A DNA stretch of 64,000 nucleotides from positions 1,990,001 through 2,054,000 of the forward strand of contig NZ_CP104850.1 in assembly GCF_028864635.1 (NCBI RefSeq), written 5' to 3'. The stretch is from Cloacibacterium sp. TD35 (GTDB taxonomy: Bacteria > Bacteroidota > Bacteroidia > Flavobacteriales > Weeksellaceae). Shown piece after piece: positions 1 through 64,000 of the stretch. The notes under the pieces are model-generated. The model had not been told where the DNA came from. It was given only the letters and a program-made list of their open reading frames with translations, and did no database searches. Position numbers and translations under genes: made by a program. How positions within the stretch are numbered: the first letter of the stretch is position 1; each line of letters begins with the position of its first letter.

Positions 1-838
1 CTGCAAAACCTAAATTGATATTTTTCTTTTCTAACAATTCTTCATTATTAAACCAAGAATTTAGAGTAGGATAGACCTTAACAGCGTCTATCACCGCTTT
101 CATGATCAAATGCGTATAGGTTAATTTCACCACATTTTCTTGTAGAAATTTTTCTTTAATTTCTTCGCGATAAGCAACCAATTTTGTCACATTTACGTCC
201 ATAAAAGTAGTAACGTGTGGAATGCTTCGCCAAGATTTTTCCATATTTTCGGCGATAAGTTTACGCATTTTAGAAAGTGGTTCTAACGTTTCGTCGAGTT
301 CTACTTTGAGTTGAAGTTTTTCTTCAACAAATGGAGTAGAAGTATTTTGTTTTCTTGGTTTTAAGAAATTTTCTACGTCTTGTTTTCTGATTCTACCGTT
401 TTCACCAGTTCCATTAATTTTCTGCAAATCTTCTAAACTCAAGCCGTTTTCTGCAGCCATTTTTCTTACTACTGGAGAAAGAAATGCAACTATTTCAGAG
501 TTGCGAGGAGTCAACTTAGTATTCTTAATTTCAGAAACAGTTTCTACAGATTGCTTTAGAGTTTCATTACTTGCAATAACTTTTTCTTCAACAGCATCAT
601 CAACTTCCATTGTACAAATAGTAGTTCCTACAGAAACTTCTTCGCTTTCTTTTACAAGAATTTCTTTCAGCGTTCCTTCGTATTCTGAGAAAATCTCCGA
701 ATCTACCTTATCTGTTCCAATTACAGCAAAAAGTTCATCTCGTTTGATGAAATCTCCAGGTTTTTTAAGCCATTCTACAATTTTAGCTTCTGTGGTAGAT
801 TCTCCTATTTTAGGTAATGGTATGTTGATGGTTTTCAT
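1..838 (-). CDS. 2-oxoacid dehydrogenase E2 acyltransferase (partial)
   Basis: N-terminal 279 codons of a dihydrolipoamide acyltransferase; the C-terminal part runs off the left edge. An N-terminal lipoyl domain (residues 1-77) carries the lipoyl lysine K44 in GTDKVDSE. A peripheral-subunit-binding domain follows at about 117-158 (SPVVRKMAAENGL, GRIRKQDVENFL), then a linker and the start of the CoA-dependent catalytic domain (PLSKMRKLIAENM, SIPHVTTFMDV). E2 takes the acyl group from E1 on its swinging lipoyl arm and passes it to CoA. A branched-chain complex is the likely assignment, because a fused branched-chain-type E1 and an E3 lie at 41.6-45.7 kb; the substrate is inferred. The ATG at 836-838 begins right after the terminator of the upstream acyl-CoA dehydrogenase. 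Confidence 0.9.
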   Translation of the reverse strand, partial: MKTINIPLPKIGESTTEAKIVEWLKKPGDFIKRDELFAVIGTDKVDSEIFSEYEGTLKEILVKESEEVSVGTTICTMEVDDAVEEKVIASNETLKQSVETVSEIKNTKLTPRNSEIVAFLSPVVRKMAAENGLSLEDLQKINGTGENGRIRKQDVENFLKPRKQNTSTPFVEEKLQLKVELDETLEPLSKMRKLIAENMEKSWRSIPHVTTFMDVNVTKLVAYREEIKEKFLQENVVKLTYTHLIMKAVIDAVKVYPTLNSWFNNEELLEKKNINLGFA

Positions 839-846
839 TATAAATT

Positions 847-882
847 AAAAAAGTAGGGACAAATCGTAACTTGTCCCTACAA
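847..882 (-). terminator. Intrinsic terminator after glutaryl-CoA dehydrogenase
   Basis: A 10-bp perfect stem (GTAGGGACAA / TTGTCCCTAC, 853-862 and 871-880) is followed on the minus strand by TTTTTT. It lies between the acyl-CoA dehydrogenase stop and the E2 start, with the T tract ending only about 8 nt before the E2 ATG. Confidence 0.8.
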
Positions 883-895
883 AATATATTTTTTG

Positions 896-2077
896 TTAAG
901 AAAATGCGTTAATTCCTGTAATATCTAGACCTGTGATGAGCAAGTGAACGTCTTCTGTTCCTTCGTAAGTGATTACAGATTCTAAGTTGGCAGCGTGGCG
1001 CATCATTGGGAATTCTCCCATAATTCCCATTCCTCCAAGAATTTGACGAGATTCTCTTGCTATGTTAATAGCCATTCTCACGTTGTTTCTCTTAGCCATA
1101 GAAATTTGAGCAGGTGTAGCTTTGTGGTCATTTTTCAATGTTCCTAATCTCCAGCAAAGCAATTGCGCTTTTGTAATTTCAGTTAAAAATTCTGCTAATT
1201 TTTTCTGTTGAAGTTGGAAACTTGCAATCGGTTTTCCGAACTGTGTTCTTTCTTTAGAATACTGAACAGCAGTGCAATAACAATCAATTGCTGCGCCAAT
1301 TACTCCCCAAGAAATTCCGTAACGTGCCGAATTTAAACAAGAAAGAGGACCTTTTAAACCTTCTACGTTTGGTAAAAGATTTTCTTTAGGGACTCTAACG
1401 TTATTGAAAACTAATTCACCCGTTTTAGAAGCTCTCAAACTCCATTTATTGGTAGTTTCTGGAGTGGTAAAACCTTCATAACCGCGTTTTACAATCATTC
1501 CGCGAACTTTTCCGTCTTCACCTTTTGCCCAAACTACAGCAATATCACAAAGTGGAGCATTGGTAATCCACATTTTAGCACCATTCAATAAATAATGATC
1601 ACCCATATCTTGGTAATGTGTTTCCATTCCTCCTGGATTAGAACCGTGATTAGGCTCTGTTAAACCAAATGCACCGATAAATTCACCAGAAGCTAATTTT
1701 GGAAGATATTTGCGTTTTTGGTCCTCTGAACCAAACTCAAAAATAGGAAACATTACCAAAGAACTTTGAACAGAAGCTGCAGAACGAACGGCAGAATCTC
1801 CTCGTTCTAATTCTTGCATAATTAAACCGTAAGAAATTTGGTCTAAACCAGCACCTCCATATTCTTCTGGAATATAAGGACCAAGAGCACCGATTGCTCC
1901 TAATTCTTTCATGAGATAAGGAATGTCTTTATGATGTTGCGCTGCATCATCAATTTGAGGCATAATAAATGACTGAACCCAATCTCTTACAGAGTTTCTT
2001 ATTAATATATGTTCTTCTGTAAGTAAATCATCTATTCCATAATAATCTGGAATGCTATTTAAAGGATAATATGACAT
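896..2077 (-). CDS. gcdH: Acyl-CoA dehydrogenase, glutaryl-CoA dehydrogenase type
   Basis: A 393-aa flavoprotein of the acyl-CoA dehydrogenase family. Full-length domain order: N-terminal helical domain, central beta domain with FGLTEPNHGSNPGGM and KMWITNAP (FAD/substrate contacts, about 137-175), C-terminal helical domain with RTQFGKPIASFQLQQ and QILGGMGI. The catalytic base is E372 in TYEGTEDVH, placed as in glutaryl-CoA dehydrogenases (YEGT). Glutaryl-CoA dehydrogenase oxidises and decarboxylates glutaryl-CoA to crotonyl-CoA in lysine/tryptophan breakdown. The exact substrate is inferred from family resemblance; another short-chain acyl-CoA is possible. It lies upstream of E2 on the same strand, separated by a terminator. 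Confidence 0.85.
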   Translation of the reverse strand: MSYYPLNSIPDYYGIDDLLTEEHILIRNSVRDWVQSFIMPQIDDAAQHHKDIPYLMKELGAIGALGPYIPEEYGGAGLDQISYGLIMQELERGDSAVRSAASVQSSLVMFPIFEFGSEDQKRKYLPKLASGEFIGAFGLTEPNHGSNPGGMETHYQDMGDHYLLNGAKMWITNAPLCDIAVVWAKGEDGKVRGMIVKRGYEGFTTPETTNKWSLRASKTGELVFNNVRVPKENLLPNVEGLKGPLSCLNSARYGISWGVIGAAIDCYCTAVQYSKERTQFGKPIASFQLQQKKLAEFLTEITKAQLLCWRLGTLKNDHKATPAQISMAKRNNVRMAINIARESRQILGGMGIMGEFPMMRHAANLESVITYEGTEDVHLLITGLDITGINAFS

Positions 2078-2219
2078 TGCGTTTAAATTTTGCTAAAAAT
2101 ACGAGGATTTCGCATAGTATCAAAATACCTAATAGAAAAAGTAAACTGCAACTATTTGTAGAGAAAAAAATAAAAATTTAATCTAAAATAGGGTAGAATA
2201 GCATGAAAATTTACTAACA

Positions 2220-2711
2220 TTATTTACATTTAACAGGCGATAAAACTCTTCCAGATTTAAAATCTACACTTTTATCATTCACAATAATCATGGTAGAATC
2301 GTTCTTTTGGTTCAAAGCAGTAATTCCTTCGTAAAGTTTGTTTTCTTTCGTCAAAAAGCGAACATCTATTAAAGAATGCATTCCTTCAGAAAACATGTCG
2401 TAAGTTAATTTTAAGGTATCACCAGATTTTATACCATACACTTTTCCAGTTGAACCATCTTTTTCATAATTATCATAGCTCATTTTTCCTTTTACTGAAT
2501 CTGTAGGATATAGAGTATAAGAAAGGTGCAAAGAATCTTTGCCAACCACAGAAACATAACAAAATTGCAGTGTATCTTTATTCGGCTCAAAAGTTTCTGT
2601 ATAATTCTGGTGAATGGTATCTTCAGGAATTATGTTATATGAAGATGTTTCTTTTTTGTTACAATAGACAAAAGAAATGCTTATCAAAAGAATAATTACA
2701 AAATTTTTCAT
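2220..2711 (-). CDS. Hypothetical lipoprotein, 163 aa
   Basis: Starts with a signal peptide (MKNFVIILLISISFVYC) whose Cys17 sits in a lipobox-like SFVYC, so it is probably lipidated. The mature part begins KKETSS, polar and acidic, and is predicted to be beta-rich (alternating LQFCYVSVVG, LHLSYTLYP). No known domain was recognised. Monocistronic: about 140 bp from gcdH and 180 bp from alkB. A near-consensus -7 element (TACTTTTAC on the minus strand) lies just upstream of the ATG. Function unknown. Confidence 0.7.
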   Translation of the reverse strand: MKNFVIILLISISFVYCNKKETSSYNIIPEDTIHQNYTETFEPNKDTLQFCYVSVVGKDSLHLSYTLYPTDSVKGKMSYDNYEKDGSTGKVYGIKSGDTLKLTYDMFSEGMHSLIDVRFLTKENKLYEGITALNQKNDSTMIIVNDKSVDFKSGRVLSPVKCK

Positions 2712-2891
2712 AATTTTTTTTGTAAAAGTATGGCGTAAAACCTTTTATAACTTTATAGAATTCTCTTCAATGATTATAAACATTCAACGGATTAAAAGAA
2801 TGAGAAGGTTAGGAAACTATAAATATTTAGAAGTTGTATAAAATACAATTTAACATAATATAAATTATAGGAATTAATTGAAATATTATAT

Positions 2892-3473
2892 TTAATCGTT
2901 TACAATTGTTCTAAATGTTAAATTTATTCTTGGCTCACAGATTTTAGCATTTGTATAAAGCTTGTGTTTCCAATAGATTTGAGTTTCATCTTTCATGATG
3001 AGTAATGAACCATTCTCAAGCTCTAGAGAAATTTCTTCTTTACTAAAATTATGTTTGAAACCAAATTTTCTTTCCGCTCCAAAACTTACAGACGCAATTG
3101 CAGAATGTTTCAGAATTTCTTTTTCGTTATCAGAATGCCAACTCATCGCTTCTGAACCATTGTGATAATAGTTCAATAAACACGCATTAAATTTTTCGCC
3201 TGAGATTTGTTCCACCGTAGATTTTATTTCTAAAATAAATTTTAGCCAATTCTCAGCGATTTTATTTTTACCAGAATATTTATAAGAAACTCCTTCATCT
3301 CCTAAAAAAGCAACTTTTCTTTTGGTAGTAATCTCTTTTCCAAAAATTTTAACTACATCATGTTGCCAATTGATTTCCTTAAGCAATTTAACATAATATA
3401 TTTCACTTTGTTCCTCTGTGAAGATTTTCCCATAATAATGTACAGTGCCGTCTTTTGGTAAAAGATTATTCAT
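2892..3473 (-). CDS. alkB: AlkB-like 2-oxoglutarate/Fe(II) dioxygenase
   Basis: A 193-aa protein of the 2OG-Fe(II) oxygenase superfamily, AlkB branch. Iron ligands are visible: H113 and D115 in MSWHSDNE and H170 in YWKHKL. Arginines R182 and R188 in EPRINLTFRTI match the RxxxxxR signature that binds 2-oxoglutarate and substrate. These enzymes directly remove alkyl lesions such as 1-methyladenine and 3-methylcytosine from nucleic acids by oxidative dealkylation. Length agrees with AlkB homologues of the ABH2/3 type. It stands alone, with no Ada-like neighbour. DNA versus RNA preference cannot be told from sequence. Confidence 0.88.
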   Translation of the reverse strand: MNNLLPKDGTVHYYGKIFTEEQSEIYYVKLLKEINWQHDVVKIFGKEITTKRKVAFLGDEGVSYKYSGKNKIAENWLKFILEIKSTVEQISGEKFNACLLNYYHNGSEAMSWHSDNEKEILKHSAIASVSFGAERKFGFKHNFSKEEISLELENGSLLIMKDETQIYWKHKLYTNAKICEPRINLTFRTIVND

Positions 3474-3570
3474 TTCTTAGATATTAGATATGAGATTTCA
3501 GATGTGAGATTCTAGACTTTTTTTAAAATTACGAATTTTAATAACATTCAGGATTATTTTAAAAATAAAA

Positions 3571-3591
3571 AAGACGCTTTTCAGCGTCTTT
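3571..3591 (-). terminator. Intrinsic terminator after S9 peptidase
   Basis: Stem AAGACGC / GCGTCTT with a short loop. Read on the minus strand it is followed by TTTTTT, just past the stop of the S9 peptidase at 3598. Confidence 0.8.
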
Positions 3592-3597
3592 TAAAAT

Positions 3598-6000
3598 TTA
3601 TTTTTTCAAACATTTTTCTAAGAATTGGTCTTGTTCCCAAAGTAAATGTAAAATGTTTTCTTTAGCAACATAACCGTGAGCTTCTTTTGGTAAAATCACC
3701 ATTCTTACAGGTGCTCCCAAGTTTTTCAACGCTTGGAAATAACGTTCTGTTTGCAGTGTAAACGTACCAGGATTGTTATCTGCTTCACCATGAACTAAAA
3801 GCATTGGTTTTTTCATTTTATTAGCGTTCATAAATGGCGACATTCCGTTGTAGATTTCAGGAACATCCCAATAATTACGCTGTTCACTTTGGAAACCAAA
3901 TGGCGTTAAAGTTCTATTATAAGCGCCACTTCTTGCAATTCCACACGCAAAATCATTAGAATGCGTTAATAAATTAGCCGTCATAAACGCTCCATAAGAA
4001 TGTCCACCAACTGCTACTCTATTTCTGTCTATATAACCTAATTGATCCACTGCATCAATCGCTGCTTTGCCATTAGCAATCAATTGCGGAATAAAGGTAT
4101 CATTCGGTTCTGTAGTTCCTTCACCAATAATTGGGAAACTTGCATCATCTAAAACCGCATAACCTTTAGTCACCCAATAAATAAACGAACCATAACTTGG
4201 GAAGGTAAATTCATTTGGATTAGCAGTGTTTTGTCCAGCAGTTGCTTTATCTTTAAATTCTTCTGGATAAGCCCAAACTAAAAGTGGCAATTTTGGTTTC
4301 TTTTTGAAATCATAATTTGCTGGTAGATAAAGCGTTCCTTTCAGCTCTACTCCATCGTTTCTTTTGTATTTAATGACTTCTTTATGAATATTAGAAATAC
4401 TAGCAAAAGGATTTGCAAACTGAGTTACAGCTTCTGCTTTATTATTTTTAATATTTCTTACAAAATAATTAGGGTACTGATTTTTAGACTGTTGTGTTAC
4501 TAAAACCGTCCCTTTATTGGCATCAATAATGTCAATAATATCTTCTTTTACATTTGGTGTTTTAGAAGTGTATAATCTTTTGGTTTGGAAGTTTTTAAAA
4601 TCAAACTCATCAATGAAAGGAAACTGACCATCCTTGGTAAATCCATCACCAATTAAGTGTGCTTTTCCGTTTTTTATGGAAATTACATATTGTCCGAATT
4701 CATTTTTATCGGTTTGGAAATTTCCTGGATCTGCATAAACATTTTGATAATTTCTTTCGGCAATTTCTTTATTTTCCCCTGTTTTTGGATTAAGGAAATA
4801 CGTTTTTTGTGAACGCGTGTCATACCAAGAATCCATCACAACTGCATTTTCTTCATTCCCAAATTGAATTCCTCCAAATCTTTGTTTGGTTTTCATCAAG
4901 GATTTAGGTTCAGCAGAAAAAGGTGCATCCCAAGTAAAAATTTCGTCTCTGAATTCTGCTTTTTTGCTTTGGTCACCGCCATCTAAAGCTTCTACAAAAT
5001 ATAAACTTGCAGGTTTATCTGCTCTCCAAGACATATTTCTTTTGCCCGTTCTTACTGATGAAAAACCTTTTGGCATAATTTCATTCAACGGAACATCATT
5101 TACTGTTTTCACTAAATTTCCTTGTAAATCAAAAACTTGAACATTCATCGGAAATCTAGAAAGCGGAACGATGTATGAAAATGGTTTTTTAATGGTAGAA
5201 ATCATCACATAATTTCCGTCTGGCGAAAGTTGGATTCCTGCATAAATATCAGCAGATTTATAAGGAGTTTCTGCTCCATCAATATTCATTTTCACCAATT
5301 CTGCTCTTGTTAAAGTCTCAAAATTGGCTTCATCCATAGGATTTTTTAATAAATCTTGATACGTTCTGTTTTGAGAAACTTTTCCGTCTGCATTAGAAAC
5401 AATTGGTCCCGCTGGAAGATTTTTCTTTTCATTTAAAAGAGCTGGTCTGTTAGCTGGAAGTTTTCTTACGATTAATTCTTGAGAATTTTTCAGCCAAATA
5501 AAAGGAGAACCTAAATTGGCATTAAGATTATCATTTGAGATTTTCTTTGCAGTTCTGGTTTCTAAATCTAAAATCCAAAGTTCTACTCCTTTTTCTGTAG
5601 TATTGGTAAATGCTAATTTTTTTTCGTCGGGAGACCAAGAAAGATTCGTGATTTTAGGATTTTGAGGTAATCCAATTACTTGTGTTTCTTGCTTTTCGTT
5701 GAATTTTCTAACTTTTAAATTATTGATATACGTAACAGAACTCGAAATGTTGGTTACAGGATTTACACGCAAACCTGCCAATTTCATTTCTTCTTGGTTA
5801 AGGTCGTCTAACGTTTTATAAGTAGGTCTGTAAGAAAAAACCATCCAATCTTTTTTGCTGTTCATAGAAACAGAAGGTGTTCTTTGGAAATCAGCGAGTT
5901 GAAGAATTTCAGCAGAAGGTTTTTGGTAGGTTAAATTTTCTTGCGAAAATCCACAAATGGATAAAGCGAGAAATAAAACAGAAATTTTGATAGATCTCAT
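3598..6000 (-). CDS. Secreted S9 (prolyl oligopeptidase family) serine peptidase, 800 aa
   Basis: Signal peptide MRSIKISVLFLALSICGFSQ, then a long N-terminal beta-propeller of TolB/WD type (SPDEKKLAFTN, SPDGNYVMIST) to about residue 540, then an alpha/beta-hydrolase domain. The triad is readable: Ser668 in GGHSYGAF, Asp in HGEADNNPGTF, His in PKEAHGYV. Size and order suit the S9D/glutamyl-endopeptidase-like group rather than classic cytosolic prolyl oligopeptidase. Probably periplasmic or exported; degrades peptides. Cleavage specificity is not readable. A repeat element and the DoxX gene lie upstream; its own terminator follows. Confidence 0.88.
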   Translation of the reverse strand: MRSIKISVLFLALSICGFSQENLTYQKPSAEILQLADFQRTPSVSMNSKKDWMVFSYRPTYKTLDDLNQEEMKLAGLRVNPVTNISSSVTYINNLKVRKFNEKQETQVIGLPQNPKITNLSWSPDEKKLAFTNTTEKGVELWILDLETRTAKKISNDNLNANLGSPFIWLKNSQELIVRKLPANRPALLNEKKNLPAGPIVSNADGKVSQNRTYQDLLKNPMDEANFETLTRAELVKMNIDGAETPYKSADIYAGIQLSPDGNYVMISTIKKPFSYIVPLSRFPMNVQVFDLQGNLVKTVNDVPLNEIMPKGFSSVRTGKRNMSWRADKPASLYFVEALDGGDQSKKAEFRDEIFTWDAPFSAEPKSLMKTKQRFGGIQFGNEENAVVMDSWYDTRSQKTYFLNPKTGENKEIAERNYQNVYADPGNFQTDKNEFGQYVISIKNGKAHLIGDGFTKDGQFPFIDEFDFKNFQTKRLYTSKTPNVKEDIIDIIDANKGTVLVTQQSKNQYPNYFVRNIKNNKAEAVTQFANPFASISNIHKEVIKYKRNDGVELKGTLYLPANYDFKKKPKLPLLVWAYPEEFKDKATAGQNTANPNEFTFPSYGSFIYWVTKGYAVLDDASFPIIGEGTTEPNDTFIPQLIANGKAAIDAVDQLGYIDRNRVAVGGHSYGAFMTANLLTHSNDFACGIARSGAYNRTLTPFGFQSEQRNYWDVPEIYNGMSPFMNANKMKKPMLLVHGEADNNPGTFTLQTERYFQALKNLGAPVRMVILPKEAHGYVAKENILHLLWEQDQFLEKCLKK

Positions 6001-6086
6001 ATTTTAAATTTTTGATTTTTTGATTAGTGGTTTTATTGAAGGGAAAGTTACAATTTTTCCTGAAATTTCTGAAGATTTCTGCGTCT

Positions 6087-6176
6087 GCGCTCACGATGGA
6101 AGCGGCATCCTTTTTCTTTGGTTTTGGAAAACGCTTTGGAAAGAAAAAGATACAGCGAACAGCGTGTCAAAGCGCC
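6087..6176 (+). repeat. Intergenic hairpin repeat, copy 1
   Basis: About 90 bp lying between the S9 peptidase and doxX. The left block GATGGAAGCGGCATCC and right block ACAGCGTGT...GCGCC also occur, inverted, at 18947-19040. The middle forms a hairpin with 9-bp perfect arms (TTTTTCTTT at 6111-6119, AAAGAAAAA at 6140-6148). Outer ends GCGCT and AGCGC are also complementary. No coding content was recognised. Confidence 0.75.
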
Positions 6177-6179
6177 ATA

Positions 6180-6205
6180 AAAAAAGACGCTCAAAAAGCG
6201 CCTTT
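6180..6205 (-). terminator. Intrinsic terminator after doxX
   Basis: On the minus strand GGCGCTTTTTGAGCGTC is followed by seven T residues, immediately downstream of the doxX stop and abutting the repeat element. Confidence 0.65.
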
Positions 6206-6209
6206 GAAT

Positions 6210-6620
6210 TTATTTTCGATTAATCATTCTGTCGATAGAAATGCTTCCGGGGCCTGCTACAAATATTAAAATGTAGTAGAATAAATAGAGCAAAGCCATT
6301 TCTTGTTTGGCAAATGGATCATTACCATGTACAACGAAAACCGCAACTAACATGGTGATAATAAGCGGCATAGAAACAAATCTGGTAAAAAGTCCTAAAA
6401 TTAAGAATAGTGAACAGAGAACTTCTGCAAGAACTGCTAAAATAAGAGATGTTTTGGTACCGATTCCGAGAAAATTAATAAAATCATGACTTCCTCCAAG
6501 CAGTTGCATGAGTTTAGGAAATCCGTGGGTGAGCATTCCTAATCCTACAAAAATTCTAATGGCTAATAACGCCCAGTCTAACAAAGTCTTGTTATAACCC
6601 GTTGTATTAAGATTCTTCAT
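6210..6620 (-). CDS. DoxX family membrane protein
   Basis: A 136-aa protein with four predicted transmembrane helices (ALLAIRIFVGLGMLTHG; SLILAVLAEVLCSLFLILG; FVSMPLIITMLVAVFVVHG; LLYLFYYILIFVAGPG). The GLGMLTHGFPKL segment and the LFTRFVSMPL loop are typical of DoxX/DoxD-like proteins. This family is widespread in Bacteroidetes, and its members are often linked to oxidative or thiol stress, but the precise role here is unknown. Monocistronic with its own terminator; an intergenic repeat lies downstream. Confidence 0.85.
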   Translation of the reverse strand: MKNLNTTGYNKTLLDWALLAIRIFVGLGMLTHGFPKLMQLLGGSHDFINFLGIGTKTSLILAVLAEVLCSLFLILGLFTRFVSMPLIITMLVAVFVVHGNDPFAKQEMALLYLFYYILIFVAGPGSISIDRMINRK

Positions 6621-6718
6621 TTTTTCTTTTTATTTAGACTACCAAAAATAAAAAATAAATTTGAATAAAGCATATTTAATCATTTTGAGATAATAATTTT
6701 TTTATAAGAGCTAAAAAA

Positions 6719-6740
6719 ACTCAACCGAAATGATTGAGTT
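6719..6740 (-). terminator. Intrinsic terminator after era
   Basis: Minus-strand stem ACTCAA / TTGAGT followed by TTTTTTT, just beyond the era stop at 6747. Confidence 0.75.
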
Positions 6741-6746
6741 TTAATG

Positions 6747-7622
6747 TTATCTGTAACCAAAATTTTTGAGGTCTCTTTCGTTTTTACGCCAGTCTTTTTT
6801 AACTTTTACAAAAAGATTAAGATGAATTTTCTTTGAAAAGAATTTCTCTAAATCTATTCTGGCTTCGGTTCCCACTTTTTTGATGGCTTCACCTTTGTGA
6901 CCTATGAGAATTCCTTTTTGCGTGTCTCTTTCTACGTAAATAATAGAGTCTATAAAGATAATTCCTTCTTTTTCTTTGAACATTTCTGTTACCACTTCTA
7001 CAGAATACGGAATTTCTTTGTCGTAATTCAGCAATATTTTTTCTCTGATGGTTTCGTTTACGAAGAAACGTTCAGACTTATCTGTAAACTGGTCTTTGTC
7101 GTAATAAGGCGGATTTTCGGGCAATAAAGCTTTTAATTTTGGCAAAATTAAATCGGTATTAAAACCTTCTAAAGCTGAAATCGGTAAAATTTCTGCTTTT
7201 TCAATTTTATTATGCCAATACTCTACTTTTTCGAGCATCGCTTCTTGATTAGAAATGTCTATTTTATTGAGTAAAATAAGGACTGGAACTGGAATTTTGT
7301 TCAGTTTATCTACCAAAAATTCATTCGGTTCTTCTTTATCCGTAACATCTACGATGAACAAGAAAACGTCTGCATCTTGTAAAGAATCTTTTACAAAATC
7401 CATCATTTTTTCCTGCAATTCGTACTTGGGTTCTAGAACTCCTGGAGTGTCAGAAAATACGATTTGTAGGTCTTCTTCATTATAAATTCCAAAAATACGG
7501 TGTCTTGTTGTTTGTGCTTTTTGGGTTACAATCGCCAGTTTCTCACCCATCAATTGATTGAGCAATGTAGATTTTCCTGCGTTTGGTTTCCCAACTATAT
7601 TTACAAATCCTGCTTTGTGCAT
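6747..7622 (-). CDS. era: GTPase Era
   Basis: A 291-aa essential ribosome-assembly GTPase. G1 is GKPNAGKST at residues 11-19, G3 is DTPG at 59-62, G4 is NKID at 120-123 and G5 is SALEG. The C-terminal KH domain carries the GHKG loop in GILIGHKGEAIKK and binds the 3' end of 16S rRNA. Full length and all motifs intact. Its -7 promoter element (TACCTTTG on the minus strand) lies at 7672-7679. Acts in the cytoplasm and at the inner membrane in 30S maturation. Confidence 0.97.
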   Translation of the reverse strand: MHKAGFVNIVGKPNAGKSTLLNQLMGEKLAIVTQKAQTTRHRIFGIYNEEDLQIVFSDTPGVLEPKYELQEKMMDFVKDSLQDADVFLFIVDVTDKEEPNEFLVDKLNKIPVPVLILLNKIDISNQEAMLEKVEYWHNKIEKAEILPISALEGFNTDLILPKLKALLPENPPYYDKDQFTDKSERFFVNETIREKILLNYDKEIPYSVEVVTEMFKEKEGIIFIDSIIYVERDTQKGILIGHKGEAIKKVGTEARIDLEKFFSKKIHLNLFVKVKKDWRKNERDLKNFGYR

Positions 7623-7671
7623 TTGTTTTACTTAAAATTAAAGGATTAAAATATTTAAAATTTCTTTTTTG

Positions 7672-7679
7672 CAAAGGTA
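7672..7679 (-). promoter_or_regulatory. Promoter -7 element for era
   Basis: Minus-strand TACCTTTG matches the Bacteroidetes -7 consensus TAnnTTTG, about 50 nt upstream of the era ATG. No clear -33 TTG was found at 17-19 nt, so only half of the promoter is supported. Confidence 0.5.
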
Positions 7680-7751
7680 AGGAAAATAGAATTGAGAACT
7701 AATTAAAACGAAAAAATTGTCATTGCGAAGGAATATCAAGATATTTTGAAA

Positions 7752-8516
7752 TTACTTTCTTACCACTGGTAAAATTTCGGTTACGTTTAAACCGAATCTT
7801 TTTTGTTCTTCTTCAGAAAATTTTTGAGAATAGAAATTTATATCTACTGAGAAACCTACGGATTTTAGTCTTTCGAAATAATCCATTCCGTACCAGCGAA
7901 CATGGTCATATTGCCCAAAATGTTTTTGGCGTTCTTTTGGTTCTGTAATGGTGAAATCTTCGTATGTTTTCTCTAGAGAATTTTTCATGGGAACTTGCAG
8001 AATTCCCCACCCTCCTTTTTTCATCACTCTGTACAATTCGCTCATCGCTTTTTTATCATCTATAATGTGTTCTAGAACGTGATTGCAAAAAATGACATCA
8101 AAACTTTCATCTTCAAAAGGTAAATCTAGAATGTCTGCTTTTACATCTACAATTGGCGAAAACAAATCTGCAGAAGTGTATTCTAAATTCTTCATTTTCT
8201 TGAATTTTCTCAAGAATTCTTGCTCTGGAGCAATGTGAAGCACTTTATAATTTTGAGTGAAAAAATCGGTTTCATTTTTTAGATACAACCACATTTGACG
8301 ATGGCGTTCAAGGCTTAAAGTACCTGGCGAAAGAGCATTTTCACGTTGCTTTCCGTAACCATACGGTAAAAATTTACGGTATGATTTCCCATCAATTGGG
8401 TCGGTGAATTTATTTCCTTTGAAAAAAAGATAGATTAAAGGGCGAAGAAAAATGCTTAAGTTAATAAGCATAGGTCTTGGAATTTTATTCAGTAAAAATG
8501 AGGCAATTTTCTTCAT
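7752..8516 (-). CDS. Class I SAM-dependent methyltransferase
   Basis: A 254-aa protein. A hydrophobic N-terminus (LLNKIPRPMLINLSIFLRPLIYLFF) could associate with membrane. A Methyltransf_11-type Rossmann core follows: motif I region KVLHIAPEQEFLRKF (about 90-105), an acidic residue in EYTSADL, then VKADILDLPFEDESFDVI and CNHVLEHI. The Gly-rich loop of motif I is atypical (IAPEQEF instead of GxGxG), as in some related Bacteroidetes proteins. The substrate is unknown. Monocistronic; -7 element TAAATTTG on the minus strand at 8530-8537. Confidence 0.8.
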   Translation of the reverse strand: MKKIASFLLNKIPRPMLINLSIFLRPLIYLFFKGNKFTDPIDGKSYRKFLPYGYGKQRENALSPGTLSLERHRQMWLYLKNETDFFTQNYKVLHIAPEQEFLRKFKKMKNLEYTSADLFSPIVDVKADILDLPFEDESFDVIFCNHVLEHIIDDKKAMSELYRVMKKGGWGILQVPMKNSLEKTYEDFTITEPKERQKHFGQYDHVRWYGMDYFERLKSVGFSVDINFYSQKFSEEEQKRFGLNVTEILPVVRK

Positions 8517-8605
8517 ATAATTTCTAATTCAAATTTAAAAAAATATCATTATAAAAGAATAAAATTATTTTTCTTAGTTCAACTTTTAACTTTAGAAAAG
8601 AAAAA

Positions 8606-8627
8606 AAGCAGACAAAAGTCTGCTTTT
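8606..8627 (-). terminator. Intrinsic terminator after map
   Basis: AAGCAGAC / GTCTGCTT stem with AAAA loop. The minus-strand T tract of seven follows the map stop at 8652. Confidence 0.85.
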
Positions 8628-8651
8628 ACATTGATTATGAATGAAGTATTT

Positions 8652-9461
8652 CTAAAAATCCATAGTAAATGGTTCTTCTTCATTACTTGTAATTCCTAGG
8701 GCTTCATAAATATATTTGAAGGTAGAAAGTAAAACTGGTTTTCCATTAATCACCGCTACATCATGTTCAAAATGCGCAGAAGGTGTCTTGTCTAATGAAG
8801 TTACCGTCCATCCATCTTTGTGGAATTTTACCTGATGCGTTCCCAGATTAACCATAGGTTCTATGGCGACTACTAGACCATCTTTGATGACTTTTCCGCT
8901 GCCTTTTCTTCCATAATTAGGAACTTGAGGATCTTCGTGCATGGTTCTACCCAAACCGTGACCTACCAATTCTCTTACCACTCCGTAACCATGTTTTTCG
9001 CAATGCGTTTGAATAGCGTTTGAAATATCTCCTATTCTTTTTCCGCGAACACATTGTTCTATTCCTTTGTAAAGTGATTCTTTGGTTACTTGAAGTAATT
9101 TTTTGGTTTCTGGTGCTACTTCTCCTACTTCGAATGAATAGGCATGGTCACCATAAAAACCATTCATGTAAACACCACAATCTACAGAAAGAATGTCTCC
9201 TTCTTCAAGCGGAATATCTTTTGGAATACCGTGAACTACTTCTTCATTGGGAGAGATACATAGGGAATTTGGGAAACCATACATTCCTAAAAATGCAGGT
9301 TCACCGCCATGATCTTTAATAAAATCATGAGCTAATTTATCTAAATGTAATGTGGTAACTCCTGGTTTAATTTCTGCTGCAATCATTCCTAAAGTTTTAG
9401 AAACAAGTTGAGCACTTTCGCGCATTAAACGGAGTTCTTCTATTGTTTTAAGTATAATCAT
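8652..9461 (-). CDS. map: Methionine aminopeptidase, type I
   Basis: A 269-aa cytosolic metalloprotease that removes the initiator Met from new proteins. The five metal ligands are in place: D94, D105 (SVDCGVYMNGFYGDH), H168 (VGHGLG), E201 (AIEPM) and E232 (FEHDVAV); substrate His77 is in VVHGIP. It lacks the insert of type II enzymes. It is the last gene of a run HAD-like protein, four-helix-bundle protein, map, with gaps of about 50 nt, and ends in a strong terminator. Confidence 0.97.
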   Translation of the reverse strand: MIILKTIEELRLMRESAQLVSKTLGMIAAEIKPGVTTLHLDKLAHDFIKDHGGEPAFLGMYGFPNSLCISPNEEVVHGIPKDIPLEEGDILSVDCGVYMNGFYGDHAYSFEVGEVAPETKKLLQVTKESLYKGIEQCVRGKRIGDISNAIQTHCEKHGYGVVRELVGHGLGRTMHEDPQVPNYGRKGSGKVIKDGLVVAIEPMVNLGTHQVKFHKDGWTVTSLDKTPSAHFEHDVAVINGKPVLLSTFKYIYEALGITSNEEEPFTMDF

Positions 9462-9506
9462 TTTATTTAAAGAGCCATGGCAAAAGTAAAAAGAGCCATG
9501 AATTAT

Positions 9507-9854
9507 TTATAATTTAGTATTGTTTATAATAGAAGCTAAAATATTTTTAAGTTCTTTACTCTCCTGTATAAGAGATTCTAACTGTTCGTTTTCTGACCTT
9601 TCTAAAGCTTTAATTACTCTTAGCCAATAATTAGACTCTCTAGCTTCTCGAAGAGATATTCTTACTTTATTTTTAAAATCAGCTTTTGAAGAACCTGCTT
9701 GTGATTCTTCATAATTAGCACCAATTGAAGTAGACAATTTTGTTAGCTGTAATTTTATTACATTATATTCAAAATCACGAGGTAAAGTTCTTAAGAAAAT
9801 AATGCAGTTCACCCCAAATTTAAAAGTTCTATCTAACAGATTATTATTTTGCAT
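9507..9854 (-). CDS. Four-helix bundle protein (S23 / bAvd-like)
   Basis: A 115-aa all-helical protein of the 23S rRNA-intervening-sequence / four helix bundle family. Telltale segments are LDRTFKFGVNCI at the start of helix 1, LTKLSTSIGANYEESQ (helix 2 with the conserved GANYEE) and KVRISLREARESNYWLRV (helix 3). Relatives occur inside 23S rRNA intervening sequences, as free-standing genes, and as the accessory protein bAvd of diversity-generating retroelements. No rRNA, reverse transcriptase or template repeat was seen here, so this is a free-standing copy of unknown role. It sits 45 bp upstream of map and 53 bp downstream of the HAD-like gene. Confidence 0.85.
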   Translation of the reverse strand: MQNNNLLDRTFKFGVNCIIFLRTLPRDFEYNVIKLQLTKLSTSIGANYEESQAGSSKADFKNKVRISLREARESNYWLRVIKALERSENEQLESLIQESKELKNILASIINNTKL

Positions 9855-9907
9855 ACATTAGATTATAAAACTTGTTTCTTTTTACTTTTTACTTGGGTCT
9901 TTTAATT

Positions 9908-10339
9908 TTACCAAAACAAACCTCTTTTCTTTTCTTTTTTCATTTTAGAATAGGCCAAAACTTCGCCGCCTTCTACCCTGAATTCTATTCTTTCAGTGAT
10001 GATATTATAGATTTCTCCCCAACCTGGAAAACCTCCTAGGTTTCTATCATCTATGAATAAATCTGCATCTATTTTTCTAGATTGAGTTTCATCATCAAAG
10101 ATTTCACCTTCGAAACTAGAGTTTACGGCGTAGAATTCTAGTCCATTTTTTTTACAAAATTCTACAGCTTCTTCTAAAGATTTCCCGTGTCTATATGTCC
10201 AAAGAATTAATCTATAACCTTCTGACTGTAATTTTTTTAGGGTTTCAAAAGCAAAAATTTTTGGTTTTCCGATTGATGGATAAGCATCTTCTACAATAGT
10301 TCCATCAAAATCTATAGCGAGTTTTTTATTACTTAACAT
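9908..10339 (-). CDS. HAD-superfamily-like hydrolase, 143 aa
   Basis: A small HAD-like protein. Motif I DFDGT places the nucleophile/general acid Asp at residues 10 and 12. LILWTYR resembles motif II with Trp-Thr, and DADLFIDDRNLGG resembles motif IV (DD). There is no cap domain of note. It resembles the BT0820-type Bacteroidetes family, which lacks an assigned substrate. First gene of the run ending in map. A -7 element TATATTTG (minus strand) lies at 10358-10365, about 20 nt upstream of the ATG. Confidence 0.78.
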   Translation of the reverse strand: MLSNKKLAIDFDGTIVEDAYPSIGKPKIFAFETLKKLQSEGYRLILWTYRHGKSLEEAVEFCKKNGLEFYAVNSSFEGEIFDDETQSRKIDADLFIDDRNLGGFPGWGEIYNIITERIEFRVEGGEVLAYSKMKKEKKRGLFW

Positions 10340-10357
10340 TTACCGATTTAGTTTTTG

Positions 10358-10365
10358 CAAATATA
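10358..10365 (-). promoter_or_regulatory. Promoter -7 element for HAD / 4HB / map run
   Basis: Minus-strand TATATTTG matches TAnnTTTG and is followed by C. No good -33 element was seen. Confidence 0.45.
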
Positions 10366-10375
10366 AGAAATAAAA

Positions 10376-10399
10376 AAAGGCTAATAAAATAAGCCTTTT
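10376..10399 (-). terminator. Intrinsic terminator after response regulator
   Basis: AAAGGCT / AGCCTTT stem with a minus-strand run of seven T, after the response regulator stop at 10408. It lies close upstream of the HAD-like gene promoter. Confidence 0.75.
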
Positions 10400-10407
10400 A
10401 GAAAATA

Positions 10408-11073
10408 TTAAATCCATTTATTTTTATATGCCAGATTCATGACTTGGCTTCTAGAATTAAGATGGAGTTTTTTATAAATATTATTTACGTGAGTTCTTAC
10501 GGTATTAGGACTTATAAATAATTTATCTGCAATTTCGTGATGGTTATAGCCTTTTACTACTTCTCTTAGAATTTCCATTTCTCTGTCGCTTAATTGGTGG
10601 TCTATTATTGCATTTTGCATACTTGCAATAGGTTTGGGGGTTTCTTTTAGAAGTTCCATTGCTCTTCTTGCAATCGCTGGACTCATAGGAATTCCATCAA
10701 ATTGCACTACATTTTTTATGGCTTCTACAATGTTTACCCCTTTATCTTCTTTAAGCAAATAACCACTTGCTCCAGCCTTTATTGCTTCAAAGATTTTATC
10801 GTCATCTCCATAAATGGTCAAAACAATATACTTGATTTCTGGAAATTTAATAGAGGCAGACGCAATGGTAACAATACCGTCTAAAATAGGCATTTCTAAA
10901 TCCATTAAAACCACTTGAGGATAATCACTTTTTGGAAGAGTTTCTAATTTTTCAAAAAACTCTTCACCGTTTGTTGCTTCAAAAGCTAAAACCACGTCTT
11001 GATAAGGCGCGAGTTTTTCTTTTATGGTTATTCTATTAACCTGATTATCATCTACTATTGCTACTTTTATCAT
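10408..11073 (-). CDS. LuxR/NarL-type response regulator
   Basis: A 221-aa two-component response regulator. Receiver domain (1-125): acidic pair D8-D9, phosphoacceptor D58 in VVLMDLEMP, Thr in YIVLTIYG, Lys in GYLLKED. C-terminal GerE/LuxR HTH: LSDREMEILREVVKGYNHHEIADKL then ISPNTVRTHVNNIYKKL (written here in two parts). It pairs with the histidine kinase that ends 66 bp upstream on the same strand; a cotranscribed two-component system is very likely. Targets are unknown. Confidence 0.93.
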   Translation of the reverse strand: MIKVAIVDDNQVNRITIKEKLAPYQDVVLAFEATNGEEFFEKLETLPKSDYPQVVLMDLEMPILDGIVTIASASIKFPEIKYIVLTIYGDDDKIFEAIKAGASGYLLKEDKGVNIVEAIKNVVQFDGIPMSPAIARRAMELLKETPKPIASMQNAIIDHQLSDREMEILREVVKGYNHHEIADKLFISPNTVRTHVNNIYKKLHLNSRSQVMNLAYKNKWI

Positions 11074-11139
11074 TGTTTTTTATTGGTTCTACAAATTATT
11101 ACTACTTGTGTTTTTAGGCAATACTACAAATTACGTATT

Positions 11140-13830
11140 TTATATTTCGTAGAGTTCAATTGTGGTTCCAGAAACGTCTGAGTAAATATTAAATTTAAAT
11201 CCTAATTCCCTTGCTCTTTCTTTCATATTTTGAAGTCCAAAACCTTCTTTCAAGTTTTCTGTTTTAAAACCTTTCCCATTATCTTTTAGATAGATGATTA
11301 TTTTATCTTTCGAAATTATATTTACTTCTATTTTGGTTGCATGAGCATGTTTATATATGTTTTGTAGTGCTTCTTGTATTATTCTAAAGATACCACTACC
11401 TGTAGTAGCGTTAAATTTTCTATTATTTTCTATTTCTTCTTCAAAGATTATTCTTATTTCGTCTGTTTGTAAAAATTTTAGTGCATAAGTTTTGAAGTTA
11501 TCATATAGTGCGATAAGATTGGTATCTTTATTTCCTAATATCCAAATTGTTTGTCTAAGTAGTGCCAAAATTTTTTCTGCATCTAATCTTACATCATCAT
11601 AGCTTACCAAGCCATTATCTTTAGTATTATCAGAATGTTTAAGTTTGTCTATTTTAGAAATGAGGCTAGCTACGTAAGCACCAATATTATCATGTAAATC
11701 TCTACTGATTCTTTTTCTTTCATTTTCTAATTGATGTTTAACTCTCAGTTGATTGAGTTTTTTTATATATTTTTTCTTGTTAATTTCATTTAGATAACTA
11801 TATAAGAAAACACCGATAACCAATACAGACAAGAAGATGAACCAAAGCCTTATATAGAAAGGCCCCAGAACTGTAAACTCTATTTTCCCAGGAACTATTT
11901 TTTCATATCCATCTTCATTTACTGCTTTTATTGCTAAGGTAAAATCTCCCTGGTCAATATGTGAAAACTTGAGTGTTCTAGGCTCTTTAAAAGGTTTCCA
12001 TGCCTCGTTATTTATTTTATAAAATAATATAGTATTTCCAAGTATATCTTTATCTATGGATGAAAAAACAAATTGTAAATTCTTATTGTGGTCTTCGAAA
12101 TATATTTTTTTATTAAGGTCTATTTTTTCTCCATTACTGTAAACCCTTGTTAAATAGGTGTCTCTTACATAAGAATTTGGAACTATTTTACTTAAATCAA
12201 CAACTGATATTTTATTTTTAGTAACAATTGTTAGTTGATGGTTTTCTGGGGAATAACTCCCTTTTAAAATAAGATCCTCATGATTGTCAAGAAGCCTCAA
12301 AGAACCTACGGGTCTTAAATTATTCTTATATTTTAGCATTAATTCTTGGTCAGTCAAAATCCACATTTTGTGATGAATGTCCCTAAAAATTAATCTGGTA
12401 ACATTTCCTTTAAAACCATTGTCTTTATTAAATGTTTTAACAACTTTATTCTTATACAATAGGGAAACACCTTTTCTAGCACCTATGTAAGTGGTATCAT
12501 TATCTGAAAAAGCAGTGGTTATAAAGTTACTATGTAAGCCATTTTTTCTTGTGATATGATTTAAAAATTTAAAATTCTCATCTAAAAGAGATATCCCTGA
12601 TTCATAAGAAATCATGGCATAGCCGTTTTTAATCTTAAAAAAATTTTCAATATTATTAAAAGGTTTGTTATGATGTCTTACAAAAGAGTTTCCTTCTTGA
12701 ACAAATATACCACCTCCATAAGTGGTAAAAATAATTTGATTATTAATTTTCAAAATCTTAGAAACTCCTGAGGTAAGAGGAAAAGTACTAATGAGTTTTA
12801 ATTGATTACCATTTAATTTGTAGGTTTCTAATCCTGCAAATGAACCTAGATAAATATATTTTTCGTCTATAAAAAAAGTAAACGCATCTTTTCTTACTAG
12901 AATTTTAGAGCGTATTTTATCATTGCTAATAATATACAAAATACCATCAGAAAGAACATATTCCATGTTTTTATGAGTCATTACGGCTCTAGCATTGGTG
13001 CTTTTTACATTGTATGTTACTTTTGGGGTATTTTCTCGAATAATATATATTCCTCCACCTTGAGAAGAAATAATAACGTATTTTTTTGTTTTTAGAATCT
13101 GATTGATGTGATTATTTCCTAGTCCATTTTTTTCTGAAAGAGTATCAATAATTTTATTATTTTTTCTTCTGATAATGCCATTATCTACCTCTTCGAGTGA
13201 TGTATTATTAAATTTAATCACTTCTTTACGAAGAAAAAAATCTGCTTCTGCTAATTTTGTTTTAGTAGTGTTTTTCACCAAAAAGATATTATTACGCTCA
13301 CGCAATAAAGGAATTAAGGTTTTAACATTCTGAATGTTAATTGCAAAAAATTTCTCTTCTTTTTTACTAAAATCAATACAATAAACCAAGATATAGTTTT
13401 TATCATATGGCGAAATCTTAAGTCCTTTGAGAACTAGATTTCCTAAATCAGGGTACTTTACGGTGATTCGTCTCTTATTGGTATCAAAATAATACAATCC
13501 TCTTTCTGAAAGGTAAACAACTAAACCATTTTTTTTATCTGCAATAGCGTGGAAAATATAGTTTCCTGGCATCCCATTATCTACATCTAATGTAATCCAT
13601 CTTCCATCTTGATACGTAGCAAGGCCTTTGTCTGTTCCTAACCAAATCACGCCATTCTGGTCTTCGTTTGCATTAAAAACATAATTACTAGGTAAACCTT
13701 CGGCTTCGGTAATATTCTCTAAAATAGAAGCTTCTTGAGAAAAAAGAAAGGAAGAGAGCACAATAAAAAATAGGCCAACTACTTTTTTGCTTTTGGTACA
13801 AACAGATTTATAAAAAAAATTAGCCAACAT
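11140..13830 (-). CDS. Propeller-type sensor histidine kinase (Reg_prop / Y_Y_Y / HisKA_3)
   Basis: An 896-aa membrane kinase. An N-terminal signal segment (VVGLFFIVLSSFLFSQ) leads into a large periplasmic region with two-component propeller repeats (GLPSNYVFNANEDQNGVIWL, GLATYQDGRW). A Y_Y_Y domain lies at about 610-680 and one TM helix at about 684-706 (LWFIFLSVLVIGVFLYSYL). The HisKA_3 dimerisation domain has phosphoacceptor His713 in RDLHDNIGAYV, followed by an HATPase_c domain (N box LQNIYKHAHA, G box LKDNGKGF). It senses an extracytoplasmic signal and phosphorylates the adjacent LuxR-type regulator. The ligand is unknown; similar kinases often control polysaccharide use, but no glycan genes adjoin. 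A terminator hairpin overlaps its start codon. Confidence 0.92.
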   Translation of the reverse strand: MLANFFYKSVCTKSKKVVGLFFIVLSSFLFSQEASILENITEAEGLPSNYVFNANEDQNGVIWLGTDKGLATYQDGRWITLDVDNGMPGNYIFHAIADKKNGLVVYLSERGLYYFDTNKRRITVKYPDLGNLVLKGLKISPYDKNYILVYCIDFSKKEEKFFAINIQNVKTLIPLLRERNNIFLVKNTTKTKLAEADFFLRKEVIKFNNTSLEEVDNGIIRRKNNKIIDTLSEKNGLGNNHINQILKTKKYVIISSQGGGIYIIRENTPKVTYNVKSTNARAVMTHKNMEYVLSDGILYIISNDKIRSKILVRKDAFTFFIDEKYIYLGSFAGLETYKLNGNQLKLISTFPLTSGVSKILKINNQIIFTTYGGGIFVQEGNSFVRHHNKPFNNIENFFKIKNGYAMISYESGISLLDENFKFLNHITRKNGLHSNFITTAFSDNDTTYIGARKGVSLLYKNKVVKTFNKDNGFKGNVTRLIFRDIHHKMWILTDQELMLKYKNNLRPVGSLRLLDNHEDLILKGSYSPENHQLTIVTKNKISVVDLSKIVPNSYVRDTYLTRVYSNGEKIDLNKKIYFEDHNKNLQFVFSSIDKDILGNTILFYKINNEAWKPFKEPRTLKFSHIDQGDFTLAIKAVNEDGYEKIVPGKIEFTVLGPFYIRLWFIFLSVLVIGVFLYSYLNEINKKKYIKKLNQLRVKHQLENERKRISRDLHDNIGAYVASLISKIDKLKHSDNTKDNGLVSYDDVRLDAEKILALLRQTIWILGNKDTNLIALYDNFKTYALKFLQTDEIRIIFEEEIENNRKFNATTGSGIFRIIQEALQNIYKHAHATKIEVNIISKDKIIIYLKDNGKGFKTENLKEGFGLQNMKERARELGFKFNIYSDVSGTTIELYEI

Positions 13831-13850
13831 AATGATTATTAGTTGGCTAA
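13812..13850 (-). terminator. Intrinsic terminator that encloses the kinase start codon
   Basis: On the minus strand a 9-bp perfect stem, TTAGCCAAC (13850-13842) and GTTGGCTAA (13828-13820), is followed by eight T residues. The ATG of the kinase (13828-13830) straddles the loop and the 3' arm, and the T tract encodes residues Asn-Phe-Phe. It lies 33 nt after the gpmI stop, so it can end the gpmI transcript or limit read-through into the kinase. Confidence 0.75.
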
Positions 13851-13882
13851 AGTTAATAAATTATTTTAAAAATTTGAAATTT

Positions 13883-15412
13883 TTAAGAGACTAAAACTTC
13901 TCCTGTCATAATTTCTGGAATTTCTACACCCATTACTTTTAAAATAGACGGTGCTACATCTCCTAATTTTCCTGGTTTCAAATTCCAAGTTTGGTCTTTA
14001 TCCATTACAATTAGCGGAACTAGATTAGTAGAGTGTTGCGTATTAGGACTTCCATCAGGATTAATCATGTAATCAGAATTTCCGTGGTCTGCCAAAATGA
14101 AAACAGCATAACTATGTTCATAAGCTTTAGTAGCTACTGCTTCTATACATTTATCTACCGCTTCGCAAGCTTTTACTGCCGCTTCGAAAACTCCAGTATG
14201 TCCTACCATATCTGCATTAGCAAAATTTAAGCAAATGAAATCTGCAGATTCTTTTTCTAATTCTGGTAAAATAGCATCTCTAATATCAAAAGCAGACATT
14301 TCTGGTTTTAAATCGTAGGTAGCAACATCTTTTGGACTCGGACAAAGCAATCTTCTCTCTCCTACATATTCTTTTTCTCTGCCACCAGAGAAGAAGAAAG
14401 TTACGTGAGGATATTTCTCTGTCTCAGCTATTCTGATTTGAGTTCTCCCCGCTCTTTCTAGAACTTCACCCATAGTTTCTTGTAAAACTTCTTCATCGAA
14501 AATGACATTTACATTTTGGAAACTTTCATCATAATTGGTTAAAGTTACGTAGTAAAGATTCAATTTTTTCATTCCAAAATCTGGGAAGTCTTGTTGAGAA
14601 AGCACTTCTGTAATTTCTCTACCTCTGTCTGTTCTGAAATTGAAACAGAAAACTACATCATTTTCCTCAATTTTAGCAGAAGGAAGGTTATTATTTTCTG
14701 AAACGATAATTGGTTTTAAAAACTCATCTGTAACACCTTCTGCATAAGATTTTTCAATCGCTTCTACAGGATTTTTTGTAATTTCTCCTACTCCATTTAC
14801 TAAAGCATCATATGCTAATTTCACACGTTCCCATCTCTTATCTCTATCCATTGCGAAATACCTTCCTACAACGGTTGCTAATTTCCCAGTTGAGATTTTC
14901 ATGTGATTTTGTAAATCTTCTATAAAACCTTTTCCAGACATAGGGTCACAGTCTCTACCGTCTGTAAATGCATGTACATATACATTTTCTGTCAATCCAA
15001 ATTCTTGGGCAGCAGTTAATAGCCCTTTTAGGTGATTGATATGAGAATGAACTCCACCATCTGAAACTAAACCGATAAAATGTACTTTTTTATGATTCAA
15101 TTTCGCATATTCAAAAGCCATTTGAATTCCTGGCTCTAATCCTAGAGTATTTTTTTCTACCGCCATATTCAGTTTTACCAAATTTTGGTAAACTACTCTT
15201 CCCGCGCCTAGATTCATGTGTCCTACTTCAGAATTACCCATTTGTCCTGCTGGTAAACCTACTGCAAGTCCAGAAGCTTCTAGCGTAGTATTCGGGAATT
15301 TTGTATAGCAAGAATCTATAAAAGGTGTGTTTGCTTGGTAAATTGCAGACACTTTATTATCCGTTCCTAAACCCCATCCATCAAGAATGGCAAGTATTGC
15401 TTTTTTAGCCAT
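13883..15412 (-). CDS. gpmI: 2,3-bisphosphoglycerate-independent phosphoglycerate mutase
   Basis: A 509-aa cytosolic glycolytic/gluconeogenic enzyme that interconverts 3- and 2-phosphoglycerate through a phosphoserine. Metal ligand D11 is in LDGWG and the catalytic Ser61 is in QMGNSEVGHMNLGAGR. Substrate-binding motifs HAFTDGRD, VGRYFAMDRD and FNFRTDRGREI are present, as is the second metal cluster FILADHGNSD with NTQHSTN. Full length. Possible minus-strand -7 element TAAATTTG at 15435-15442, about 25 nt upstream of the ATG. Confidence 0.97.
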   Translation of the reverse strand: MAKKAILAILDGWGLGTDNKVSAIYQANTPFIDSCYTKFPNTTLEASGLAVGLPAGQMGNSEVGHMNLGAGRVVYQNLVKLNMAVEKNTLGLEPGIQMAFEYAKLNHKKVHFIGLVSDGGVHSHINHLKGLLTAAQEFGLTENVYVHAFTDGRDCDPMSGKGFIEDLQNHMKISTGKLATVVGRYFAMDRDKRWERVKLAYDALVNGVGEITKNPVEAIEKSYAEGVTDEFLKPIIVSENNNLPSAKIEENDVVFCFNFRTDRGREITEVLSQQDFPDFGMKKLNLYYVTLTNYDESFQNVNVIFDEEVLQETMGEVLERAGRTQIRIAETEKYPHVTFFFSGGREKEYVGERRLLCPSPKDVATYDLKPEMSAFDIRDAILPELEKESADFICLNFANADMVGHTGVFEAAVKACEAVDKCIEAVATKAYEHSYAVFILADHGNSDYMINPDGSPNTQHSTNLVPLIVMDKDQTWNLKPGKLGDVAPSILKVMGVEIPEIMTGEVLVS

Positions 15413-15434
15413 TTTAGTATTTTTTTTAATGATA

Positions 15435-15442
15435 CAAATTTA
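15435..15442 (-). promoter_or_regulatory. Promoter -7 element for gpmI
   Basis: Minus-strand TAAATTTG matches the consensus TAnnTTTG in the divergent gpmI/SUI1 spacer. No convincing -33 TTG was seen. Confidence 0.5.
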
Positions 15443-15572
15443 CGAAAATTCTAGGCATAGAATAATTCTTTTTAAAGACAACATTTATCAGTATTTAAAA
15501 TATTTTTAAAGATTAATTTTTCAGTTATCAGTTAATTTGTAACTTTACACTCCTTTTTTTGAAAACAATTAT

Positions 15573-15896
15573 ATGGATTTAAGAGACCAATTAAAAAACC
15601 TTTTCCCAGAACACGAGGAACAAGATTTTGAAATGCCAGAAGAAAAATCTGAGCAGAAGAATCCTCTTATCTGTAAATTCGAAAAAAAAGGAAGAAACGG
15701 TAAACCTGTTACTTTAATAGAAGGTTTCGAAGGAACAGATGAAGAACTGAAACAAATTTCTAAAAAAATAAAAACCACTCTAGGAATTGGTGGCTCAGAA
15801 AAAGACGGAATTATCGTCATTCAAGGAGATAATCGTGATAAAATCATGAAAATTCTTCAAGATATGGGTTATAAAACCAAAAGAGTTGGAGGATAA
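15573..15896 (+). CDS. SUI1/eIF1-like translation factor (YciH family)
   Basis: A 107-aa protein. A charged N-terminal tail (about 1-30, many Glu) precedes the SUI1 fold: GRNGKPVTLIEGFEG, LKQISKKIKTTLGIGGS with the GG characteristic of the family, and VIQGDNRDKIMKIL. YciH-type proteins are the bacterial relatives of eukaryotic eIF1, and some affect start-site fidelity. The role in Bacteroidetes is not settled. It is transcribed divergently from gpmI, followed 20 bp later by the nucleoside phosphorylase, so the two are probably cotranscribed. Confidence 0.9.
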   Translation: MDLRDQLKNLFPEHEEQDFEMPEEKSEQKNPLICKFEKKGRNGKPVTLIEGFEGTDEELKQISKKIKTTLGIGGSEKDGIIVIQGDNRDKIMKILQDMGYKTKRVGG

Positions 15897-15916
15897 TAAT
15901 TAAAAAATTAAAAATT

Positions 15917-16771
15917 ATGTTGAATAAATTAGCAGCTTCAGAATTGGTTTTAAATCCAGACGGAAGCGTTTATCACCTTAATCTTCAACCAGAAGATATC
16001 GCAGAAAAAATTCTTTTAGTAGGCGACCCAGACAGGGTTCCAAAAGTTTCTCAATATTTTGATAAAATTGAAATTCAAAAAAATAAAAGAGAATTTTATA
16101 CGCATACTGGAACTTTAAGAGGAGAAAGAATTACGGTAATGTCTACCGGAATTGGTACAGAAAACATAGACATCGTGATGAACGAACTAGATGCTTTGGT
16201 GAATATTGATTTAAAGGAGAAAGAATTCAAATCAGAACATACTGCGCTTCAGTTATTCAGATTAGGAACTTGTGGTTCTGTAAATCCAGATGTACAGGTA
16301 GATAACATGTTGGTTTCTCAAAACGTAGTGGGTTTAGATGGTTTAATGCATTTCTATCAAGATTATCAGTTTGAGAATGAATTTTCTAGAAATTTCATGG
16401 AAAAATTCCCATACGAAAGAATTAAGCCAATGCTTTATTTCTCTGAATGGACAGAATCTCAATACGATTACTTCAAAGATGCAAAATACGTAGGAAACAC
16501 GGCTACATTCCCAGGTTTCTATGCTCCACAAGGAAGACAATTGCGTTTAAAAGCCGTAGATGATAAATTTTTGGAAACACTTAATGATTTAGGAGTTACC
16601 AATTTCGAAATGGAAACTTCTGCGATTTATGGCTTGTCTAAACTTTTAGGACACAAAGCTGTTACCATTAATAATGTGATTGCGAATAGAAGACGTGGAG
16701 AGTTTTCTGCTGATCATCATCAATCAGAAAAAAACATGATTGAATGGGTATTAGAAAGAGTTATCAAATAA
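15917..16771 (+). CDS. Nucleoside phosphorylase (uridine phosphorylase-like)
   Basis: A 284-aa PNP/UDP family enzyme. The phosphate-binding start LVGDPDRVPKVSQYF, GIGTENIDIV, the central RLGTCGSVNPDV and the substrate-site NFEMETSAIYGLSKLLG with Glu-Met-Glu are all visible. The family cleaves nucleosides with phosphate to base and ribose-1-phosphate in nucleotide salvage. Uridine phosphorylase is the nearest guess, since the protein is longer than typical E. coli Udp but keeps the METS motif; purine specificity is not excluded. Its 3' end is followed by a bidirectional terminator shared with tag. Confidence 0.85.
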   Translation: MLNKLAASELVLNPDGSVYHLNLQPEDIAEKILLVGDPDRVPKVSQYFDKIEIQKNKREFYTHTGTLRGERITVMSTGIGTENIDIVMNELDALVNIDLKEKEFKSEHTALQLFRLGTCGSVNPDVQVDNMLVSQNVVGLDGLMHFYQDYQFENEFSRNFMEKFPYERIKPMLYFSEWTESQYDYFKDAKYVGNTATFPGFYAPQGRQLRLKAVDDKFLETLNDLGVTNFEMETSAIYGLSKLLGHKAVTINNVIANRRRGEFSADHHQSEKNMIEWVLERVIK

Positions 16772-16794
16772 GTCAGAAACTTTTTATTCTCAAT

Positions 16795-16826
16795 AAAAAA
16801 CCAGCTAGATTTTAGCTGGTTTTTAT
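16795..16826. terminator. Bidirectional intrinsic terminator
   Basis: AAAAAACCAGCTA / TAGCTGGTTTTT hairpin between the convergent nucleoside phosphorylase and tag genes. A and T tracts on both sides make it usable in both directions. Confidence 0.85.
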
Positions 16827-16840
16827 TTTTTAATAGAATT

Positions 16841-17401
16841 TCATTGTGTTTTAATCCAACAGTCTTCCACATGATCATTTACCATTCCTGTGGCTTGCAT
16901 GTGTGCATAAACTACTGTAGAACCCATGAATTTAAAACCTCGTTTCTTTAAGTCTTTAGCAAGAGCATCAGAAATTTCGGTAGTTGCGGGAACTTCTTTT
17001 AAGGTTTTAGGACGATTAACAATCGGTTGATGATTCACAAACCCCCAAATATATTTACTGAAAGAACCAAATTCCTTTTGAACTTCTATAAATTTTTGAG
17101 CATTATTAATCGTAGCCATAATTTTCAGCCTATTTCTTATAATTCCAGCATTTTGGATGAGCTCTTCTACCTTTTTATCAGAATATTTCGCAATTTTTTG
17201 ATAATCAAAACAATCAAAAGCTGTTCTGAAGTTTTCTCTTTTGGCTAAAATAGTGTACCAACTTAACCCAGCCTGAAAACTCTCTAAAATTAAAAATTCA
17301 AAAATTGTTTCATCATCATAGATAGGTCTTCCCCATTCTAGATCATGATAATCTCGGTATAAATCATCTTTTTCGCACCATGCACATCTTATGACTTCCA
17401 T
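16841..17401 (-). CDS. tag: DNA-3-methyladenine glycosylase I
   Basis: A 186-aa base-excision repair glycosylase. Zinc-site residues are as in Tag: Cys and His in RCAWCEKDDLYRDYHDLEWG near the N-terminus, and HMQATGMVNDHVEDC at the C-terminus. The helical HhH-like core includes ESFQAGLSWYTILAKRE and the GWxxF-like segment KYIWGFVNH. It removes 3-methyladenine from alkylated DNA. Together with the AlkB-like gene at 2.9 kb it gives two alkylation repair activities in the window, though they are not linked. Confidence 0.95.
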   Translation of the reverse strand: MEVIRCAWCEKDDLYRDYHDLEWGRPIYDDETIFEFLILESFQAGLSWYTILAKRENFRTAFDCFDYQKIAKYSDKKVEELIQNAGIIRNRLKIMATINNAQKFIEVQKEFGSFSKYIWGFVNHQPIVNRPKTLKEVPATTEISDALAKDLKKRGFKFMGSTVVYAHMQATGMVNDHVEDCWIKTQ

Positions 17402-17507
17402 ATTATAGATAGTATTGATAATTAATATTTTACAGCTATAAAATTTAATAAAACTTTATCAATTGGTTAACAAAATTTTGTGAAATTAGTGAGTAAATTT
17501 GTTATGT

Positions 17508-17616
17508 AAAATATCACAAAATTTAGCTAAAGATACAACCTTCCTAATAATAGTTATTCATAAAAATCAAATTTTTGTTGCAAGAACCTCGAAGAATTTC
17601 GGGGTTCTTTCTTTTT
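17508..17616 (+). ncRNA. Candidate small RNA ending at an orphan terminator
   Basis: A 12-bp stem (AAGAACCTCGAA with TTCGGGGTTCTT, one G-T pair, about 17583-17611) followed by a T-rich tract lies on the plus strand, where no gene precedes it (tag is on the other strand and starts at 17401). A consensus -7 element TAAATTTG sits at 17494-17501; no good -33 was found. Together these predict a transcript of about 110 nt. No ORF with a plausible start was seen inside it. The remaining 305-bp spacer holds only the promoter of the 92-aa gene. An alternative is a remnant terminator of a lost gene. Confidence 0.4.
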
Positions 17617-17669
17617 AACGATATAATAATTCTTTATAATTCTGTAAGAACTGTCGTTCCTAATAATTC

Positions 17670-17677
17670 TACATTTG
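17670..17677 (+). promoter_or_regulatory. Promoter -7 element for the 92-aa repeat protein
   Basis: TACATTTG (then C) matches the Bacteroidetes -7 box and lies about 30 nt upstream of the ATG at 17706. The -33 position has no clear TTG. Confidence 0.5.
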
Positions 17678-17705
17678 CTTTAGTAACCAATCAAAATATA
17701 TTATT

Positions 17706-17984
17706 ATGGACACGAACAAACCATTAGACAATGCTTCTGATAGATTAAACGAAGCAAGAGACAGAACAGTAAACTCTGTAGAAAATACAGCGGAAAACAT
17801 GTCAGAAAGAGCAGAAAATTTTGTAGATGATGTAAAAGATACTGCAGAAAATGCTTGGGAAAAAACCAAAGATGTTGCCAATGACATTTGGGAGAAAACC
17901 AAAGATGTCGCTGAAAACGTTAAGGATAAAACCGAAGACATGATAGACAATGTAAAAGACGAATACAGAGACAGAACCCATTAA
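17706..17984 (+). CDS. Small amphipathic-repeat (LEA/YtxH-like) protein, 92 aa
   Basis: Highly charged, cysteine-free, all-helical protein without signal peptide. It contains repeated 11-residue-type units: near-identical WEKTKDVA segments follow NA and NDI, and VENTAENM, VKDTAENA and VKDKTEDM echo each other. This pattern resembles late-embryogenesis-abundant/apolipoprotein-like or YtxH-type stress proteins, which coat membranes or protect proteins on drying. The function is inferred from repeat type only. Monocistronic, own promoter element and terminator; expression may be stress-linked but nothing in the sequence proves it. Confidence 0.75.
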   Translation: MDTNKPLDNASDRLNEARDRTVNSVENTAENMSERAENFVDDVKDTAENAWEKTKDVANDIWEKTKDVAENVKDKTEDMIDNVKDEYRDRTH

Positions 17985-18007
17985 TTTTTAATCATCATTT
18001 TGATTTA

Positions 18008-18034
18008 GAATCCCGAATTTTTCGGGATTCTTTT
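18008..18034 (+). terminator. Intrinsic terminator after the 92-aa gene
   Basis: GAATCCCGAA / TTCGGGATTC hairpin with a following TTTT, 24 bp after the stop codon. Confidence 0.85.
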
Positions 18035-18055
18035 ATGCTATAAGCAATATTTTTA

Positions 18056-18063
18056 TAAATTTG
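18056..18063 (+). promoter_or_regulatory. Promoter -7 element for fabI
   Basis: TAAATTTG matches TAnnTTTG and ends 17 nt before the fabI ATG, implying a very short leader. No TTG at the -33 position. Confidence 0.5.
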
Positions 18064-18079
18064 CCTAAAATAAATTATT

Positions 18080-18886
18080 ATGTACGGATTACTTAAAGGT
18101 AAAAAAGGAATTATTTTCGGTGCGCTTAATGATCAGTCTATCGCTTGGAAAGTAGCAGAACGTTGTCATGAAGAAGGTGCAGAATTTATCCTTTCAAACG
18201 CTCCTATAGCAATGAGAATGGGCGAAATAGATGCTTTAGCACAAAAAACTAATTCAGAGGTAATTGGCGCAGATGCTACTTCTATGGAAGATTTAGGAAA
18301 ACTTTTTGATGCAGCTATCGCTAAATTTGGTAAAATAGATTTCATCCTTCACTCTATCGGAATGTCTGTAAACGTAAGAAAAGGCAAACATTATACAGAT
18401 ATTAACTATGATTGGTTAGAAAAAGGTTGGGATGTTTCTGCAGTTTCTTTCCACAAAGTAATGAAAACCGCTTGGGAAAAAGATTGTATGAATGAGTGGG
18501 GTTCTATTGTAGCACTTACTTATATCGCTGCACAAAGAACTTTCCCAGATTATAACGACATGGGAGACAACAAATCTTACCTAGAATCTATCGCGAGATC
18601 TTTTGGTTATTATTGGGGAGAGAAAAAAGTAAGAGTTAATACCATTTCTCAGTCTCCTACGGTAACTACAGCAGGATCTGGTGTAAAAGGTTTTGGAGGA
18701 TTTATGGGATTTGCAGAAGATATGTCTCCTCTAGGAAACGCTACCGCACTAGATTGTGCTAATTATTGTGTAGCTATGTTCTCAGACCTTACCAGAAAAG
18801 TAACTATGCAAAACTTGTATAACGATGGTGGTTTCAGCAACACAGGAGTTTCTCAAAAAGTAGTAGATAAATACAACGGAGAATAA
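18080..18886 (+). CDS. fabI: Enoyl-[acyl-carrier-protein] reductase (NADH)
   Basis: A 268-aa short-chain dehydrogenase-like enzyme that performs the last reduction of each fatty-acid elongation cycle. The nucleotide-binding N-terminus FGALNDQSIAWKVAE replaces the classic TGxxxGIG, as in FabI. The catalytic pair is Y158 and K165 in PDYNDMGDNKSY, with Y148 upstream; SIGMS is the NAD-contact motif. Bacteroidetes FabI types are slightly divergent from E. coli at this site. Essential membrane-lipid gene and target of triclosan-type inhibitors in other bacteria. Own promoter element and terminator. Confidence 0.95.
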   Translation: MYGLLKGKKGIIFGALNDQSIAWKVAERCHEEGAEFILSNAPIAMRMGEIDALAQKTNSEVIGADATSMEDLGKLFDAAIAKFGKIDFILHSIGMSVNVRKGKHYTDINYDWLEKGWDVSAVSFHKVMKTAWEKDCMNEWGSIVALTYIAAQRTFPDYNDMGDNKSYLESIARSFGYYWGEKKVRVNTISQSPTVTTAGSGVKGFGGFMGFAEDMSPLGNATALDCANYCVAMFSDLTRKVTMQNLYNDGGFSNTGVSQKVVDKYNGE

Positions 18887-18908
18887 AATCTCATAACTTT
18901 TAAAATAC

Positions 18909-18944
18909 ACAATCCATTCAACACTTTGTTGAATGGATTTTTTT
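18909..18944 (+). terminator. Intrinsic terminator after fabI
   Basis: CCATTCAACA / TGTTGAATGG stem with CTT loop and TTTTTTT, 22 bp past the fabI stop. Confidence 0.9.
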
Positions 18945-18946
18945 AT

Positions 18947-19040
18947 GGCGCCTTAACACGCTGTCCGCTATATCTTTTTTAAATTTTCTCAAAGCAATTT
19001 ACTAAAATTTAAAAAAGGATGCCGCTTCCATCGTTAGCGC
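18947..19040 (-). repeat. Intergenic hairpin repeat, copy 2
   Basis: Inverted copy of the element at 6087-6176. Shared blocks are GATGGAAGCGGCATCC and ACAGCGTGT...GCGCC. The hairpin arms differ from copy 1 but remain perfectly paired: TTTTTTAAATTTT with AAAATTTAAAAAA, 13 bp. It abuts the fabI terminator, as copy 1 abuts the doxX terminator. Confidence 0.75.
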
Positions 19041-19063
19041 AAAATTCCGAATAAAATAGAGAC

Positions 19064-20233
19064 TTAGTTTTTTACTTTCACAATAGTCAAAAAATAAAAA
19101 ACTACCAAAACAGTTACAATTCCTGTTGTAATAAAGGTAATTTCTGCCCCAAATTGATACCAAATAAAACCTGCAAGAGAACTTGCCATCATTGTAAAAA
19201 TACTTTGAAATGAAGAAAAAGTCCCTATAGCAGTTGCCGTATCTTTTTTATCTGAAATATTAGTAATCCATGCTTTAGAAATTCCTTCTGTGGCAGATGC
19301 ATAAACACCATACAGAAAAAATAATAGAAAAAAAACATAGTAATTCCTATTAAAACTCATTCCAAAATAAACTATTGAAAAAACCAATAAACCAAAAATA
19401 AAAATCCTTTTCAAACCTAATTTATCCGCCAAAATACCAATAGGGAAAGCCAACAAAGCATAAATTAAATTATAAAAAATATAGATTATAATGAGCAATT
19501 GGTCAGAAACTCCAGACTCTTTCATTTTTAGCAGTAAAAAAACATCAGAACTGTTGAATAATGTAAAAACCAATAAGCCCACAACCAATTTTCTGTATTC
19601 ATCACTACTCTCCTTCCAATAATTCAAAAAAGAAAAAAAAGAAACATTTCTCTTCTCGGGTTCTGCGTCATGCTTTTTCTCTTTCAAAAAATAAGAAGCA
19701 ATTACTGCCAAAATTCCCGGAATAAAAGCAATCAAAAAAAGTGTCTTATAATTTTCCGGATAAAAATAAAGATAAATTAACGCCAGACTAGGTCCTAAAA
19801 CAGCACCAAATGTATCCATGCTTCTATGAAAGCCAAAGACCTTCGCTTTATTTTCTGAAGTAGCTTCGTCTGATAAAAGCGCATCTCTTGCACCTGTTCT
19901 CACCCCTTTCCCTATTCTATCAATTGTTCTTGCAAAAAATATCCAAATCGGGAAAGTAAAAACCGCCATCATCGGTTTAGAAATAGCACTTAGAGCGTAC
20001 CCTAATTGCACAAAAGGAACTCTCTTGGCAGAAACATCAGATTTTTTACCAAAATACCCTTTACTTAAACCTGCTGTAGCTTCAGCAACACCTTCTAGAA
20101 TACCAATTAAAACAATGGAAAAACCAATAGATTTTAAATAAATTGGCATAATTGGATATAGCATTTCACTTGCAGTATCAGTCAGTAAACTGATTACCGA
20201 TAAAATCCAAATACTTCTGGTGATGTATCTCAC
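19064..20233 (-). CDS. MFS transporter
   Basis: A 389-aa major facilitator with about 12 TM helices. The loop 2-3 motif region is GYFGKKSDVSAKRVPF, and FARTIDRIGKGVRTGARDALLSD is a long version of the conserved loop 4-5 signature (first half FARTIDRIGKGVRTGARD). The second repeat has FPIGILADKLGLKRIF. The RxxxRGKGVRxxxRDA pattern is typical of a Bacteroidetes/actinobacterial subgroup annotated as drug or metabolite exporters. Substrate unknown. Divergent from the Asp-box gene with an 84-bp spacer. Confidence 0.85.
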   Translation of the reverse strand: MRYITRSIWILSVISLLTDTASEMLYPIMPIYLKSIGFSIVLIGILEGVAEATAGLSKGYFGKKSDVSAKRVPFVQLGYALSAISKPMMAVFTFPIWIFFARTIDRIGKGVRTGARDALLSDEATSENKAKVFGFHRSMDTFGAVLGPSLALIYLYFYPENYKTLFLIAFIPGILAVIASYFLKEKKHDAEPEKRNVSFFSFLNYWKESSDEYRKLVVGLLVFTLFNSSDVFLLLKMKESGVSDQLLIIIYIFYNLIYALLAFPIGILADKLGLKRIFIFGLLVFSIVYFGMSFNRNYYVFFLLFFLYGVYASATEGISKAWITNISDKKDTATAIGTFSSFQSIFTMMASSLAGFIWYQFGAEITFITTGIVTVLVVFYFLTIVKVKN

Positions 20234-20269
20234 TTTTTTTCTTTAAAAATAAGTAAATTTTTCTCAAAA

Positions 20270-20297
20270 TTGATTGTAATAAATTTTATTAACTTTG
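20270..20297 (+). promoter_or_regulatory. Full consensus promoter for the Asp-box protein
   Basis: TTG at 20270-20272, then exactly 17 nt, then TAACTTTG at 20290-20297: a complete Bacteroidetes housekeeping promoter. Transcription would start near 20304, which also rules out a translation start at 20270 and supports the ATG at 20318. Confidence 0.75.
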
Positions 20298-20317
20298 AAA
20301 AAATCAATAAATACCAA

Positions 20318-23269
20318 ATGAAAATTTCTAAAATTGTTTTAACTACTGCACTTCTTGCATTTTCTTTTCATCATGCGCAAAACCTTAAACTCAATCCTAC
20401 TTCTGCAGAAGAACGCTGGAAAGGTTACGAACAAAGAAAAAAATTAGAAGAAAATTCTATTCTTAAAAACCTTCAATTCAGAAATATTGGCCCTACTACC
20501 ATGAGTGGTAGAGTTACAGATATAGATGCCAATCCAGAAAATCCAACAGAATTTTATGTAGCGTATGCTTCCGGTGGATTGTGGTACACCAATAATAATG
20601 GAACTACCTTCACTCCTATTTTCGACAGAGAAGCCGTAATGACAATAGGTGATATTTACGTAGACTGGAAAACCAAAACCATATTCATAGGAACAGGCGA
20701 AAGCAATTCTTCTCGTTCTTCTTATTCGGGAATGGGCATTTATAAAAGTACAGACCAAGGAAAAACTTGGCAAAACCTAGGCTTAAAAGACACGCATCAC
20801 ATTGGAAGAATTGTGGTAAATCCCGAAAACAATAATGAAATCTGGGTTGCAGCAGTTGGTCATTTATATTCTCCAAACGCAGAAAGAGGTGTTTATAAAA
20901 CCAATGACGGCGGTAAAACTTGGAAAAAAACACTTTCGGCTGACCAAAATTCTGGAGCAATTGATTTAGCAATTAATCCACAAAACCCAAAAGAAGTTTA
21001 CGCTACACTTTGGTACAAAGAACGTAAAGCGTGGAAATTTATAGAAAGTGGAGCTTCATCTGGAATTTTCAAATCAAATGATGGTGGTGAATCTTGGCAA
21101 AAAATTTCTACTAAAGATTCTGGCTTTCCAGCAGATGAAAACGTAGGAAGAATAGGACTTTCCATTTTCCCAAAAAATCCAAATATCATTTATGCGATTG
21201 TTGATAATCAAAAAACAAGACCTGTTTCTGCCGTAAAAGAAGAAAAAACTGAAAAATTTTTGGACAAAGCCAAAATGCAAAAAATCACCAAAGAAGAATT
21301 CTTGGCTTTAGATGATAAAACGGTTAATGAATACCTTGACGGAGAACGTTTCCCTGAAAGATACACTTCAGAAAACCTTAAGAAATCGCTCAGAGAAAAT
21401 AAAATCACGGTAAAAGATATTTTCAACTATACACACAACGGAAATGATGATTTATTCAACATAGAAATTGAAGGTGCAGAAGTTTACCGCTCTGATGATG
21501 CAGGAAAATCTTGGAGAAAAACCAACGAAAAAAATCTAGACGGTTTATATTATACTTATGGTTATTATTTCGGGCAAATTTGGGTTTCGCCTACTAATCC
21601 AGATAAAGTAATCATTGCAGGTGTTCCGATTTTAGTTTCAGAAAATGGAGGAAAATCATTCAAATCTATAGATTCACAGAATGTACATGCAGACCATCAC
21701 GCGATTTGGTTTAACCCAAAAAATGACAATCATTTCATCAATGGAAATGACGGCGGAATCAATATTTCTTACGATAATGGAAATTCATACATTCATTGCA
21801 ATTCTCTGCCCGTTTCACAGTTTTATTCTGTGGATTATGATTTAGAAAAACCTTACAATGTTTATGGCGGAATGCAAGATAACGGCGTTTGGTTTGGACC
21901 ATCAAGCAATAAATTTGATTATAAAAAAGGGAAATTTGATAATGGCGATAACTTCAAATTTCTCCTAGGAGGAGACGGAATGCAAGTGCGTGTAGATTTC
22001 AGAGATAATGCCACTATTTATACTGGTTTTCAGTTCGGAAATTATTTCAGAATTAACAGAAAAACCAATGAAAGAAAATATCTAGAAGTTCCTAGAGAAA
22101 TTGGTGAAAATCCGCTTCGTTTCAATTGGGAAGCTCCTTTTCAGATTTCTCGTCATAATCAAGACATCGTTTATTTTGCTTCGCAAAGTGTTTTCCGAAG
22201 TATGGACAAAGGCGAAACTTGGCAAAAAATTTCTGGAGATTTAACCAGAAATACCAAACAAGAAAATGTGCCTTATTCTACCCTTTCAACAGTTGAAGAA
22301 AGTCCGAAAAAATTCGGATTAATTTATGCAGGAAGTGATGATGGATTGGTTAATGTAACCAAAGACGGCGGAAATTCTTGGCAAAAAATAGGCGATTTTC
22401 CTGGATTTTGGGTTTCTATGGTTCAACCTTCTTCTTTCTCAGAATCTAGAGTGTATTTGAGTTTAAATGCATATAGAGAAGACGATTTCCGTGCATTGCT
22501 TTACATTTCTGATGATTTCGGGAAAACTTGGAAGAAAATTGGCGAAGATTTACCTTCAGAACCTATTAATGTCATCAGAGAAGACCATACTAACGAAAAT
22601 CTTCTGTTTGTAGGAACCGATAACGGATTGTACATTTCTCTAGACCGAGGAAAAACGTTTATGTCTGCCAATAACGCTACTCTTCCTAATGTAGCTGTCC
22701 ACGATTTAAAAGTTCATCACAGAGATAATGAATTAATTGTAGCAACTCACGGAAGAAGTATTTACATTGCCGATGTGAAGAAATTACAAAAATTAACGCC
22801 AGAAAATTTAGCTAAAGATTTAATCGTTTATGATATAGAAAACGTGAATTTCAAAGAAAATTGGAGCAAATCTTACAATAATTTCACTGAAATTGAAAAA
22901 CAGAATTTCCCATTAGAATTTTACACTAAAAATGCTGGAAACGCTTTCACTAAAATAATCAATGCTCAAAATGAAACCATAAAAATCATTAATCATTCTG
23001 CTGACAAAGGATTTAATACCATCAATTATGATTTGACCGTAAATGCAACTAAAAAATCTAAAAAAGCAGATGATGGCAATGTTTACATCACGCCAGGAAA
23101 ATACACGGTAGAAATTTCCATCAATGGAGTTACAGAAAAGAAATCGTTAGAAGTGAAAGAAAAACCAAAATCTAAAAGCAAAAGGGTAACCGAAGTTCCG
23201 CAAGGAACAATGTCTCCAGGAGAATTTAAAAAATGGAGAAGAGAAGTTGGTTTCAAAAAACAATTATAA
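20318..23269 (+). CDS. Secreted Asp-box (BNR/sortilin-like) beta-propeller protein, 983 aa
   Basis: Start chosen at 20318 because a clean signal peptide follows (MKISKIVLTTALLAFSFHHA) and the promoter lies directly upstream. The mature protein has at least nine Asp-box motifs of type S/T-x-D-x-G-x-T/S-W/F: STDQGKTW, TNDGGKTW, SNDGGESW, SDDAGKSW, SENGGKSF, SMDKGETW, TKDGGNSW, SDDFGKTW, SLDRGKTF, enough for one or two propellers of VPS10/sialidase-like fold. No catalytic sialidase Arg triad or FRIP motif was recognised. A charged insert of about 60 residues around 310-370 interrupts the propeller. No type IX sorting domain is evident at the C-terminus (basic, ends FKKQL). Members are often annotated as glycosyl hydrolases without proof; a scaffold or binding role is equally likely. 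Confidence 0.85.
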   Translation: MKISKIVLTTALLAFSFHHAQNLKLNPTSAEERWKGYEQRKKLEENSILKNLQFRNIGPTTMSGRVTDIDANPENPTEFYVAYASGGLWYTNNNGTTFTPIFDREAVMTIGDIYVDWKTKTIFIGTGESNSSRSSYSGMGIYKSTDQGKTWQNLGLKDTHHIGRIVVNPENNNEIWVAAVGHLYSPNAERGVYKTNDGGKTWKKTLSADQNSGAIDLAINPQNPKEVYATLWYKERKAWKFIESGASSGIFKSNDGGESWQKISTKDSGFPADENVGRIGLSIFPKNPNIIYAIVDNQKTRPVSAVKEEKTEKFLDKAKMQKITKEEFLALDDKTVNEYLDGERFPERYTSENLKKSLRENKITVKDIFNYTHNGNDDLFNIEIEGAEVYRSDDAGKSWRKTNEKNLDGLYYTYGYYFGQIWVSPTNPDKVIIAGVPILVSENGGKSFKSIDSQNVHADHHAIWFNPKNDNHFINGNDGGINISYDNGNSYIHCNSLPVSQFYSVDYDLEKPYNVYGGMQDNGVWFGPSSNKFDYKKGKFDNGDNFKFLLGGDGMQVRVDFRDNATIYTGFQFGNYFRINRKTNERKYLEVPREIGENPLRFNWEAPFQISRHNQDIVYFASQSVFRSMDKGETWQKISGDLTRNTKQENVPYSTLSTVEESPKKFGLIYAGSDDGLVNVTKDGGNSWQKIGDFPGFWVSMVQPSSFSESRVYLSLNAYREDDFRALLYISDDFGKTWKKIGEDLPSEPINVIREDHTNENLLFVGTDNGLYISLDRGKTFMSANNATLPNVAVHDLKVHHRDNELIVATHGRSIYIADVKKLQKLTPENLAKDLIVYDIENVNFKENWSKSYNNFTEIEKQNFPLEFYTKNAGNAFTKIINAQNETIKIINHSADKGFNTINYDLTVNATKKSKKADDGNVYITPGKYTVEISINGVTEKKSLEVKEKPKSKSKRVTEVPQGTMSPGEFKKWRREVGFKKQL

Positions 23270-23279
23270 TTTTAAAACA

Positions 23280-23310
23280 AAAAAAGTCCCGAAAATTTCG
23301 GGACTTTTTA
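23280..23310. terminator. Bidirectional intrinsic terminator
   Basis: AAAAAGTCCCGAAAATTTCGGGACTTTTT-type hairpin (stem AAGTCCCGAAA / TTTCGGGACTT) between two convergent genes. Confidence 0.9.
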
Positions 23311-23312
23311 TT

Positions 23313-24653
23313 TTATCTTACACTCGGAATTACGATGAGACTTTCGTTTCCTGAACTGTTTACCGCTTGTACTGCAAAGAAATAATTATCTTTAGAATAA
23401 GGCAGTTTCATAGAATTTTCTTTGGTGAAAAATTTCTTTTGCCAAGTAGAAGAATCGGTTTCACGCATGAGAACGTAGTAACCTGAAACTTCTCCATTTT
23501 TTGGTTTTTCCCAATGAATGGTAGTGAAATTGGTCAATTCTTTTACATCCATTTTCACATTTTCTGGTTTAGAAGGAGATTTTGCCAAATTTGCCAAAAC
23601 AGAAACATTAACGCCAACATTTTTCTTGAAATATTCAAAATCCATAAACTCTGGTAAATCCCCAAATTGCTTACCATTTTCTTTTCTGATATCTTGATGT
23701 TGATGGTCATAATTTTCATTAAATTCAGTTAATCTTACTGCTGAAAAACCTTGATTCACAAATGAAGTATGATCACCACCACGAAGAAATCTGTCGTTTC
23801 TGTAGATTAATTTAACTTCTAAATTGTCCACATAACGCTCTCCAATTTCCTTAATATATCTTGCTAATTGTCTGGCTTCGCCATCATTTTCTAAACCTAA
23901 ATTTCTAATTCCTTGAGCTTTTTTGTCCAAATCAAATTGTGGTAAACCTTCAGAAAAAACTCTTAACTGATTGGCATTAATTAAATTGGTTTCACTAGAA
24001 AGATTATTCCCTACCATATCATTATTAAGCAAAGCTTCTAATTGCCAATTTTCATTTTTTGCCTTTTCTGCAAGCATTTTTGCACCTAATAAACCTTGTT
24101 CTTCGCCAGAAAACGCTACAAAAACAATGGTTGCTGGGAATTTTGATTGGCTCAAAACTCTAGCAGATTCTATTACGGCTCCTACTCCGCTTCCGTCGTC
24201 ATTGGCTCCCGGTGCGAAATCTTTGTTATTCATCACATCAGAAACTCTGGAATCTAGGTGTCCGCCAATCATAAAAATTCTTTTATCATTGGGATCTGTC
24301 CCACGTAAAATGGCAATAGCGTTTCCTAAATCTGTAGGCTGATTGATTCGTTTTCCATCAGGTTGAATGGTTTGATTTTGTAGAAAAACTTCCATTCTTC
24401 CATCAGCATTTTTAGCATAATTTCTAAATTTAGAAAGCACCCAATTTCTAGCAGCACCGATTCCTTTTTTGGAATCAGTTGTAGAACTCATGGTATGACG
24501 AGTACCAAAACTTACTAATTTATTGATATGAGATTTTAGAGAATCTGCGCTTACTTGCGACACATAATTCGCAATTTCTGCATCTCTGGAAACAGTTTGT
24601 TGTGCAGAAAATACAACAGGAATTAAAAAAATTGAAAGTATAAGTTTTTTCAT
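23313..24653 (-). CDS. Secreted M28 zinc aminopeptidase with C-terminal FN3-like domain
   Basis: A 446-aa protein with signal peptide MKKLILSIFLIPVVFSAQ. The M28 catalytic domain shows the paired-zinc ligands: H and D in GGHLDSRV, D in GANDDGSGVG, the Glu pair in SGEEQGL, D in NNDMVG and H in RGGDHTSF. The C-terminal part from about residue 355 (PENVKMDVKEL, TIHWEKPKNGEVSGYYVLMR) looks like a fibronectin type III domain. Probably an exported aminopeptidase. No recognisable type IX sorting domain. Transcribed after ltaE on the same strand (19-bp gap), so perhaps cotranscribed. Confidence 0.9.
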   Translation of the reverse strand: MKKLILSIFLIPVVFSAQQTVSRDAEIANYVSQVSADSLKSHINKLVSFGTRHTMSSTTDSKKGIGAARNWVLSKFRNYAKNADGRMEVFLQNQTIQPDGKRINQPTDLGNAIAILRGTDPNDKRIFMIGGHLDSRVSDVMNNKDFAPGANDDGSGVGAVIESARVLSQSKFPATIVFVAFSGEEQGLLGAKMLAEKAKNENWQLEALLNNDMVGNNLSSETNLINANQLRVFSEGLPQFDLDKKAQGIRNLGLENDGEARQLARYIKEIGERYVDNLEVKLIYRNDRFLRGGDHTSFVNQGFSAVRLTEFNENYDHQHQDIRKENGKQFGDLPEFMDFEYFKKNVGVNVSVLANLAKSPSKPENVKMDVKELTNFTTIHWEKPKNGEVSGYYVLMRETDSSTWQKKFFTKENSMKLPYSKDNYFFAVQAVNSSGNESLIVIPSVR

Positions 24654-24672
24654 TATTGATTGTTGGTTTTAT

Positions 24673-25704
24673 TTATTTTAATTTCGAAATTTCTTGACAA
24701 AAACGTTCTACCACTTCAGTTTCTGTAGCCCAAGACGTGATAATTCTAATAGCAGATTTTTGCGCGTCTATTTTCTTCCAAACATAAAAATCAAACTGCT
24801 CTGAAAGTTTCTCAATTTGTAAATTTTCTAAAATCGGGAAAATCTGGTTGGTATCCGTTTCAGCCAAAAGATCGCAACCAATTTCTTTGAAAGTTTGTTT
24901 AATTTTCATGGCTTGTTGATTAGCATGTTTTGCTAAATCCCAATACAAGTCTTCTTTTAACAACTCTTGAAACTGAATACCGAGTATTCTTCCTTTTGCC
25001 AACATTGCACCTTTTTGCTTGATATGAAACCCGAATTCTTCTTGTAAAATTGGGTTGTTAATCACAATAGCTTCTCCTAATAAAGCTCCGTTTTTAGTTC
25101 CGCCAAGATAAAAAACATCTGTAAACTTCGCTACATCTTCTAGCATTAAATCATTGCTCTCTGCAGTAAGTGCTTGTCCTAATCTAGCACCATCCATAAA
25201 GAGGTACAAACCGTTTTCTTTGCAGAATTTTGAAAGATTTTCTAATTCATTTTTTTTGTAAATGGTTCCAATTTCTGTAGAATTAGAAATGTAAACCAAT
25301 TTCTGTTTCAGTTGATGAGGTTTATTTTGATGAACCTCTATCACACTTTGTACAAGTTCTGGAGTCAATTTACCATCTATGGTTTCTACACCATGAACTT
25401 TGTGACCTGTTGCTTCTATGGCTCCTGCCTCGTTGGTAAAAATATGACCAGTAGTTGCAGAAACCACACTTTCGTGAGGTCTTAGAATTGATGAAATCAC
25501 CAATAAATTCGCTTGAGTGCCTCCACTTACAAAATGAACTTTGGAATGAGGTGCATTTGCTTTTTGAAGAATGAATTTTTCTGCTTCTACACAATAATCA
25601 TCTAAACCATAACCATTTTGTTGAGAAGAATTGGTGCGCATCAACGCTGCTAAAATACTGGGATGACAACCTTCTGAATAGTCGTTTTTAAAAGAATATT
25701 TCAT
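24673..25704 (-). CDS. ltaE: Low-specificity threonine aldolase / beta-eliminating lyase
   Basis: A 343-aa PLP-dependent fold-type I enzyme. K204 in YLGGTKNGALLG is the Schiff-base lysine, D171 in MDGARLGQA contacts the pyridine nitrogen, and SGGTQANLLV is the phosphate-binding region. It cleaves L-threonine or allo-threonine to glycine and acetaldehyde; related beta-eliminating lyases share this motif set, so the reaction is inferred. Its start is 293 bp from rpoD, which is divergent; that spacer contains a repeat-like inverted element. Confidence 0.88.
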   Translation of the reverse strand: MKYSFKNDYSEGCHPSILAALMRTNSSQQNGYGLDDYCVEAEKFILQKANAPHSKVHFVSGGTQANLLVISSILRPHESVVSATTGHIFTNEAGAIEATGHKVHGVETIDGKLTPELVQSVIEVHQNKPHQLKQKLVYISNSTEIGTIYKKNELENLSKFCKENGLYLFMDGARLGQALTAESNDLMLEDVAKFTDVFYLGGTKNGALLGEAIVINNPILQEEFGFHIKQKGAMLAKGRILGIQFQELLKEDLYWDLAKHANQQAMKIKQTFKEIGCDLLAETDTNQIFPILENLQIEKLSEQFDFYVWKKIDAQKSAIRIITSWATETEVVERFCQEISKLK

Positions 25705-25805
25705 AGGACTAAATTAAATATTATTGAGGAGAAAATGAGAAATATGACATAAAAAATTTAAGAAAAGTTATATTTATTTCCGAATGTGTTAAAATACGAA
25801 AAACT

Positions 25806-25900
25806 GCGCCCCAGATTAAGCCATTGTTGGAGCTCATCTCAAAAAATAGGGGAATTGGGCTTGGCTTTTGAGATAGCGACTGGCGAAAGCTGGAAATGGC
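25806..25900. repeat. Repeat-like inverted element upstream of rpoD
   Basis: Starts GCGCC and contains nested inverted repeats: GCCATT (25820-25825) with AATGGC (25895-25900), and ATCTCAAAA (25836-25844) with TTTTGAGAT (25866-25874). Locally GC-richer than the surroundings. The layout (GCGCC end, inner arms, outer blocks) resembles the repeat at 6087 and 18947, but the conserved blocks differ. It could be a diverged relative or an rpoD leader/operator structure. Confidence 0.45.
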
Positions 25901-25997
25901 ACACTAATTATTGGCTTTTTCTATAAAATTTAGATGTTTTTTCATTATTTTCAATAAAACGTGTAACCTTTTCGTTATCATTTACGTATAATAAGAT

Positions 25998-26864
25998 ATG
26001 AGACAGTTAAAAATTACAAAACAGGTTACCAATAGAGAAACCGCTTCCCTTGACAAATATTTGCAAGAAATTGGTAAAGTAGAACTCATCACAGCAGACG
26101 AAGAAGTAGAACTAGCTCAAAGAATCCGTAACGGAGACAGAGCTGCTCTAGAAAAGTTGATTAAAGCCAACTTGCGTTTCGTGGTGTCTGTATCAAAACA
26201 ATATCAAAACCAAGGATTATCTCTTCCTGACCTTATTAATGAAGGAAACCTTGGCCTAATGAAAGCTGCTAAAAGATATGACGAAACCAGAGGTTTCAAA
26301 TTTATTTCTTATGCAGTTTGGTGGATTAGACAATCTATCTTACAAGCTCTTGCAGAGCAATCTAGAATTGTAAGATTACCTTTGAACAAAATTGGTTCAA
26401 TCAATAAAATCAACAAAGCTTACGCACACTTAGAACAAGAAAACGAAAGACCACCTTCACCAGAAGAATTGGCAGAAGTTCTAGACATGAGCGAAGAAGA
26501 TATTAAAGAATCTATGAAAAACTCTGGTCGTCACTTATCTATGGACGCACCATTAGTAGAAGGAGAAGATTCTAACTTATATGACGTTTTACGTTCTGGT
26601 GAATCACCAAGTCCAGATAAAGACTTAATGCTAGAATCTCTACAAATAGAGATTGAAAGAGCTTTACAAACGCTTACACCAAGAGAAGCAGATTTGGTAA
26701 GATTATATTTCGGTCTCAATGGAAAACATCCTATGACTTTAGAAGAAATAGGTGAAACTTTCGACTTAACGAGAGAAAGAGTAAGACAGATTAAAGAAAA
26801 AGCAATTAAGAGATTGAAACACAACTCTAGAAGCAAAATCTTGAAGTCTTATTTAGGAAAATAA
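25998..26864 (+). CDS. rpoD: Primary sigma factor RpoD
   Basis: A 288-aa sigma-70. Region 1.1 and the nonconserved region are absent, as in Bacteroidetes primary sigma factors. Region 1.2 is [16 protein letters not shown]; 2.1-2.4 include [33 protein letters not shown] and [15 protein letters not shown]; region 3 has [13 protein letters not shown]; 4.2 is [13 protein letters not shown] through [17 protein letters not shown]. It directs core RNA polymerase to the TTG-N19-TAnnTTTG promoters noted elsewhere in the window. The 293-bp upstream spacer has an inverted element; the immediate promoter was not resolved. Confidence 0.97.
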
Positions 26865-26900
26865 TAAAGCTGTAAGCATTCAGCTATCAGCAAAACGCAA

Positions 26901-26930
26901 AAAAGATAGCAACTCGCTATCTTTTTTTTA
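26901..26930 (+). terminator. Intrinsic terminator after rpoD
   Basis: AAAGATAGC / GCTATCTTT hairpin with a run of T residues, about 40 bp past the rpoD stop. Confidence 0.85.
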
Positions 26931-26973
26931 TATCAATACTTTAAAAATCTAAACGAAAGAAGTAAAAAATAAA

Positions 26974-27624
26974 ATGAAAACAAAACTTATTGCACCTTCA
27001 GTTTTATCTGCAGATTTTGGGAATTTACAGCGTGATATAGAAATGATCAACCGCAGTCAAGCAGATTGGTTTCACGTAGACGTGATGGACGGAAGATTCG
27101 TTCCGAATATTTCTTTTGGCTTCCCAGTAATGAAAGCCATTCAGGAACACGCCAAAAAATTTGTAGATGTGCATCTTATGATTGTAGAACCAGATAAATA
27201 TGTAGAAGAATTTATCAATTACGACGCAGACTTGGTTTCTGTACACTATGAAGCATGTACCCATCTTCACAGAACCATTAATTTGATTCAAGACAAAGGT
27301 GCAAAAGCCGGTGTAGTTCTCAATCCCTCTACTCCAGTTTGGGTATTAGAAGATATTATTACCGAAGTAGATTTGGTTTTATTAATGAGCGTAAATCCTG
27401 GTTTTGGTGGACAAAAATTTATAGAAAACACCTACAAGAAAATCAGAGAAACCAAAGAATTGATTCTGGAGAACAATTCTACAGCGCTCATCGAAATAGA
27501 CGGCGGTGTAAATACCGAAAACGCTCCAAAACTCTTCGAAGCAGGTGCAGATGTTTTGGTGGCGGGAAATGCAGTTTTTGCCAGTGAAAATCCAGAAAGA
27601 ACAATTGAACTGTTAAAAGTTTAA
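26974..27624 (+). CDS. rpe: Ribulose-phosphate 3-epimerase
   Basis: A 216-aa TIM-barrel enzyme of the pentose phosphate pathway that interconverts ribulose-5-P and xylulose-5-P. Metal and catalytic sites: SVLSADFGNLQ, His and Asp in DWFHVDVMDGRFVPN, HLMIVEP, LLMSVNPGFGGQKF (phosphate loop) and EIDGGVNTENAP with the second catalytic Asp. Full length; cytosolic. Own terminator follows. Confidence 0.97.
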   Translation: MKTKLIAPSVLSADFGNLQRDIEMINRSQADWFHVDVMDGRFVPNISFGFPVMKAIQEHAKKFVDVHLMIVEPDKYVEEFINYDADLVSVHYEACTHLHRTINLIQDKGAKAGVVLNPSTPVWVLEDIITEVDLVLLMSVNPGFGGQKFIENTYKKIRETKELILENNSTALIEIDGGVNTENAPKLFEAGADVLVAGNAVFASENPERTIELLKV

Positions 27625-27649
27625 AATTACTTAAAGAGATAAAAAATAA

Positions 27650-27680
27650 AAAGTTCGAGAAGATTCTCGAACTTTTTTTA
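27650..27680. terminator. Bidirectional intrinsic terminator
   Basis: AAAAGTTCGAGAA / TTCTCGAACTTTTTTT hairpin between the convergent rpe and ndk genes; A and T tracts flank both sides. Confidence 0.88.
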
Positions 27681-27704
27681 TAAATTTTGGGTAATACTAT
27701 TTGA

Positions 27705-28124
27705 TTAGAAAATTTCTCTTCCAGAAAAATGGAATTGCGCTTCAATTAGAGCATTTTCATCAGAATCTGAACCGTGAACTGCATTTTCACCTACGCTTCT
27801 TGCAAACATCTTTCTAATGGTACCTTCTGCAGCTTCAGCAGGATTGGTAGCACCGATTAGTTTTCTGAAATCTTCTACTGCATTTTCTTTTTCTAAAACC
27901 GCAGCTACAATTGGTCCAGAAGACATAAATTCTACTAATTCTCCGTAGAAAGGTCTTTCTGCGTGTACTTCATAGAATTTTTTAGCATCTGCAACTGTTA
28001 ATTGAGTTAATTTTAATGCTTTGAATTTAAATCCAGCTTCTGCAATTTTCCCTAAAATTGCTCCAATGTGCCCATCTGCAACCGCATCTGGCTTAATCAT
28101 TGTAAATGTAATGTTACCTGACAT
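27705..28124 (-). CDS. ndk: Nucleoside diphosphate kinase
   Basis: A 139-aa enzyme that transfers the gamma phosphate between nucleoside tri- and diphosphates via phospho-His117 in ENAVHGSDS. The [11 protein letters not shown]-terminus, [15 protein letters not shown] and [10 protein letters not shown] are all standard. Cytosolic, nucleotide pool balance. A full consensus promoter with 19-nt spacing lies directly upstream and is interleaved with a plus-strand promoter. Confidence 0.97.
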
Positions 28125-28142
28125 AATTTTTTAAAAATATTT

Positions 28143-28173
28143 TTTGCAAATGTAAGATATTTTTGTACTTTTG
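28143..28173 (+). promoter_or_regulatory. Consensus promoter reading into the ndk/regulator spacer
   Basis: TTTG at 28143-28146, 19 nt, then TACTTTTG at 28166-28173. Transcription would start near 28180 and run through the sigma-54 site to the terminator at 28282-28306, giving about 125 nt. It is interleaved with the ndk promoter, so the two may exclude each other. Confidence 0.65.
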
Positions 28174-28177
28174 CAAA
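28147..28177 (-). promoter_or_regulatory. Consensus promoter for ndk
   Basis: Minus-strand TTTG (28177-28174), 19 nt, then TACATTTG (28154-28147): a perfect Bacteroidetes promoter. It predicts a start near 28140 and a 16-nt leader for ndk. Confidence 0.75.
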
Positions 28178-28208
28178 GGAAACTTATTTCAAAGAGAGCC
28201 ATTTTCTT

Positions 28209-28224
28209 TTGGCACGTTATTTGC
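28209..28224 (+). promoter_or_regulatory. Perfect sigma-54 (-24/-12) promoter
   Basis: TTGGCACGTTATTTGC matches the RpoN consensus YTGGCACG-N4-TTGC with no mismatch. The GG (28211-28212) and GC (28223-28224) dinucleotides are exactly 10 nt apart. Start predicted near 28236. It points away from ndk into a non-coding segment closed by a strong terminator. RpoN promoters need an AAA+ activator; no activator gene lies in this window. Confidence 0.75.
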
Positions 28225-28235
28225 AATATTAATAA

Positions 28236-28306
28236 CGATTCTCATGTTTAATTTGAGTTTTCATGGTTATTAGTTTTTACCTCCAAGCAATTGGAGGTTT
28301 TTTTAT
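28236..28306 (+). ncRNA. Candidate sigma-54-dependent small RNA
   Basis: About 70 nt bounded by the sigma-54 start site and an intrinsic terminator with an 8-bp perfect stem. No ORF longer than a few codons with a sensible start was seen. A small upstream hairpin CTCA / TGAG region is possible. The DtxR-type gene starts 45 nt past the terminator and has its own -7 element (TAGATTTG, 28322-28329), so the transcript is more easily read as a free RNA than as the regulator's leader, although an attenuated leader is the main alternative. Confidence 0.55.
28281..28306 (+). terminator. Strong intrinsic terminator in the ndk/regulator spacer
   Basis: ACCTCCAA / TTGGAGGT (loop GCAA) followed by seven T. 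No protein gene precedes it on this strand. Confidence 0.88.
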
Positions 28307-28350
28307 GTAAAAATAAAATGTTAGATTTGAAAAATAATACATCTAACAAC

Positions 28351-29001
28351 ATGAATTCCCTTACCGAAGAAAACTATTTAAAAGCCATTTTCCACTTACT
28401 AGATTCTGAAAATCAGGTTACTGTAAATGAATTAAGCAAATTTTTACAAATAAAAATGCCTTCTGTAAACAGCATGATGAAAAAGTTTGCAGATAAAAAT
28501 TGGGTAATTTATGAAACGTATAAACCAATAAGGGTAACAGAATTAGGCAGAAAAGAAGCCGCTATAGTTGTAAGAAAACACCGATTAACAGAAATGTTTT
28601 TAGTTGAAAAAATGGGATTCGGTTGGGAAAATGTACATGAAATTGCAGAACAACTAGAGCACGTACACTCTGAAGATTTTTTTGATAAGATGGATGAAAT
28701 CCTGAATTTTCCAAAAGTAGATCCTCATGGCGAACCCATCCCAGATAAAGACGGTGTCATTATCACTCAAAATCTTAAAAAACTAAGTGAATGTAAAATA
28801 AATGAAACGATAATCCTCACTTCGGTTACTATTTCTACAGATGATTTCCTAAATTATCTGAATCAGAGAAATCTAGCTTTGGGTGTAGAAATTTTGATTA
28901 AAAGTATAGAAAAGTTTGATGGTTCTATGCAGATAGCGTTTTCAGATAGAACCGAGGTTTTAAGCAAAATGGTCTGCGAGAAACTTTTAGTAAAAAAATA
29001 A
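28351..29001 (+). CDS. DtxR/MntR-family metal-dependent transcriptional regulator
   Basis: Start placed at 28351 (MNSLTEENYLKAIF) because the family usually begins there and because the upstream codons overlap the -7 element TAGATTTG at 28322; ATGs at 28291 and 28318 are possible. The 216-aa protein has a winged HTH (VNELSKFLQIKMPSVNSMMKK), a dimerisation/metal-binding helix region with HRLTEMFLVEKMGF, HEIAEQLEHVHSEDF and DEILNFPKVDPHG, and a C-terminal FeoA/SH3-like part. It probably represses metal uptake genes when Mn or Fe is bound. No transporter gene adjoins, so the metal is not decided by context. Confidence 0.88.
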   Translation: MNSLTEENYLKAIFHLLDSENQVTVNELSKFLQIKMPSVNSMMKKFADKNWVIYETYKPIRVTELGRKEAAIVVRKHRLTEMFLVEKMGFGWENVHEIAEQLEHVHSEDFFDKMDEILNFPKVDPHGEPIPDKDGVIITQNLKKLSECKINETIILTSVTISTDDFLNYLNQRNLALGVEILIKSIEKFDGSMQIAFSDRTEVLSKMVCEKLLVKK

Positions 29002-29030
29002 ATCCCGAATTTCTTCGGGATTTATTTTTA
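29001..29030. terminator. Bidirectional intrinsic terminator
   Basis: AAATCCCGAA / TTCGGGATTT hairpin plus TTTTT between the convergent DtxR-type regulator and the TPR gene. Confidence 0.85.
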
Positions 29031-29045
29031 TGTATGAAGTATTGA

Positions 29046-30434
29046 TTATTTTCCAGCTTTTAGAGCAGCTTCTACTGCTTTCATTTCTTGGAATTTAGCA
29101 TCATTATGTGAGGTTTGATACAAACCTTTTAATAATGAAACAATTTCTAAATCTTTAGGATTTAAAGAATAAATTTTTTCAGCATATGGAATCGCTTTAC
29201 TTAACTTAGCTCTTCTTTCTGCTAAAAGTTTATTGAATACATCCATTTTTTTTGCTTTTCTAGCCTCATCAATTGCAGCAATGGCTTTATCATCTCCATT
29301 TACATAAATGTTAAATACCATACCCTGTAAAGCTTCTGCATAATTAGGGTCTATTTCTAAAGATTTTTTGAAATAACCTTCTGCTTCAGCTAATTTGCTA
29401 GGATCTTTACTTGCCAAAACGCCTAAATTATACCAAGAAATTTTGTCGTTAGGATTTTTTGCAACTTGGTCTTTTAGGTTAGCCATGAACTGATCCATTT
29501 TTCCAGATTTGTAATAGATAGTACCTTGTTGTTCTGTTAATTTGCTACTTTTTGGAAATTTAACTAATCCTTTTTCAATTAAAGCTAATGCTGAATCATA
29601 ATTTTGATTTTCAATTTCTAAAGCTACAGCTGTTTCATATAATTCTTGCTCTACACTTGGAGTATTTTCTGATTTGAAATCAGTATAATCTCCAGTTGCT
29701 CCCATTTTTTTATATAAATCCCAAGTATTTTTGTCTAGGTTTTCTACTGCTCCTGTTTTTTTATTCTTAGCTTTATACTCAGTTTTTACACCAGTATAAC
29801 CTTCATTAATTAACTCATTATAAACTTTTGCAGCTTCTGCATTTTTTTGACCTTGAGCAAAAGAAATTCCTGCATAATATTTATATAATTTATCTTCGCC
29901 ACCACCAGCTGCTAATAAATTATTAACTTCTAAGAATTTTTTCCCAGCCAATTCGTGGTTTTTAGCATTATAAGCAGCCATTGCTTCATCATTAGCTTTT
30001 GTCAAAAGTGGGTTAATTTTCGCACCAAGACTTCCAGCCAATGTAGGCACATAAGCTTCTTCTTTTAGATTAGCAACACCTGATGCATCTGCAGCCTGTT
30101 TTCCTACATAATACACTTTTTGCTTATCTGCATTTTTACCTACATAAATTTTAGATTTTCCAAGTGCAGAAATATTTGCTAATACTTCTGCGCCTTCTGA
30201 AACCTTACCGGTATTTAGAAGTCCCAAGCCTTTAGCATAATAATACTGTTCTAAAACTGAAGGCTCTAAAAGGTAAGTCTTACCTCCTAAAATTGCATCT
30301 GCAGCACCAATTTGTGAATTAGCTGTAGCAGTATCATTTGCTTCGATTGCTTTGAAAGCAGCTGTAATTTCTTTTTTTTGTCCAAATGAAAAACCAAAGG
30401 CAATAACCGCTGCACTTAAAATTATTTTTTTCAT
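29046..30434 (-). CDS. Exported TPR-repeat protein, 462 aa
   Basis: Signal peptide MKKIILSAAVIAFGFSFGQ. Several tetratricopeptide repeats fill the rest: AMAAYNAKNHELAGKKFLEV, DSALALIEKGLVKFPKSSKL, DKISWYNLGVLASKDPSKLA, AEGYFKKSLEIDPNYAEALQ. Periplasmic, probably a scaffold for protein contacts. It follows gyrA on the same strand (about 60-bp gap, hairpin between), an arrangement that is common in flavobacteria, but no functional link is known. Confidence 0.85.
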   Translation of the reverse strand: MKKIILSAAVIAFGFSFGQKKEITAAFKAIEANDTATANSQIGAADAILGGKTYLLEPSVLEQYYYAKGLGLLNTGKVSEGAEVLANISALGKSKIYVGKNADKQKVYYVGKQAADASGVANLKEEAYVPTLAGSLGAKINPLLTKANDEAMAAYNAKNHELAGKKFLEVNNLLAAGGGEDKLYKYYAGISFAQGQKNAEAAKVYNELINEGYTGVKTEYKAKNKKTGAVENLDKNTWDLYKKMGATGDYTDFKSENTPSVEQELYETAVALEIENQNYDSALALIEKGLVKFPKSSKLTEQQGTIYYKSGKMDQFMANLKDQVAKNPNDKISWYNLGVLASKDPSKLAEAEGYFKKSLEIDPNYAEALQGMVFNIYVNGDDKAIAAIDEARKAKKMDVFNKLLAERRAKLSKAIPYAEKIYSLNPKDLEIVSLLKGLYQTSHNDAKFQEMKAVEAALKAGK

Positions 30435-30458
30435 AATGTAAAAATTAAATTTTTAAGA

Positions 30459-30482
30459 AAGGACAAGTCATCAACTTGTCCT
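30459..30482 (-). terminator. Hairpin after gyrA
   Basis: AGGACAAGT / ACTTGTCCT stem, minus-strand TTTCTT follows; the T tract is imperfect, so read-through into the TPR gene is possible. Confidence 0.6.
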
Positions 30483-30492
30483 AAATATAATA

Positions 30493-33054
30493 CTATTCTT
30501 CTTCGTTATTATTTAATGTATCTTCTTGAGATTCTATAGGAGCTTGATTTTGAGTTTCTTCGTCATTATTATCTACTGTTTCTTCAGTTTCTTCTTCTAC
30601 TTCTTTATCCATCATTACTTTAGCAACAGCAGCAATCTCGTCATTATTTTTTAAGTTAATCATTCTTACTCCTTGTGTATTTCTACCCATTACTCTTAAA
30701 TCATCCATTCCCATTCTTATGGCAACTCCAGATTTGTTGATAATCATCAAACCATCTTCATCAGTAACTGACTGAATTGCAATAAGATTTCCTGTTTTTT
30801 CGGTAATGTTAAGTGTAATTACTCCTTTTCCACCTCTGTTGGTAATTCTGTAATCTTCTACTGCGGTACGTTTACCATATCCTTTCTCTGAAACAACTAA
30901 TACCGTCTCATTTTGAATATCATTTACCACAATCATGCCAATTACCTCATCTCCATCAGATAAATCTACACCACGAACTCCAATAGAAGTTCTACCTACT
31001 GCTCTTACTTTTTCTTCTGGGAATCTGATACATTTACCACCTTTAGTGGCAATCATGATTTCAGAAGTTCCTGTAGTTAATTTAGCTTCTAATAATTGGT
31101 CATCTTCTCTAATTTCAATAGCATTAATACCATTTACTCTAGGTCTAGAATATTGTTCAAGAGAAGTTTTCTTGATAATACCATTTTTAGTCACCATTAC
31201 TACATACATAGAATTTACATAGTCTACATCTTTTAGATCATTGGTTCTGATGTATGCTCTGATTTTATCATCTGGTTCGATGTTAATTAAATTCTGAACT
31301 GCTCTTCCTTTAGCTGTTTTAGAACCTTCAGGAATTTCGAATACTCTTAACCAGAAACATTTTCCTTTTTCGGTAAAGAACATCATGTATTGGTGATTGG
31401 TCGCCGAAACAATGTATTCTAAGAAATCGGCATCTCTAGTTGTAGCGGCTTTGTTACCAACTCCACCTCTACTTTGAACTTTGTATTCAGAAAGTGGCGT
31501 TCTCTTGATGTAACCCGCATGAGAAATAGTAAGAACTACTTTTTCGTCTGGAATTAAGTCTTCTATAGACATTTCTCCACCTGAGTAATCTATTTCTGAA
31601 CGTCTTTCGTCTCCGTATTTTTCTTTAACTTCTAACAATTCATCTTTGATGATTTGGTATCTTCTTGGTTCATTGGTCAAGATATCTTCCAAATCTTTAA
31701 TTAAAGCCATAATTTCTTCATATTCAGCTCTAATTTTGTCAAGCTCCATTCCTGTTAAACGAGCAAGACGTAAGTCTAGAATCGCTTGAGCTTGAATTTC
31801 AGAAAGTTCAAATTCTGCAATTAAGCCTTCTTTTGCATCTTGTGGCGTAGAAGAATGACGAATAATTGCAATCGCTTTATCTAGAGATTCTTGTGAACCG
31901 ATTACCTTCATGAAACCTTCTAAAATATGTGCTCTTTCTTTCGCTTTTTTCAGCTCATATTCCGTTCTTCTTACAATCACTTCGTGACGATGGTCTACAA
32001 AATGATGAATAATATCTTTAAGGTTTAATTGTTCTGGTCTACCATGAACTAAAGCGATGTTGTTTACAGAGAAAGAAGTTTGTAAAGCAGTATATTTATA
32101 CAATAAGTTAAGAACTACATTTGGAATCGCATCATTCTTCAGTTCATAAACTACTCTAAGACCGTTTCTGTCAGACTCGTCTCTAATTTCATAAATTCCA
32201 GGAATTTTTTCATCTTTTACCAATTCTGCAGTTCTGGCAATCATTTCTGCTTTATTGACTTGGTAAGGAATTTCGGTAACGATGATGGCATTTCTATTGC
32301 CTATTTCTTCGAAACTTACTTTAGCACGAAGTACAATTCTTCCTCTACCTGTATGGAAAGCGTCTCTTACACCATCATAGCCATAAATAATACCGCCCGT
32401 TGGGAAATCTGGAGCAATGATATGCTTCATTAATTCATCAATAGTAATTTCTCTATTGTCTATATAGGCACAGATAGCATCTACAGCTTCAGATAAGTTA
32501 TGTGGCGCCATATTGGTAGCCATACCTACAGCAATCCCAGAAGTTCCGTTAACCAAAAGATTTGGAATCTTGGTAGGCATTACTTTTGGTTCAGTCAATG
32601 AATCATCAAAGTTATTCTGAAAATCTACTGTTTCTTTATCTAAATCAGAAAGAATTTCGTCTGAAATTTTCTTTAATCTCGCTTCGGTGTAACGCATTGC
32701 AGCTGGTGGATCTCCGTCCATAGAACCGAAGTTACCTTGACCATCTACTTGCGGATAACGCAAACTCCATGGTTGCGCCATTCTCACCATTGCATCATAT
32801 ACCGAAGAATCTCCATGAGGGTGATATTTACCCAAAACATCCCCTACAATTCTTGCAGATTTTAAATATTTTCTGTTCGAAAAAACGCCCAAACCATACA
32901 TCCCGTATAAAACTCTTCTGTGAACAGGTTTTAAGCCGTCTCTTACATCTGGTAACGCTCTGGAAACAATTACCGACATTGAGTAATCAATGTAAGAGGA
33001 TTTCATTTCATCAACGATGTTGATAGGAATTAGTCTTTCTCCTTCTTTATGCAT
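30493..33054 (-). CDS. gyrA: DNA gyrase subunit A
   Basis: An 853-aa type IIA topoisomerase subunit. Catalytic Tyr122 is in [10 protein letters not shown]. The quinolone-determining region aligns residue by residue with E. coli and keeps Ser83 and Asp87 ([12 protein letters not shown]), that is, no classic resistance substitution. The C-terminal pinwheel has a gyrase box variant [11 protein letters not shown], and an acidic tail rich in Glu, Asn and Thr closes the protein. With GyrB it introduces negative supercoils. Start fits well ([13 protein letters not shown]). A lone DnaA-box-like TTATCCACA sits at 33183-33191 upstream. Confidence 0.97.
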
Positions 33055-33207
33055 ACTTTATTTTTTAATTATTTGAAAATCAGACTTATAATAAAATAAA
33101 CTGATTTCTAAATTTTTCAATTTTAAATAACGCACGAATATACGAAAAAATGCCGAAAAAAGTGATGAAAATTCACAATTTATTATCCACAAATAAGCTA
33201 ATATTTA

Positions 33208-33579
33208 TCATTTTTTGAAAACAAAATAAACCGCCAAAACTAAACAGACAAAAGCCGCTAGATGATTCCATTTAAACGATTCATTTCTAAAGAAAAATAC
33301 TGCAAATACGGTAAAAACAACCAACGTAACTACTTCTTGTATAATTTTCAACTGAAATAATGTAAAAGGCCCTCCATTTTCTCTAAAGCCTAATCTATTA
33401 GCTGGTACTTGAAAAATATATTCAAACAACGCAAATCCCCAACTAATGAGAATAACCGACCAAAGTACAGATTTTTTCATCCAACCCCACTCTTGGAATT
33501 TGAGATGACCATACCACGCAAATGTCATGAATATATTAGAAACCAATAAAAGCAGAACAGTAAGAATTCCTTTTGTCAT
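33208..33579 (-). CDS. DMT-family (DUF486) small membrane protein
   Basis: A 123-aa protein with four TM helices (GILTVLLLLVSNIFMTFAWYG; SVLWSVILISWGFALFEYIFQ in two parts; EVVTLVVFTVFAVFF; LAAFVCLVLAVYFVF). FENGGPFTLFQLKIIQE-like residues RENGGPFTLFQLK are the DUF486 hallmark. Start set at MTKGILTV, because the longer reading frame overlaps the divergent DUF4286 promoter. Transport substrate unknown. Divergent from the DUF4286 gene with a spacer of only about 40 bp. Confidence 0.85.
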   Translation of the reverse strand: MTKGILTVLLLLVSNIFMTFAWYGHLKFQEWGWMKKSVLWSVILISWGFALFEYIFQVPANRLGFRENGGPFTLFQLKIIQEVVTLVVFTVFAVFFFRNESFKWNHLAAFVCLVLAVYFVFKK

Positions 33580-33620
33580 TTTTGAGTATTTTTGCAAAAT
33601 AATTTCCAAAAATAAGAAAA

Positions 33621-33935
33621 ATGAGCATTTTAAGCATAACATTCCATACTGTAGAAAGCCAATTGCAGACTTGGGAACAATATTTAGAGAATGAATTGAT
33701 GAGTTTAGTTGAAAACTTTATAGACGTAGAAAAATACATTCTTTCTGAAGTGAATACCGAAATGCTTACCGAAGGTAAAAACACTAATCTCCTTCTCATC
33801 TTCGAAAGCGATGAAAAAAGACAAGAATTCATAGAAAATGAACTTTATAATCTTTCAGAAATAATCGCCAGAAAATTCGGGGAAAACGTGATGATTTTCA
33901 AAACAGAATTGAACGAAAAAAAATCCAGATTTTAA
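33621..33935 (+). CDS. DUF4286 family protein
   Basis: A 104-aa soluble protein with the DUF4286 pattern: ITFHTVESQLQTWEQYL at the N-terminus, TNLLLIFESDEKRQEFIENE in the middle, and GENVMIFKTELNEKKSRF. Likely an alpha/beta dimeric ferredoxin-like fold. Function unknown. -7 element TATTTTTG at 33587-33594. Its stop codon is inside the 5' side of a strong terminator. Confidence 0.85.
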   Translation: MSILSITFHTVESQLQTWEQYLENELMSLVENFIDVEKYILSEVNTEMLTEGKNTNLLLIFESDEKRQEFIENELYNLSEIIARKFGENVMIFKTELNEKKSRF

Positions 33936-33954
33936 CAATCTGGATTTTTTTTTA
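33917..33954 (+). terminator. Intrinsic terminator overlapping the DUF4286 stop
   Basis: AAAATCCAGATT / AATCTGGATTTT hairpin with T tract. The coding sequence ends inside its stem, and the A-rich left side also makes it usable on the minus strand. Confidence 0.85.
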
Positions 33955-33981
33955 ATTTTTATCAATATATTATATTAACAT

Positions 33982-35019
33982 TTAGACCACACTTAAAAAA
34001 GCCATCGTATCAATATTATCTGCATAAGTATTGAGACTAGGATTTTGCGCTTCTCCAAAGTTTACAGAATTTTCTATCCCCAATTCTGGCTTTGCCACCA
34101 CACACTGAATATTTGATTCATTTTCTACGAGAAAAGCGTGAACCTCTTCTACACTTTCGTATCTGCTGAAATTAAGCACAGAAAGCGGCGAAAACAGCGC
34201 ATTATCTTCTTTGAGCATTACAAAATTATTATCCCAAAAATTCTCTTGATTCAAGAGATAAACTGCTTTATTATAATCATAGTTATTGGCATATTTATGA
34301 TGATTAATCACGTCTTTGAAACCTAAAAAGTTTTCAAAAAGCCTACTTAATTCATAATCTTTCGGGATAAGAAGCCTCGTTACATTTCTACAACCTAAGC
34401 CAAAATATCTGAAAATATCTTCTGCTAAGAGTTGTAATTCTTCATTCGTTTCATCTCCTTTAATTACCGCCACAGAAGTTCTGTTTTTTCTAATAATAGA
34501 CAAAGCATCTTTAAAATAATACTCTAAATATCTAGCTGTATTATTACTTCCTGTAGCAATTACCGCATCATAATCCGTCAATCTTTCTACAATCTGAAAC
34601 TCTAAATTCCACTCAGCAAATTCGCCCCATTTTTTCAAAAAGAAAGGCAAAAGAAGTCTATCTTTAGAAGAAAGTTTAATCAGCGGAATATGATTACTCA
34701 TTAGCACACACATCACGTCATGAAATCCTACCAAAGGAATATTTCCCGCCAAAATCAATCCTACTTTTTTAGATAATTGAGAAACCTGATATTCTGAAAG
34801 CCAATTTTTTATATTTTCTTCGGTTAAAATATCTGCCCAATTTTTAAAACAAAATCTTATGTTTTCTTGTGTAAACCATGGGTTTTCTACCTCGCTTCGT
34901 CTCATCAATGCAGCTAGTTCTTGCTCATCATGAGTATAATCAATTTCTGATTTTTGTAAAAACTGTTGAAGATAATGTCCTAATTTACTTAAACCCTGTA
35001 TTTTGAGATCTTGTTTCAT
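33982..35019 (-). CDS. Acyl-CoA reductase (LuxC family)
   Basis: A 345-aa member of the LuxC/acyl-CoA reductase family, related to the aldehyde dehydrogenase fold. Segments typical of the family: LILAGNIPLVGFHDVMCVL, DAVIATGSNNTARYLEYYF, and the conserved GLGCRNVTRLLIP containing a Cys that could be the acyl acceptor. It probably reduces an acyl-CoA to aldehyde; substrate is unknown. It is divergent from the ferredoxin gene, an arrangement conserved in Bacteroidetes with the serC-serA block downstream. No lux genes nearby. Confidence 0.85.
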   Translation of the reverse strand: MKQDLKIQGLSKLGHYLQQFLQKSEIDYTHDEQELAALMRRSEVENPWFTQENIRFCFKNWADILTEENIKNWLSEYQVSQLSKKVGLILAGNIPLVGFHDVMCVLMSNHIPLIKLSSKDRLLLPFFLKKWGEFAEWNLEFQIVERLTDYDAVIATGSNNTARYLEYYFKDALSIIRKNRTSVAVIKGDETNEELQLLAEDIFRYFGLGCRNVTRLLIPKDYELSRLFENFLGFKDVINHHKYANNYDYNKAVYLLNQENFWDNNFVMLKEDNALFSPLSVLNFSRYESVEEVHAFLVENESNIQCVVAKPELGIENSVNFGEAQNPSLNTYADNIDTMAFLSVV

Positions 35020-35121
35020 TTTATATATTTAATCCTATTATTTTTGCACTTATTATTAAAAATTACCTCAAAAAAGATAAGTTTTACCATGCAAAACTTT
35101 TCCAAATCAACTGAAATTTAC

Positions 35122-35129
35122 TAATTTTG
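35122..35129 (+). promoter_or_regulatory. Promoter -7 element for ferredoxin
   Basis: TAATTTTG matches TAnnTTTG, 27 nt upstream of the ferredoxin ATG. The -33 region lacks a clear TTG. Confidence 0.5.
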
Positions 35130-35155
35130 TGCAAATTTAAAAAAAATACCTAGCA

Positions 35156-35506
35156 ATGGCTATTATAATAACAGACGAATGTATTAATTGTGGAGCTTGC
35201 GAACCAGAATGCCCTAATAACGCGATTTATGAAGGAGCTGTAGACTGGAAAGCTTCAGACGGAACTAGTTTAAAAGGAACCGTAACTTTAAAATCAGGTT
35301 TAACAATAGATGCTAATGCACCTCAAAGACCTGTAAGTGATGATGTTTATTACATTGTTCCAGATAAGTGTACCGAGTGTAAAGGTTTCCACGAAGAACC
35401 ACAATGCGCAGCGGTTTGTCCGGTAGATTGTTGTGTCCCAGATGACAACCATGTAGAAACAGACGCAGAACTTTTAGGTAAAAAAGCATTTTTACACGGC
35501 GAATAA
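35156..35506 (+). CDS. 4Fe-4S dicluster ferredoxin (YfhL-like)
   Basis: A 116-aa two-cluster ferredoxin. The first binding motif is CINCGACEPECPN (C-x2-C-x2-C-x3-CP); the second is CTECKGFHEEPQCAAVCPVDCC with the longer spacing typical of the YfhL/Alvin type (given here in its key Cys, residues 72-97). Small cytosolic electron carrier; partner enzyme unknown. The acyl-CoA reductase is the obvious neighbour but no proof of pairing. Followed by a strong terminator before serC. Confidence 0.92.
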   Translation: MAIIITDECINCGACEPECPNNAIYEGAVDWKASDGTSLKGTVTLKSGLTIDANAPQRPVSDDVYYIVPDKCTECKGFHEEPQCAAVCPVDCCVPDDNHVETDAELLGKKAFLHGE

Positions 35507-35512
35507 AAATTA

Positions 35513-35550
35513 AAAAAATCCCGCTTCATTCTGCATGAGCGGGATTTTTT
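35513..35550 (+). terminator. Intrinsic terminator after ferredoxin
   Basis: AAAATCCCGCT / AGCGGGATTTTTT hairpin between the ferredoxin and serC genes. Confidence 0.9.
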
Positions 35551-35585
35551 GTTTCAATATACTTTCAATCATTCTCTATAAAAAT

Positions 35586-36641
35586 ATGAAAAAACATAAT
35601 TTCAGTGCAGGACCTTGCATTCTCCCTCAAGAAGTTTTCCAAAAATCAGCAGAAGCGATTTTAGACTTCAACGGAATGGGACTTTCTATTTTAGAAATAT
35701 CTCACCGTAGCAAAGACTTTATCGCAGTAATGGACGAAGCCAGAGCCATTGTAAAAAGATTAATGAATCTTAATGATGACTATGATGTATTATTTTTAGG
35801 TGGAGGCGCAAGTTTACAATTTGCGATGGTTCCTTTTAACTTGATGAAAGAAAATGGCAAAGCTGCCTATTTAGATTCTGGAAACTGGGCTGCTAATGCA
35901 ATTAAAGAAGCCAAAAAATTAGGATCAGTAGATGTAATAGGTTCTTCTAAGGAAGAAAGCTACTCTTACATTCCAAAAATTGAAGAAGTGAGTGCTGAAT
36001 ATGATTATTTTCATTGCACTTCTAACAATACCATTTATGGAACTCAAATCAAAAATTTCCCAAAAGCCAATACTTTAATGGTTTCTGACATGAGCTCTGA
36101 TATTTTTTCTAGAGTGATCGATTATTCTAAATTTGACTTAATCTATGCAGGGGCTCAAAAAAATATGGGACCCGCAGGAACTACTCTAGTGGTGGTAAAA
36201 AAAGAAATTCTAGGAAAATCAGGCAGAATTATTCCATCTTACTTAGACTACGCTCAACATGTAGCTAAAGAATCTATGTTTAATACTCCACCAGTTTTTG
36301 CAGTGTACGCGTCACTTCTTACCCTACAATGGTTAGAAAAAAATGGAGGAATAACTGCTGCCGAAGAAAGAAATATTGCTAAAGCAAAACTACTTTATGA
36401 TGAGATAGACAGAAATCCATTATTTGAATGTTTCTGCGTTCCAGAAGATAGAAGCTTAATGAATGTTTCATTTAAAATCACAGATGAATCTAAAAAAGAA
36501 GCTTTTGACAACGCTTGGAAAGCTGCTGGAATCAATGGATTAAACGGACACAGAAGCTTAGGCGGTTACAGAGCAAGTCTTTACAACGCATTACCAATAG
36601 AAAGCGTACAGGTTTTGGTAGATGTTATGAAATCTATTTAA
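35586..36641 (+). CDS. serC: Phosphoserine aminotransferase
   Basis: A 351-aa PLP enzyme that converts 3-phosphohydroxypyruvate plus glutamate to phosphoserine, step two of serine synthesis; it also serves in pyridoxine synthesis. Start set at MKKHNFSAGPCILP, the universal SerC N-terminus, rather than the longer frame at 35535. Motifs: FLGGGASLQFAM, YFHCTSNNTIYGTQ, Schiff-base Lys in IYAGAQKNMGPAG, and RASLYNALP. Followed 15 bp later by serA, so the two are an operon; the order serC-serA is typical of Bacteroidetes. Confidence 0.96.
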   Translation: MKKHNFSAGPCILPQEVFQKSAEAILDFNGMGLSILEISHRSKDFIAVMDEARAIVKRLMNLNDDYDVLFLGGGASLQFAMVPFNLMKENGKAAYLDSGNWAANAIKEAKKLGSVDVIGSSKEESYSYIPKIEEVSAEYDYFHCTSNNTIYGTQIKNFPKANTLMVSDMSSDIFSRVIDYSKFDLIYAGAQKNMGPAGTTLVVVKKEILGKSGRIIPSYLDYAQHVAKESMFNTPPVFAVYASLLTLQWLEKNGGITAAEERNIAKAKLLYDEIDRNPLFECFCVPEDRSLMNVSFKITDESKKEAFDNAWKAAGINGLNGHRSLGGYRASLYNALPIESVQVLVDVMKSI

Positions 36642-36656
36642 AATCTAAAGAAAAAT

Positions 36657-37616
36657 ATGAAAATTTTAGCAAACGACGGTATTTCAAATTCTGGAGAAAA
36701 GGTTTTGAAAGAAGCTGGATTAAATCTTCTTGACAACAGAGTTTCTCAGGAACACCTCATTCCTTTTATCAATGAAAACCAAGTAGAAGTTTTATTGGTA
36801 AAAAACGCTACACAAGTAACTAGAGAACTCATAGATGCTTGTCCAAGTTTAAAAATCATAGGAAAAGGTGGTGAATCAATGGATAATATAGATGTAGAAT
36901 ACGCCAAATCTAAAGGAATCTTCGTCATTAATACACCAAACGCTTTTGCTAAATCCGTAGCAGAATTGGTTTTTGCGCATTTTTTAACTTTGATTAGATT
37001 TTTACACGATTCTAATAGAAATATGCCTTTAGAAGGTGATACTAAATTTGCGTTTCTCAAAAAATCTTACGAAAAAGCAACAGAACTTTCAGGCAAAACG
37101 CTAGGAATCATAGGCTTTGGAAGTATAGGAAAAGAAGTTGCCAAAATAGGAATAGGTCTTGGAATGAAAATTATTTTCTACACCAGAAAACCTAAAACAG
37201 ATACCATTTCTTTAGAATTTTTTGACAGTAGAACTATTGATTTTGAATTCACTTCTACTCAAAACATGGAAGCGTTTTTAAAAAAAGCAGATTTCATCAG
37301 CATTAATACATCAGAAACTAAAGAATATATTATAGACACGCCAGAATTTGAAATGATGAAAGATGGCGTTTTCATTGTAAACACAGCAAAAGGTGGTGTA
37401 ATAAATGAAGTAACACTCATAGATTACATAGAAAATAAAAAAGTAGCGGGAGCCGCTTTAGATGTTTTCGAAACCGAACCAAAACCAGAAATTCAGATTC
37501 TGATGAATCCTTCTCTTTCGCTTTCTCCGCATGTTGGTGGAAGCACTTTAGAAACTCAAGAAAGAATAGGAACTGAATTAGCTCAACAAATTATTGACTT
37601 ACAAAAACTTATATAA
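36657..37616 (+). CDS. serA: D-3-phosphoglycerate dehydrogenase
   Basis: A 319-aa NAD-dependent 2-hydroxyacid dehydrogenase, short form without the C-terminal ACT domain. Rossmann motif LGIIGFGSIGKEVAKIG, substrate Arg/Gly region IGKGGESMDNID, catalytic Glu in AALDVFETEPK and His in LSPHVGGSTLE. Oxidises 3-phosphoglycerate to 3-phosphohydroxypyruvate, the first step of serine synthesis. The lack of ACT suggests no direct serine feedback through that domain. Downstream of serC and upstream of the DUF1015 gene. Confidence 0.93.
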   Translation: MKILANDGISNSGEKVLKEAGLNLLDNRVSQEHLIPFINENQVEVLLVKNATQVTRELIDACPSLKIIGKGGESMDNIDVEYAKSKGIFVINTPNAFAKSVAELVFAHFLTLIRFLHDSNRNMPLEGDTKFAFLKKSYEKATELSGKTLGIIGFGSIGKEVAKIGIGLGMKIIFYTRKPKTDTISLEFFDSRTIDFEFTSTQNMEAFLKKADFISINTSETKEYIIDTPEFEMMKDGVFIVNTAKGGVINEVTLIDYIENKKVAGAALDVFETEPKPEIQILMNPSLSLSPHVGGSTLETQERIGTELAQQIIDLQKLI

Positions 37617-37689
37617 TTTAAAAATTTATTATATTCGCAGAATTTAAAAAATTAAACTATATAAAACCTCAAATTAATTAACGTAGAAC

Positions 37690-38940
37690 ATGCCAGTTTT
37701 TAAACCATTTAGAGGAGTTAGACCGCACCCTGATTATATTGATAAATTCCCAACTCATCCTTTGGATAACTTTACGCAGGAAGAAATCAATAAAAAGGCT
37801 ACGGAAGACTCTTCTTACATACAGATGATTAAACCATATGTATGTAGCAAATCGAAAGATGTTGATAGAAATCTACGAAAAGTAAGAAGCAATTATGAAG
37901 AAATGTTAGCAGACAATAAACTTCTTCAAGATAGTTCTTCTTATTATTTGTATGAACAAATTTTACCCAATAAATCTGTTTTCAGAGGCTTATTAGGATT
38001 AACTAGTGTGGAAGATTTCTGGAACGGGAAAATCAAAAAACATGAATCTACCCTAACTTATAAAAAAGAAAAACTTGCTCATTTCTTAGAAAAAGTTTCA
38101 CTTCAAGCAGAACCAGTTCTTCTTACCTATCAAGCTAATTCTAAAATAGAATTATTGATGAATCACGAAGAAAAAAACGTTCCCATCATTAATCATACAG
38201 ACGAAACTGGAGTAAGACACAAAGTATGGAGAATAGACAATCGTTTAAAACTTCAGCAATTTAAAGAAGTAATAGACCAAATTGATTCTTTTTATGTAGC
38301 AGATGGTCACCACAGAATAGCTTCTGCAGCATTATACGCTCAAAAACACAAAGAAAAAAACAAAAGACATAATGGCAATGAACCTTATAATTTTGTTTTC
38401 AGCTTTATTGTTTCTAGTCAATCAATTAAAATCAATGATTACAACAGAGTTGTAAAAGACCTAAACGGAAATTCTAATGAAGAATTTTTACAAAAAGTGT
38501 CAGAAAACTTCCTTATTCACGAAAAAGGTGAAAACGCTTACTACCCTTCACAGAAATTCCACATTTCTATGTATTTGGGTGGGAAATTCTATTCACTACA
38601 CGTAAAACATAACCTCAGAGATTTAGACCAAGGATTAGATAATGTAGACCATCATCTATTAGACAAATATATCTTCAAACCTATTCTCGGCATTAATGAT
38701 TATGAGGAAGAAGAAAACAGCAAGATGAATTTTGTAAAAGGAAATTCTAATCTTGAAGGCATAATTCAGCTTAAAGAACAAGTAGATTCTGGTGATTACG
38801 CAGTAGGTTTCGGAATTTTTCCTGTGAGTTTTAATGACATTACCAAACTGGCGAATCAGAACTTACAAATGCCTCCTAAATGTACATACATAGAGCCTAA
38901 ATTAGTTACCGCACTGTTAATGTACGATATGGATTGGTAA
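37690..38940 (+). CDS. DUF1015 domain-containing protein
   Basis: A 416-aa protein. N-terminal FKPFRGVRPHPDYIDKFPTHP, middle FYVADGHHRIASAALYA (the conserved DGHHR signature) and KFHISMYLGGKFY define the family. The DGHHR segment resembles ParB/Srx-like HxxR nucleotide-binding motifs, so a kinase-like role on serine has been proposed for some relatives; here that is only inference from the neighbouring serC-serA. Probably in the same transcription unit (74 bp after serA), with a near-consensus -7 (TATATTCG) in the gap. Confidence 0.88.
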   Translation: MPVFKPFRGVRPHPDYIDKFPTHPLDNFTQEEINKKATEDSSYIQMIKPYVCSKSKDVDRNLRKVRSNYEEMLADNKLLQDSSSYYLYEQILPNKSVFRGLLGLTSVEDFWNGKIKKHESTLTYKKEKLAHFLEKVSLQAEPVLLTYQANSKIELLMNHEEKNVPIINHTDETGVRHKVWRIDNRLKLQQFKEVIDQIDSFYVADGHHRIASAALYAQKHKEKNKRHNGNEPYNFVFSFIVSSQSIKINDYNRVVKDLNGNSNEEFLQKVSENFLIHEKGENAYYPSQKFHISMYLGGKFYSLHVKHNLRDLDQGLDNVDHHLLDKYIFKPILGINDYEEEENSKMNFVKGNSNLEGIIQLKEQVDSGDYAVGFGIFPVSFNDITKLANQNLQMPPKCTYIEPKLVTALLMYDMDW

Positions 38941-38999
38941 TTTTTCTTGATTTATTGTAAAAAAATAGTATTTTTAGGTTTCCAAAAAGAAATCACAAC

Positions 39000-40364
39000 A
39001 TGAAGAAACTACTTTACATACTTCCGCTCTTTTTGGGCGGATTTTTTTGGTCTCAAAATTTCAAACAAGATTCTATTCAATTCAAGAAAATTTCAGACGA
39101 AATTTTGGTCAATGGTAAATCTTATGAAGACCTAAGAGAATTAACAAAAGACATTGGCAGCAGATTATCCGGAAGCAGTAATTACGAAAAATCTGCAGAC
39201 TGGGCGATGAAAAAACTGCTGGAAGCTGGTGCAGACCAAGTTTGGTTTCAACCTGTAATGGTAAACGTATGGACACGTGGTGATGAATCTTTAAAACTAA
39301 AAGTGAATCACGGAAAATGGAAAGAAGTAAAAATGCTTTCATTAGGCAATTCTGAAGGTACCAAAGGTAAAGACTTAGAGGGTGAAGTAATTTTAGTTAA
39401 AACTCTAGAAGATTTCGAAAAACTACCAGACCATGTAGTAAAAAACAAAATTGTTTTTTTCAACTATGCCTTTAAACAAGAGTTTGTGGTCACTGGACAA
39501 GCATACGGAGATGCCGGAAAATATAGAAGAGTTACTCCATCTGAAGTAGCAAAAAAAGGCGGAAAAGCGGTAATAATTCGTTCTCTTACCTCATCATTTG
39601 ACGATGTTCCTCATACTGGTTCTACTCGTTACGAAGACGGAATTCCTAAAATTCCTGCTGTAGCTATCGGTGCAGAATCTGCTGATTATTTAGAAGAAAT
39701 TTTACTCAAAAAACAAAAAGTTCAAGCCGTTCTCAATTCTAATTGCGGAATGAATGGTCAAATGATGACCAAATCTGTCATTGGTGAAATCAAAGGAAAA
39801 TCAGACGAAAAAGTAATTGTAGTAGGTGCACATATTGATTCTTGGGATGTAGGTGAAGGCGCTCATGATGATGGTGCTGGAATTGTACAAAGTATAGAAG
39901 TACTGAGAACTTTTAAAAATCTAAAACTCAAAAATAATCATACCATAAGAGTTGTTTGTTTTGCCAATGAAGAAAATGGTGTTAGAGGCGGCAGAACGTA
40001 CATGGAAACAGTAAAAAAATCTGAAGAACCACACATTTTTGCCCTAGAAAGTGACAGTGGAGGTTTTACACCGAGAAGTTTTAGCTTAGGAATGCATCCT
40101 GATAAAGCCAAATCTATGAAATCTTGGGAAAAACTTTTTAACCCATACGGAATTTATGAATTTGCTGGAGATCACTCTGGCGTAGACATAGAACCTCTTA
40201 GAGAACTTAAAATTCCTGCATCTGGATTGGTAACAGACTCACAAAGATATTTTGACATTCATCATACTCCAGAAGACACTTTTGAAAAAGTAAATCGCAG
40301 AGAATTATTGTTGGGAGCTGTGGTTATGACACAACTTATTTACATGGTTGATAAAAATTGGTAA
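39000..40364 (+). CDS. Secreted M28-family peptidase (carboxypeptidase Q-like)
   Basis: A 454-aa exported enzyme with signal peptide MKKLLYILPLFLGGFFWSQ. A PA-like insert (about 105-230, EVILVKTLEDFEKLP) interrupts the fold, followed by the M28 zinc site: H and D in GAHIDSWDVG, DD in GAHDDGAGI, Glu pair in ANEENG, D in ALESDSGG, and His in DIHHTPEDTF. The domain order matches plasma glutamate carboxypeptidase/CPQ-like enzymes. Overlaps the start of dgkA by one base (TAATG), so they are translationally coupled. Confidence 0.9.
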   Translation: MKKLLYILPLFLGGFFWSQNFKQDSIQFKKISDEILVNGKSYEDLRELTKDIGSRLSGSSNYEKSADWAMKKLLEAGADQVWFQPVMVNVWTRGDESLKLKVNHGKWKEVKMLSLGNSEGTKGKDLEGEVILVKTLEDFEKLPDHVVKNKIVFFNYAFKQEFVVTGQAYGDAGKYRRVTPSEVAKKGGKAVIIRSLTSSFDDVPHTGSTRYEDGIPKIPAVAIGAESADYLEEILLKKQKVQAVLNSNCGMNGQMMTKSVIGEIKGKSDEKVIVVGAHIDSWDVGEGAHDDGAGIVQSIEVLRTFKNLKLKNNHTIRVVCFANEENGVRGGRTYMETVKKSEEPHIFALESDSGGFTPRSFSLGMHPDKAKSMKSWEKLFNPYGIYEFAGDHSGVDIEPLRELKIPASGLVTDSQRYFDIHHTPEDTFEKVNRRELLLGAVVMTQLIYMVDKNW

Positions 40365-40717
40365 TGAAAAGACCTCCATTTTACAAAAGTGTTTATTATG
40401 CTTTCAAAGGACTTTTTTGGATGCTAAAAACCGAAAGAAACTTTCAGTTAGAACTCTTAGCACTTGTTATTAATTTATTTTTAATTGTTTATTTTCAATT
40501 AAATTCTACAGACGCTGTTTTAATTTTTATCGTTTGTTTTTTGGTTCTCATTGCGGAAATCATCAATACTGCTATTGAAAAAATTTGTGATTTCATAGAA
40601 CCTCATTTCAACGAAAAAATAGGATTGATAAAGGACCTAGCAGCTGCAAGTGTAGTAACAGCTACTCTACTTTCCTTAATTATAGGAGTTTTAGTCTATT
40701 CGAAATATGTTTTTTAG
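40364..40717 (+). CDS. dgkA: Diacylglycerol/undecaprenol kinase family protein
   Basis: A 117-aa membrane protein of the DAGK family with three TM helices. The hallmark EIINTAIEKICDFIEP (catalytic Glu) is present, followed by KDLAAASVVTATLLS. It phosphorylates diacylglycerol or undecaprenol; Gram-positive-type relatives prefer undecaprenol, so substrate is uncertain. Start set at ATG 40364, overlapping the M28 peptidase stop; six bases upstream a TTG would extend the frame. Convergent with the patatin gene. Confidence 0.9.
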   Translation: MKRPPFYKSVYYAFKGLFWMLKTERNFQLELLALVINLFLIVYFQLNSTDAVLIFIVCFLVLIAEIINTAIEKICDFIEPHFNEKIGLIKDLAAASVVTATLLSLIIGVLVYSKYVF

Positions 40718-40723
40718 AAAATA

Positions 40724-41491
40724 TTAAAAATTTTCGGGGAAAGTTTTTACGGCTTCTTCATAACCTAGCTTATAGATTTCGTCCATTCTGGCTTTATTGC
40801 TCTCGAACATTCCATAATTGGATAATTCTTTGGGAGAAATAAACCAGTCACAATCTTTGAATTTATAGTTTTCTACACTATGACTCAGCAATTCATAAGC
40901 TCTGGTAGAAACAGCTTTGATACTGTTTAGCTGTTTGCCTTCAATGTCTTGCAATGGTGAAACATATACTCCAATTAATTTTTCACATTTCTCTCTGATT
41001 AAATTTGAAGGAAAATTATTCAAAATTCCTCCATCGCTTAATAACATTCCATCTTTTTGAAAAGGACTGGTCAAACCAGGAACCGAACAAGAAGCTATAA
41101 TTGCATCAAGCAAATAGGTGTCTCCATCAAAAACGTGTGTAACACCTTGAACCAAATCAGTCGCTGTAATCAACAATTCTAATTTTAAATCTTTAATTTT
41201 AATTTCTCCAATAATCGGTTGGAGATATAATCTGAAAACTTCAGAATTGATAAATCCCGGTTTTGTGAGAGTAAAATGTTTCCAATTGAAAAAATAAACC
41301 GATTTAAAAAATTCTAAAATCTCATCAGGAGACTTTCCGAAAGAATACAATCCTCCTACAATTGCACCAGCACTCGTTCCAGCAATGACTTCAGGAAAAA
41401 TATTTTTTTCTTCTAAAAATTTTAGTGCGCCAGCTTCTGCAATTCCTTTGGTGCCACCACCAGAAAGTACCAGCCCTATTTCTTTCTTCAT
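40724..41491 (-). CDS. Patatin-like phospholipase
   Basis: A 255-aa patatin-domain lipase/esterase. Oxyanion loop GGGTKG (residues 11-16), nucleophile elbow GTSAG with Ser40, and the catalytic Asp in LLSDGGILNNFPSNL. Start set at MKKEIGLVLS. No signal peptide, so probably cytosolic/peripheral; may hydrolyse phospholipid acyl chains. Monocistronic; lpdA lies upstream on the same strand behind a terminator. Confidence 0.92.
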   Translation of the reverse strand: MKKEIGLVLSGGGTKGIAEAGALKFLEEKNIFPEVIAGTSAGAIVGGLYSFGKSPDEILEFFKSVYFFNWKHFTLTKPGFINSEVFRLYLQPIIGEIKIKDLKLELLITATDLVQGVTHVFDGDTYLLDAIIASCSVPGLTSPFQKDGMLLSDGGILNNFPSNLIREKCEKLIGVYVSPLQDIEGKQLNSIKAVSTRAYELLSHSVENYKFKDCDWFISPKELSNYGMFESNKARMDEIYKLGYEEAVKTFPENF

Positions 41492-41515
41492 ATTATTAGT
41501 TTCATTTGTTAAAAT

Positions 41516-41548
41516 TAAAAAAACCACAGCAAAAACTGTGGTTTTTTT
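41516..41548 (-). terminator. Intrinsic terminator after lpdA
   Basis: AAACCACAG / CTGTGGTTT hairpin with A and T tracts; it ends the lpdA transcript and precedes the patatin gene. Confidence 0.88.
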
Positions 41549-41566
41549 GTATTTATTACATAAATA

Positions 41567-42955
41567 TTAGATGTGAATCACTTCTCCGTAAGCAGCAGCT
41601 ACAGCTTCCATAATCGCCTCAGAAACAGTTGGATGCGGGTGAATAGATTTGATGATTTCGTGGCCAGTAGTTTCTAATTTTCTAGCAACCACAGCTTCTG
41701 CAACCATATCTGTAACACCGTCACCAATCATATGGCAACCTAACCACTCTCCGTATTTTGCATCAAAAATTACTTTAATGAAACCATCTGTATTACCATT
41801 TGCGGTAGCTTTACCAGATGCTGAAAGCGGGAATTTACCAACTTTAATTTCGTATCCTTTTTCTTTAGCTTGTTTTTCAGTTAAACCAACAGATGCAATT
41901 TCTGGATGACAGTAAGTACAACCTGGAATGTTTCCGTAGTCAATTGTTTCTACGTGCATTCCTTTGATTTTTTCTACACAAGTAATTCCTTCTGCTGAAG
42001 CTACGTGAGCCAAAGCTTGAGTAGGAATAATATCACCAATTGCATAATAACCCGGAACAGAAGTTTGGTACCATTCATTTACCAATACTCTACCTTTGTC
42101 TGTAGCAATTCCTACTTCTTCAAGTCCAATGTTTTCAATATTTGCAGCAATACCAACTGCCGAAAGTAGAATATCTGCTTCTAGTGTAATGTTTCCATCT
42201 TTGGTTTTCACATTGGCTTTAACACCGTTTCCAGAAGTATCTACAGATTCTACAGATGCATTGGTCATGATATCAATTCCAGATTTTTTAAGAGATTTTT
42301 CTAAGTGTTTAGAAATTTCTTCGTCTTCTACAGGAACGATATTTGGCATGAATTCTACAATTGTCACTTTAGTTCCCATTGTATTATAAAAATCTGCGAA
42401 CTCTACTCCGATTGCTCCAGAACCTACTACAATCATAGATTTCGGTTGAGTAGGCAATGACAAAGCTTGTCTGTAACCAATTACTTTTACTCCATCTTGT
42501 GGAAGATTTGGTAATTCTCTAGAACGAGCTCCAGTTGCAATGATGATATGATTAGCAGCGTATTCTGTAACTTTTCCTTCTTTGTCTGTTACCGAAACTT
42601 TTTTGCCTTTTTGTACTTTGGCAGTTCCCATGATAACGTCAATTTTATTTTTCTTCATCAAGAAAGAAATTCCGCCACTCATTTTAGTAGCAACTCCTCT
42701 ACTTCTAGCAATTACATTAGGAAAATCAAAACTTCCCTCTACTTTATTAAGACCGTAATCTTCGGCGTGTTTTATATAGTTAAAAACTTGAGCAGATTTA
42801 AGTAATGCTTTGGTAGGAATACACCCCCAGTTTAAACAAATACCACCTAGATTTTCTTTTTCTATGATAGCCGTTTTAAAACCTAATTGTGATGCTCTAA
42901 TTGCGGTTACGTAACCACCAGGTCCAGAACCTATAACAATAATATCGTAATTCAT
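41567..42955 (-). CDS. lpdA: Dihydrolipoyl dehydrogenase (E3)
   Basis: A 462-aa flavoprotein disulfide reductase. FAD-binding GSGPGGYVTAIRAS, redox-active C40 and C45 in GGICLNWGCIPTK, NAD-binding VVGSGAIGVEFADF and the C-terminal HPHPTVSEAI with the catalytic His. Regenerates the lipoyl disulfide in 2-oxoacid dehydrogenases and the glycine cleavage system. E1 lies upstream on the same strand with a small lipoprotein and a hairpin between. Possible -7 TAAATTCG upstream. Confidence 0.97.
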   Translation of the reverse strand: MNYDIIVIGSGPGGYVTAIRASQLGFKTAIIEKENLGGICLNWGCIPTKALLKSAQVFNYIKHAEDYGLNKVEGSFDFPNVIARSRGVATKMSGGISFLMKKNKIDVIMGTAKVQKGKKVSVTDKEGKVTEYAANHIIIATGARSRELPNLPQDGVKVIGYRQALSLPTQPKSMIVVGSGAIGVEFADFYNTMGTKVTIVEFMPNIVPVEDEEISKHLEKSLKKSGIDIMTNASVESVDTSGNGVKANVKTKDGNITLEADILLSAVGIAANIENIGLEEVGIATDKGRVLVNEWYQTSVPGYYAIGDIIPTQALAHVASAEGITCVEKIKGMHVETIDYGNIPGCTYCHPEIASVGLTEKQAKEKGYEIKVGKFPLSASGKATANGNTDGFIKVIFDAKYGEWLGCHMIGDGVTDMVAEAVVARKLETTGHEIIKSIHPHPTVSEAIMEAVAAAYGEVIHI

Positions 42956-43040
42956 TTCGAGATTAAATTTTTGCGAATTTACGGAATTTTTCAGAAAATT
43001 CGGGTTTTACTATGATATAAATATGATTTTTTAAAACAAA

Positions 43041-43065
43041 AAACAACTCCTGATAAGAGTTGTTT
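43041..43065 (-). terminator. Hairpin after the E1 / lipoprotein pair
   Basis: AACAACTC / GAGTTGTT stem; minus-strand T tract after it. It separates E1 and the small lipoprotein from lpdA. Confidence 0.75.
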
Positions 43066-43075
43066 CTTATTTATC

Positions 43076-43312
43076 TTAATAAACTTCTTGTACTTTTATA
43101 TTCGGGCAGTTTTTCTCTATCCAAGTGGTATCAAATTCTTTGATTTCTCTTCTTTGTCCTTTGTAAATGTAATATTCATTAGGCGTTTGTGAATTACCAT
43201 CAATCACTTTTGGCATTTTATTGATGATTTTTTCTTCTGGGCAATCTTGGATTTTTGCCACAGCACAACTCGAAAGAGTAAAAGCTACTATGATAAAAAA
43301 TAAAATTTTCAT
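43076..43312 (-). CDS. Small lipoprotein, 78 aa
   Basis: Signal peptide with lipobox MKILFFIIVAFTLSSC, Cys16 lipidation site, then a polar 62-residue domain (CPEEKIINKMPKVI, EYYIYKGQRREIKEF, IEKNCPNIKVQEVY) with two further cysteines that could form a disulfide. It starts 4 nt after the E1 stop, so it is cotranscribed with E1. No known domain; function unknown. Confidence 0.75.
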   Translation of the reverse strand: MKILFFIIVAFTLSSCAVAKIQDCPEEKIINKMPKVIDGNSQTPNEYYIYKGQRREIKEFDTTWIEKNCPNIKVQEVY

Positions 43313-43315
43313 TTT

Positions 43316-45748
43316 TTAAATTTTTGGAAACTGAGAAGGGTTAGCCTCATGAAAAATTCCGTATACCTTTTCTACCATATCATCTACAGATGGTTTTGAG
43401 AAATAATCTCCATCACTTGCATAAGCTGGTCTGTGATCATTTGCTGCAATCGTTAACGGAGCTGAATCCAAATATCTGAATGCTTTTTGTTTTTCTACGA
43501 TTTGCTGTAGAATAAATGCAGAAGTTCCGCCTTCTACGTCTTCATCAATAATCACTAAACGATTGGTTTTCTTCACGCTTTCTGCAATTTCATGTGAAAT
43601 ATCAAAAGGTATTAAAGATTGAATATCAATCACTTCCGCAGAAATTCCTAGTTTTTCTAATTCTTCGGCAGCTTCCATTACTAATCTCCAAGTAGAACCA
43701 TAAGTTACTAAAGTAACATCTTTTCCTTCTTTAGTTACTTCAATTTTTCCAACAGGAACAGTGAATTCACCTAAATTATCTGGTTGTTTTTCTTTTAATC
43801 TATAACCATTGAGCGTTTCTACAATAATTGCTGGTTCATCACTCTGAAGCATTGTGTTATAAAAACCTGCTGCTTTAGTTAAATTTCTAGGAACCAAAAC
43901 ATTAACACCTTTTACCAGGTTAATAATCCCCGCCATTGGCGAACCAGAATGCCAAATTCCTTCTAATCTATGACCACGAGTTCTGATGATGAGCGGTGCT
44001 TTTTGCCCACCTTTTGTTCTGTAATGAAGCGTTGCCAAATCATCACTAATTCCTTGTAAACAGTATAAAATATAGTCTAAATACTGAATTTCTGCAATCG
44101 GACGAAGCCCACGCATTGCCATACCAATTCCTTGTCCGAGAATAGTAGCTTCTCTAATACCAGTATCAGCAACTCTTACTTTGCCATATTTTTCTTGAAG
44201 TCCTTCTAACCCTTGGTTTACATCACCTATATTTCCTGCATCTTCACCGAAAACCAATGTTTCTGGATATTTTTCAAAAATTTTATCAAAATTATTTCTT
44301 ACCACGACTCTTCCATCTACCATTTCTGAATTTTCTGAGTAAACCGGTTTTACTTCTTTTACATTGGCAGATTTCCACTCAGACTCTGAATACAGGTGTG
44401 ATGAATAATTATCTTTTTCTTGTGCTAAAAGTTGTTCATACTTAGAAGCAAGCCATTGTCTTTCAGTAGATTGATTAGTTCTAGTTAAAAGCAAAACTTT
44501 TCTCATCAAACTGAATACATCCTTTTTGGCATAAGAAATCAATGCCCCGAATTTTTGCAGTTCTGCTTCTACTTCGCTATTCTGAGATTTTAAATTCTCT
44601 ACTAATGGAAGTACTTCATTTTTAAGAACTTCTATAGAATTTCTATAATTTTCCCAAGCTTTTTTCTGACCGTCTTTTGCTATTTTTTTAGCTTCTTTTT
44701 CTATATTTTCAAGTTCTTCTATCGTAGCTAAAATTTCTTCTTTTCCCTCTATTTCAATAGAATAATTAAGAATCCATTCTTTAAATTTTTCTAAGCCATC
44801 AAAATCTGCTTCCCATTTTAATCTTTCTTCAGATTTATATCTTTCGTGAGACCCAGATGTAGAGTGACCTTGAGGCTGAGTAACATCTGTCACGTGAATC
44901 ACGACAGGAACAGATTCTGTTCTAGCAAAATGCTCTGCTCTAGCATAAGCGTCAAGAAGTGCAGGATAATCCCAAGCTTTTACTTGAATAATTTCGCAAC
45001 CTTCTGTTTTTCCTTCTTTTCTTTGGAAGCCAGAAAGCATTTCTGCCATGTCTTCTTTTGCTCTTTGATCATGAGTAGGAACGGAAATCCCGTAACCATC
45101 ATCCCAAATGGATAAAATCATGGGAACTTGTAAAGCACAAGCTGCGTTTAATGTTTCCCAGAAATGACCTTCTGCAGATGATGCATCACCTATGGTCCCA
45201 AAAGCAACTTCGTTTCCATTATTGCTGAATTTTTCTGAACCGTTAAATTTTACCGATTTGTAAACCTTTGAAGCTTGAGCTAAACCAAGAAGCCTAGGCA
45301 TTTGTCCTGCAGTAGGAGAAATATCTGATGATATATTTTTAATTTGAGTTAAATCTTTCCAAGTTCCATCTTCATTTAAACTGCGTGTTGCAAAGTGACC
45401 ATTCATTTGTCTACCAGCAGAAGCAGGTTCTCTTTCTACAGAAGTATCTGCATACAACTGCGCAAAGAAACTCTCTACAGACAAAGCACCTACCGCTAAA
45501 GCGAAAGTTTGGTCTCTATAATAACCACTTCTGAAATCTCCGTTTCTAAAAACTTTTGCCATGGCTAATTGTGGCAATTCTTTGCCATCACCTACAATCC
45601 CAAATTTAGCTTTACCTGTTAAAACTTCTCTTCTAGCCATATAAGACATCTCACGAGAAATTCTACCTAGTTTATAATCTGCTAATATTTGATTTTTAAA
45701 ATCTTGAAAAGAAACTGTTTGCGTTTCAATATAAGTAGTTTGCATCAT
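43316..45748 (-). CDS. 2-oxoacid dehydrogenase E1, fused alpha-beta
   Basis: An 810-aa fusion of E1 alpha (about 1-430) and E1 beta (about 470-805), the layout found in many Bacteroidetes. Thiamine-pyrophosphate site: GDASSAEGHFWETLNAA (GDG-like) and SIWDDGYGISVPT; QPQGHSTSGSH lies in the regulatory loop. Beta half: FGEDAGNIGDVNQGL, LRPIAEIQYLDYI, RTRGHR, and LVIIDEDVEGGTSA. Together with E2 and E3 it makes acyl-CoA from 2-oxoacids; branched-chain 2-oxoacids are the usual substrates for this fusion type. A -7 element TATCTTTG is at 45767-45774. No E2 adjoins; the E2 at the left edge is the candidate partner. Confidence 0.92.
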   Translation of the reverse strand: MMQTTYIETQTVSFQDFKNQILADYKLGRISREMSYMARREVLTGKAKFGIVGDGKELPQLAMAKVFRNGDFRSGYYRDQTFALAVGALSVESFFAQLYADTSVEREPASAGRQMNGHFATRSLNEDGTWKDLTQIKNISSDISPTAGQMPRLLGLAQASKVYKSVKFNGSEKFSNNGNEVAFGTIGDASSAEGHFWETLNAACALQVPMILSIWDDGYGISVPTHDQRAKEDMAEMLSGFQRKEGKTEGCEIIQVKAWDYPALLDAYARAEHFARTESVPVVIHVTDVTQPQGHSTSGSHERYKSEERLKWEADFDGLEKFKEWILNYSIEIEGKEEILATIEELENIEKEAKKIAKDGQKKAWENYRNSIEVLKNEVLPLVENLKSQNSEVEAELQKFGALISYAKKDVFSLMRKVLLLTRTNQSTERQWLASKYEQLLAQEKDNYSSHLYSESEWKSANVKEVKPVYSENSEMVDGRVVVRNNFDKIFEKYPETLVFGEDAGNIGDVNQGLEGLQEKYGKVRVADTGIREATILGQGIGMAMRGLRPIAEIQYLDYILYCLQGISDDLATLHYRTKGGQKAPLIIRTRGHRLEGIWHSGSPMAGIINLVKGVNVLVPRNLTKAAGFYNTMLQSDEPAIIVETLNGYRLKEKQPDNLGEFTVPVGKIEVTKEGKDVTLVTYGSTWRLVMEAAEELEKLGISAEVIDIQSLIPFDISHEIAESVKKTNRLVIIDEDVEGGTSAFILQQIVEKQKAFRYLDSAPLTIAANDHRPAYASDGDYFSKPSVDDMVEKVYGIFHEANPSQFPKI

Positions 45749-45766
45749 CTTGGATAAGGATTTTTA

Positions 45767-45774
45767 CAAAGATA
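45767..45774 (-). promoter_or_regulatory. Promoter -7 element for E1
   Basis: Minus-strand TATCTTTG matches TAnnTTTG, about 19 nt before the E1 ATG. No -33 TTG found. Confidence 0.5.
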
Positions 45775-45836
45775 ATAAAATTATGGAATTGATAAAATAA
45801 ATTGATTTTTTTGATTATTTTTCAATTACAAAACAA

Positions 45837-45866
45837 AACACAATACTTCAATTGAAATATTGTGTT
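45837..45866. promoter_or_regulatory. 30-bp near-perfect palindrome upstream of E1
   Basis: AACACAATA (45837-45845) and TATTGTGTT (45858-45866) are 9-bp perfect arms. The inner part CTTCAATTGAAA is also nearly self-complementary, so the whole 30 bp is palindromic apart from two positions. It could be a transcription-factor operator, about 65 bp upstream of the E1 -7 element, or a terminator of the peptide genes on the minus strand, which is followed by TTTTGTTTTG. Confidence 0.5.
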
Positions 45867-45911
45867 GAGCTTAACTTAATTAATATGAATGTATGAATAA
45901 TTGTGAAGATG

Positions 45912-46008
45912 TTCTTTAAAAATCTCCTCCGCTGCTCTGAGAACAAGCAGCGAAAGGAGAAAACACAAACGATGAAAAAAAATTTATTTTACTTTTTATT
46001 AGATTTAT
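45912..46008 (-). repeat. Duplicated 3' flank with hairpin, copy 1
   Basis: About 97 bp almost identical to 46383-46481. Holds a hairpin: minus-strand CTCCTTTCGCTGCT pairs with AGCAGCGGAGGAG (45924-45959) over 13 bp with one bulge, followed by ATTTTT. It lies 14 nt beyond the stop of the 73-aa peptide gene, so it can serve as that gene's terminator or 3' RNA structure. The rest is A/T-rich. Confidence 0.75.
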
Positions 46009-46021
46009 TTTTAGTTGGATG

Positions 46022-46243
46022 CTATTTTTTTAGAAATCTTAATGCTTCTTCTTCGCTATGCAAAACTACAGTAGTTTTATATTCATTACTATTTCTTAGA
46101 TTTCTTCTATTTTGAATAATTTCTAGAATCTCAATATCAGTTTTGCTTAATGCAGCATCAGATTTTTCTGAACTATTAGATTGTTTAAATGATAATACTG
46201 CGATTGAAGCCAATATTAACAATACAGGTGTAAATTTTTTCAT
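46022..46243 (-). CDS. Small exported peptide, 73 aa
   Basis: Hydrophobic signal segment MKKFTPVLLILASIAVLSF followed by a charged segment SEKSDAALSKTDIEILEI and IIQNRRNLRNSNEYKTTVV. Homologous to the 85-aa peptide at 46491: both share LSK-x-D, then IQ, R, LR and N spacing. Unlike that paralogue it has Phe where a lipobox Cys would be, so no lipidation. No known domain. Its 3' flank is duplicated with the paralogue's. The neighbouring TPR/AraC genes suggest a shared system; the role is unknown. Confidence 0.6.
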   Translation of the reverse strand: MKKFTPVLLILASIAVLSFKQSNSSEKSDAALSKTDIEILEIIQNRRNLRNSNEYKTTVVLHSEEEALRFLKK

Positions 46244-46382
46244 AACAGTAAACTTTTAAATTATTATTTACAATATCTAAGATTTTGAAATAGTTAATTA
46301 TTTGTAGAAATATTTCACTATAAACATAAATCTTTGATTTTGTTTTTATTTTAATTTTCCAAATGTTGTTTTTTAAAAAAAT

Positions 46383-46481
46383 TTCTTTAAAAATCTCCTT
46401 CGCTACTATGAGAATAAGCAGCGAAAGGAGAAAACACAAACGATGAAAAAAAATTTTATTTTACTTTTTTATTAGATTTAT
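46383..46481 (-). repeat. Duplicated 3' flank with hairpin, copy 2
   Basis: Second copy of the 97-bp flank at 45912. The hairpin arms here are CTCCTTCGCT and AGCGAAAGGAG (46395-46430), with one bulged A; minus-strand ATTTTT follows. It lies 10 nt beyond the stop of the 85-aa lipoprotein gene. The two copies differ by a few bases in the loop and one arm. Confidence 0.75.
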
Positions 46482-46490
46482 ATGTTGTAA

Positions 46491-46748
46491 TTATCTTGGT
46501 GGAGGTACTATTTGTCCATCTGCCCCTTCAATTGCCATTTCTTCAACAGACATCTCAACTGTTCTTGTAGTTGACAAAATAGTATCATTCTTAATATTTT
46601 TAATTAAATCATTCTTCTGTCTTAAACTTCTACTTTGTTGAATAAATTTAAGATTAGTTGCATCTTCTTTTGATAATAATTCATCTTCTTGTCTACATGA
46701 AATAAAGAAAAGAACTAATGATAAACTAAAGAATACTAATTTTTTCAT
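46491..46748 (-). CDS. Small surface-lipoprotein-like peptide, 85 aa
   Basis: Start placed at MKKLVFFSLSLVLFFISC, which is a clear signal peptide with lipobox ISC; the longer frame at 46817 has no rationale. After Cys18 comes RQEDE, close to the K/Q-(D/E)-rich lipoprotein export signal known from Capnocytophaga, so surface exposure is possible. The body is polar: LSKEDATNLKFIQQSRSLRQ, then a Thr-rich stretch ending PPPR. Divergent from the first TPR/AraC gene with a 193-bp spacer, a layout typical of a regulator and its target. Confidence 0.65.
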   Translation of the reverse strand: MKKLVFFSLSLVLFFISCRQEDELLSKEDATNLKFIQQSRSLRQKNDLIKNIKNDTILSTTRTVEMSVEEMAIEGADGQIVPPPR

Positions 46749-46941
46749 AATTTTATTTTTTTGATGAGAAAAATGTATGTTGATTGACGTCATTGAGACA
46801 AATTTTCGGACTGTCATTTTATAAAAATTGAGTGTTATTTCATAAATTTTATATCAGTTTTTAAAAAAAATAACATTAATATTGTAAAAGTTTACAAATA
46901 ACTCATAAACTAATTCATTATTTCGCCTTTATTCATTGATT

Positions 46942-48729
46942 ATGAAGAATTTATTACAATATAAAATTGTTTTTTTTATATTCTTTTTATTTTTTGTTCA
47001 ATTTAATTCGCAAGACACAAAAATTGATGATTTAAATAATGAGACTATTGAAAAAAAGATTGACAGTCTACATAATAACCCAAATAAAGCATGGGAAATA
47101 ATTAATCTTTATATAAAAAAATCTAAAAAAGAAAAGAATGATGAATCATTACTCTATGCTTATAGATATGCAGGTAATTTTTCGCAGTATCCAGAAAATT
47201 TAAAATACGCAGACTCAGCTTTGGCAATTGGTAAAAAATCAAACAATAAAAAACTATTAACTGAAGCATATCTAAATAGAGGCTTTGTATTTATGAGTCA
47301 ATCTTTATATCAAAAAGCATTAGATGACATTTTAATTGCAAATAAATATTCAAATGAACTTAATGATTCATATACTGTAAACTGTAATAAATACTTAATT
47401 GCTCAAAATAAAATTTATTTAGGCTTATATGAAGAGGCTAATAAAGAGCTCTCAAGTTGCATAGAATATTTTAAAAAAAATCTAACTAAAACTTCTGATT
47501 TAGGGAAAAACTATCAAATGTTTTATTTATATTCTCTAATGAGTCTAATAGACACTAATACTAAGTTAAGAAGACATGAAGAAAATAATGTTTTATTAAA
47601 AACTGCTTTTGAATATATCAAACAAAATAATCTAAAACAATATACTCCTTATTTTATTTCATGTGATGGTGTAGATGATTATTTTAAAAAAAATTATAAA
47701 CCCGCAATCAAAAAACTCTCTGAAGCGATAAGACTATATAATGACCAATGGCCACATATTACTGATATTTTTTATATTGGGCTTTCTAATTGGAAACTTG
47801 GAAAAAGAGATGTAGCTGTTAAATATTTTGAGGAAATTGATAAAGAATATGACAAGTCAAAAAAATTAAATCCTGAATTTAGACCAGCATATGAACTATT
47901 AATTAAGTACAATGACTCCATTGGTAATAGAGATAAGCAATTAAAATATATCAACACCTTAATGTCTCTTGATAAAAATTATGAAAAAAATTATAAGTAC
48001 CTGTTCTCTAAGATTAATAAAGAATATGATACTCATAAACTCATAAATGAAAAGAACAAAATTGAAAGTTCATTAAAAAATCAAAGAACTATAATTAGTT
48101 CAATATTATTAATAACCATACTTGCATCATTATTCTATTGGAATCGTTATAACTCTTTACAAAAAAAATACAAAGAAAAATTTGAAGAAATTATCTCACA
48201 GAAACCTATTTTAGAAAAGATAGAGACTCTTGCAGAAGTAGAATCAAAACAGGAAGATGATCTAAATCTAAAAACTCTTAATATAACTGACAAAATAAAA
48301 ATTACCGCTCCGAAAAATTCTTCTGAACTAGAGTTTTACAACAAAATACCTGGTCTCAATCCTATTTTAGTTCAAAATATTTTGCAACAACTAGAAAAAT
48401 TCGAAGAAGAACTTAGGTTTACTGATAATCAAATGTCATTGAGACTTTTAAGTGAAGAATTTAACACCAATATACCTTATCTTTCTAAAATCATAAATGT
48501 ATACAAAGGAAAAAATTTCAACTATTATATTAATGATCTAAGAATCGATTATATTATTGAACTCCTAAAAAATGATGCTACCTACTTAAATTACGACATC
48601 AAAAATCTAGCGTCTTTAGCCGGCTTTACAAATGCGGTAAACTTTTCTGATAACTTCCAGAGAAAATTCGAGATTAAACCTTCCTATTTCATTAAAATGA
48701 TGAAGGAAAATATTAAAACTAATTCATAA
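46942..48729 (+). CDS. Membrane TPR-AraC regulator A, 595 aa
   Basis: Signal segment IVFFIFFLFFVQFNSQ, then TPR-like helical repeats to about 350 (AIGKKSNNKKLLTEAYLNRG, YQKALDDILIANKYSNELND, DKEYDKSKKLNPEFRPAYEL). A TM helix at about 383-402 (TIISSILLITILASLFYW) and a basic linker lead to a C-terminal AraC-type HTH at 498-585 (LLSEEFNTNIPYLSKIINVY, IKNLASLAGFTNAVNFSDNF). Read as a one-component system: periplasmic TPR sensor, cytosolic DNA binding. Start set at ATG 46942. It is the most divergent of three tandem paralogues and lies divergent from the lipoprotein gene. Ligand and targets unknown. Confidence 0.8.
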   Translation: MKNLLQYKIVFFIFFLFFVQFNSQDTKIDDLNNETIEKKIDSLHNNPNKAWEIINLYIKKSKKEKNDESLLYAYRYAGNFSQYPENLKYADSALAIGKKSNNKKLLTEAYLNRGFVFMSQSLYQKALDDILIANKYSNELNDSYTVNCNKYLIAQNKIYLGLYEEANKELSSCIEYFKKNLTKTSDLGKNYQMFYLYSLMSLIDTNTKLRRHEENNVLLKTAFEYIKQNNLKQYTPYFISCDGVDDYFKKNYKPAIKKLSEAIRLYNDQWPHITDIFYIGLSNWKLGKRDVAVKYFEEIDKEYDKSKKLNPEFRPAYELLIKYNDSIGNRDKQLKYINTLMSLDKNYEKNYKYLFSKINKEYDTHKLINEKNKIESSLKNQRTIISSILLITILASLFYWNRYNSLQKKYKEKFEEIISQKPILEKIETLAEVESKQEDDLNLKTLNITDKIKITAPKNSSELEFYNKIPGLNPILVQNILQQLEKFEEELRFTDNQMSLRLLSEEFNTNIPYLSKIINVYKGKNFNYYINDLRIDYIIELLKNDATYLNYDIKNLASLAGFTNAVNFSDNFQRKFEIKPSYFIKMMKENIKTNS

Positions 48730-48733
48730 AAAT

Positions 48734-48769
48734 AAAACTTCAACATTTTCATGTTGAAGTTTTTTTTGA
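48734..48769 (+). terminator. Intrinsic terminator after regulator A
   Basis: AAAACTTCAACA / TGTTGAAGTTTT hairpin plus T tract. A related hairpin after regulator B (50719-50745) has lost its T tract (CCCC after the stem). Confidence 0.85.
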
Positions 48770-48986
48770 AGAAGAACTTTACTATTTTAATAGTATTGTT
48801 TTTTGTTTGGTTATTAAATTTACCCCTTTTTAATTGTGTTCTTAAAAGTTGAAGCAAAACTAACCATTTTAAAGCTTGCATAATAAAAAGCAAACTCGGA
48901 ATTCATAAAAATTAACTGGGATTTTTTGAAAAATATCATATTTCTTTTCTCATTTTTTTGTTTTATCATTGTAAAAAAAAATAAGT
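48770..48986 (+). promoter_or_regulatory. Shared upstream region of regulator B
   Basis: About 217 bp resembling the region upstream of regulator C (50745-50965). Shared landmarks are the 14-bp inverted repeat ACTATT-TT-AATAGT (48781-48794), the block ACTCGGAATTCATAAAAA and the block TTTCTCATTTTTTTGTTTTATC near the start codon. The palindrome may be an operator for the regulators themselves. No clean TAnnTTTG promoter was found. No ORF. Confidence 0.45.
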
Positions 48987-50708
48987 TTGAAAAACACTTA
49001 TAACAAATATCTGATAATTAGAAATTTAGTATTGATAATTTTATTTTTTTTTCAAATGAGTGTAAAAGCTCAAAAGAAAATATTAGAAGAATTATCATTC
49101 TTAGAGATTGAGAATAAAATTGATAGTTTAATTTCTATTAACGGCAATACTTTGCCAGTAATTAAACATTACATAAAGAAATCTAAAAAAGAAAATAACG
49201 ATCAGGCGTTGATTTATGCTTTCAGATATGCTAGTAAAGCCACACCTGAAGATATTGGATATAAATACGCGGATAGTGCAATAGTAATTGCAAAAAAAAC
49301 TAATAATAACGAACTTATTTCAGAGGCTTTACTTAACAAAGGAGTACTCTTAATGGATTATTATCAATATGAACCCGCCCTAGATTATATTTTGCAAGCA
49401 AAAGAATACTTGAATAATGTAAAAAATGATTACATTAATTACAAAACTCTTTATTTTATAGCTCAAAACAGAATGTTACTAGGGCAAATCACAGAAGCTA
49501 AAAAACATCTTAGTATATGTGTTGATTTTTTCAAACAGCGTATAAATGAAGCTGAATTAGGATATGATTACAAAACTTATTACAGCTATTCTCTTATGAG
49601 CTTAATTGACTGTAATACAAAACTAAAAAAACATTCTGAAAATAATTCTTTATACAAAGAAGCTTACGAATTCATTAATAAAAACAATGCAAGATATTTA
49701 ATTCCATATTTTATATCCTGTGAAGGAACTGATGCTTATTATCTTAAAAACTATTCTGTGGCAATTAATAAACTTAAAAAAGCACAACATTTATATCAAG
49801 ATAGTTGGCCTCATTACACAGAAATTTTCTATATAGGAATGTCTTATTGGAAATTAGGAAATAAAAAACAAGCTGTAAAATATTTCGAAAAACTAGATAA
49901 AGAATATTATAAAGATAAAAATCAAGATCCTCAGTTCAGACCTGCTTACGAATTACTTATAGAATACTACGCTTCTAAAAATAATACCAATAAGCAACTC
50001 GAATACATTAACAAATTAATGTCTTTGGATAAATCCTACGAAAAGAACTACAAATATCTTTTTGCTAAAATTCATAAAGAATATGATACAAAAAAGCTTA
50101 TTGACGAAAAAAACAGCATTGAAAATAACTTAAAAATTCATCAATATATTACCATTTTCATCATTACATTAAGTATATTGATTATTTCGTTTTCTACTTA
50201 TAAATATCTCCAGATGCAGAGAAGATATAGAGAGCGATTTAAACAAATGATTTCACAAAAAAATACAGAAATCGAAAAAATGCCAGTTACAATCGTTGAA
50301 GAGAATAAAAAAACAACTCCAAAAATCGCTGGTCTTAGTGAATCAACTATTACATATATTCTAGAACAGTTAGAAATTTTCGAAAAAGAACAGCTATTTC
50401 TGGATTCGAAAATCACTCAAAAACTGCTCAGCGAAAAGTTAGGAACCAACCCTACTTATCTCTCTAAAATCATCAATACATACAAAAAGAAAAACTTCAG
50501 CAATTATCTCAATGACTTGAGGCTAGAATATATTGTGGAACTACTCAAAACAGAACATAAATACTTGAATAGAGATATAAAAGAATTGGCAAATATTGCA
50601 GGTTTTACAAATGCTGAGGCATTTTCGGATAACTTCCAGAGAAAATTTGAGATTAAACCTTATTACTTCATTAAAATGATGAGGGAAAATATTAAAACTT
50701 ATTCTTAA
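48987..50708 (+). CDS. Membrane TPR-AraC regulator B, 573 aa
   Basis: Same architecture as A: signal segment IIRNLVLIILFFFQMSVKAQ, TPR-like repeats to about 350, TM at 387-408 (ITIFIITLSILIISFSTY), AraC HTH at 475-567 (KLLSEKLGTNPTYLSKIINT, IKELANIAGFTNAEAFSDNF). The best start is TTG at 48987; the next ATG lies inside the signal segment. From residue 246 to near the end it is almost identical to regulator C (only a handful of nucleotide differences over 979 bp), while the first 245 residues are divergent. Confidence 0.8.
   Translation: MKNTYNKYLIIRNLVLIILFFFQMSVKAQKKILEELSFLEIENKIDSLISINGNTLPVIKHYIKKSKKENNDQALIYAFRYASKATPEDIGYKYADSAIVIAKKTNNNELISEALLNKGVLLMDYYQYEPALDYILQAKEYLNNVKNDYINYKTLYFIAQNRMLLGQITEAKKHLSICVDFFKQRINEAELGYDYKTYYSYSLMSLIDCNTKLKKHSENNSLYKEAYEFINKNNARYLIPYFISCEGTDAYYLKNYSVAINKLKKAQHLYQDSWPHYTEIFYIGMSYWKLGNKKQAVKYFEKLDKEYYKDKNQDPQFRPAYELLIEYYASKNNTNKQLEYINKLMSLDKSYEKNYKYLFAKIHKEYDTKKLIDEKNSIENNLKIHQYITIFIITLSILIISFSTYKYLQMQRRYRERFKQMISQKNTEIEKMPVTIVEENKKTTPKIAGLSESTITYILEQLEIFEKEQLFLDSKITQKLLSEKLGTNPTYLSKIINTYKKKNFSNYLNDLRLEYIVELLKTEHKYLNRDIKELANIAGFTNAEAFSDNFQRKFEIKPYYFIKMMRENIKTYS
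49722..50700 (+). repeat. 979-bp near-identical segment, copy in B
   Basis: From GAAGGAACTGATGC to ATTAAAACTT, matches 51754-52732 at a constant offset of 2032 bp. I counted about six mismatches by eye, so it is above 99 percent identical. It covers the last sensor TPRs, the TM helix, the linker and the HTH. Confidence 0.9.
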
Positions 50709-51045
50709 AAATATAAAAAAACTTCAACATTTTCATGTTGAAGCCCCTTTGAAGAAGAACTTTACTATTTTAATAGTATTGTTTTTTTTGATTGGTTATT
50801 AAATCTTACCCCTTTTTATTGTGTTTCTATAAGATGAAGCAAAGCTACTCTTTTCATTATTTCCTTACTAAAAAGTGAACTCGGAATTCATAAAAAACAA
50901 CTGGGATTTTTTGAAAAAATATCATATTTCGTTTCTCATTTTTTTGTTTTATCATTGTATTAACGAAATTCAAACTAACAATAAAACATAAATAATTAAT
51001 TATCAATTAATTAAAAAAAATCAACACCAATCAAACAACAAAAAA
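50709..51045 (+). promoter_or_regulatory. Upstream region of regulator C
   Basis: 337 bp without a gene. The first 250 bp are homologous to the region before regulator B: decayed terminator hairpin at 50719-50745, inverted repeat ACTATT-TT-AATAGT at 50764-50777, and the block ACTCGGAATTCATAAAAAA. The last 80 bp before the ATG (TTAATTATCAATTAATT and repeated CAAACAACAAAA) are specific to C. No convincing promoter box was seen. Confidence 0.45.
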
Positions 51046-52743
51046 ATGATTCCTTCAAAAAAAAGAATTTTAATCATCGCTATACTCTTTTTTTTACCAT
51101 TTTATATTTTTTCACAGCTTTCTGTAAATTATAATAAGTTAGAAGAAAATATAATTAATTATAAAATTTCTGAATCGGATAGATGGAAATTAATCTACAA
51201 TTATATTAATATCGCAAAAAAAAATCAAAATAATGAAGCTATTATCAATTCATATAAAATAGCAAGTGTTTATTCTATTTTTCCCGAAAATTTAAAATAT
51301 GCTGACAGTGCATTAATAATTAGCAAAAAATTAAATTCTCCAAAATTTCTTGCGATTACTTATCTGAATAGAGGAATTATTTCTATGGATAATTCTGAAT
51401 ATATAAAATCACTAGATGATGTTTTAACTGCTCATAAATACGCTTTGACTTCTGAAGATTATTATTATATATTTAAGTCAAAATATTATATTGCACAAAA
51501 CAAAATTTATCTTGGCCAGATTAAAGATGCTAACAATATTTTAAAAGAATGTGTTTCATTTTTCAAAAAAAACACCAATACTAAAGAATACGGAAAAGAT
51601 TACATTCAAATGTATATTTTTTCAATGATGAATTACATTGATACAAATTCTAAACTAAATAAACAAAAAGAAAATCTATCTTTAATAAAAGAAGTTATAA
51701 ACTTTTGTGATAAAAATAAATTAGAAAATTACATCCCTTATTTTTTATCTTCCGAAGGAACTGATGCTTATTATCTTAAAAACTATTCTGTGGCAATTAA
51801 TAAACTTAAAAAAGCACAACATTTATATCAAGATAGTTGGCCTCATTACACAGAAATTTTCTATATAGGAATGTCTTATTGGAAATTAGGAAATAAAAAA
51901 CAAGCTGTAAAATATTTCGAAAAACTAGATAAAGAATATTATAAAGATAAAAATCAAGATCCTCAGTTCAGACCTGCTTACGAATTACTTATAGAATACT
52001 ACGCTTCTAAAAATAATACCAATAAGCAACTCGAATACATTAACAAATTAATGTCTTTGGATAAATCCTACGAAAAGAACTACAAATATCTTTTTGCTAA
52101 AATTCATAAAGAATATGATACAAAAAAGCTTATTGACGAAAAAAACAGCATTGAAAATAACTTAAAAATTCATCAATATATTACCATTTTCATCATTATA
52201 TTAAGTATATTGATTATTTCGTTTTCTACTTATAAATATCTCCAGATGCAGAGAAGATACAGAGAGCGATTTAAACAAATGATTTCACAAAAAAATACAG
52301 AAATCGAAAAAATGCCAGTTACAATCGTTGAAGAGAATAAAAAAACAACTCCAAAAATCGCAGGTCTTAGTGAATCAACTATTACATATATTCTAGAACA
52401 GTTAGAAATTTTCGAAAAAGAACAGCTATTTCTGGATTCGAAAATCACTCAAAAACTGCTCAGCGAAAAGTTAGGAACCAACCCTACTTATCTCTCTAAA
52501 ATCATCAATACATACAAAAAGAAAAACTTCAGCAATTATCTCAATGACTTGAGGCTAGAATATATTGTGGAACTACTCAAAACAGAACATAAATACTTGA
52601 ATAGAGATATAAAAGAATTGGCAAATATTGCAGGTTTTACAAATGCTGAGGCATTTTCGGATAACTTCCAGAGAAGATTTGAGATTAAACCTTCATACTT
52701 CATTAAAATGATGAGGGAAAATATTAAAACTTCCTCTCTATAA
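51046..52743 (+). CDS. Membrane TPR-AraC regulator C, 565 aa
   Basis: Signal segment MIPSKKRILIIAILFFLPFY, TPR-like repeats, TM at about 378-399, AraC HTH at 466-558. Sequence from residue 237 to almost the end is nearly identical to B; the sensor-side N-terminal 236 residues differ strongly. The final residues (KTSSL) are encoded by bases that also form the 3' end of the convergent polyprenyl synthase gene (20-bp overlap). The gene arose by tandem duplication with sensor divergence or by recombination. Confidence 0.8.
   Translation: MIPSKKRILIIAILFFLPFYIFSQLSVNYNKLEENIINYKISESDRWKLIYNYINIAKKNQNNEAIINSYKIASVYSIFPENLKYADSALIISKKLNSPKFLAITYLNRGIISMDNSEYIKSLDDVLTAHKYALTSEDYYYIFKSKYYIAQNKIYLGQIKDANNILKECVSFFKKNTNTKEYGKDYIQMYIFSMMNYIDTNSKLNKQKENLSLIKEVINFCDKNKLENYIPYFLSSEGTDAYYLKNYSVAINKLKKAQHLYQDSWPHYTEIFYIGMSYWKLGNKKQAVKYFEKLDKEYYKDKNQDPQFRPAYELLIEYYASKNNTNKQLEYINKLMSLDKSYEKNYKYLFAKIHKEYDTKKLIDEKNSIENNLKIHQYITIFIIILSILIISFSTYKYLQMQRRYRERFKQMISQKNTEIEKMPVTIVEENKKTTPKIAGLSESTITYILEQLEIFEKEQLFLDSKITQKLLSEKLGTNPTYLSKIINTYKKKNFSNYLNDLRLEYIVELLKTEHKYLNRDIKELANIAGFTNAEAFSDNFQRRFEIKPSYFIKMMRENIKTSSL
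51754..52732 (+). repeat. 979-bp near-identical segment, copy in C
   Basis: Partner of 49722-50700; offset 2032 bp. Amino-acid differences seen are only Thr/Ile in the TM, Lys/Arg and Tyr/Ser near the C-terminus. Confidence 0.9.
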
Positions 52744-53701
52744 CATAATCAAGCATCAAATTAAGAGAGTGTTTCGCGTCAGAATCAGGAAATTCTGCGA
52801 GGATATTTTTTGCTTTTTGCTGAAAATCTTTCATAACCCCAATTGCATAATCCAATCCACCAGATTTTTTCACAAATTCTATCAGCTCTTTTACTCTTTT
52901 TTGGTCGTTATTATATCTTTTAATAGTATTCAAATAGTACTTTCTATCAGCTTCATTCGCCGTTTTCAGAGTATGAATAAGCGGCAAAGTCATCTTTTGC
53001 TCTTTAATATCAATCCCAACTGGTTTTCCAATAATATTTTTAGAAAGATAATCAAACAAGTCGTCTTTGATTTGGAACGCCATACCTGTATAGGTACCAA
53101 AATCTTGCATTTTTTTGGCTAAAACTTCATCAGCTTCATTAGACAAAACGCCTACTTCGCAACAAGCAGCAATAAGTGTAGCCGTTTTTTGACGAATAAT
53201 TTCATAGTAAACGTCTTCTGTAATGTCTAATTTTCTGGCTTTTTCTAATTGAAGCAACTCCCCTTCAGACATTTCTCTGATGGTTCTAGAAATAACAGCC
53301 AATAAATCAAAATCTTTATTATCAGTAGAAAGTAAAACTGACTTAGAAAGCAAATAATCACCTACTAAAACAGCGATTTTATTTTTCCATAAAGCATTGA
53401 TAGAAAAGAAATTACGACGTTTAAAACTTTCGTCTACTACGTCATCATGAACCAAAGTAGCAGTGTGAATCAATTCAATCATAGAAGCGCCGCGAAACGT
53501 CTTTTCGTTTACATTTCCTACCAATTGAGCGGTAAGAAATACAAACATAGGTCGCATTTGCTTTCCTTTGGTGGTTACAATAAAACGAGTAACTTTATCA
53601 AGCAAAGGAACTCTACTTTGCATAGATTCATAAAACTTTTGTTCAAAAAGTTTCATTTCTTCGTTAATCGGCTTCTTGATTTCTTCTACAATGTTTGACA
53701 C
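52724..53701 (-). CDS. ispB: Polyprenyl (octaprenyl) diphosphate synthase
   Basis: A 325-aa trans-prenyltransferase that builds the side chain of quinones. First Asp-rich motif DDVVDESFKRRN with D86, D87 and D90; second motif DDLFDY. Start chosen as GTG at 53701 (product begins MSNIVEEIKKPINEEMKLFE), because the upstream frame to 53746 has no homology and GTG-Ser-Asn-Ile fits the family. Convergent with regulator C, and the two overlap by 20 bp. The chain length is inferred. Confidence 0.93.
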   Translation of the reverse strand: MSNIVEEIKKPINEEMKLFEQKFYESMQSRVPLLDKVTRFIVTTKGKQMRPMFVFLTAQLVGNVNEKTFRGASMIELIHTATLVHDDVVDESFKRRNFFSINALWKNKIAVLVGDYLLSKSVLLSTDNKDFDLLAVISRTIREMSEGELLQLEKARKLDITEDVYYEIIRQKTATLIAACCEVGVLSNEADEVLAKKMQDFGTYTGMAFQIKDDLFDYLSKNIIGKPVGIDIKEQKMTLPLIHTLKTANEADRKYYLNTIKRYNNDQKRVKELIEFVKKSGGLDYAIGVMKDFQQKAKNILAEFPDSDAKHSLNLMLDYVIERKF

Positions 53702-53798
53702 GCTATAAATTGAATGATTATTGACAATAAGTATAAAATCATACAAATATAATTAATTAAAACTATTCTTGCATAATCAAAAGAATGCAATAAAAAAA

Positions 53799-54656
53799 TT
53801 ATTTTAATTTTTCTATTGGAATAAAATACAAACGCTGTTTTACACTGAAAATAAACTTAGAAAAATCTTCATTAGAAATGTAAATTCCATCTTGGTTTAC
53901 TGTAATTCCTTCTACTTGACCTATCGAAAGAAAAGAACCTAACTTATACTTTTTCAATGGTTTAGAGAAAAATAATCCTTCAGAGTTTCTCTCAAAAATC
54001 ATCAAATACACTTTCGCTTTTTTAGTATAACCTACCACATATAATTTTCCTTGAAAGTAAGCAGCATCTGTAATGACGAATCCTGCATGAAAAGACTCCA
54101 AACTTACAAGTGATTGATTTTCTGAATCTTGTAAATCAATAGTATAATGAGAAATATTTTTAGAACTCCATTCTTTCGAAAAAACATGAACTTTTTCATT
54201 GAGAAAAATCATGGCTTCTGCATCAAAATTATGTGAAAGATATCGCGTAGAAAAATCGTTTTGTATAGAATAATTCAAAGAATTTTTAGAATAATTACCC
54301 TGAAAATCAGTTTTATAAATAGCTAAATCTCTTCGATTTCCTGCATTATTTCCGAAATCGCCTATATAAAAATTTTCACCATCACTGGTAATAGCCTCCC
54401 AATCTTTATTCGGGAAATCTGTTTTCAGTTTTGATAAAATTTTACCCGAATTTTTATCAATTTCAAAAATTTCATTGGTATTGCCACCATCATTTAAGGT
54501 ATAGAGCTTATCTTTAAGAAAAGTAAGGCCAGATGTTTCTTTTAAAGAATCTGATAATGTGGCAATTTTGTATTTCCTAAGAGCTAACTTTTCTGTTTTT
54601 TGAGAAAAAGAAAAAAGAAAACTAAAAAAAAGAAAAACAAGAATGATTTTTTTCAT
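53799..54656 (-). CDS. Secreted propeller-like protein, 285 aa
   Basis: Start set at MKKIILVFLFFSFLFSFSQ, a clear signal peptide. The mature part has repeated beta strands of SdiA-regulated/NHL-like type: LKDKLYTLNDGGNTNEIFEI, ITSDGENFYIGDFGNNAG, AYFQGKLYVVGYTKKAK, VNQDGIYISNEDFSKF. No catalytic motif recognised. It begins 6 bp after the rlmN stop, so it is cotranscribed with queA and rlmN. Function unknown. Confidence 0.78.
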   Translation of the reverse strand: MKKIILVFLFFSFLFSFSQKTEKLALRKYKIATLSDSLKETSGLTFLKDKLYTLNDGGNTNEIFEIDKNSGKILSKLKTDFPNKDWEAITSDGENFYIGDFGNNAGNRRDLAIYKTDFQGNYSKNSLNYSIQNDFSTRYLSHNFDAEAMIFLNEKVHVFSKEWSSKNISHYTIDLQDSENQSLVSLESFHAGFVITDAAYFQGKLYVVGYTKKAKVYLMIFERNSEGLFFSKPLKKYKLGSFLSIGQVEGITVNQDGIYISNEDFSKFIFSVKQRLYFIPIEKLK

Positions 54657-54661
54657 AGAGT

Positions 54662-55699
54662 TTATTCTCCAGAATTTTTGTTGGCCAATTGTCCACAAGC
54701 AGCATCGATGTCTCCACCTCTACTTCTTCTCACCAAAGCAGTGATACCCGCTTTTTCTAACTCACGAACATATTTTTCTTCGGCCTCTACACTTCTATGG
54801 TCGAATTTTCCTTCACCAATTGGGTTATATTGAATCAAATTCACTTTACAAGGAACTTGTTTACAATATTTTATCAAGGCTTTTATATCTTCATCACCAT
54901 CATTAATTCCTTTCCAAACACAATATTCAAAGGTGATTCTGCTTCCAGTTTTATCATACCAATATTGCATCGCTTCCATAATTTCTGTTAACGGAAATTT
55001 ATTAGAAAAAGGCATTATTTCGTTTCTTTTATGTTCTATTGCGGAGTGTAATGATAGCGCTAGTTTTACTTTTAGATTTTCATCAGCAAGCATTTTCATC
55101 ATTTTCGGAATTCCAGATGTAGAAACGGTAATTCTTCGTGCTGACATTCCTAAACCATCTTCTTGAGTGATTTTTCTGATGGCATCTACTACGTTTTTAT
55201 AGTTCATCATGGGCTCTCCCATTCCCATAAAGACGATATTAGATAATGGTCTATCAAAATACAGTTTGCTCTGTTTATCAATCAGTGCAACTTGGTCTAC
55301 AATCTCGGCAACTTCGAGATTTCTCATTCTTTTGAGTTTTGCTGTTGCACAAAATTCACAATTCAAGCTACAACCCACCTGAGAAGAAACACATGCGGTA
55401 GTTCTAGACTCTGTAGGAATAAGAACAGATTCTACCAAAAGTCCATCATGAAGTTTCACTCCATTTTTGATGGTTCCGTCTTTAGATTTTTGCAATAAAT
55501 CTACAGAAATAGGATTAATGGTAAATTCTTGGGAAATTTTTTCTCTCAACTCTTTAGAAAGGTTGGTCATTTCATCTATTGAGTGTAGATTTTTAGACCA
55601 TAACCAATCATAAACCTGTTTCGCACGAAAAGGTTTTTCGCCAAGAGTGACAAAATATTCTTTGAGTTGTTCTAAACTTAATGTTCTGATGTCTTTCAT
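54662..55699 (-). CDS. rlmN: 23S rRNA A2503 / tRNA A37 methyltransferase RlmN
   Basis: A 345-aa radical SAM enzyme. Cluster motif C-x3-C-x2-C in GCSLNCEFCATAKLKRMRN; FMGMGEPMMNYKNV and the second Cys region RRSRGGDIDAACGQL. It methylates C2 of adenosine 2503 in 23S rRNA and can methylate tRNA. Start set at MKDIRTLSLEQLKEYF; the 22 codons upstream arise from a repeat-rich region. Downstream of queA, upstream of the 285-aa secreted protein. Confidence 0.95.
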   Translation of the reverse strand: MKDIRTLSLEQLKEYFVTLGEKPFRAKQVYDWLWSKNLHSIDEMTNLSKELREKISQEFTINPISVDLLQKSKDGTIKNGVKLHDGLLVESVLIPTESRTTACVSSQVGCSLNCEFCATAKLKRMRNLEVAEIVDQVALIDKQSKLYFDRPLSNIVFMGMGEPMMNYKNVVDAIRKITQEDGLGMSARRITVSTSGIPKMMKMLADENLKVKLALSLHSAIEHKRNEIMPFSNKFPLTEIMEAMQYWYDKTGSRITFEYCVWKGINDGDEDIKALIKYCKQVPCKVNLIQYNPIGEGKFDHRSVEAEEKYVRELEKAGITALVRRSRGGDIDAACGQLANKNSGE

Positions 55700-55708
55700 A
55701 TAAAAAAG

Positions 55709-55772
55709 TCTCGCAGATTCAGCAAATTTAGCAGATTTTAATTCATCTGCAATATCAGCCAAATCTGCGAGA
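55709..55772. repeat. Inverted-repeat element between queA and rlmN
   Basis: TCTCGCAGATT (55709-55719) and AATCTGCGAGA (55762-55772) are perfect 11-bp arms; between them GCAGATTT-like units recur. It resembles a known type of intergenic repeat in this group, in which GCAGATTnAGCAGATTT is repeated. It separates rlmN from queA without breaking either. Confidence 0.7.
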
Positions 55773-55791
55773 AAATTATTTTAAATTAATC

Positions 55792-56841
55792 TTACAATAT
55801 TAACATTGCATCTCCGTAAGAATAGAATTTGTATTCATTTTTCACGGCTTCTTCATAAGCGTGCATGATAAAATCTGTTCCTGCAAAAGCTGCAATCATC
55901 ATAATTAATGTAGATTTTGGCGTGTGGAAATTAGTAATCATAGCATTTGCTACACCAAAATCATAAGGTGGATAAATGAATTTATTCGTCCAACCTTGAT
56001 AAGCAGAAATCTTTCTGTTAGAAGAAACTGAAGTTTCTAATGCTCTCATTGTAGTAGTTCCTACTGCACAAATTCTTCTGTTTTCTTCTCCAGCTTTATT
56101 AATAATATCTGCTGTTTTTTCGTCAATAATTGCTTCTTCACACTCCATTTTGTGCTTAGAAAGATCTTCAACCTCAATTGGGTTAAAAGTTCCTAAACCT
56201 ACGTGAAGAGTAACTTCTGCAAAGTTAATTCCTTTGATTTCTAGACGCTTCATTAAGTGCTTAGAAAAGTGTAAACCTGCAGTTGGAGCTGCTACTGCAC
56301 CTTCTATTTTAGCATAAATGGTTTGGTAACGTTCTGCATCTTCTGGTTCTACATCTCTTTTGATGTATTTAGGAAGTGGAGTTTCTCCTAATTCTTTTAA
56401 TTTAGCGCGGAACTCATCATAAGAACCATCAAATAAGAATCTTAGAGTTCTACCTCTAGATGTAGTATTATCAATTACTTCTGCAACCAAAGATTCGTCT
56501 TCTGTAAAGAAAAGTTTGTTCCCAATTCTAATTTTACGAGCTGGATCTACTAATACGTCCCAAACTCTGGTTTCCTTATCAAGTTCTCTTAATAAGAAAA
56601 CTTCGATTTTAGCACCAGTTTTTTCTTTGTTTCCGTATAGTCTAGCTGGGAAAACTTTGGTATTGTTAAAGATAAATAAATCGTCTTCGTTAAAATAATC
56701 GATTACGTCTTTAAATAGTTTATGTTCAATGGTTTGTGTCTTTCTGTCAAGAACCATTAATCTTGCTTCGTCTCTGTGTTCTGAAGGGTGTTCTGCCAAT
56801 AAATGTTCTGGCAAGTGAAAATTGAAATCAGATGTTTTCAT
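55792..56841 (-). CDS. queA: tRNA preQ1 ribosyltransferase-isomerase QueA
   Basis: A 349-aa enzyme of queuosine synthesis that moves the ribosyl part of SAM onto preQ1 in tRNA. N-terminal [61 protein letters not shown] and [18 protein letters not shown] are standard. Full length. -7 element TATATTTG (minus) at 56878-56885, TTG 21 nt further. Followed by rlmN in the same direction. Confidence 0.97.
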
Positions 56842-56877
56842 AAAATTTACGGATTTTATTTAAAATTTTTAAGCCTG

Positions 56878-56885
56878 CAAATATA
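56878..56885 (-). promoter_or_regulatory. Promoter -7 element for queA
   Basis: Minus-strand TATATTTG with an upstream TTG at a 21-nt spacing, slightly long. About 37 nt upstream of the queA ATG. Confidence 0.5.
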
Positions 56886-56931
56886 CGATATGAAAACAGG
56901 GGTTGTCAAGTGTTTTGAGATATTTATTTTT

Positions 56932-57564
56932 TTAATCAATAAAACTAAGAGTTTTAGGTAGATGAATAGTTAAATTAATTTTTTCTATTTCTGAAGATTC
57001 TTTTAGAGAATTTTCATTATAAAATATTCTATCAATAAGATAACTTCCATTTTCATACTCTAATAATTTAGAAAAAATTTTTCTCTTAGCATCAGTATTA
57101 AATTCTAAAGGAAAATGTAAAATTAAATTATTTTCGAAACTTTTAAGTTTAATTTTAAAATTCATTTTTCGTTTCGGATAGCCTTCATATTTATATTCAA
57201 AACTAATTTTATAATCATATTCATCATTATAGAGTTTTTCAGTATTTACATTTTTAATAATACAATCATTAGCCAATAATTTGTTTGAATTTAAATAAAT
57301 AAAATCCGATTGTTCTAATTTCTGAACTATTTGAAATGTATGACCTATATTTTTATCTTAATCTAATAATCTTGCATAAACTTCATTTCCTCTATCATAG
57401 AAAAAAATAGAAACATTAACATTTTTAGAATATATTAAATGTTTAGATGCCCCCTCATAATCATTGGAAATTGATCTACTATTTAGCATATAATCAAACT
57501 GATACTCTTGAGAAAAAACAAATAAAGAAAATAGTAAAACGAAAGAAATAAATAGTTTTTTCAT
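56932..57564 (-). pseudogene. Exported protein gene split by one in-frame TAA
   Basis: Two reading frames on the minus strand are in the same frame and separated by a single TAA at 57358-57360. The first part (68 codons) has signal peptide MKKLFISFVLLFSLFVFSQ. The second part continues directly (DKNIGHTFQIVQKLEQSDFI...) and reads on to a stop at 56932. Ignoring the TAA the protein is 210 residues without frame shift. Its start overlaps the glycosylase stop in ATGA, so it is translationally coupled. Either a recent nonsense mutation, a sequencing error, or genuine read-through. No known domain. Confidence 0.8.
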
Positions 57565-58052
57565 GGTAAATAGTTTTTAATTTTTTGCCAAGATAATAAT
57601 TTTTCATCGTACTTCAAACTTGCATGAGCAGGGCTTGTAGAAGGTAAAACCGTTATGGGCAGATGAAAATCTTTTGGTAAAATTTTCAATAAATTTTTAT
57701 AAGATTTTTGTCCGTTGCAGAAAACAGCTTTTATGTTTGGATAATTGTGCAGCAACTCTCCTATTTTATTACTCTCTTCATTTCGGATTTCAGAATCTAA
57801 ACTTCCTTTTCTTTCGCAAGTGTCTATTACATCCCAAAGTGCAACGTGATATTTTTCTAAAATTTTAATTCTTTCAGAATAATCTGTTGTGAATTCTTCA
57901 TTAAAAAGTTCAAAAATAATTTTCCAGAATTTGTTTTGAGGATGTGCGTAATATTGTTGCATTTCCAAAGATTTTACCCCTGGAATAGAGCCTAAAATCA
58001 GAATTTTCGATTCGTTATCAATGATTGGTAGAAATGATGAAATTTTTTGCAT
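57561..58052 (-). CDS. Uracil/deoxyinosine DNA glycosylase-like protein
   Basis: A 163-aa protein of the uracil-DNA-glycosylase superfamily. Motif 1 region is LGSIPGVKSLEMQQYYAHP, followed by NKFWKI; motif 2 region is STSPAHASL. The Asn/Asp usually present in the motif-1 loop is not obvious, which fits the DNA-deoxyinosine glycosylase group (family 6) rather than true Ung. It would remove deaminated bases from DNA. Start codon abuts a terminator; the next gene overlaps its stop in ATGA. Confidence 0.78.
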   Translation of the reverse strand: MQKISSFLPIIDNESKILILGSIPGVKSLEMQQYYAHPQNKFWKIIFELFNEEFTTDYSERIKILEKYHVALWDVIDTCERKGSLDSEIRNEESNKIGELLHNYPNIKAVFCNGQKSYKNLLKILPKDFHLPITVLPSTSPAHASLKYDEKLLSWQKIKNYLP

Positions 58053-58086
58053 AAAAAAATTGCGATAGAAAACTACCGCAATTTAA
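58053..58086 (-). terminator. Intrinsic terminator after the S9 peptidase, abutting next start
   Basis: Minus-strand AAATTGCG...CGCAATTT stem (with GTAG/CTAT extension) followed by TTTTTTT, immediately before the ATG of the glycosylase (58052). Confidence 0.8.
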
Positions 58087-58109
58087 TATTAATTTTTAAT
58101 TCTTAATTT

Positions 58110-60101
58110 CTACAAAGTTTCTTTCAACCAATCGAAGAATTCTCTTTGCCAAACTAAACCATTTTGAGGGTGTAAAACCCAGTGGTTTTCATTAGGGAAA
58201 TAAAGGAATTTGGTTTTAAGACCTTTCATTTTTGCTGCTTGAAAAGCTTCCTGACCTTGTTCATAACCCACTCGGAAATCAAGACCTCCTTGAATTACCA
58301 TAATTGGTTTATTCCATTGGGCAACAAAATTGATTGGATTAAAATCAGTATATGCTTTTGGTAAAGGGTTTTCCCAAGGCGAACCTAAATCCCAATTCGC
58401 AAACCACAATTCTTCAGTTGTTCCGTACCAAGATTTCATATCGAAAAGTCCGTCATGAGCAATGAATGTTTTAAATCTATTTTCGTGAACTCCAGCCAGC
58501 ATAAAAACACTGTAACCACCGTAACTAGCTCCTACTGCAGCCATTCTATTACCATCTACATAAGGTAAAGTTTTAGCAAAATCTGCCGCCGCTAGATAAT
58601 CTCTGATTGGTTGTCCTCCCCAATCTTTAGAGATATCTTCGTTCCATTTGGTTCCCCAACCTGGCATTCCTCTTCTGTTTGGTGCAACTACGATATAATC
58701 ATTTGCAGCCATCAAAGCGAAATTCCAACGGGTAGAGAAAAATTGAGTCAATGCAGATTGTGGACCACCTTGACAATATAAAAGTGTAGGATATTTTTTA
58801 TTCGGATCAAAATTTGGTGGATAATGGAACCAAACTCCCATTTCTTTTCCATCAGAAGTTTTTACCATTTTCAGTTCAGATTTGCCTTGAGATAATTTAG
58901 CATAAGTATCTTTATTTATGGAAGTTAGCTGAATCATACTTCCGTCTTTAACATTAACTTTAAATAAATCTGCATTATGATTAATATCTGTTCTGGTTAC
59001 TAAAATACTTCCGCTTTGGAAGGCAATAATTTCATTCACATCAAAATTACCACCAGAAATTTGCTTCACTTTCCCATCTAAACCAATGTGGAAAAGCTGT
59101 TTTACACCTCTGTATGCGGTAGAAAAATAAATATTTTTAGAATCTGGACTCCATGCTATATCTCCCACTACACTTTCGTCCCAAGATTTAGTAAGATTTG
59201 TGATTTTTTTAGAAGTCAAATCCATCACTACAATATCATTTTTATCTGCTTCATAACCATCTCTCGCCATAGATTGCCAAAGCAAAGACTTTCCATCTGG
59301 TGAAAACTTAGGATTTACATCATAACCCATCATTCCTTCTGTCCAGTTTTCAGTTCTACCAGAAGCTAAATCATATGCGTAAATATCTGTATTAGTGCTT
59401 GTTGCATAATCCTTACCCGATTTTTTCTTGCAAACGTATAAAACCTTAGAAGAATCTGGACTCCAAACGAAATCTTCGCTTCCGCCATGAGGTTTTTGAG
59501 GAGAATCAAAAGGTAAATTTTCTAATAAATCTTTAGCTTTAGCAACATCTTCACCTACATTGGCTACAAAAACGTGATTGTATTTTCCTTCGTTCCAAGC
59601 GTCCCAATGTCTATGGTTAAGGTCTGTATAGATTTGAGCTGTCGTTTTAGGAAGGTCAGAATATTTGTCTTTTCCTAACAAATTTTCTACGTGAACTGAC
59701 TTACTGAAAGCGATTTTTTTACCATCAGGAGAAATGATAATATTGTCTGCATCACCTATAGTATAAAATTCAGCCCATGTTAATCCTCTGTCTTTAGAAA
59801 TATAGATTTTATCGCCTTCTGAAGCGTAAATTCCATTTTTATCCCACTGAATTAAAGATTTTTTGCCAAAATCAACTTTAGAAGTTTGATTTTTTGACAA
59901 ATCGTAGTAAAAGTGTTCTTTGTTGGTCTTTTCGGTTTTCAAATCTACTTTTCCTACGCTGTAGAATAACCCAGATTGAGACGGTTCTACTGCAGTAACC
60001 GAGAATTTATTAAGTGTCCAGAGAATTTCTGGCGTCATCACTTGTTGTGCTTTCATAAGGAAAGGTGCTGCTAGAGCGATAATTGTATGTTTTAGTTTCA
60101 T
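58110..60101 (-). CDS. Secreted S9 peptidase (DPP-like), 663 aa
   Basis: Signal peptide MKLKHTIIALAAPFLMKAQ, N-terminal beta-propeller (SPDGKKIAFSKS, WSPDSSKVLYVC, WSPDSKNIYFST) to about 400, then alpha/beta-hydrolase. Triad: Ser526 in GASYGGY, Asp in QGGLDFRVG, His in NENHWVL. Double-Glu anchor motifs of DPP4 are not clear, so an acylaminoacyl/dipeptidyl-type S9C peptidase is as likely. Exported. Follows DUF1697 at 26 bp in the same direction. Confidence 0.9.
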   Translation of the reverse strand: MKLKHTIIALAAPFLMKAQQVMTPEILWTLNKFSVTAVEPSQSGLFYSVGKVDLKTEKTNKEHFYYDLSKNQTSKVDFGKKSLIQWDKNGIYASEGDKIYISKDRGLTWAEFYTIGDADNIIISPDGKKIAFSKSVHVENLLGKDKYSDLPKTTAQIYTDLNHRHWDAWNEGKYNHVFVANVGEDVAKAKDLLENLPFDSPQKPHGGSEDFVWSPDSSKVLYVCKKKSGKDYATSTNTDIYAYDLASGRTENWTEGMMGYDVNPKFSPDGKSLLWQSMARDGYEADKNDIVVMDLTSKKITNLTKSWDESVVGDIAWSPDSKNIYFSTAYRGVKQLFHIGLDGKVKQISGGNFDVNEIIAFQSGSILVTRTDINHNADLFKVNVKDGSMIQLTSINKDTYAKLSQGKSELKMVKTSDGKEMGVWFHYPPNFDPNKKYPTLLYCQGGPQSALTQFFSTRWNFALMAANDYIVVAPNRRGMPGWGTKWNEDISKDWGGQPIRDYLAAADFAKTLPYVDGNRMAAVGASYGGYSVFMLAGVHENRFKTFIAHDGLFDMKSWYGTTEELWFANWDLGSPWENPLPKAYTDFNPINFVAQWNKPIMVIQGGLDFRVGYEQGQEAFQAAKMKGLKTKFLYFPNENHWVLHPQNGLVWQREFFDWLKETL

Positions 60102-60127
60102 TTTATAATGATTTTAGCGGTCTAAAA

Positions 60128-60655
60128 TTAATTAAATTTATTGACAATTTTTTCGATAGTATTGATATTTCGGCTGGTTAGAATATTTTTAAAAGATTTC
60201 TTTCCCAAAATCTTACCAAACTCACTATTAAGCGTATTTCCTTTAGAAATCTTCCAATAAAAATTACTATTGATTAGTTTAGCTTCTTCCTGCTCTTGAT
60301 GATTTGCTTTTAAAAACTCTTCCATCAAAAGATTTTCGTCTCCTGCATTACAAATAAAGCTGTAAATATGAAGATTTTCATCTTTCTCAAAAGGAGAATT
60401 TTCTAAAATTTGCTTCACTTCTTCATCAGTTTTTAAAAACAAAAATGCTTCGTAACGAAAATGCTCAGAAAGTAATCTTTCTAGTTTTTGTTTTAAAATC
60501 TCTGGAGCTTCATCAGACTTAAATAAAATATTTCCTGTTGCCAAAACACTAGAAACGTCTTTCACTCCTGCCTTTTTGAAAACATCACAGACTTCTACCA
60601 TTTTCATTGCAGTTCCGTTTACGTTTACGCCGCGTAAAAAAGCACAGTAATTCAT
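60128..60655 (-). CDS. DUF1697 domain-containing protein
   Basis: A 175-aa protein. The N-terminal YCAFLRGVNVNGTAMKM and VSSVLATGNILFKS are the DUF1697 hallmarks. Cytosolic, ferredoxin-like fold in relatives; function unknown. Lies 9 bp after the GT-C-like gene and 26 bp before the S9 peptidase, so the three are probably one transcript. Confidence 0.9.
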   Translation of the reverse strand: MNYCAFLRGVNVNGTAMKMVEVCDVFKKAGVKDVSSVLATGNILFKSDEAPEILKQKLERLLSEHFRYEAFLFLKTDEEVKQILENSPFEKDENLHIYSFICNAGDENLLMEEFLKANHQEQEEAKLINSNFYWKISKGNTLNSEFGKILGKKSFKNILTSRNINTIEKIVNKFN

Positions 60656-60664
60656 TAAGTAAAT

Positions 60665-62155
60665 TTATTTTCTTTCGTAGAGATTATAATCTGTTCCAGA
60701 AGGTTTTAATCTGTATATTTTTTCTAAAATTTTATTGTCAGAATTTAAGTGATTTTTAATTCTAAACTCCTTCAATAATCGATAGTTTTCTTGGTAAAAA
60801 CTTCCATCTTTTCCTTCAAATAAGTTTTTGGGCGCCAATAAATACTTTGGTTTCCTTTTTTCGACTGTATTTTTCCAATAATTGACTTTGTCTTTTTTGA
60901 TTTCAGTTTGAACTTCTTTATCCACCAAACCAACTTCATCTATTGCCTTTAAACCCGAAAAATAAGGAATATAACCCGCTGGCTCTAGTAAAATGTATTG
61001 ATTTTTATCTTTTTCATAGTCTTTTAGAAACAAACCAATGCTTCTTCTATAATTCCACTCACCGTTTCCTGTGGCGATAGAATGAACCGTTTGAAAAGCA
61101 GCCATCGGTAAAATATAAAAAATAAGAAGCAGAGAAATCCACCAAAATTTATATATCTTTTGCTCTAAAACAAATACCAAAATCACTGCAAAAAGCAAAA
61201 TCTGTGGAACCCAATAATACCAATCAAAATAACTTCTTTGTGAAATAAAAATCAATTGTTTTGTCCAGCCAAAAAGGAAAATAATCCAGATGAAAAGGTT
61301 TTTGCTTTCTCTTTTCGAAACGATGTATAAAAACGCTAAAAACTCAAAAACTAGAACTAAAATCGTGAAAGGATTAAAATCTCCAGGAAGTTTCAGCATT
61401 CCCCAGAAATTACCATAATTCATTAGGAAATATTTCCACTGGAGTGCCAAACTCATGTTTTTTGCATACGTCACACTTTTGGCAACAATGGTGTTATTTA
61501 CCAATTCTCCGAAGTAAAACCAGTTAAAACTCATCAAAACGGCAACTCCTAAAATTCCACCTAAAATGTAGAACCAACGGACTTTTTTATTCCAAATAAT
61601 ATCGACCAAAAAAACGATTCCTAAGAAAATCACCGTATCTATTCTTGTGAAAAGAATGAGAATAGGGAAAAGAATTTGTACCCAGATTTTATTCTGCTTG
61701 AAACCGAAAAACAACAAAGCCATTTCTAGAAAGAATAAAAGTCCATATTCCATACCTAGAATTGAAATTTTAATAGAAGGAGGCAAAATGCCAAATAAGA
61801 AGATGAAAATAGCTTGATGTAAAGGATTTTTGAGGATTAATTTTGAAAGAAAGTAGCTCCCAATCGTAAACAATAATGAATTGAAAACCAATAATGGGTA
61901 AATGAAGTCTTCTTTGCCAAAAATCAGATTAAAAATATAAGAAACAAACACATACAAATGCGTAGTAGAAGCAGAAATTTTAGTTTCTCCATTGAAACCA
62001 ATTACACTGTAATCTAATAAGTTTTGCGCTACTCTCCAAGTGATAAAAGCATCTTCCTGAATATGATGCGTGAGCAAAAAAAGAAGTTTTACCAATACGG
62101 TAAAAACAACTGCCAAAAGAGGAAATTTTGCGTACTTCTGTATAGTTTCAGACAT
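60665..62155 (-). CDS. Multi-pass membrane protein, GT-C-like, 496 aa
   Basis: About ten to twelve TM helices in the first 390 residues, then a soluble C-terminal part of about 110 residues (DEVGLVDKEV, RKPKYLLAPKNLF). The first periplasmic loop has an acidic HHIQEDAFITWRVAQNLL, the Asp region expected in GT-C glycosyltransferases that use polyprenyl-phosphate sugars. No family could be named firmly. It probably transfers sugar to a lipid or surface glycan. Neighbour of the GT117/DUF2723 gene upstream. Confidence 0.7.
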   Translation of the reverse strand: MSETIQKYAKFPLLAVVFTVLVKLLFLLTHHIQEDAFITWRVAQNLLDYSVIGFNGETKISASTTHLYVFVSYIFNLIFGKEDFIYPLLVFNSLLFTIGSYFLSKLILKNPLHQAIFIFLFGILPPSIKISILGMEYGLLFFLEMALLFFGFKQNKIWVQILFPILILFTRIDTVIFLGIVFLVDIIWNKKVRWFYILGGILGVAVLMSFNWFYFGELVNNTIVAKSVTYAKNMSLALQWKYFLMNYGNFWGMLKLPGDFNPFTILVLVFEFLAFLYIVSKRESKNLFIWIIFLFGWTKQLIFISQRSYFDWYYWVPQILLFAVILVFVLEQKIYKFWWISLLLIFYILPMAAFQTVHSIATGNGEWNYRRSIGLFLKDYEKDKNQYILLEPAGYIPYFSGLKAIDEVGLVDKEVQTEIKKDKVNYWKNTVEKRKPKYLLAPKNLFEGKDGSFYQENYRLLKEFRIKNHLNSDNKILEKIYRLKPSGTDYNLYERK

Positions 62156-62226
62156 TTTTTCGTGTAAATTTTTACAAATATAGTTTTAAAAAAATCGCTG
62201 TCAAAGATTTTAGACTTTCAGTCATA

Positions 62227-62261
62227 AAAAAATCCGTCAGAATATTTCTAACGGATTTTAT
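62227..62261 (-). terminator. Intrinsic terminator after the DUF2723 gene
   Basis: Minus-strand AAAATCCGT / ACGGATTTT hairpin followed by T tract, 20 bp past the stop at 62282. Confidence 0.85.
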
Positions 62262-62281
62262 GTTAAATTTTAATTGAAAAA

Positions 62282-64000
62282 CTAGTTCGTTGCTTTCATC
62301 ATTTGTCTGGTGATTTCCGCTTCTTTTTCTTTTGGATAAGTAGAATCATAAGGTTTCATCACTTCAAATAAATAAGAATAAAACGGTGTGATTTTTTGCA
62401 CTTTCTCAGCTTCTTTAAAAGCTTTTTCTTTTCCTGCCATTTGCAAATCACTGATGAAGTTTTTAAATCTCTTGTCAATAGGTTCGATGGATTTTAACAA
62501 GTAATTGTAACCTTTATCTTTTTGACCGATTTTCTTATACGCATCAGAAACTGCTCCTGTTACCAATGAATACAAGATTGGTTGAGCATTCATCTGTTTT
62601 CTTACAAATTTTTGTTCGTATTTAGAAAGCGACAAGTAATAATCGTACTCTTCAAAAATATCTCTTTTTAATTGTTCTGCCAGTTGTAATCCTTTTTGCT
62701 CTTGACCTGCAACTATATACCCATAAACCATTGCGCTTAAAGAACGAGGGTCATTATATTTTGAAGAAGGTATTTCTCTGCTTGCTAAATCTAAAAGTTC
62801 AATTGCTTTTGCTTTCTTACCTTCTAAAGTCAATGCTTCTGCGGCTCTACTTGCAGAACTTCTGTAACTTACGATATTCTGTGTACAAGTTTCGTCCATG
62901 TGAACATTTAGATCTTTGAAATTGCCCCACTTGTAGTTTTTCACTATTTGATATAGGTTTTCAGCATCTACTCTTCCCATTTCTCCATCTTCTCTTTCTT
63001 CTGTTTTAATAGGAACTAATCTATAGCTGAAACCATCAAACTGAAGATAATCTTTCAAATAGAAAATGTTTTCGTCATCATAAATTCCACCCACTGAGAA
63101 ATTGATAGGACGTTTCCAATCAAAATTTGCCAAAATATCCATCAAGATATAATTAGCTTTAAACATATTTCCTCTTCTGTAATCTATGGTAATTTGGTCT
63201 ACTGTATTCGGTAAATCTTTAGCAGAAATAATACCAGATTTCACTGCATTTGCTTTATTTACTGGTAAAACAAACCTAGAAACAGGCAAGAAATTAAAAC
63301 GTTCATATTTATCTTCCCCAAAAAGTAATTTTAAAATTTCATCTTTTTCTGGACTTCTTTTTCTCAAGAAATTTACGGCGTCTTTGATGTTCATAGAATC
63401 TTGAACCATATACTTTTTGTAAGGCTCAAATAAACTCTCTGGAACGCCAGCATCTATATTATTCTGAATAAAATTTTTCCAATCTTCTGCAGAAAGTAAA
63501 ACTACTTGATCATTAGTACCATCTCTATATTCTTCGTGCGTAAGCACTGACGGAACTGGCATTGAATTGTATGTTCTGCGTTTTACTTGGTCTATATTCC
63601 AAGGGGTTCCTAAAAGCGTAAAATTCACCACTTTTACATCATCTCTGAATTGCTCTGTTTCTTGTAATCCCCATATTGGATACGTATCATTATCACCATA
63701 AACGAAGAAAATATCATCTTTAGGAAGGGATTTTAATGAAGAATAAGCAAAATCATATGCAGCATAACGCTCACTTCTATCGTGAGAGTTATAATTTTGG
63801 AAGCCCATCATCAATGGAACTCCTAATAAAACGATTCCTGTAACCCAAGTGGCAGCATTTGATTTAATTTTTTCTTGTAAATACCAAAGAATTGCTGCTG
63901 CTCCGAAACCAATCCAAATTGCAAATGCATAGAAACTTCCTACCATAGCGTAATCTCTTTCTCTTGGTTCAAAAGGTTTTACACCGGTATAGAAAATAAT
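62282..64000 (-). CDS. GT117 / DUF2723 membrane protein (C-terminal part)
   Basis: About 572 C-terminal codons of a larger protein; the 5' part is beyond the right edge. The readable N-side has PFEPRERDYAMVGSFYAF then TM helices (FAIWIGFGAAAILWYL, WVTGIVLLGVPLMMG). The large soluble region contains DIFFVYGDNDTYPIWGLQE and NFTLLGTPWNIDQVKRR, typical of DUF2723 (glycosyltransferase family 117, protein O-mannosyltransferase-like). A TPR-like tail follows. Such proteins glycosylate exported proteins in Bacteroidetes. Confidence 0.9.
   Translation of the reverse strand: MIFYTGVKPFEPRERDYAMVGSFYAFAIWIGFGAAAILWYLQEKIKSNAATWVTGIVLLGVPLMMGFQNYNSHDRSERYAAYDFAYSSLKSLPKDDIFFVYGDNDTYPIWGLQETEQFRDDVKVVNFTLLGTPWNIDQVKRRTYNSMPVPSVLTHEEYRDGTNDQVVLLSAEDWKNFIQNNIDAGVPESLFEPYKKYMVQDSMNIKDAVNFLRKRSPEKDEILKLLFGEDKYERFNFLPVSRFVLPVNKANAVKSGIISAKDLPNTVDQITIDYRRGNMFKANYILMDILANFDWKRPINFSVGGIYDDENIFYLKDYLQFDGFSYRLVPIKTEEREDGEMGRVDAENLYQIVKNYKWGNFKDLNVHMDETCTQNIVSYRSSASRAAEALTLEGKKAKAIELLDLASREIPSSKYNDPRSLSAMVYGYIVAGQEQKGLQLAEQLKRDIFEEYDYYLSLSKYEQKFVRKQMNAQPILYSLVTGAVSDAYKKIGQKDKGYNYLLKSIEPIDKRFKNFISDLQMAGKEKAFKEAEKVQKITPFYSYLFEVMKPYDSTYPKEKEAEITRQMMKATN

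Follow-up and report, generated by a model that had tools for sequence, protein, structure and literature searches.

A candidate family of membrane-bound, RRNPP-like peptide receptors paired with small exported lipoproteins in Flavobacteriales

We analysed a 64,000-nucleotide window of the 2.6 Mb genome of Cloacibacterium sp. TD35, in which five studied genes within 46022-52743 encode two small peptides (minus strand) and three receptors in tandem (plus strand). The original prediction had described exported peptides of 73 and 85 aa beside three tandem receptors, and open reading frames for all five are confirmed there. The features of the locus are:

45910..46005, minus strand: duplicated 3′ element, copy 2, after pep1 (sequence comparison)
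46022..46243, minus strand: pep1, a 73-aa exported paralogue (alignment, loci of relatives, dN/dS)
46395..46478, minus strand: duplicated 3′ element, copy 1, after pep2, inverted-repeat and terminator-like (sequence comparison)
46491..46748, minus strand: pep2, an 85-aa lipoprotein (ORF scan, peptide family alignment, divergent position from receptor A orthologues)
46770..46802, minus strand: Bacteroidetes-type promoter of pep2, −33 TTTG at 46799-46802 and −7 TACATTTT at 46770-46777 (conserved columns)
46815..46892, no strand: operator-like array with cores TTTATAAA at 46818, TTCATAAA at 46839 and ATTGTAAA at 46881
46942..48729, plus strand: receptor A, 595 aa from ATG 46942 (domain search, hydrophobicity, structure model)
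48337..48711, plus strand: AraC-type HTH region of receptor A, residues 466-590 (HTH_18 match at residues 503-584 and model)
48987..50708, plus strand: receptor B, 573 aa, TTG start, a tandem paralogue without its own peptide (ORF scan)
51046..52743, plus strand: receptor C, 565 aa (ORF scan, B/C comparison)

Pep2, whose 85 aa are counted from a conserved MKK start within a longest open reading frame of 108 aa at the same place, is composed of a signal with lipobox (ISCRQEDE), a predicted helix and the tail ADGQIVPPPR, and C-R and P-P are invariant in the alignment of its family. Export was judged by hydrophobicity and lipobox rules made for this analysis in place of SignalP. Pep2 alone of the two peptides has a lipobox (SCRQ) and a PPPR tail; pep1 has neither the lipobox Cys nor the PP tail. 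Pep1 is present in C. normanense too and is under purifying selection (dN/dS 0.145). The proposed homology of the two peptides is borne out by alignment (38%) and not by BLASTP, which gives no match between them. An element of about 85 bp lies 3′ of both genes, with a 27-base core (at most 3 mismatches) at exactly two places in the genome, and this common element together with the alignment makes pep1 and pep2 look like old tandem duplicates. Neither window peptide gives a Pfam or NCBIfam match above cut-off, and we found no credible small exported gene in the gaps before receptors B and C. Beyond the window, at about 2,566,640-2,568,880, the genome has another such pair, with the peptide tail DDEPKRDKQHW.

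Receptor A, for which a TTG at 46936 is a possible alternative start, comprises a signal at residues 1-24, a predicted periplasmic TPR region at 33-361, a transmembrane helix at about 383-401 and an HTH region at 460-594. This plan of signal, TPR, one transmembrane helix and AraC HTH had been read from the sequence beforehand and is supported by TPR matches in receptors A, B and C, by HTH_18 matches of 33.5 bits in A (just below the cut-off of 33.6; 37.8 bits in a genome-wide search), 40.6 in B and 43.8 in C (both above), and by a structure model of A (pLDDT 80, pTM 0.53). In the model, residues 2-24 form an N-terminal helix and residues 33-361 a series of helix pairs; helix 366-419 is long, contains the hydrophobic stretch 383-401 and is followed by a low-confidence linker and the HTH helices (460-594). 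Residue Q24, which follows the signal, does not vary among 22 sequences, as would fit signal cleavage, and an N-terminal signal followed by one internal transmembrane helix places the TPRs in the periplasm by parity, so that the TPRs of receptor A are predicted to face that compartment. From about codon 240 onward, the DNA of receptors B and C shows 95-100% identity per 90-base bin, and the two are diverged in the N-terminal sensor half (41-62% DNA identity), a pattern in which the sensor half appears to be swapped or fast-changed between otherwise near-identical genes. By eye, the regions upstream of B and C are alike.

With four first-look candidates scored per genome, a search of 320 genomes of the family yields at least 41 close receptor A orthologues (E ≤ 1.2e-175), and each of these 41 adjoins a divergent gene for a small exported peptide. 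The peptide profile gives 39 strong matches in these genomes (E ≤ 2.8e-18) before a gap to 1.3e-9, and all 39 adjoin and diverge from an A-orthologue at a distance of 170-269 bp; the two remaining orthologues have, at the same place, a weaker peptide (G012, locus L121) and a Cys-less peptide (G041, locus L277) with the same sequence as that of locus L036 in Halpernia humi. At all 23 named loci from the receptor alignment a small exported peptide diverges from the A-orthologue (22 lipoproteins and the Cys-less peptide of L036, in two tandem copies), compared with a comparable neighbour at 1 of 142 other genes of these loci, and the genes beyond the pair vary between genera. Twenty weaker peptide matches, chosen from more than 100 listed with the match reaching towards the C-terminus and retrieved with flanks of about 5 kb, likewise all diverge from a TPR-TM-AraC gene, which in most cases belongs to another receptor clade, P8. 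Many of the remaining weaker matches look like signal-peptide matches of unrelated lipoproteins. The original prediction had staked itself on co-occurrence of peptide and receptor in other genomes, and that co-occurrence is what these 41 orthologues and 20 sampled matches display.

A CR-lipoprotein partner is present for 95 of 109 receptors in a count that includes repeated entries from one species and requires the lipobox to be followed by CR, so for the pairing we rely instead on the 39 strong matches and the 142 background genes. The 14 misses include tandem or array receptors without a peptide (L010, which is B; L011, which is C; L090; L097; and second copies in L026, L037 and L017), receptors with a peptide present (Cys-less in L036 and L138; SCE in L015, the P8 receptor of the window's own genome) and members of a double-glycine clade (L014, L148, L151 and L156). 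Among TPR-TM-AraC proteins of other subfamilies, 0 of 20 have a CR-lipoprotein neighbour, and the lipobox-like ORF beside 1 of these 20 is an unlikely one. Chance neighbourhood is ruled out by 41/41 against a background of 1/142, and a tendency of TPR-TM-AraC genes in general to have small lipoprotein neighbours by 0/20 in the other subfamilies. Many pairs are inherited, so these counts are not independent events, and the pairing is as firm as sequence alone allows. Since neither B nor C has its own peptide, the unit consists of a single receptor with a single peptide, and the array is a local expansion. As first described, one peptide gene is divergent from receptor A, the only receptor so placed; this gene is pep2, the cognate peptide of receptor A in a conserved divergent pair.

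In a tree of 86 receptors built by a quick method, with long branches flagged, 71 rows form one group (the A clade, its sister clade M, P8 and the double-glycine clade P6), L194 stands next to it and 14 other TPR-TM-AraC proteins fall outside (SH-aLRT 99). P8 receptors are 27-31% identical to A. Five genomes searched for all receptors have 2 to 5 superclade receptors each, a count that leaves out a 268-codon receptor fragment of G208 (L200) and matches of other subfamilies. Twelve of these 18 members have a small exported peptide (one Cys-less), and the other six are B and C, three with a double-glycine leader peptide and L156 with neither; the receptor L139/L187 of G225, which automated scans had missed because of its non-ATG start, has a confirmed frame and a peptide. 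Among 296 genomes of the order, the receptor profile matches in 75, 29 of them outside the window's family and 28 of these in one family, f3. Eighteen of 20 fetched loci, from f3, form a sister group of P8 (FastTree), and at 17 of the 18 the receptor diverges from a gene for a tail-less lipoprotein of 219-258 aa. Another 22 loci (L255-L276) group with P6 receptors (FastTree), and by eye a double-glycine leader peptide lies divergent or just downstream at 14 of the 22, a count that excludes the doubtful L270. Of four double-glycine leaders tested, two match class I lanthipeptide leaders below threshold (17.0 and 15.9 bits against a cut-off of 22), and at several loci an adjacent gene resembles an S9 peptidase gene. 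The f3 lipoproteins and double-glycine peptides suggest that the rule may be an exported partner for each superclade receptor, with a class set by receptor clade.

The small peptides follow a common plan of a lipobox, in most cases with R and acidic residues after it, a variable middle and a fixed C-terminal tail, which is DGEIVPPPKK-like in the A type and DPPxKDGTxW-like in the P8 type. PP followed by at most four residues ends all 35 A-clade peptides and 6 of the 7 from sister clade M, and (D/E/N)P(P/K) followed by W/Y is found in 24 of 24 P8-clade peptides. The tail of the own receptor clade is thus present in 65 of 66 peptides, neither tail in one (L205, clade M) and the tail of the other clade in none. 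Part of the P8 set was recruited by similarity to A-type peptides, which works against, and not for, a different tail. The P8 tail motif occurs twice in 5 of 24 precursors (L115, both of L124, L125 and L130), in parallel to pheromone precursors that carry several pheromone copies. Two peptides lost the Cys and kept the tail (L138 in G208 and L036), and pep1 of the window lost both; the tail, more than the lipid, therefore seems to be the fixed function of the peptide. Lengths are 63-95 aa in the A and sister clades and 68-134 aa in P8, with a few above 100, and a low-confidence peptide model (mean pLDDT 62.7) contains a helix at 27-65 and a loose tail. The P8-type peptide L116 matches NF050142 (PG1828 family lipoprotein) at 30.9 bits, below the cut-off of 50, perhaps through signal and lipobox only. 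Lpp offers a model of peptidoglycan anchoring through a C-terminal Lys; such anchoring is ruled out by several tails that end in R, D, N or Q. The start of the mature peptide, C-R-Q-x-(D/E)-(D/E) with the acidic pair at +5/+6 from the Cys, resembles the export signal of surface lipoproteins, for which C-X-K-(D/E)2-X is optimal and position critical (PMC5080379).

The predicted sensor fold is closest to peptide-binding TPRs, including those of NprR and Rap, a likeness of fold that need not extend to function. Among solved structures the top matches are partner-bound LGN (Z up to 24.5), TSK-histone H3.1 (24.1) and APPBP2-degron (23.9), followed by NprR (Z 22) and Rap (Z 19-21.5), several of the Rap structures with pheromones; Foldseek on the TPR part likewise places LGN first and Rap and NprR lower. 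Between the window and C. normanense, dN/dS of receptor A is 0.21 in the N-terminal TPR half, 0.042 in the membrane-near TPRs, 0.016 in the HTH and 0.235 in the linker, so the N-terminal half changes faster than the membrane-near TPRs and HTH and about as fast as the linker; the value for pep2 is 0.68. When membrane-near TPRs and HTH are controlled for, peptide distance in 31 A-clade and 22 P8-type pairs (L205 of clade M being one of the latter) tracks the N-terminal TPR half (partial r 0.48 and 0.27, p 0.001), with no such relation to the membrane-near half (0.06 and −0.07). Peptide distance also correlates with the HTH (0.27, 0.20), the signal peptide (0.29, 0.32) and the P8 linker (0.27), and the permutation ignores the tree, so we treat this co-divergence as supportive only.

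The start codons of receptor A and pep2 are separated by 193 bp. In 20 A-clade intergenic regions, the window's among them, we call the peptide promoter on TTTG, about 21 bp and TAnnTTTG, which we take to be the Bacteroidetes promoter consensus. Upstream of it lie TTnnTAAA-like repeats, in the window as cores 21 and 42 bp apart with a weaker in-phase slot near 46860. Self-similarity across 20 A-clade intergenic regions peaks at 21 and 42 bp, with z-scores for the 21-bp periodicity that are inflated because the sequences are related; two helical turns (21 bp) are the usual spacing of AraC half-sites. No 21-bp peak occurs in the P8 clade (23 regions, one of them sister-clade). By eye, P8 intergenic regions instead have a GACGTCCTAATT..AATTAGGAC-like inverted repeat.

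Drawing on features computed directly (the pairing, the topology signals, the predicted fold, the conservation of the tail and its type by clade, and the A-clade operator-like array), we propose with a probability of roughly 0.6 that a periplasmic RRNPP-like receptor senses the tail of the peptide it is paired with and controls the gene for that peptide. The small protein would be exported, usually anchored by lipid, and present its C-terminal tail to the periplasm, where the inner-membrane receptor would bind the tail or a fragment of it in the TPR groove, as RRNPP receptors bind pheromones. The bound state would pass through the single transmembrane helix to the cytoplasmic AraC domain, which would sit on the 21-bp-phased sites by the peptide promoter and control the peptide gene in a feedback loop, presumably along with other targets. 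Here we infer the binding step, the direction of regulation, the source of the peptide (the own cell or neighbours) and what the loop reports. The peptide sensing originally envisaged is partly supported: it is in keeping with the co-occurrence, the RRNPP-like fold, the clade-matched tail and the operator-like array, and the grouping of three receptors with two peptides is a local expansion. Several observations count against a ligand: a regulator and its target gene would likewise stay together and co-diverge; the f3 partner and pep1 are without the tail, B and C are without peptides and L205 has neither tail; and the 21-bp periodicity of the A clade was not seen in P8. The surface-export-like residues could also carry the peptide to where a periplasmic receptor would not meet it.

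Such residues after the Cys suit a different account, in which the receptor senses envelope state, a nutrient or a foreign peptide and the lipoprotein is merely its main output at the cell surface. The divergent layout with an operator-like array by the peptide promoter is the usual regulator/target arrangement, and f3 relatives pair with a larger lipoprotein. We nevertheless consider this account unlikely, because it does not predict a short, constant C-terminal tail behind a middle that varies, a tail motif repeated in some precursors, a tail type matching the receptor clade or a TPR fold nearest to peptide binders. Less probable again is that the peptide acts as a sentinel of lipoprotein transport, such that it would normally move on to the outer membrane or surface, and failed export would lead to build-up at the inner membrane, an encounter with the receptor and a response, on the model of NlpE as a sentinel for Cpx. 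The lipobox with its export-signal-like residues, the predicted inner-membrane location of the receptor and a helix with flexible tail in the low-confidence peptide model would all fit such a reporter, but the Cys-less peptides beside intact receptors in Halpernia humi (L036, and the same sequence in G041) and G208 (L138) could not report on lipoprotein transport. Inherited neighbours without a functional link deserve next to no credence: pairs are mostly vertical within genera, yet the pairing is common to two receptor clades as diverged as A and P8, sits in different surroundings and at several paralogous places in one genome, and has a background of 1 in 142 genes.

Extending the tail-sensing proposal, we suggest tentatively, and at somewhat short of even odds, that Flavobacteriales have a peptide-signalling family of their own, made of receptors that cross the membrane once, with an RRNPP-like TPR sensor in the periplasm and an AraC domain in the cytoplasm; each receptor would have an exported partner of its own, in several parallel channels per genome and with no peptide import. 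Equally tentative is the assignment of partner types by receptor clade to a tail-bearing lipopeptide, a double-glycine peptide or a larger lipoprotein. We found no description of such a receptor/peptide pair in the open-licence literature. If true, RRNPP-like logic would operate in the periplasm, one protein would lead from peptide to DNA with no importer and no kinase, and this would occur in a Gram-negative group where the literature search found no peptide signalling of such design. The short clade-specific tails (DGEIVPPPKK-like and DPPVKDGTRW-like) are ready synthetic ligands that make the idea directly testable, and the 2 to 5 superclade receptors in each of five genomes open cross-talk and specificity to study.

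Among known systems, NlpE and RcsF are small envelope-sentinel lipoproteins that talk to an inner-membrane sensor, and the pair described here resembles them in joining a small lipoprotein to a predicted inner-membrane sensor and differs in having no histidine kinase and in the existence of Cys-less peptides. With AraC/XylS regulators the window receptors share 21-bp-phased direct repeats and a C-terminal HTH_18 (at gathering score in B and C, 40.6 and 43.8 against 33.6; 33.5 in A, 37.8 genome-wide), and in place of a soluble ligand domain they have a membrane anchor and a predicted periplasmic TPR sensor. As in ToxR, CadC and TcpP, a one-component design would hold the DNA-binding domain at the membrane beneath a periplasmic sensor, here with a TPR sensor and an AraC domain. 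Transmembrane transcription regulators are enriched in Bacteroidota according to PMC10269533, in whose main text a term count gives zero occurrences of 'AraC' and 'TPR', and receptor A combines HTH_18, the hydrophobic stretch 383-401 and the long helix 366-419 in one chain.

The pair is like the RRNPP systems (Rap, NprR, PlcR, PrgX and Rgg) in its adjacent genes, exported small precursor, TPR receptor fold near NprR and Rap, and fast-changing sensor half and peptide. It differs in a C-terminal AraC HTH on receptors of 565-642 aa, in a precursor that is usually a lipoprotein and in its occurrence in Bacteroidota, not Firmicutes. An RRNPP survey analysed, by its own account, only complete Firmicutes genomes and defined a propeptide of 10-100 aa with Sec export and exopeptidase maturation, a receptor of 250-500 aa with peptide-binding TPRs, and directly adjacent genes (PMC10075063). 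Set beside that definition, the window has propeptides of 73 and 85 aa, signal sequences seen by rule of thumb, TPRs with a predicted NprR/Rap-like fold and genes 193 bp apart (170-269 bp in 39 genomes), together with receptors of 565-595 aa (up to 642 in a relative) and TPRs predicted by parity to lie outside the cytoplasm. A survey so confined to Firmicutes and to 250-500-aa receptors would have missed such pairs. Departing in size and, as predicted, in intracellular location, the pair is not classed as an RRNPP system by that definition; it would work like one, with a sensor that is predicted to be periplasmic and membrane-tethered and that, unlike RRNPP receptors, would therefore need no import step.

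Comparison of receptors B and C, two of the three tandem TPR-TM-AraC receptors, at the DNA level (window 48987-52743) reveals near-identity from approximately codon 240 to the gene end, whereas their N-terminal sensor halves share only 41–62% identity. Judging from the sequences, this contrast between the sensor half and the remainder looks like the result of gene conversion or of a swapped sensor half. A small ORF lies near the receptor/peptide locus, and a Pfam search with it returned zero matches above the cut-off:

Window 43076-43312, − strand: small lipoprotein-like ORF, 78 aa, LSSCAVAK

The divergently encoded peptide family includes a Cys-less form in Halpernia humi, where two copies differ by one residue and share the tail DGDPTKPPRD:

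L036:7224-7415 and 7548-7739, − strand: two tandem Cys-less peptide copies

Outside the window, the Cloacibacterium sp. TD35 genome encodes a paralogous receptor and, downstream of it, a double-glycine leader peptide of 64 aa (KKLSLNKLQITKIKTGLNSIKGG...):

L165:1985-4034 (own genome ~2,543,984-2,546,033): paralogous TPR-TM-AraC receptor

Double-glycine leader peptides, judged by eye, also accompany related receptors of other genomes (14 of 22 loci), and several loci of these receptors hold what we take to be an S9-peptidase-like gene.

Within P8, a second receptor clade, lipopeptides of four loci (L115, L124, L125 and L130) each carry a DPPKNGTHW-like motif twice, with two tandem genes for such lipopeptides in L124. 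By eye, a GACGTCCTAATT..AATTAGGAC-like inverted repeat is common to P8-clade intergenic regions, occurring in the upstream regions at L116, L118, L119, L127, L131, L141 and L143. Two further loci contain a presumably MauE/DoxX-like membrane protein near the receptor:

L166:5091-6035 and L183:540-1536: P8-type receptors with a membrane-protein neighbor

An exported protein of ~100 aa is also encoded near both receptors. Sister to the P8 clade are receptors from f3, another family of Flavobacteriales (L237-L254), and divergent from these in 17 of 18 loci is a larger lipoprotein of 219–258 aa, most examples of which display a RKDxDWxxxV-like motif by eye.
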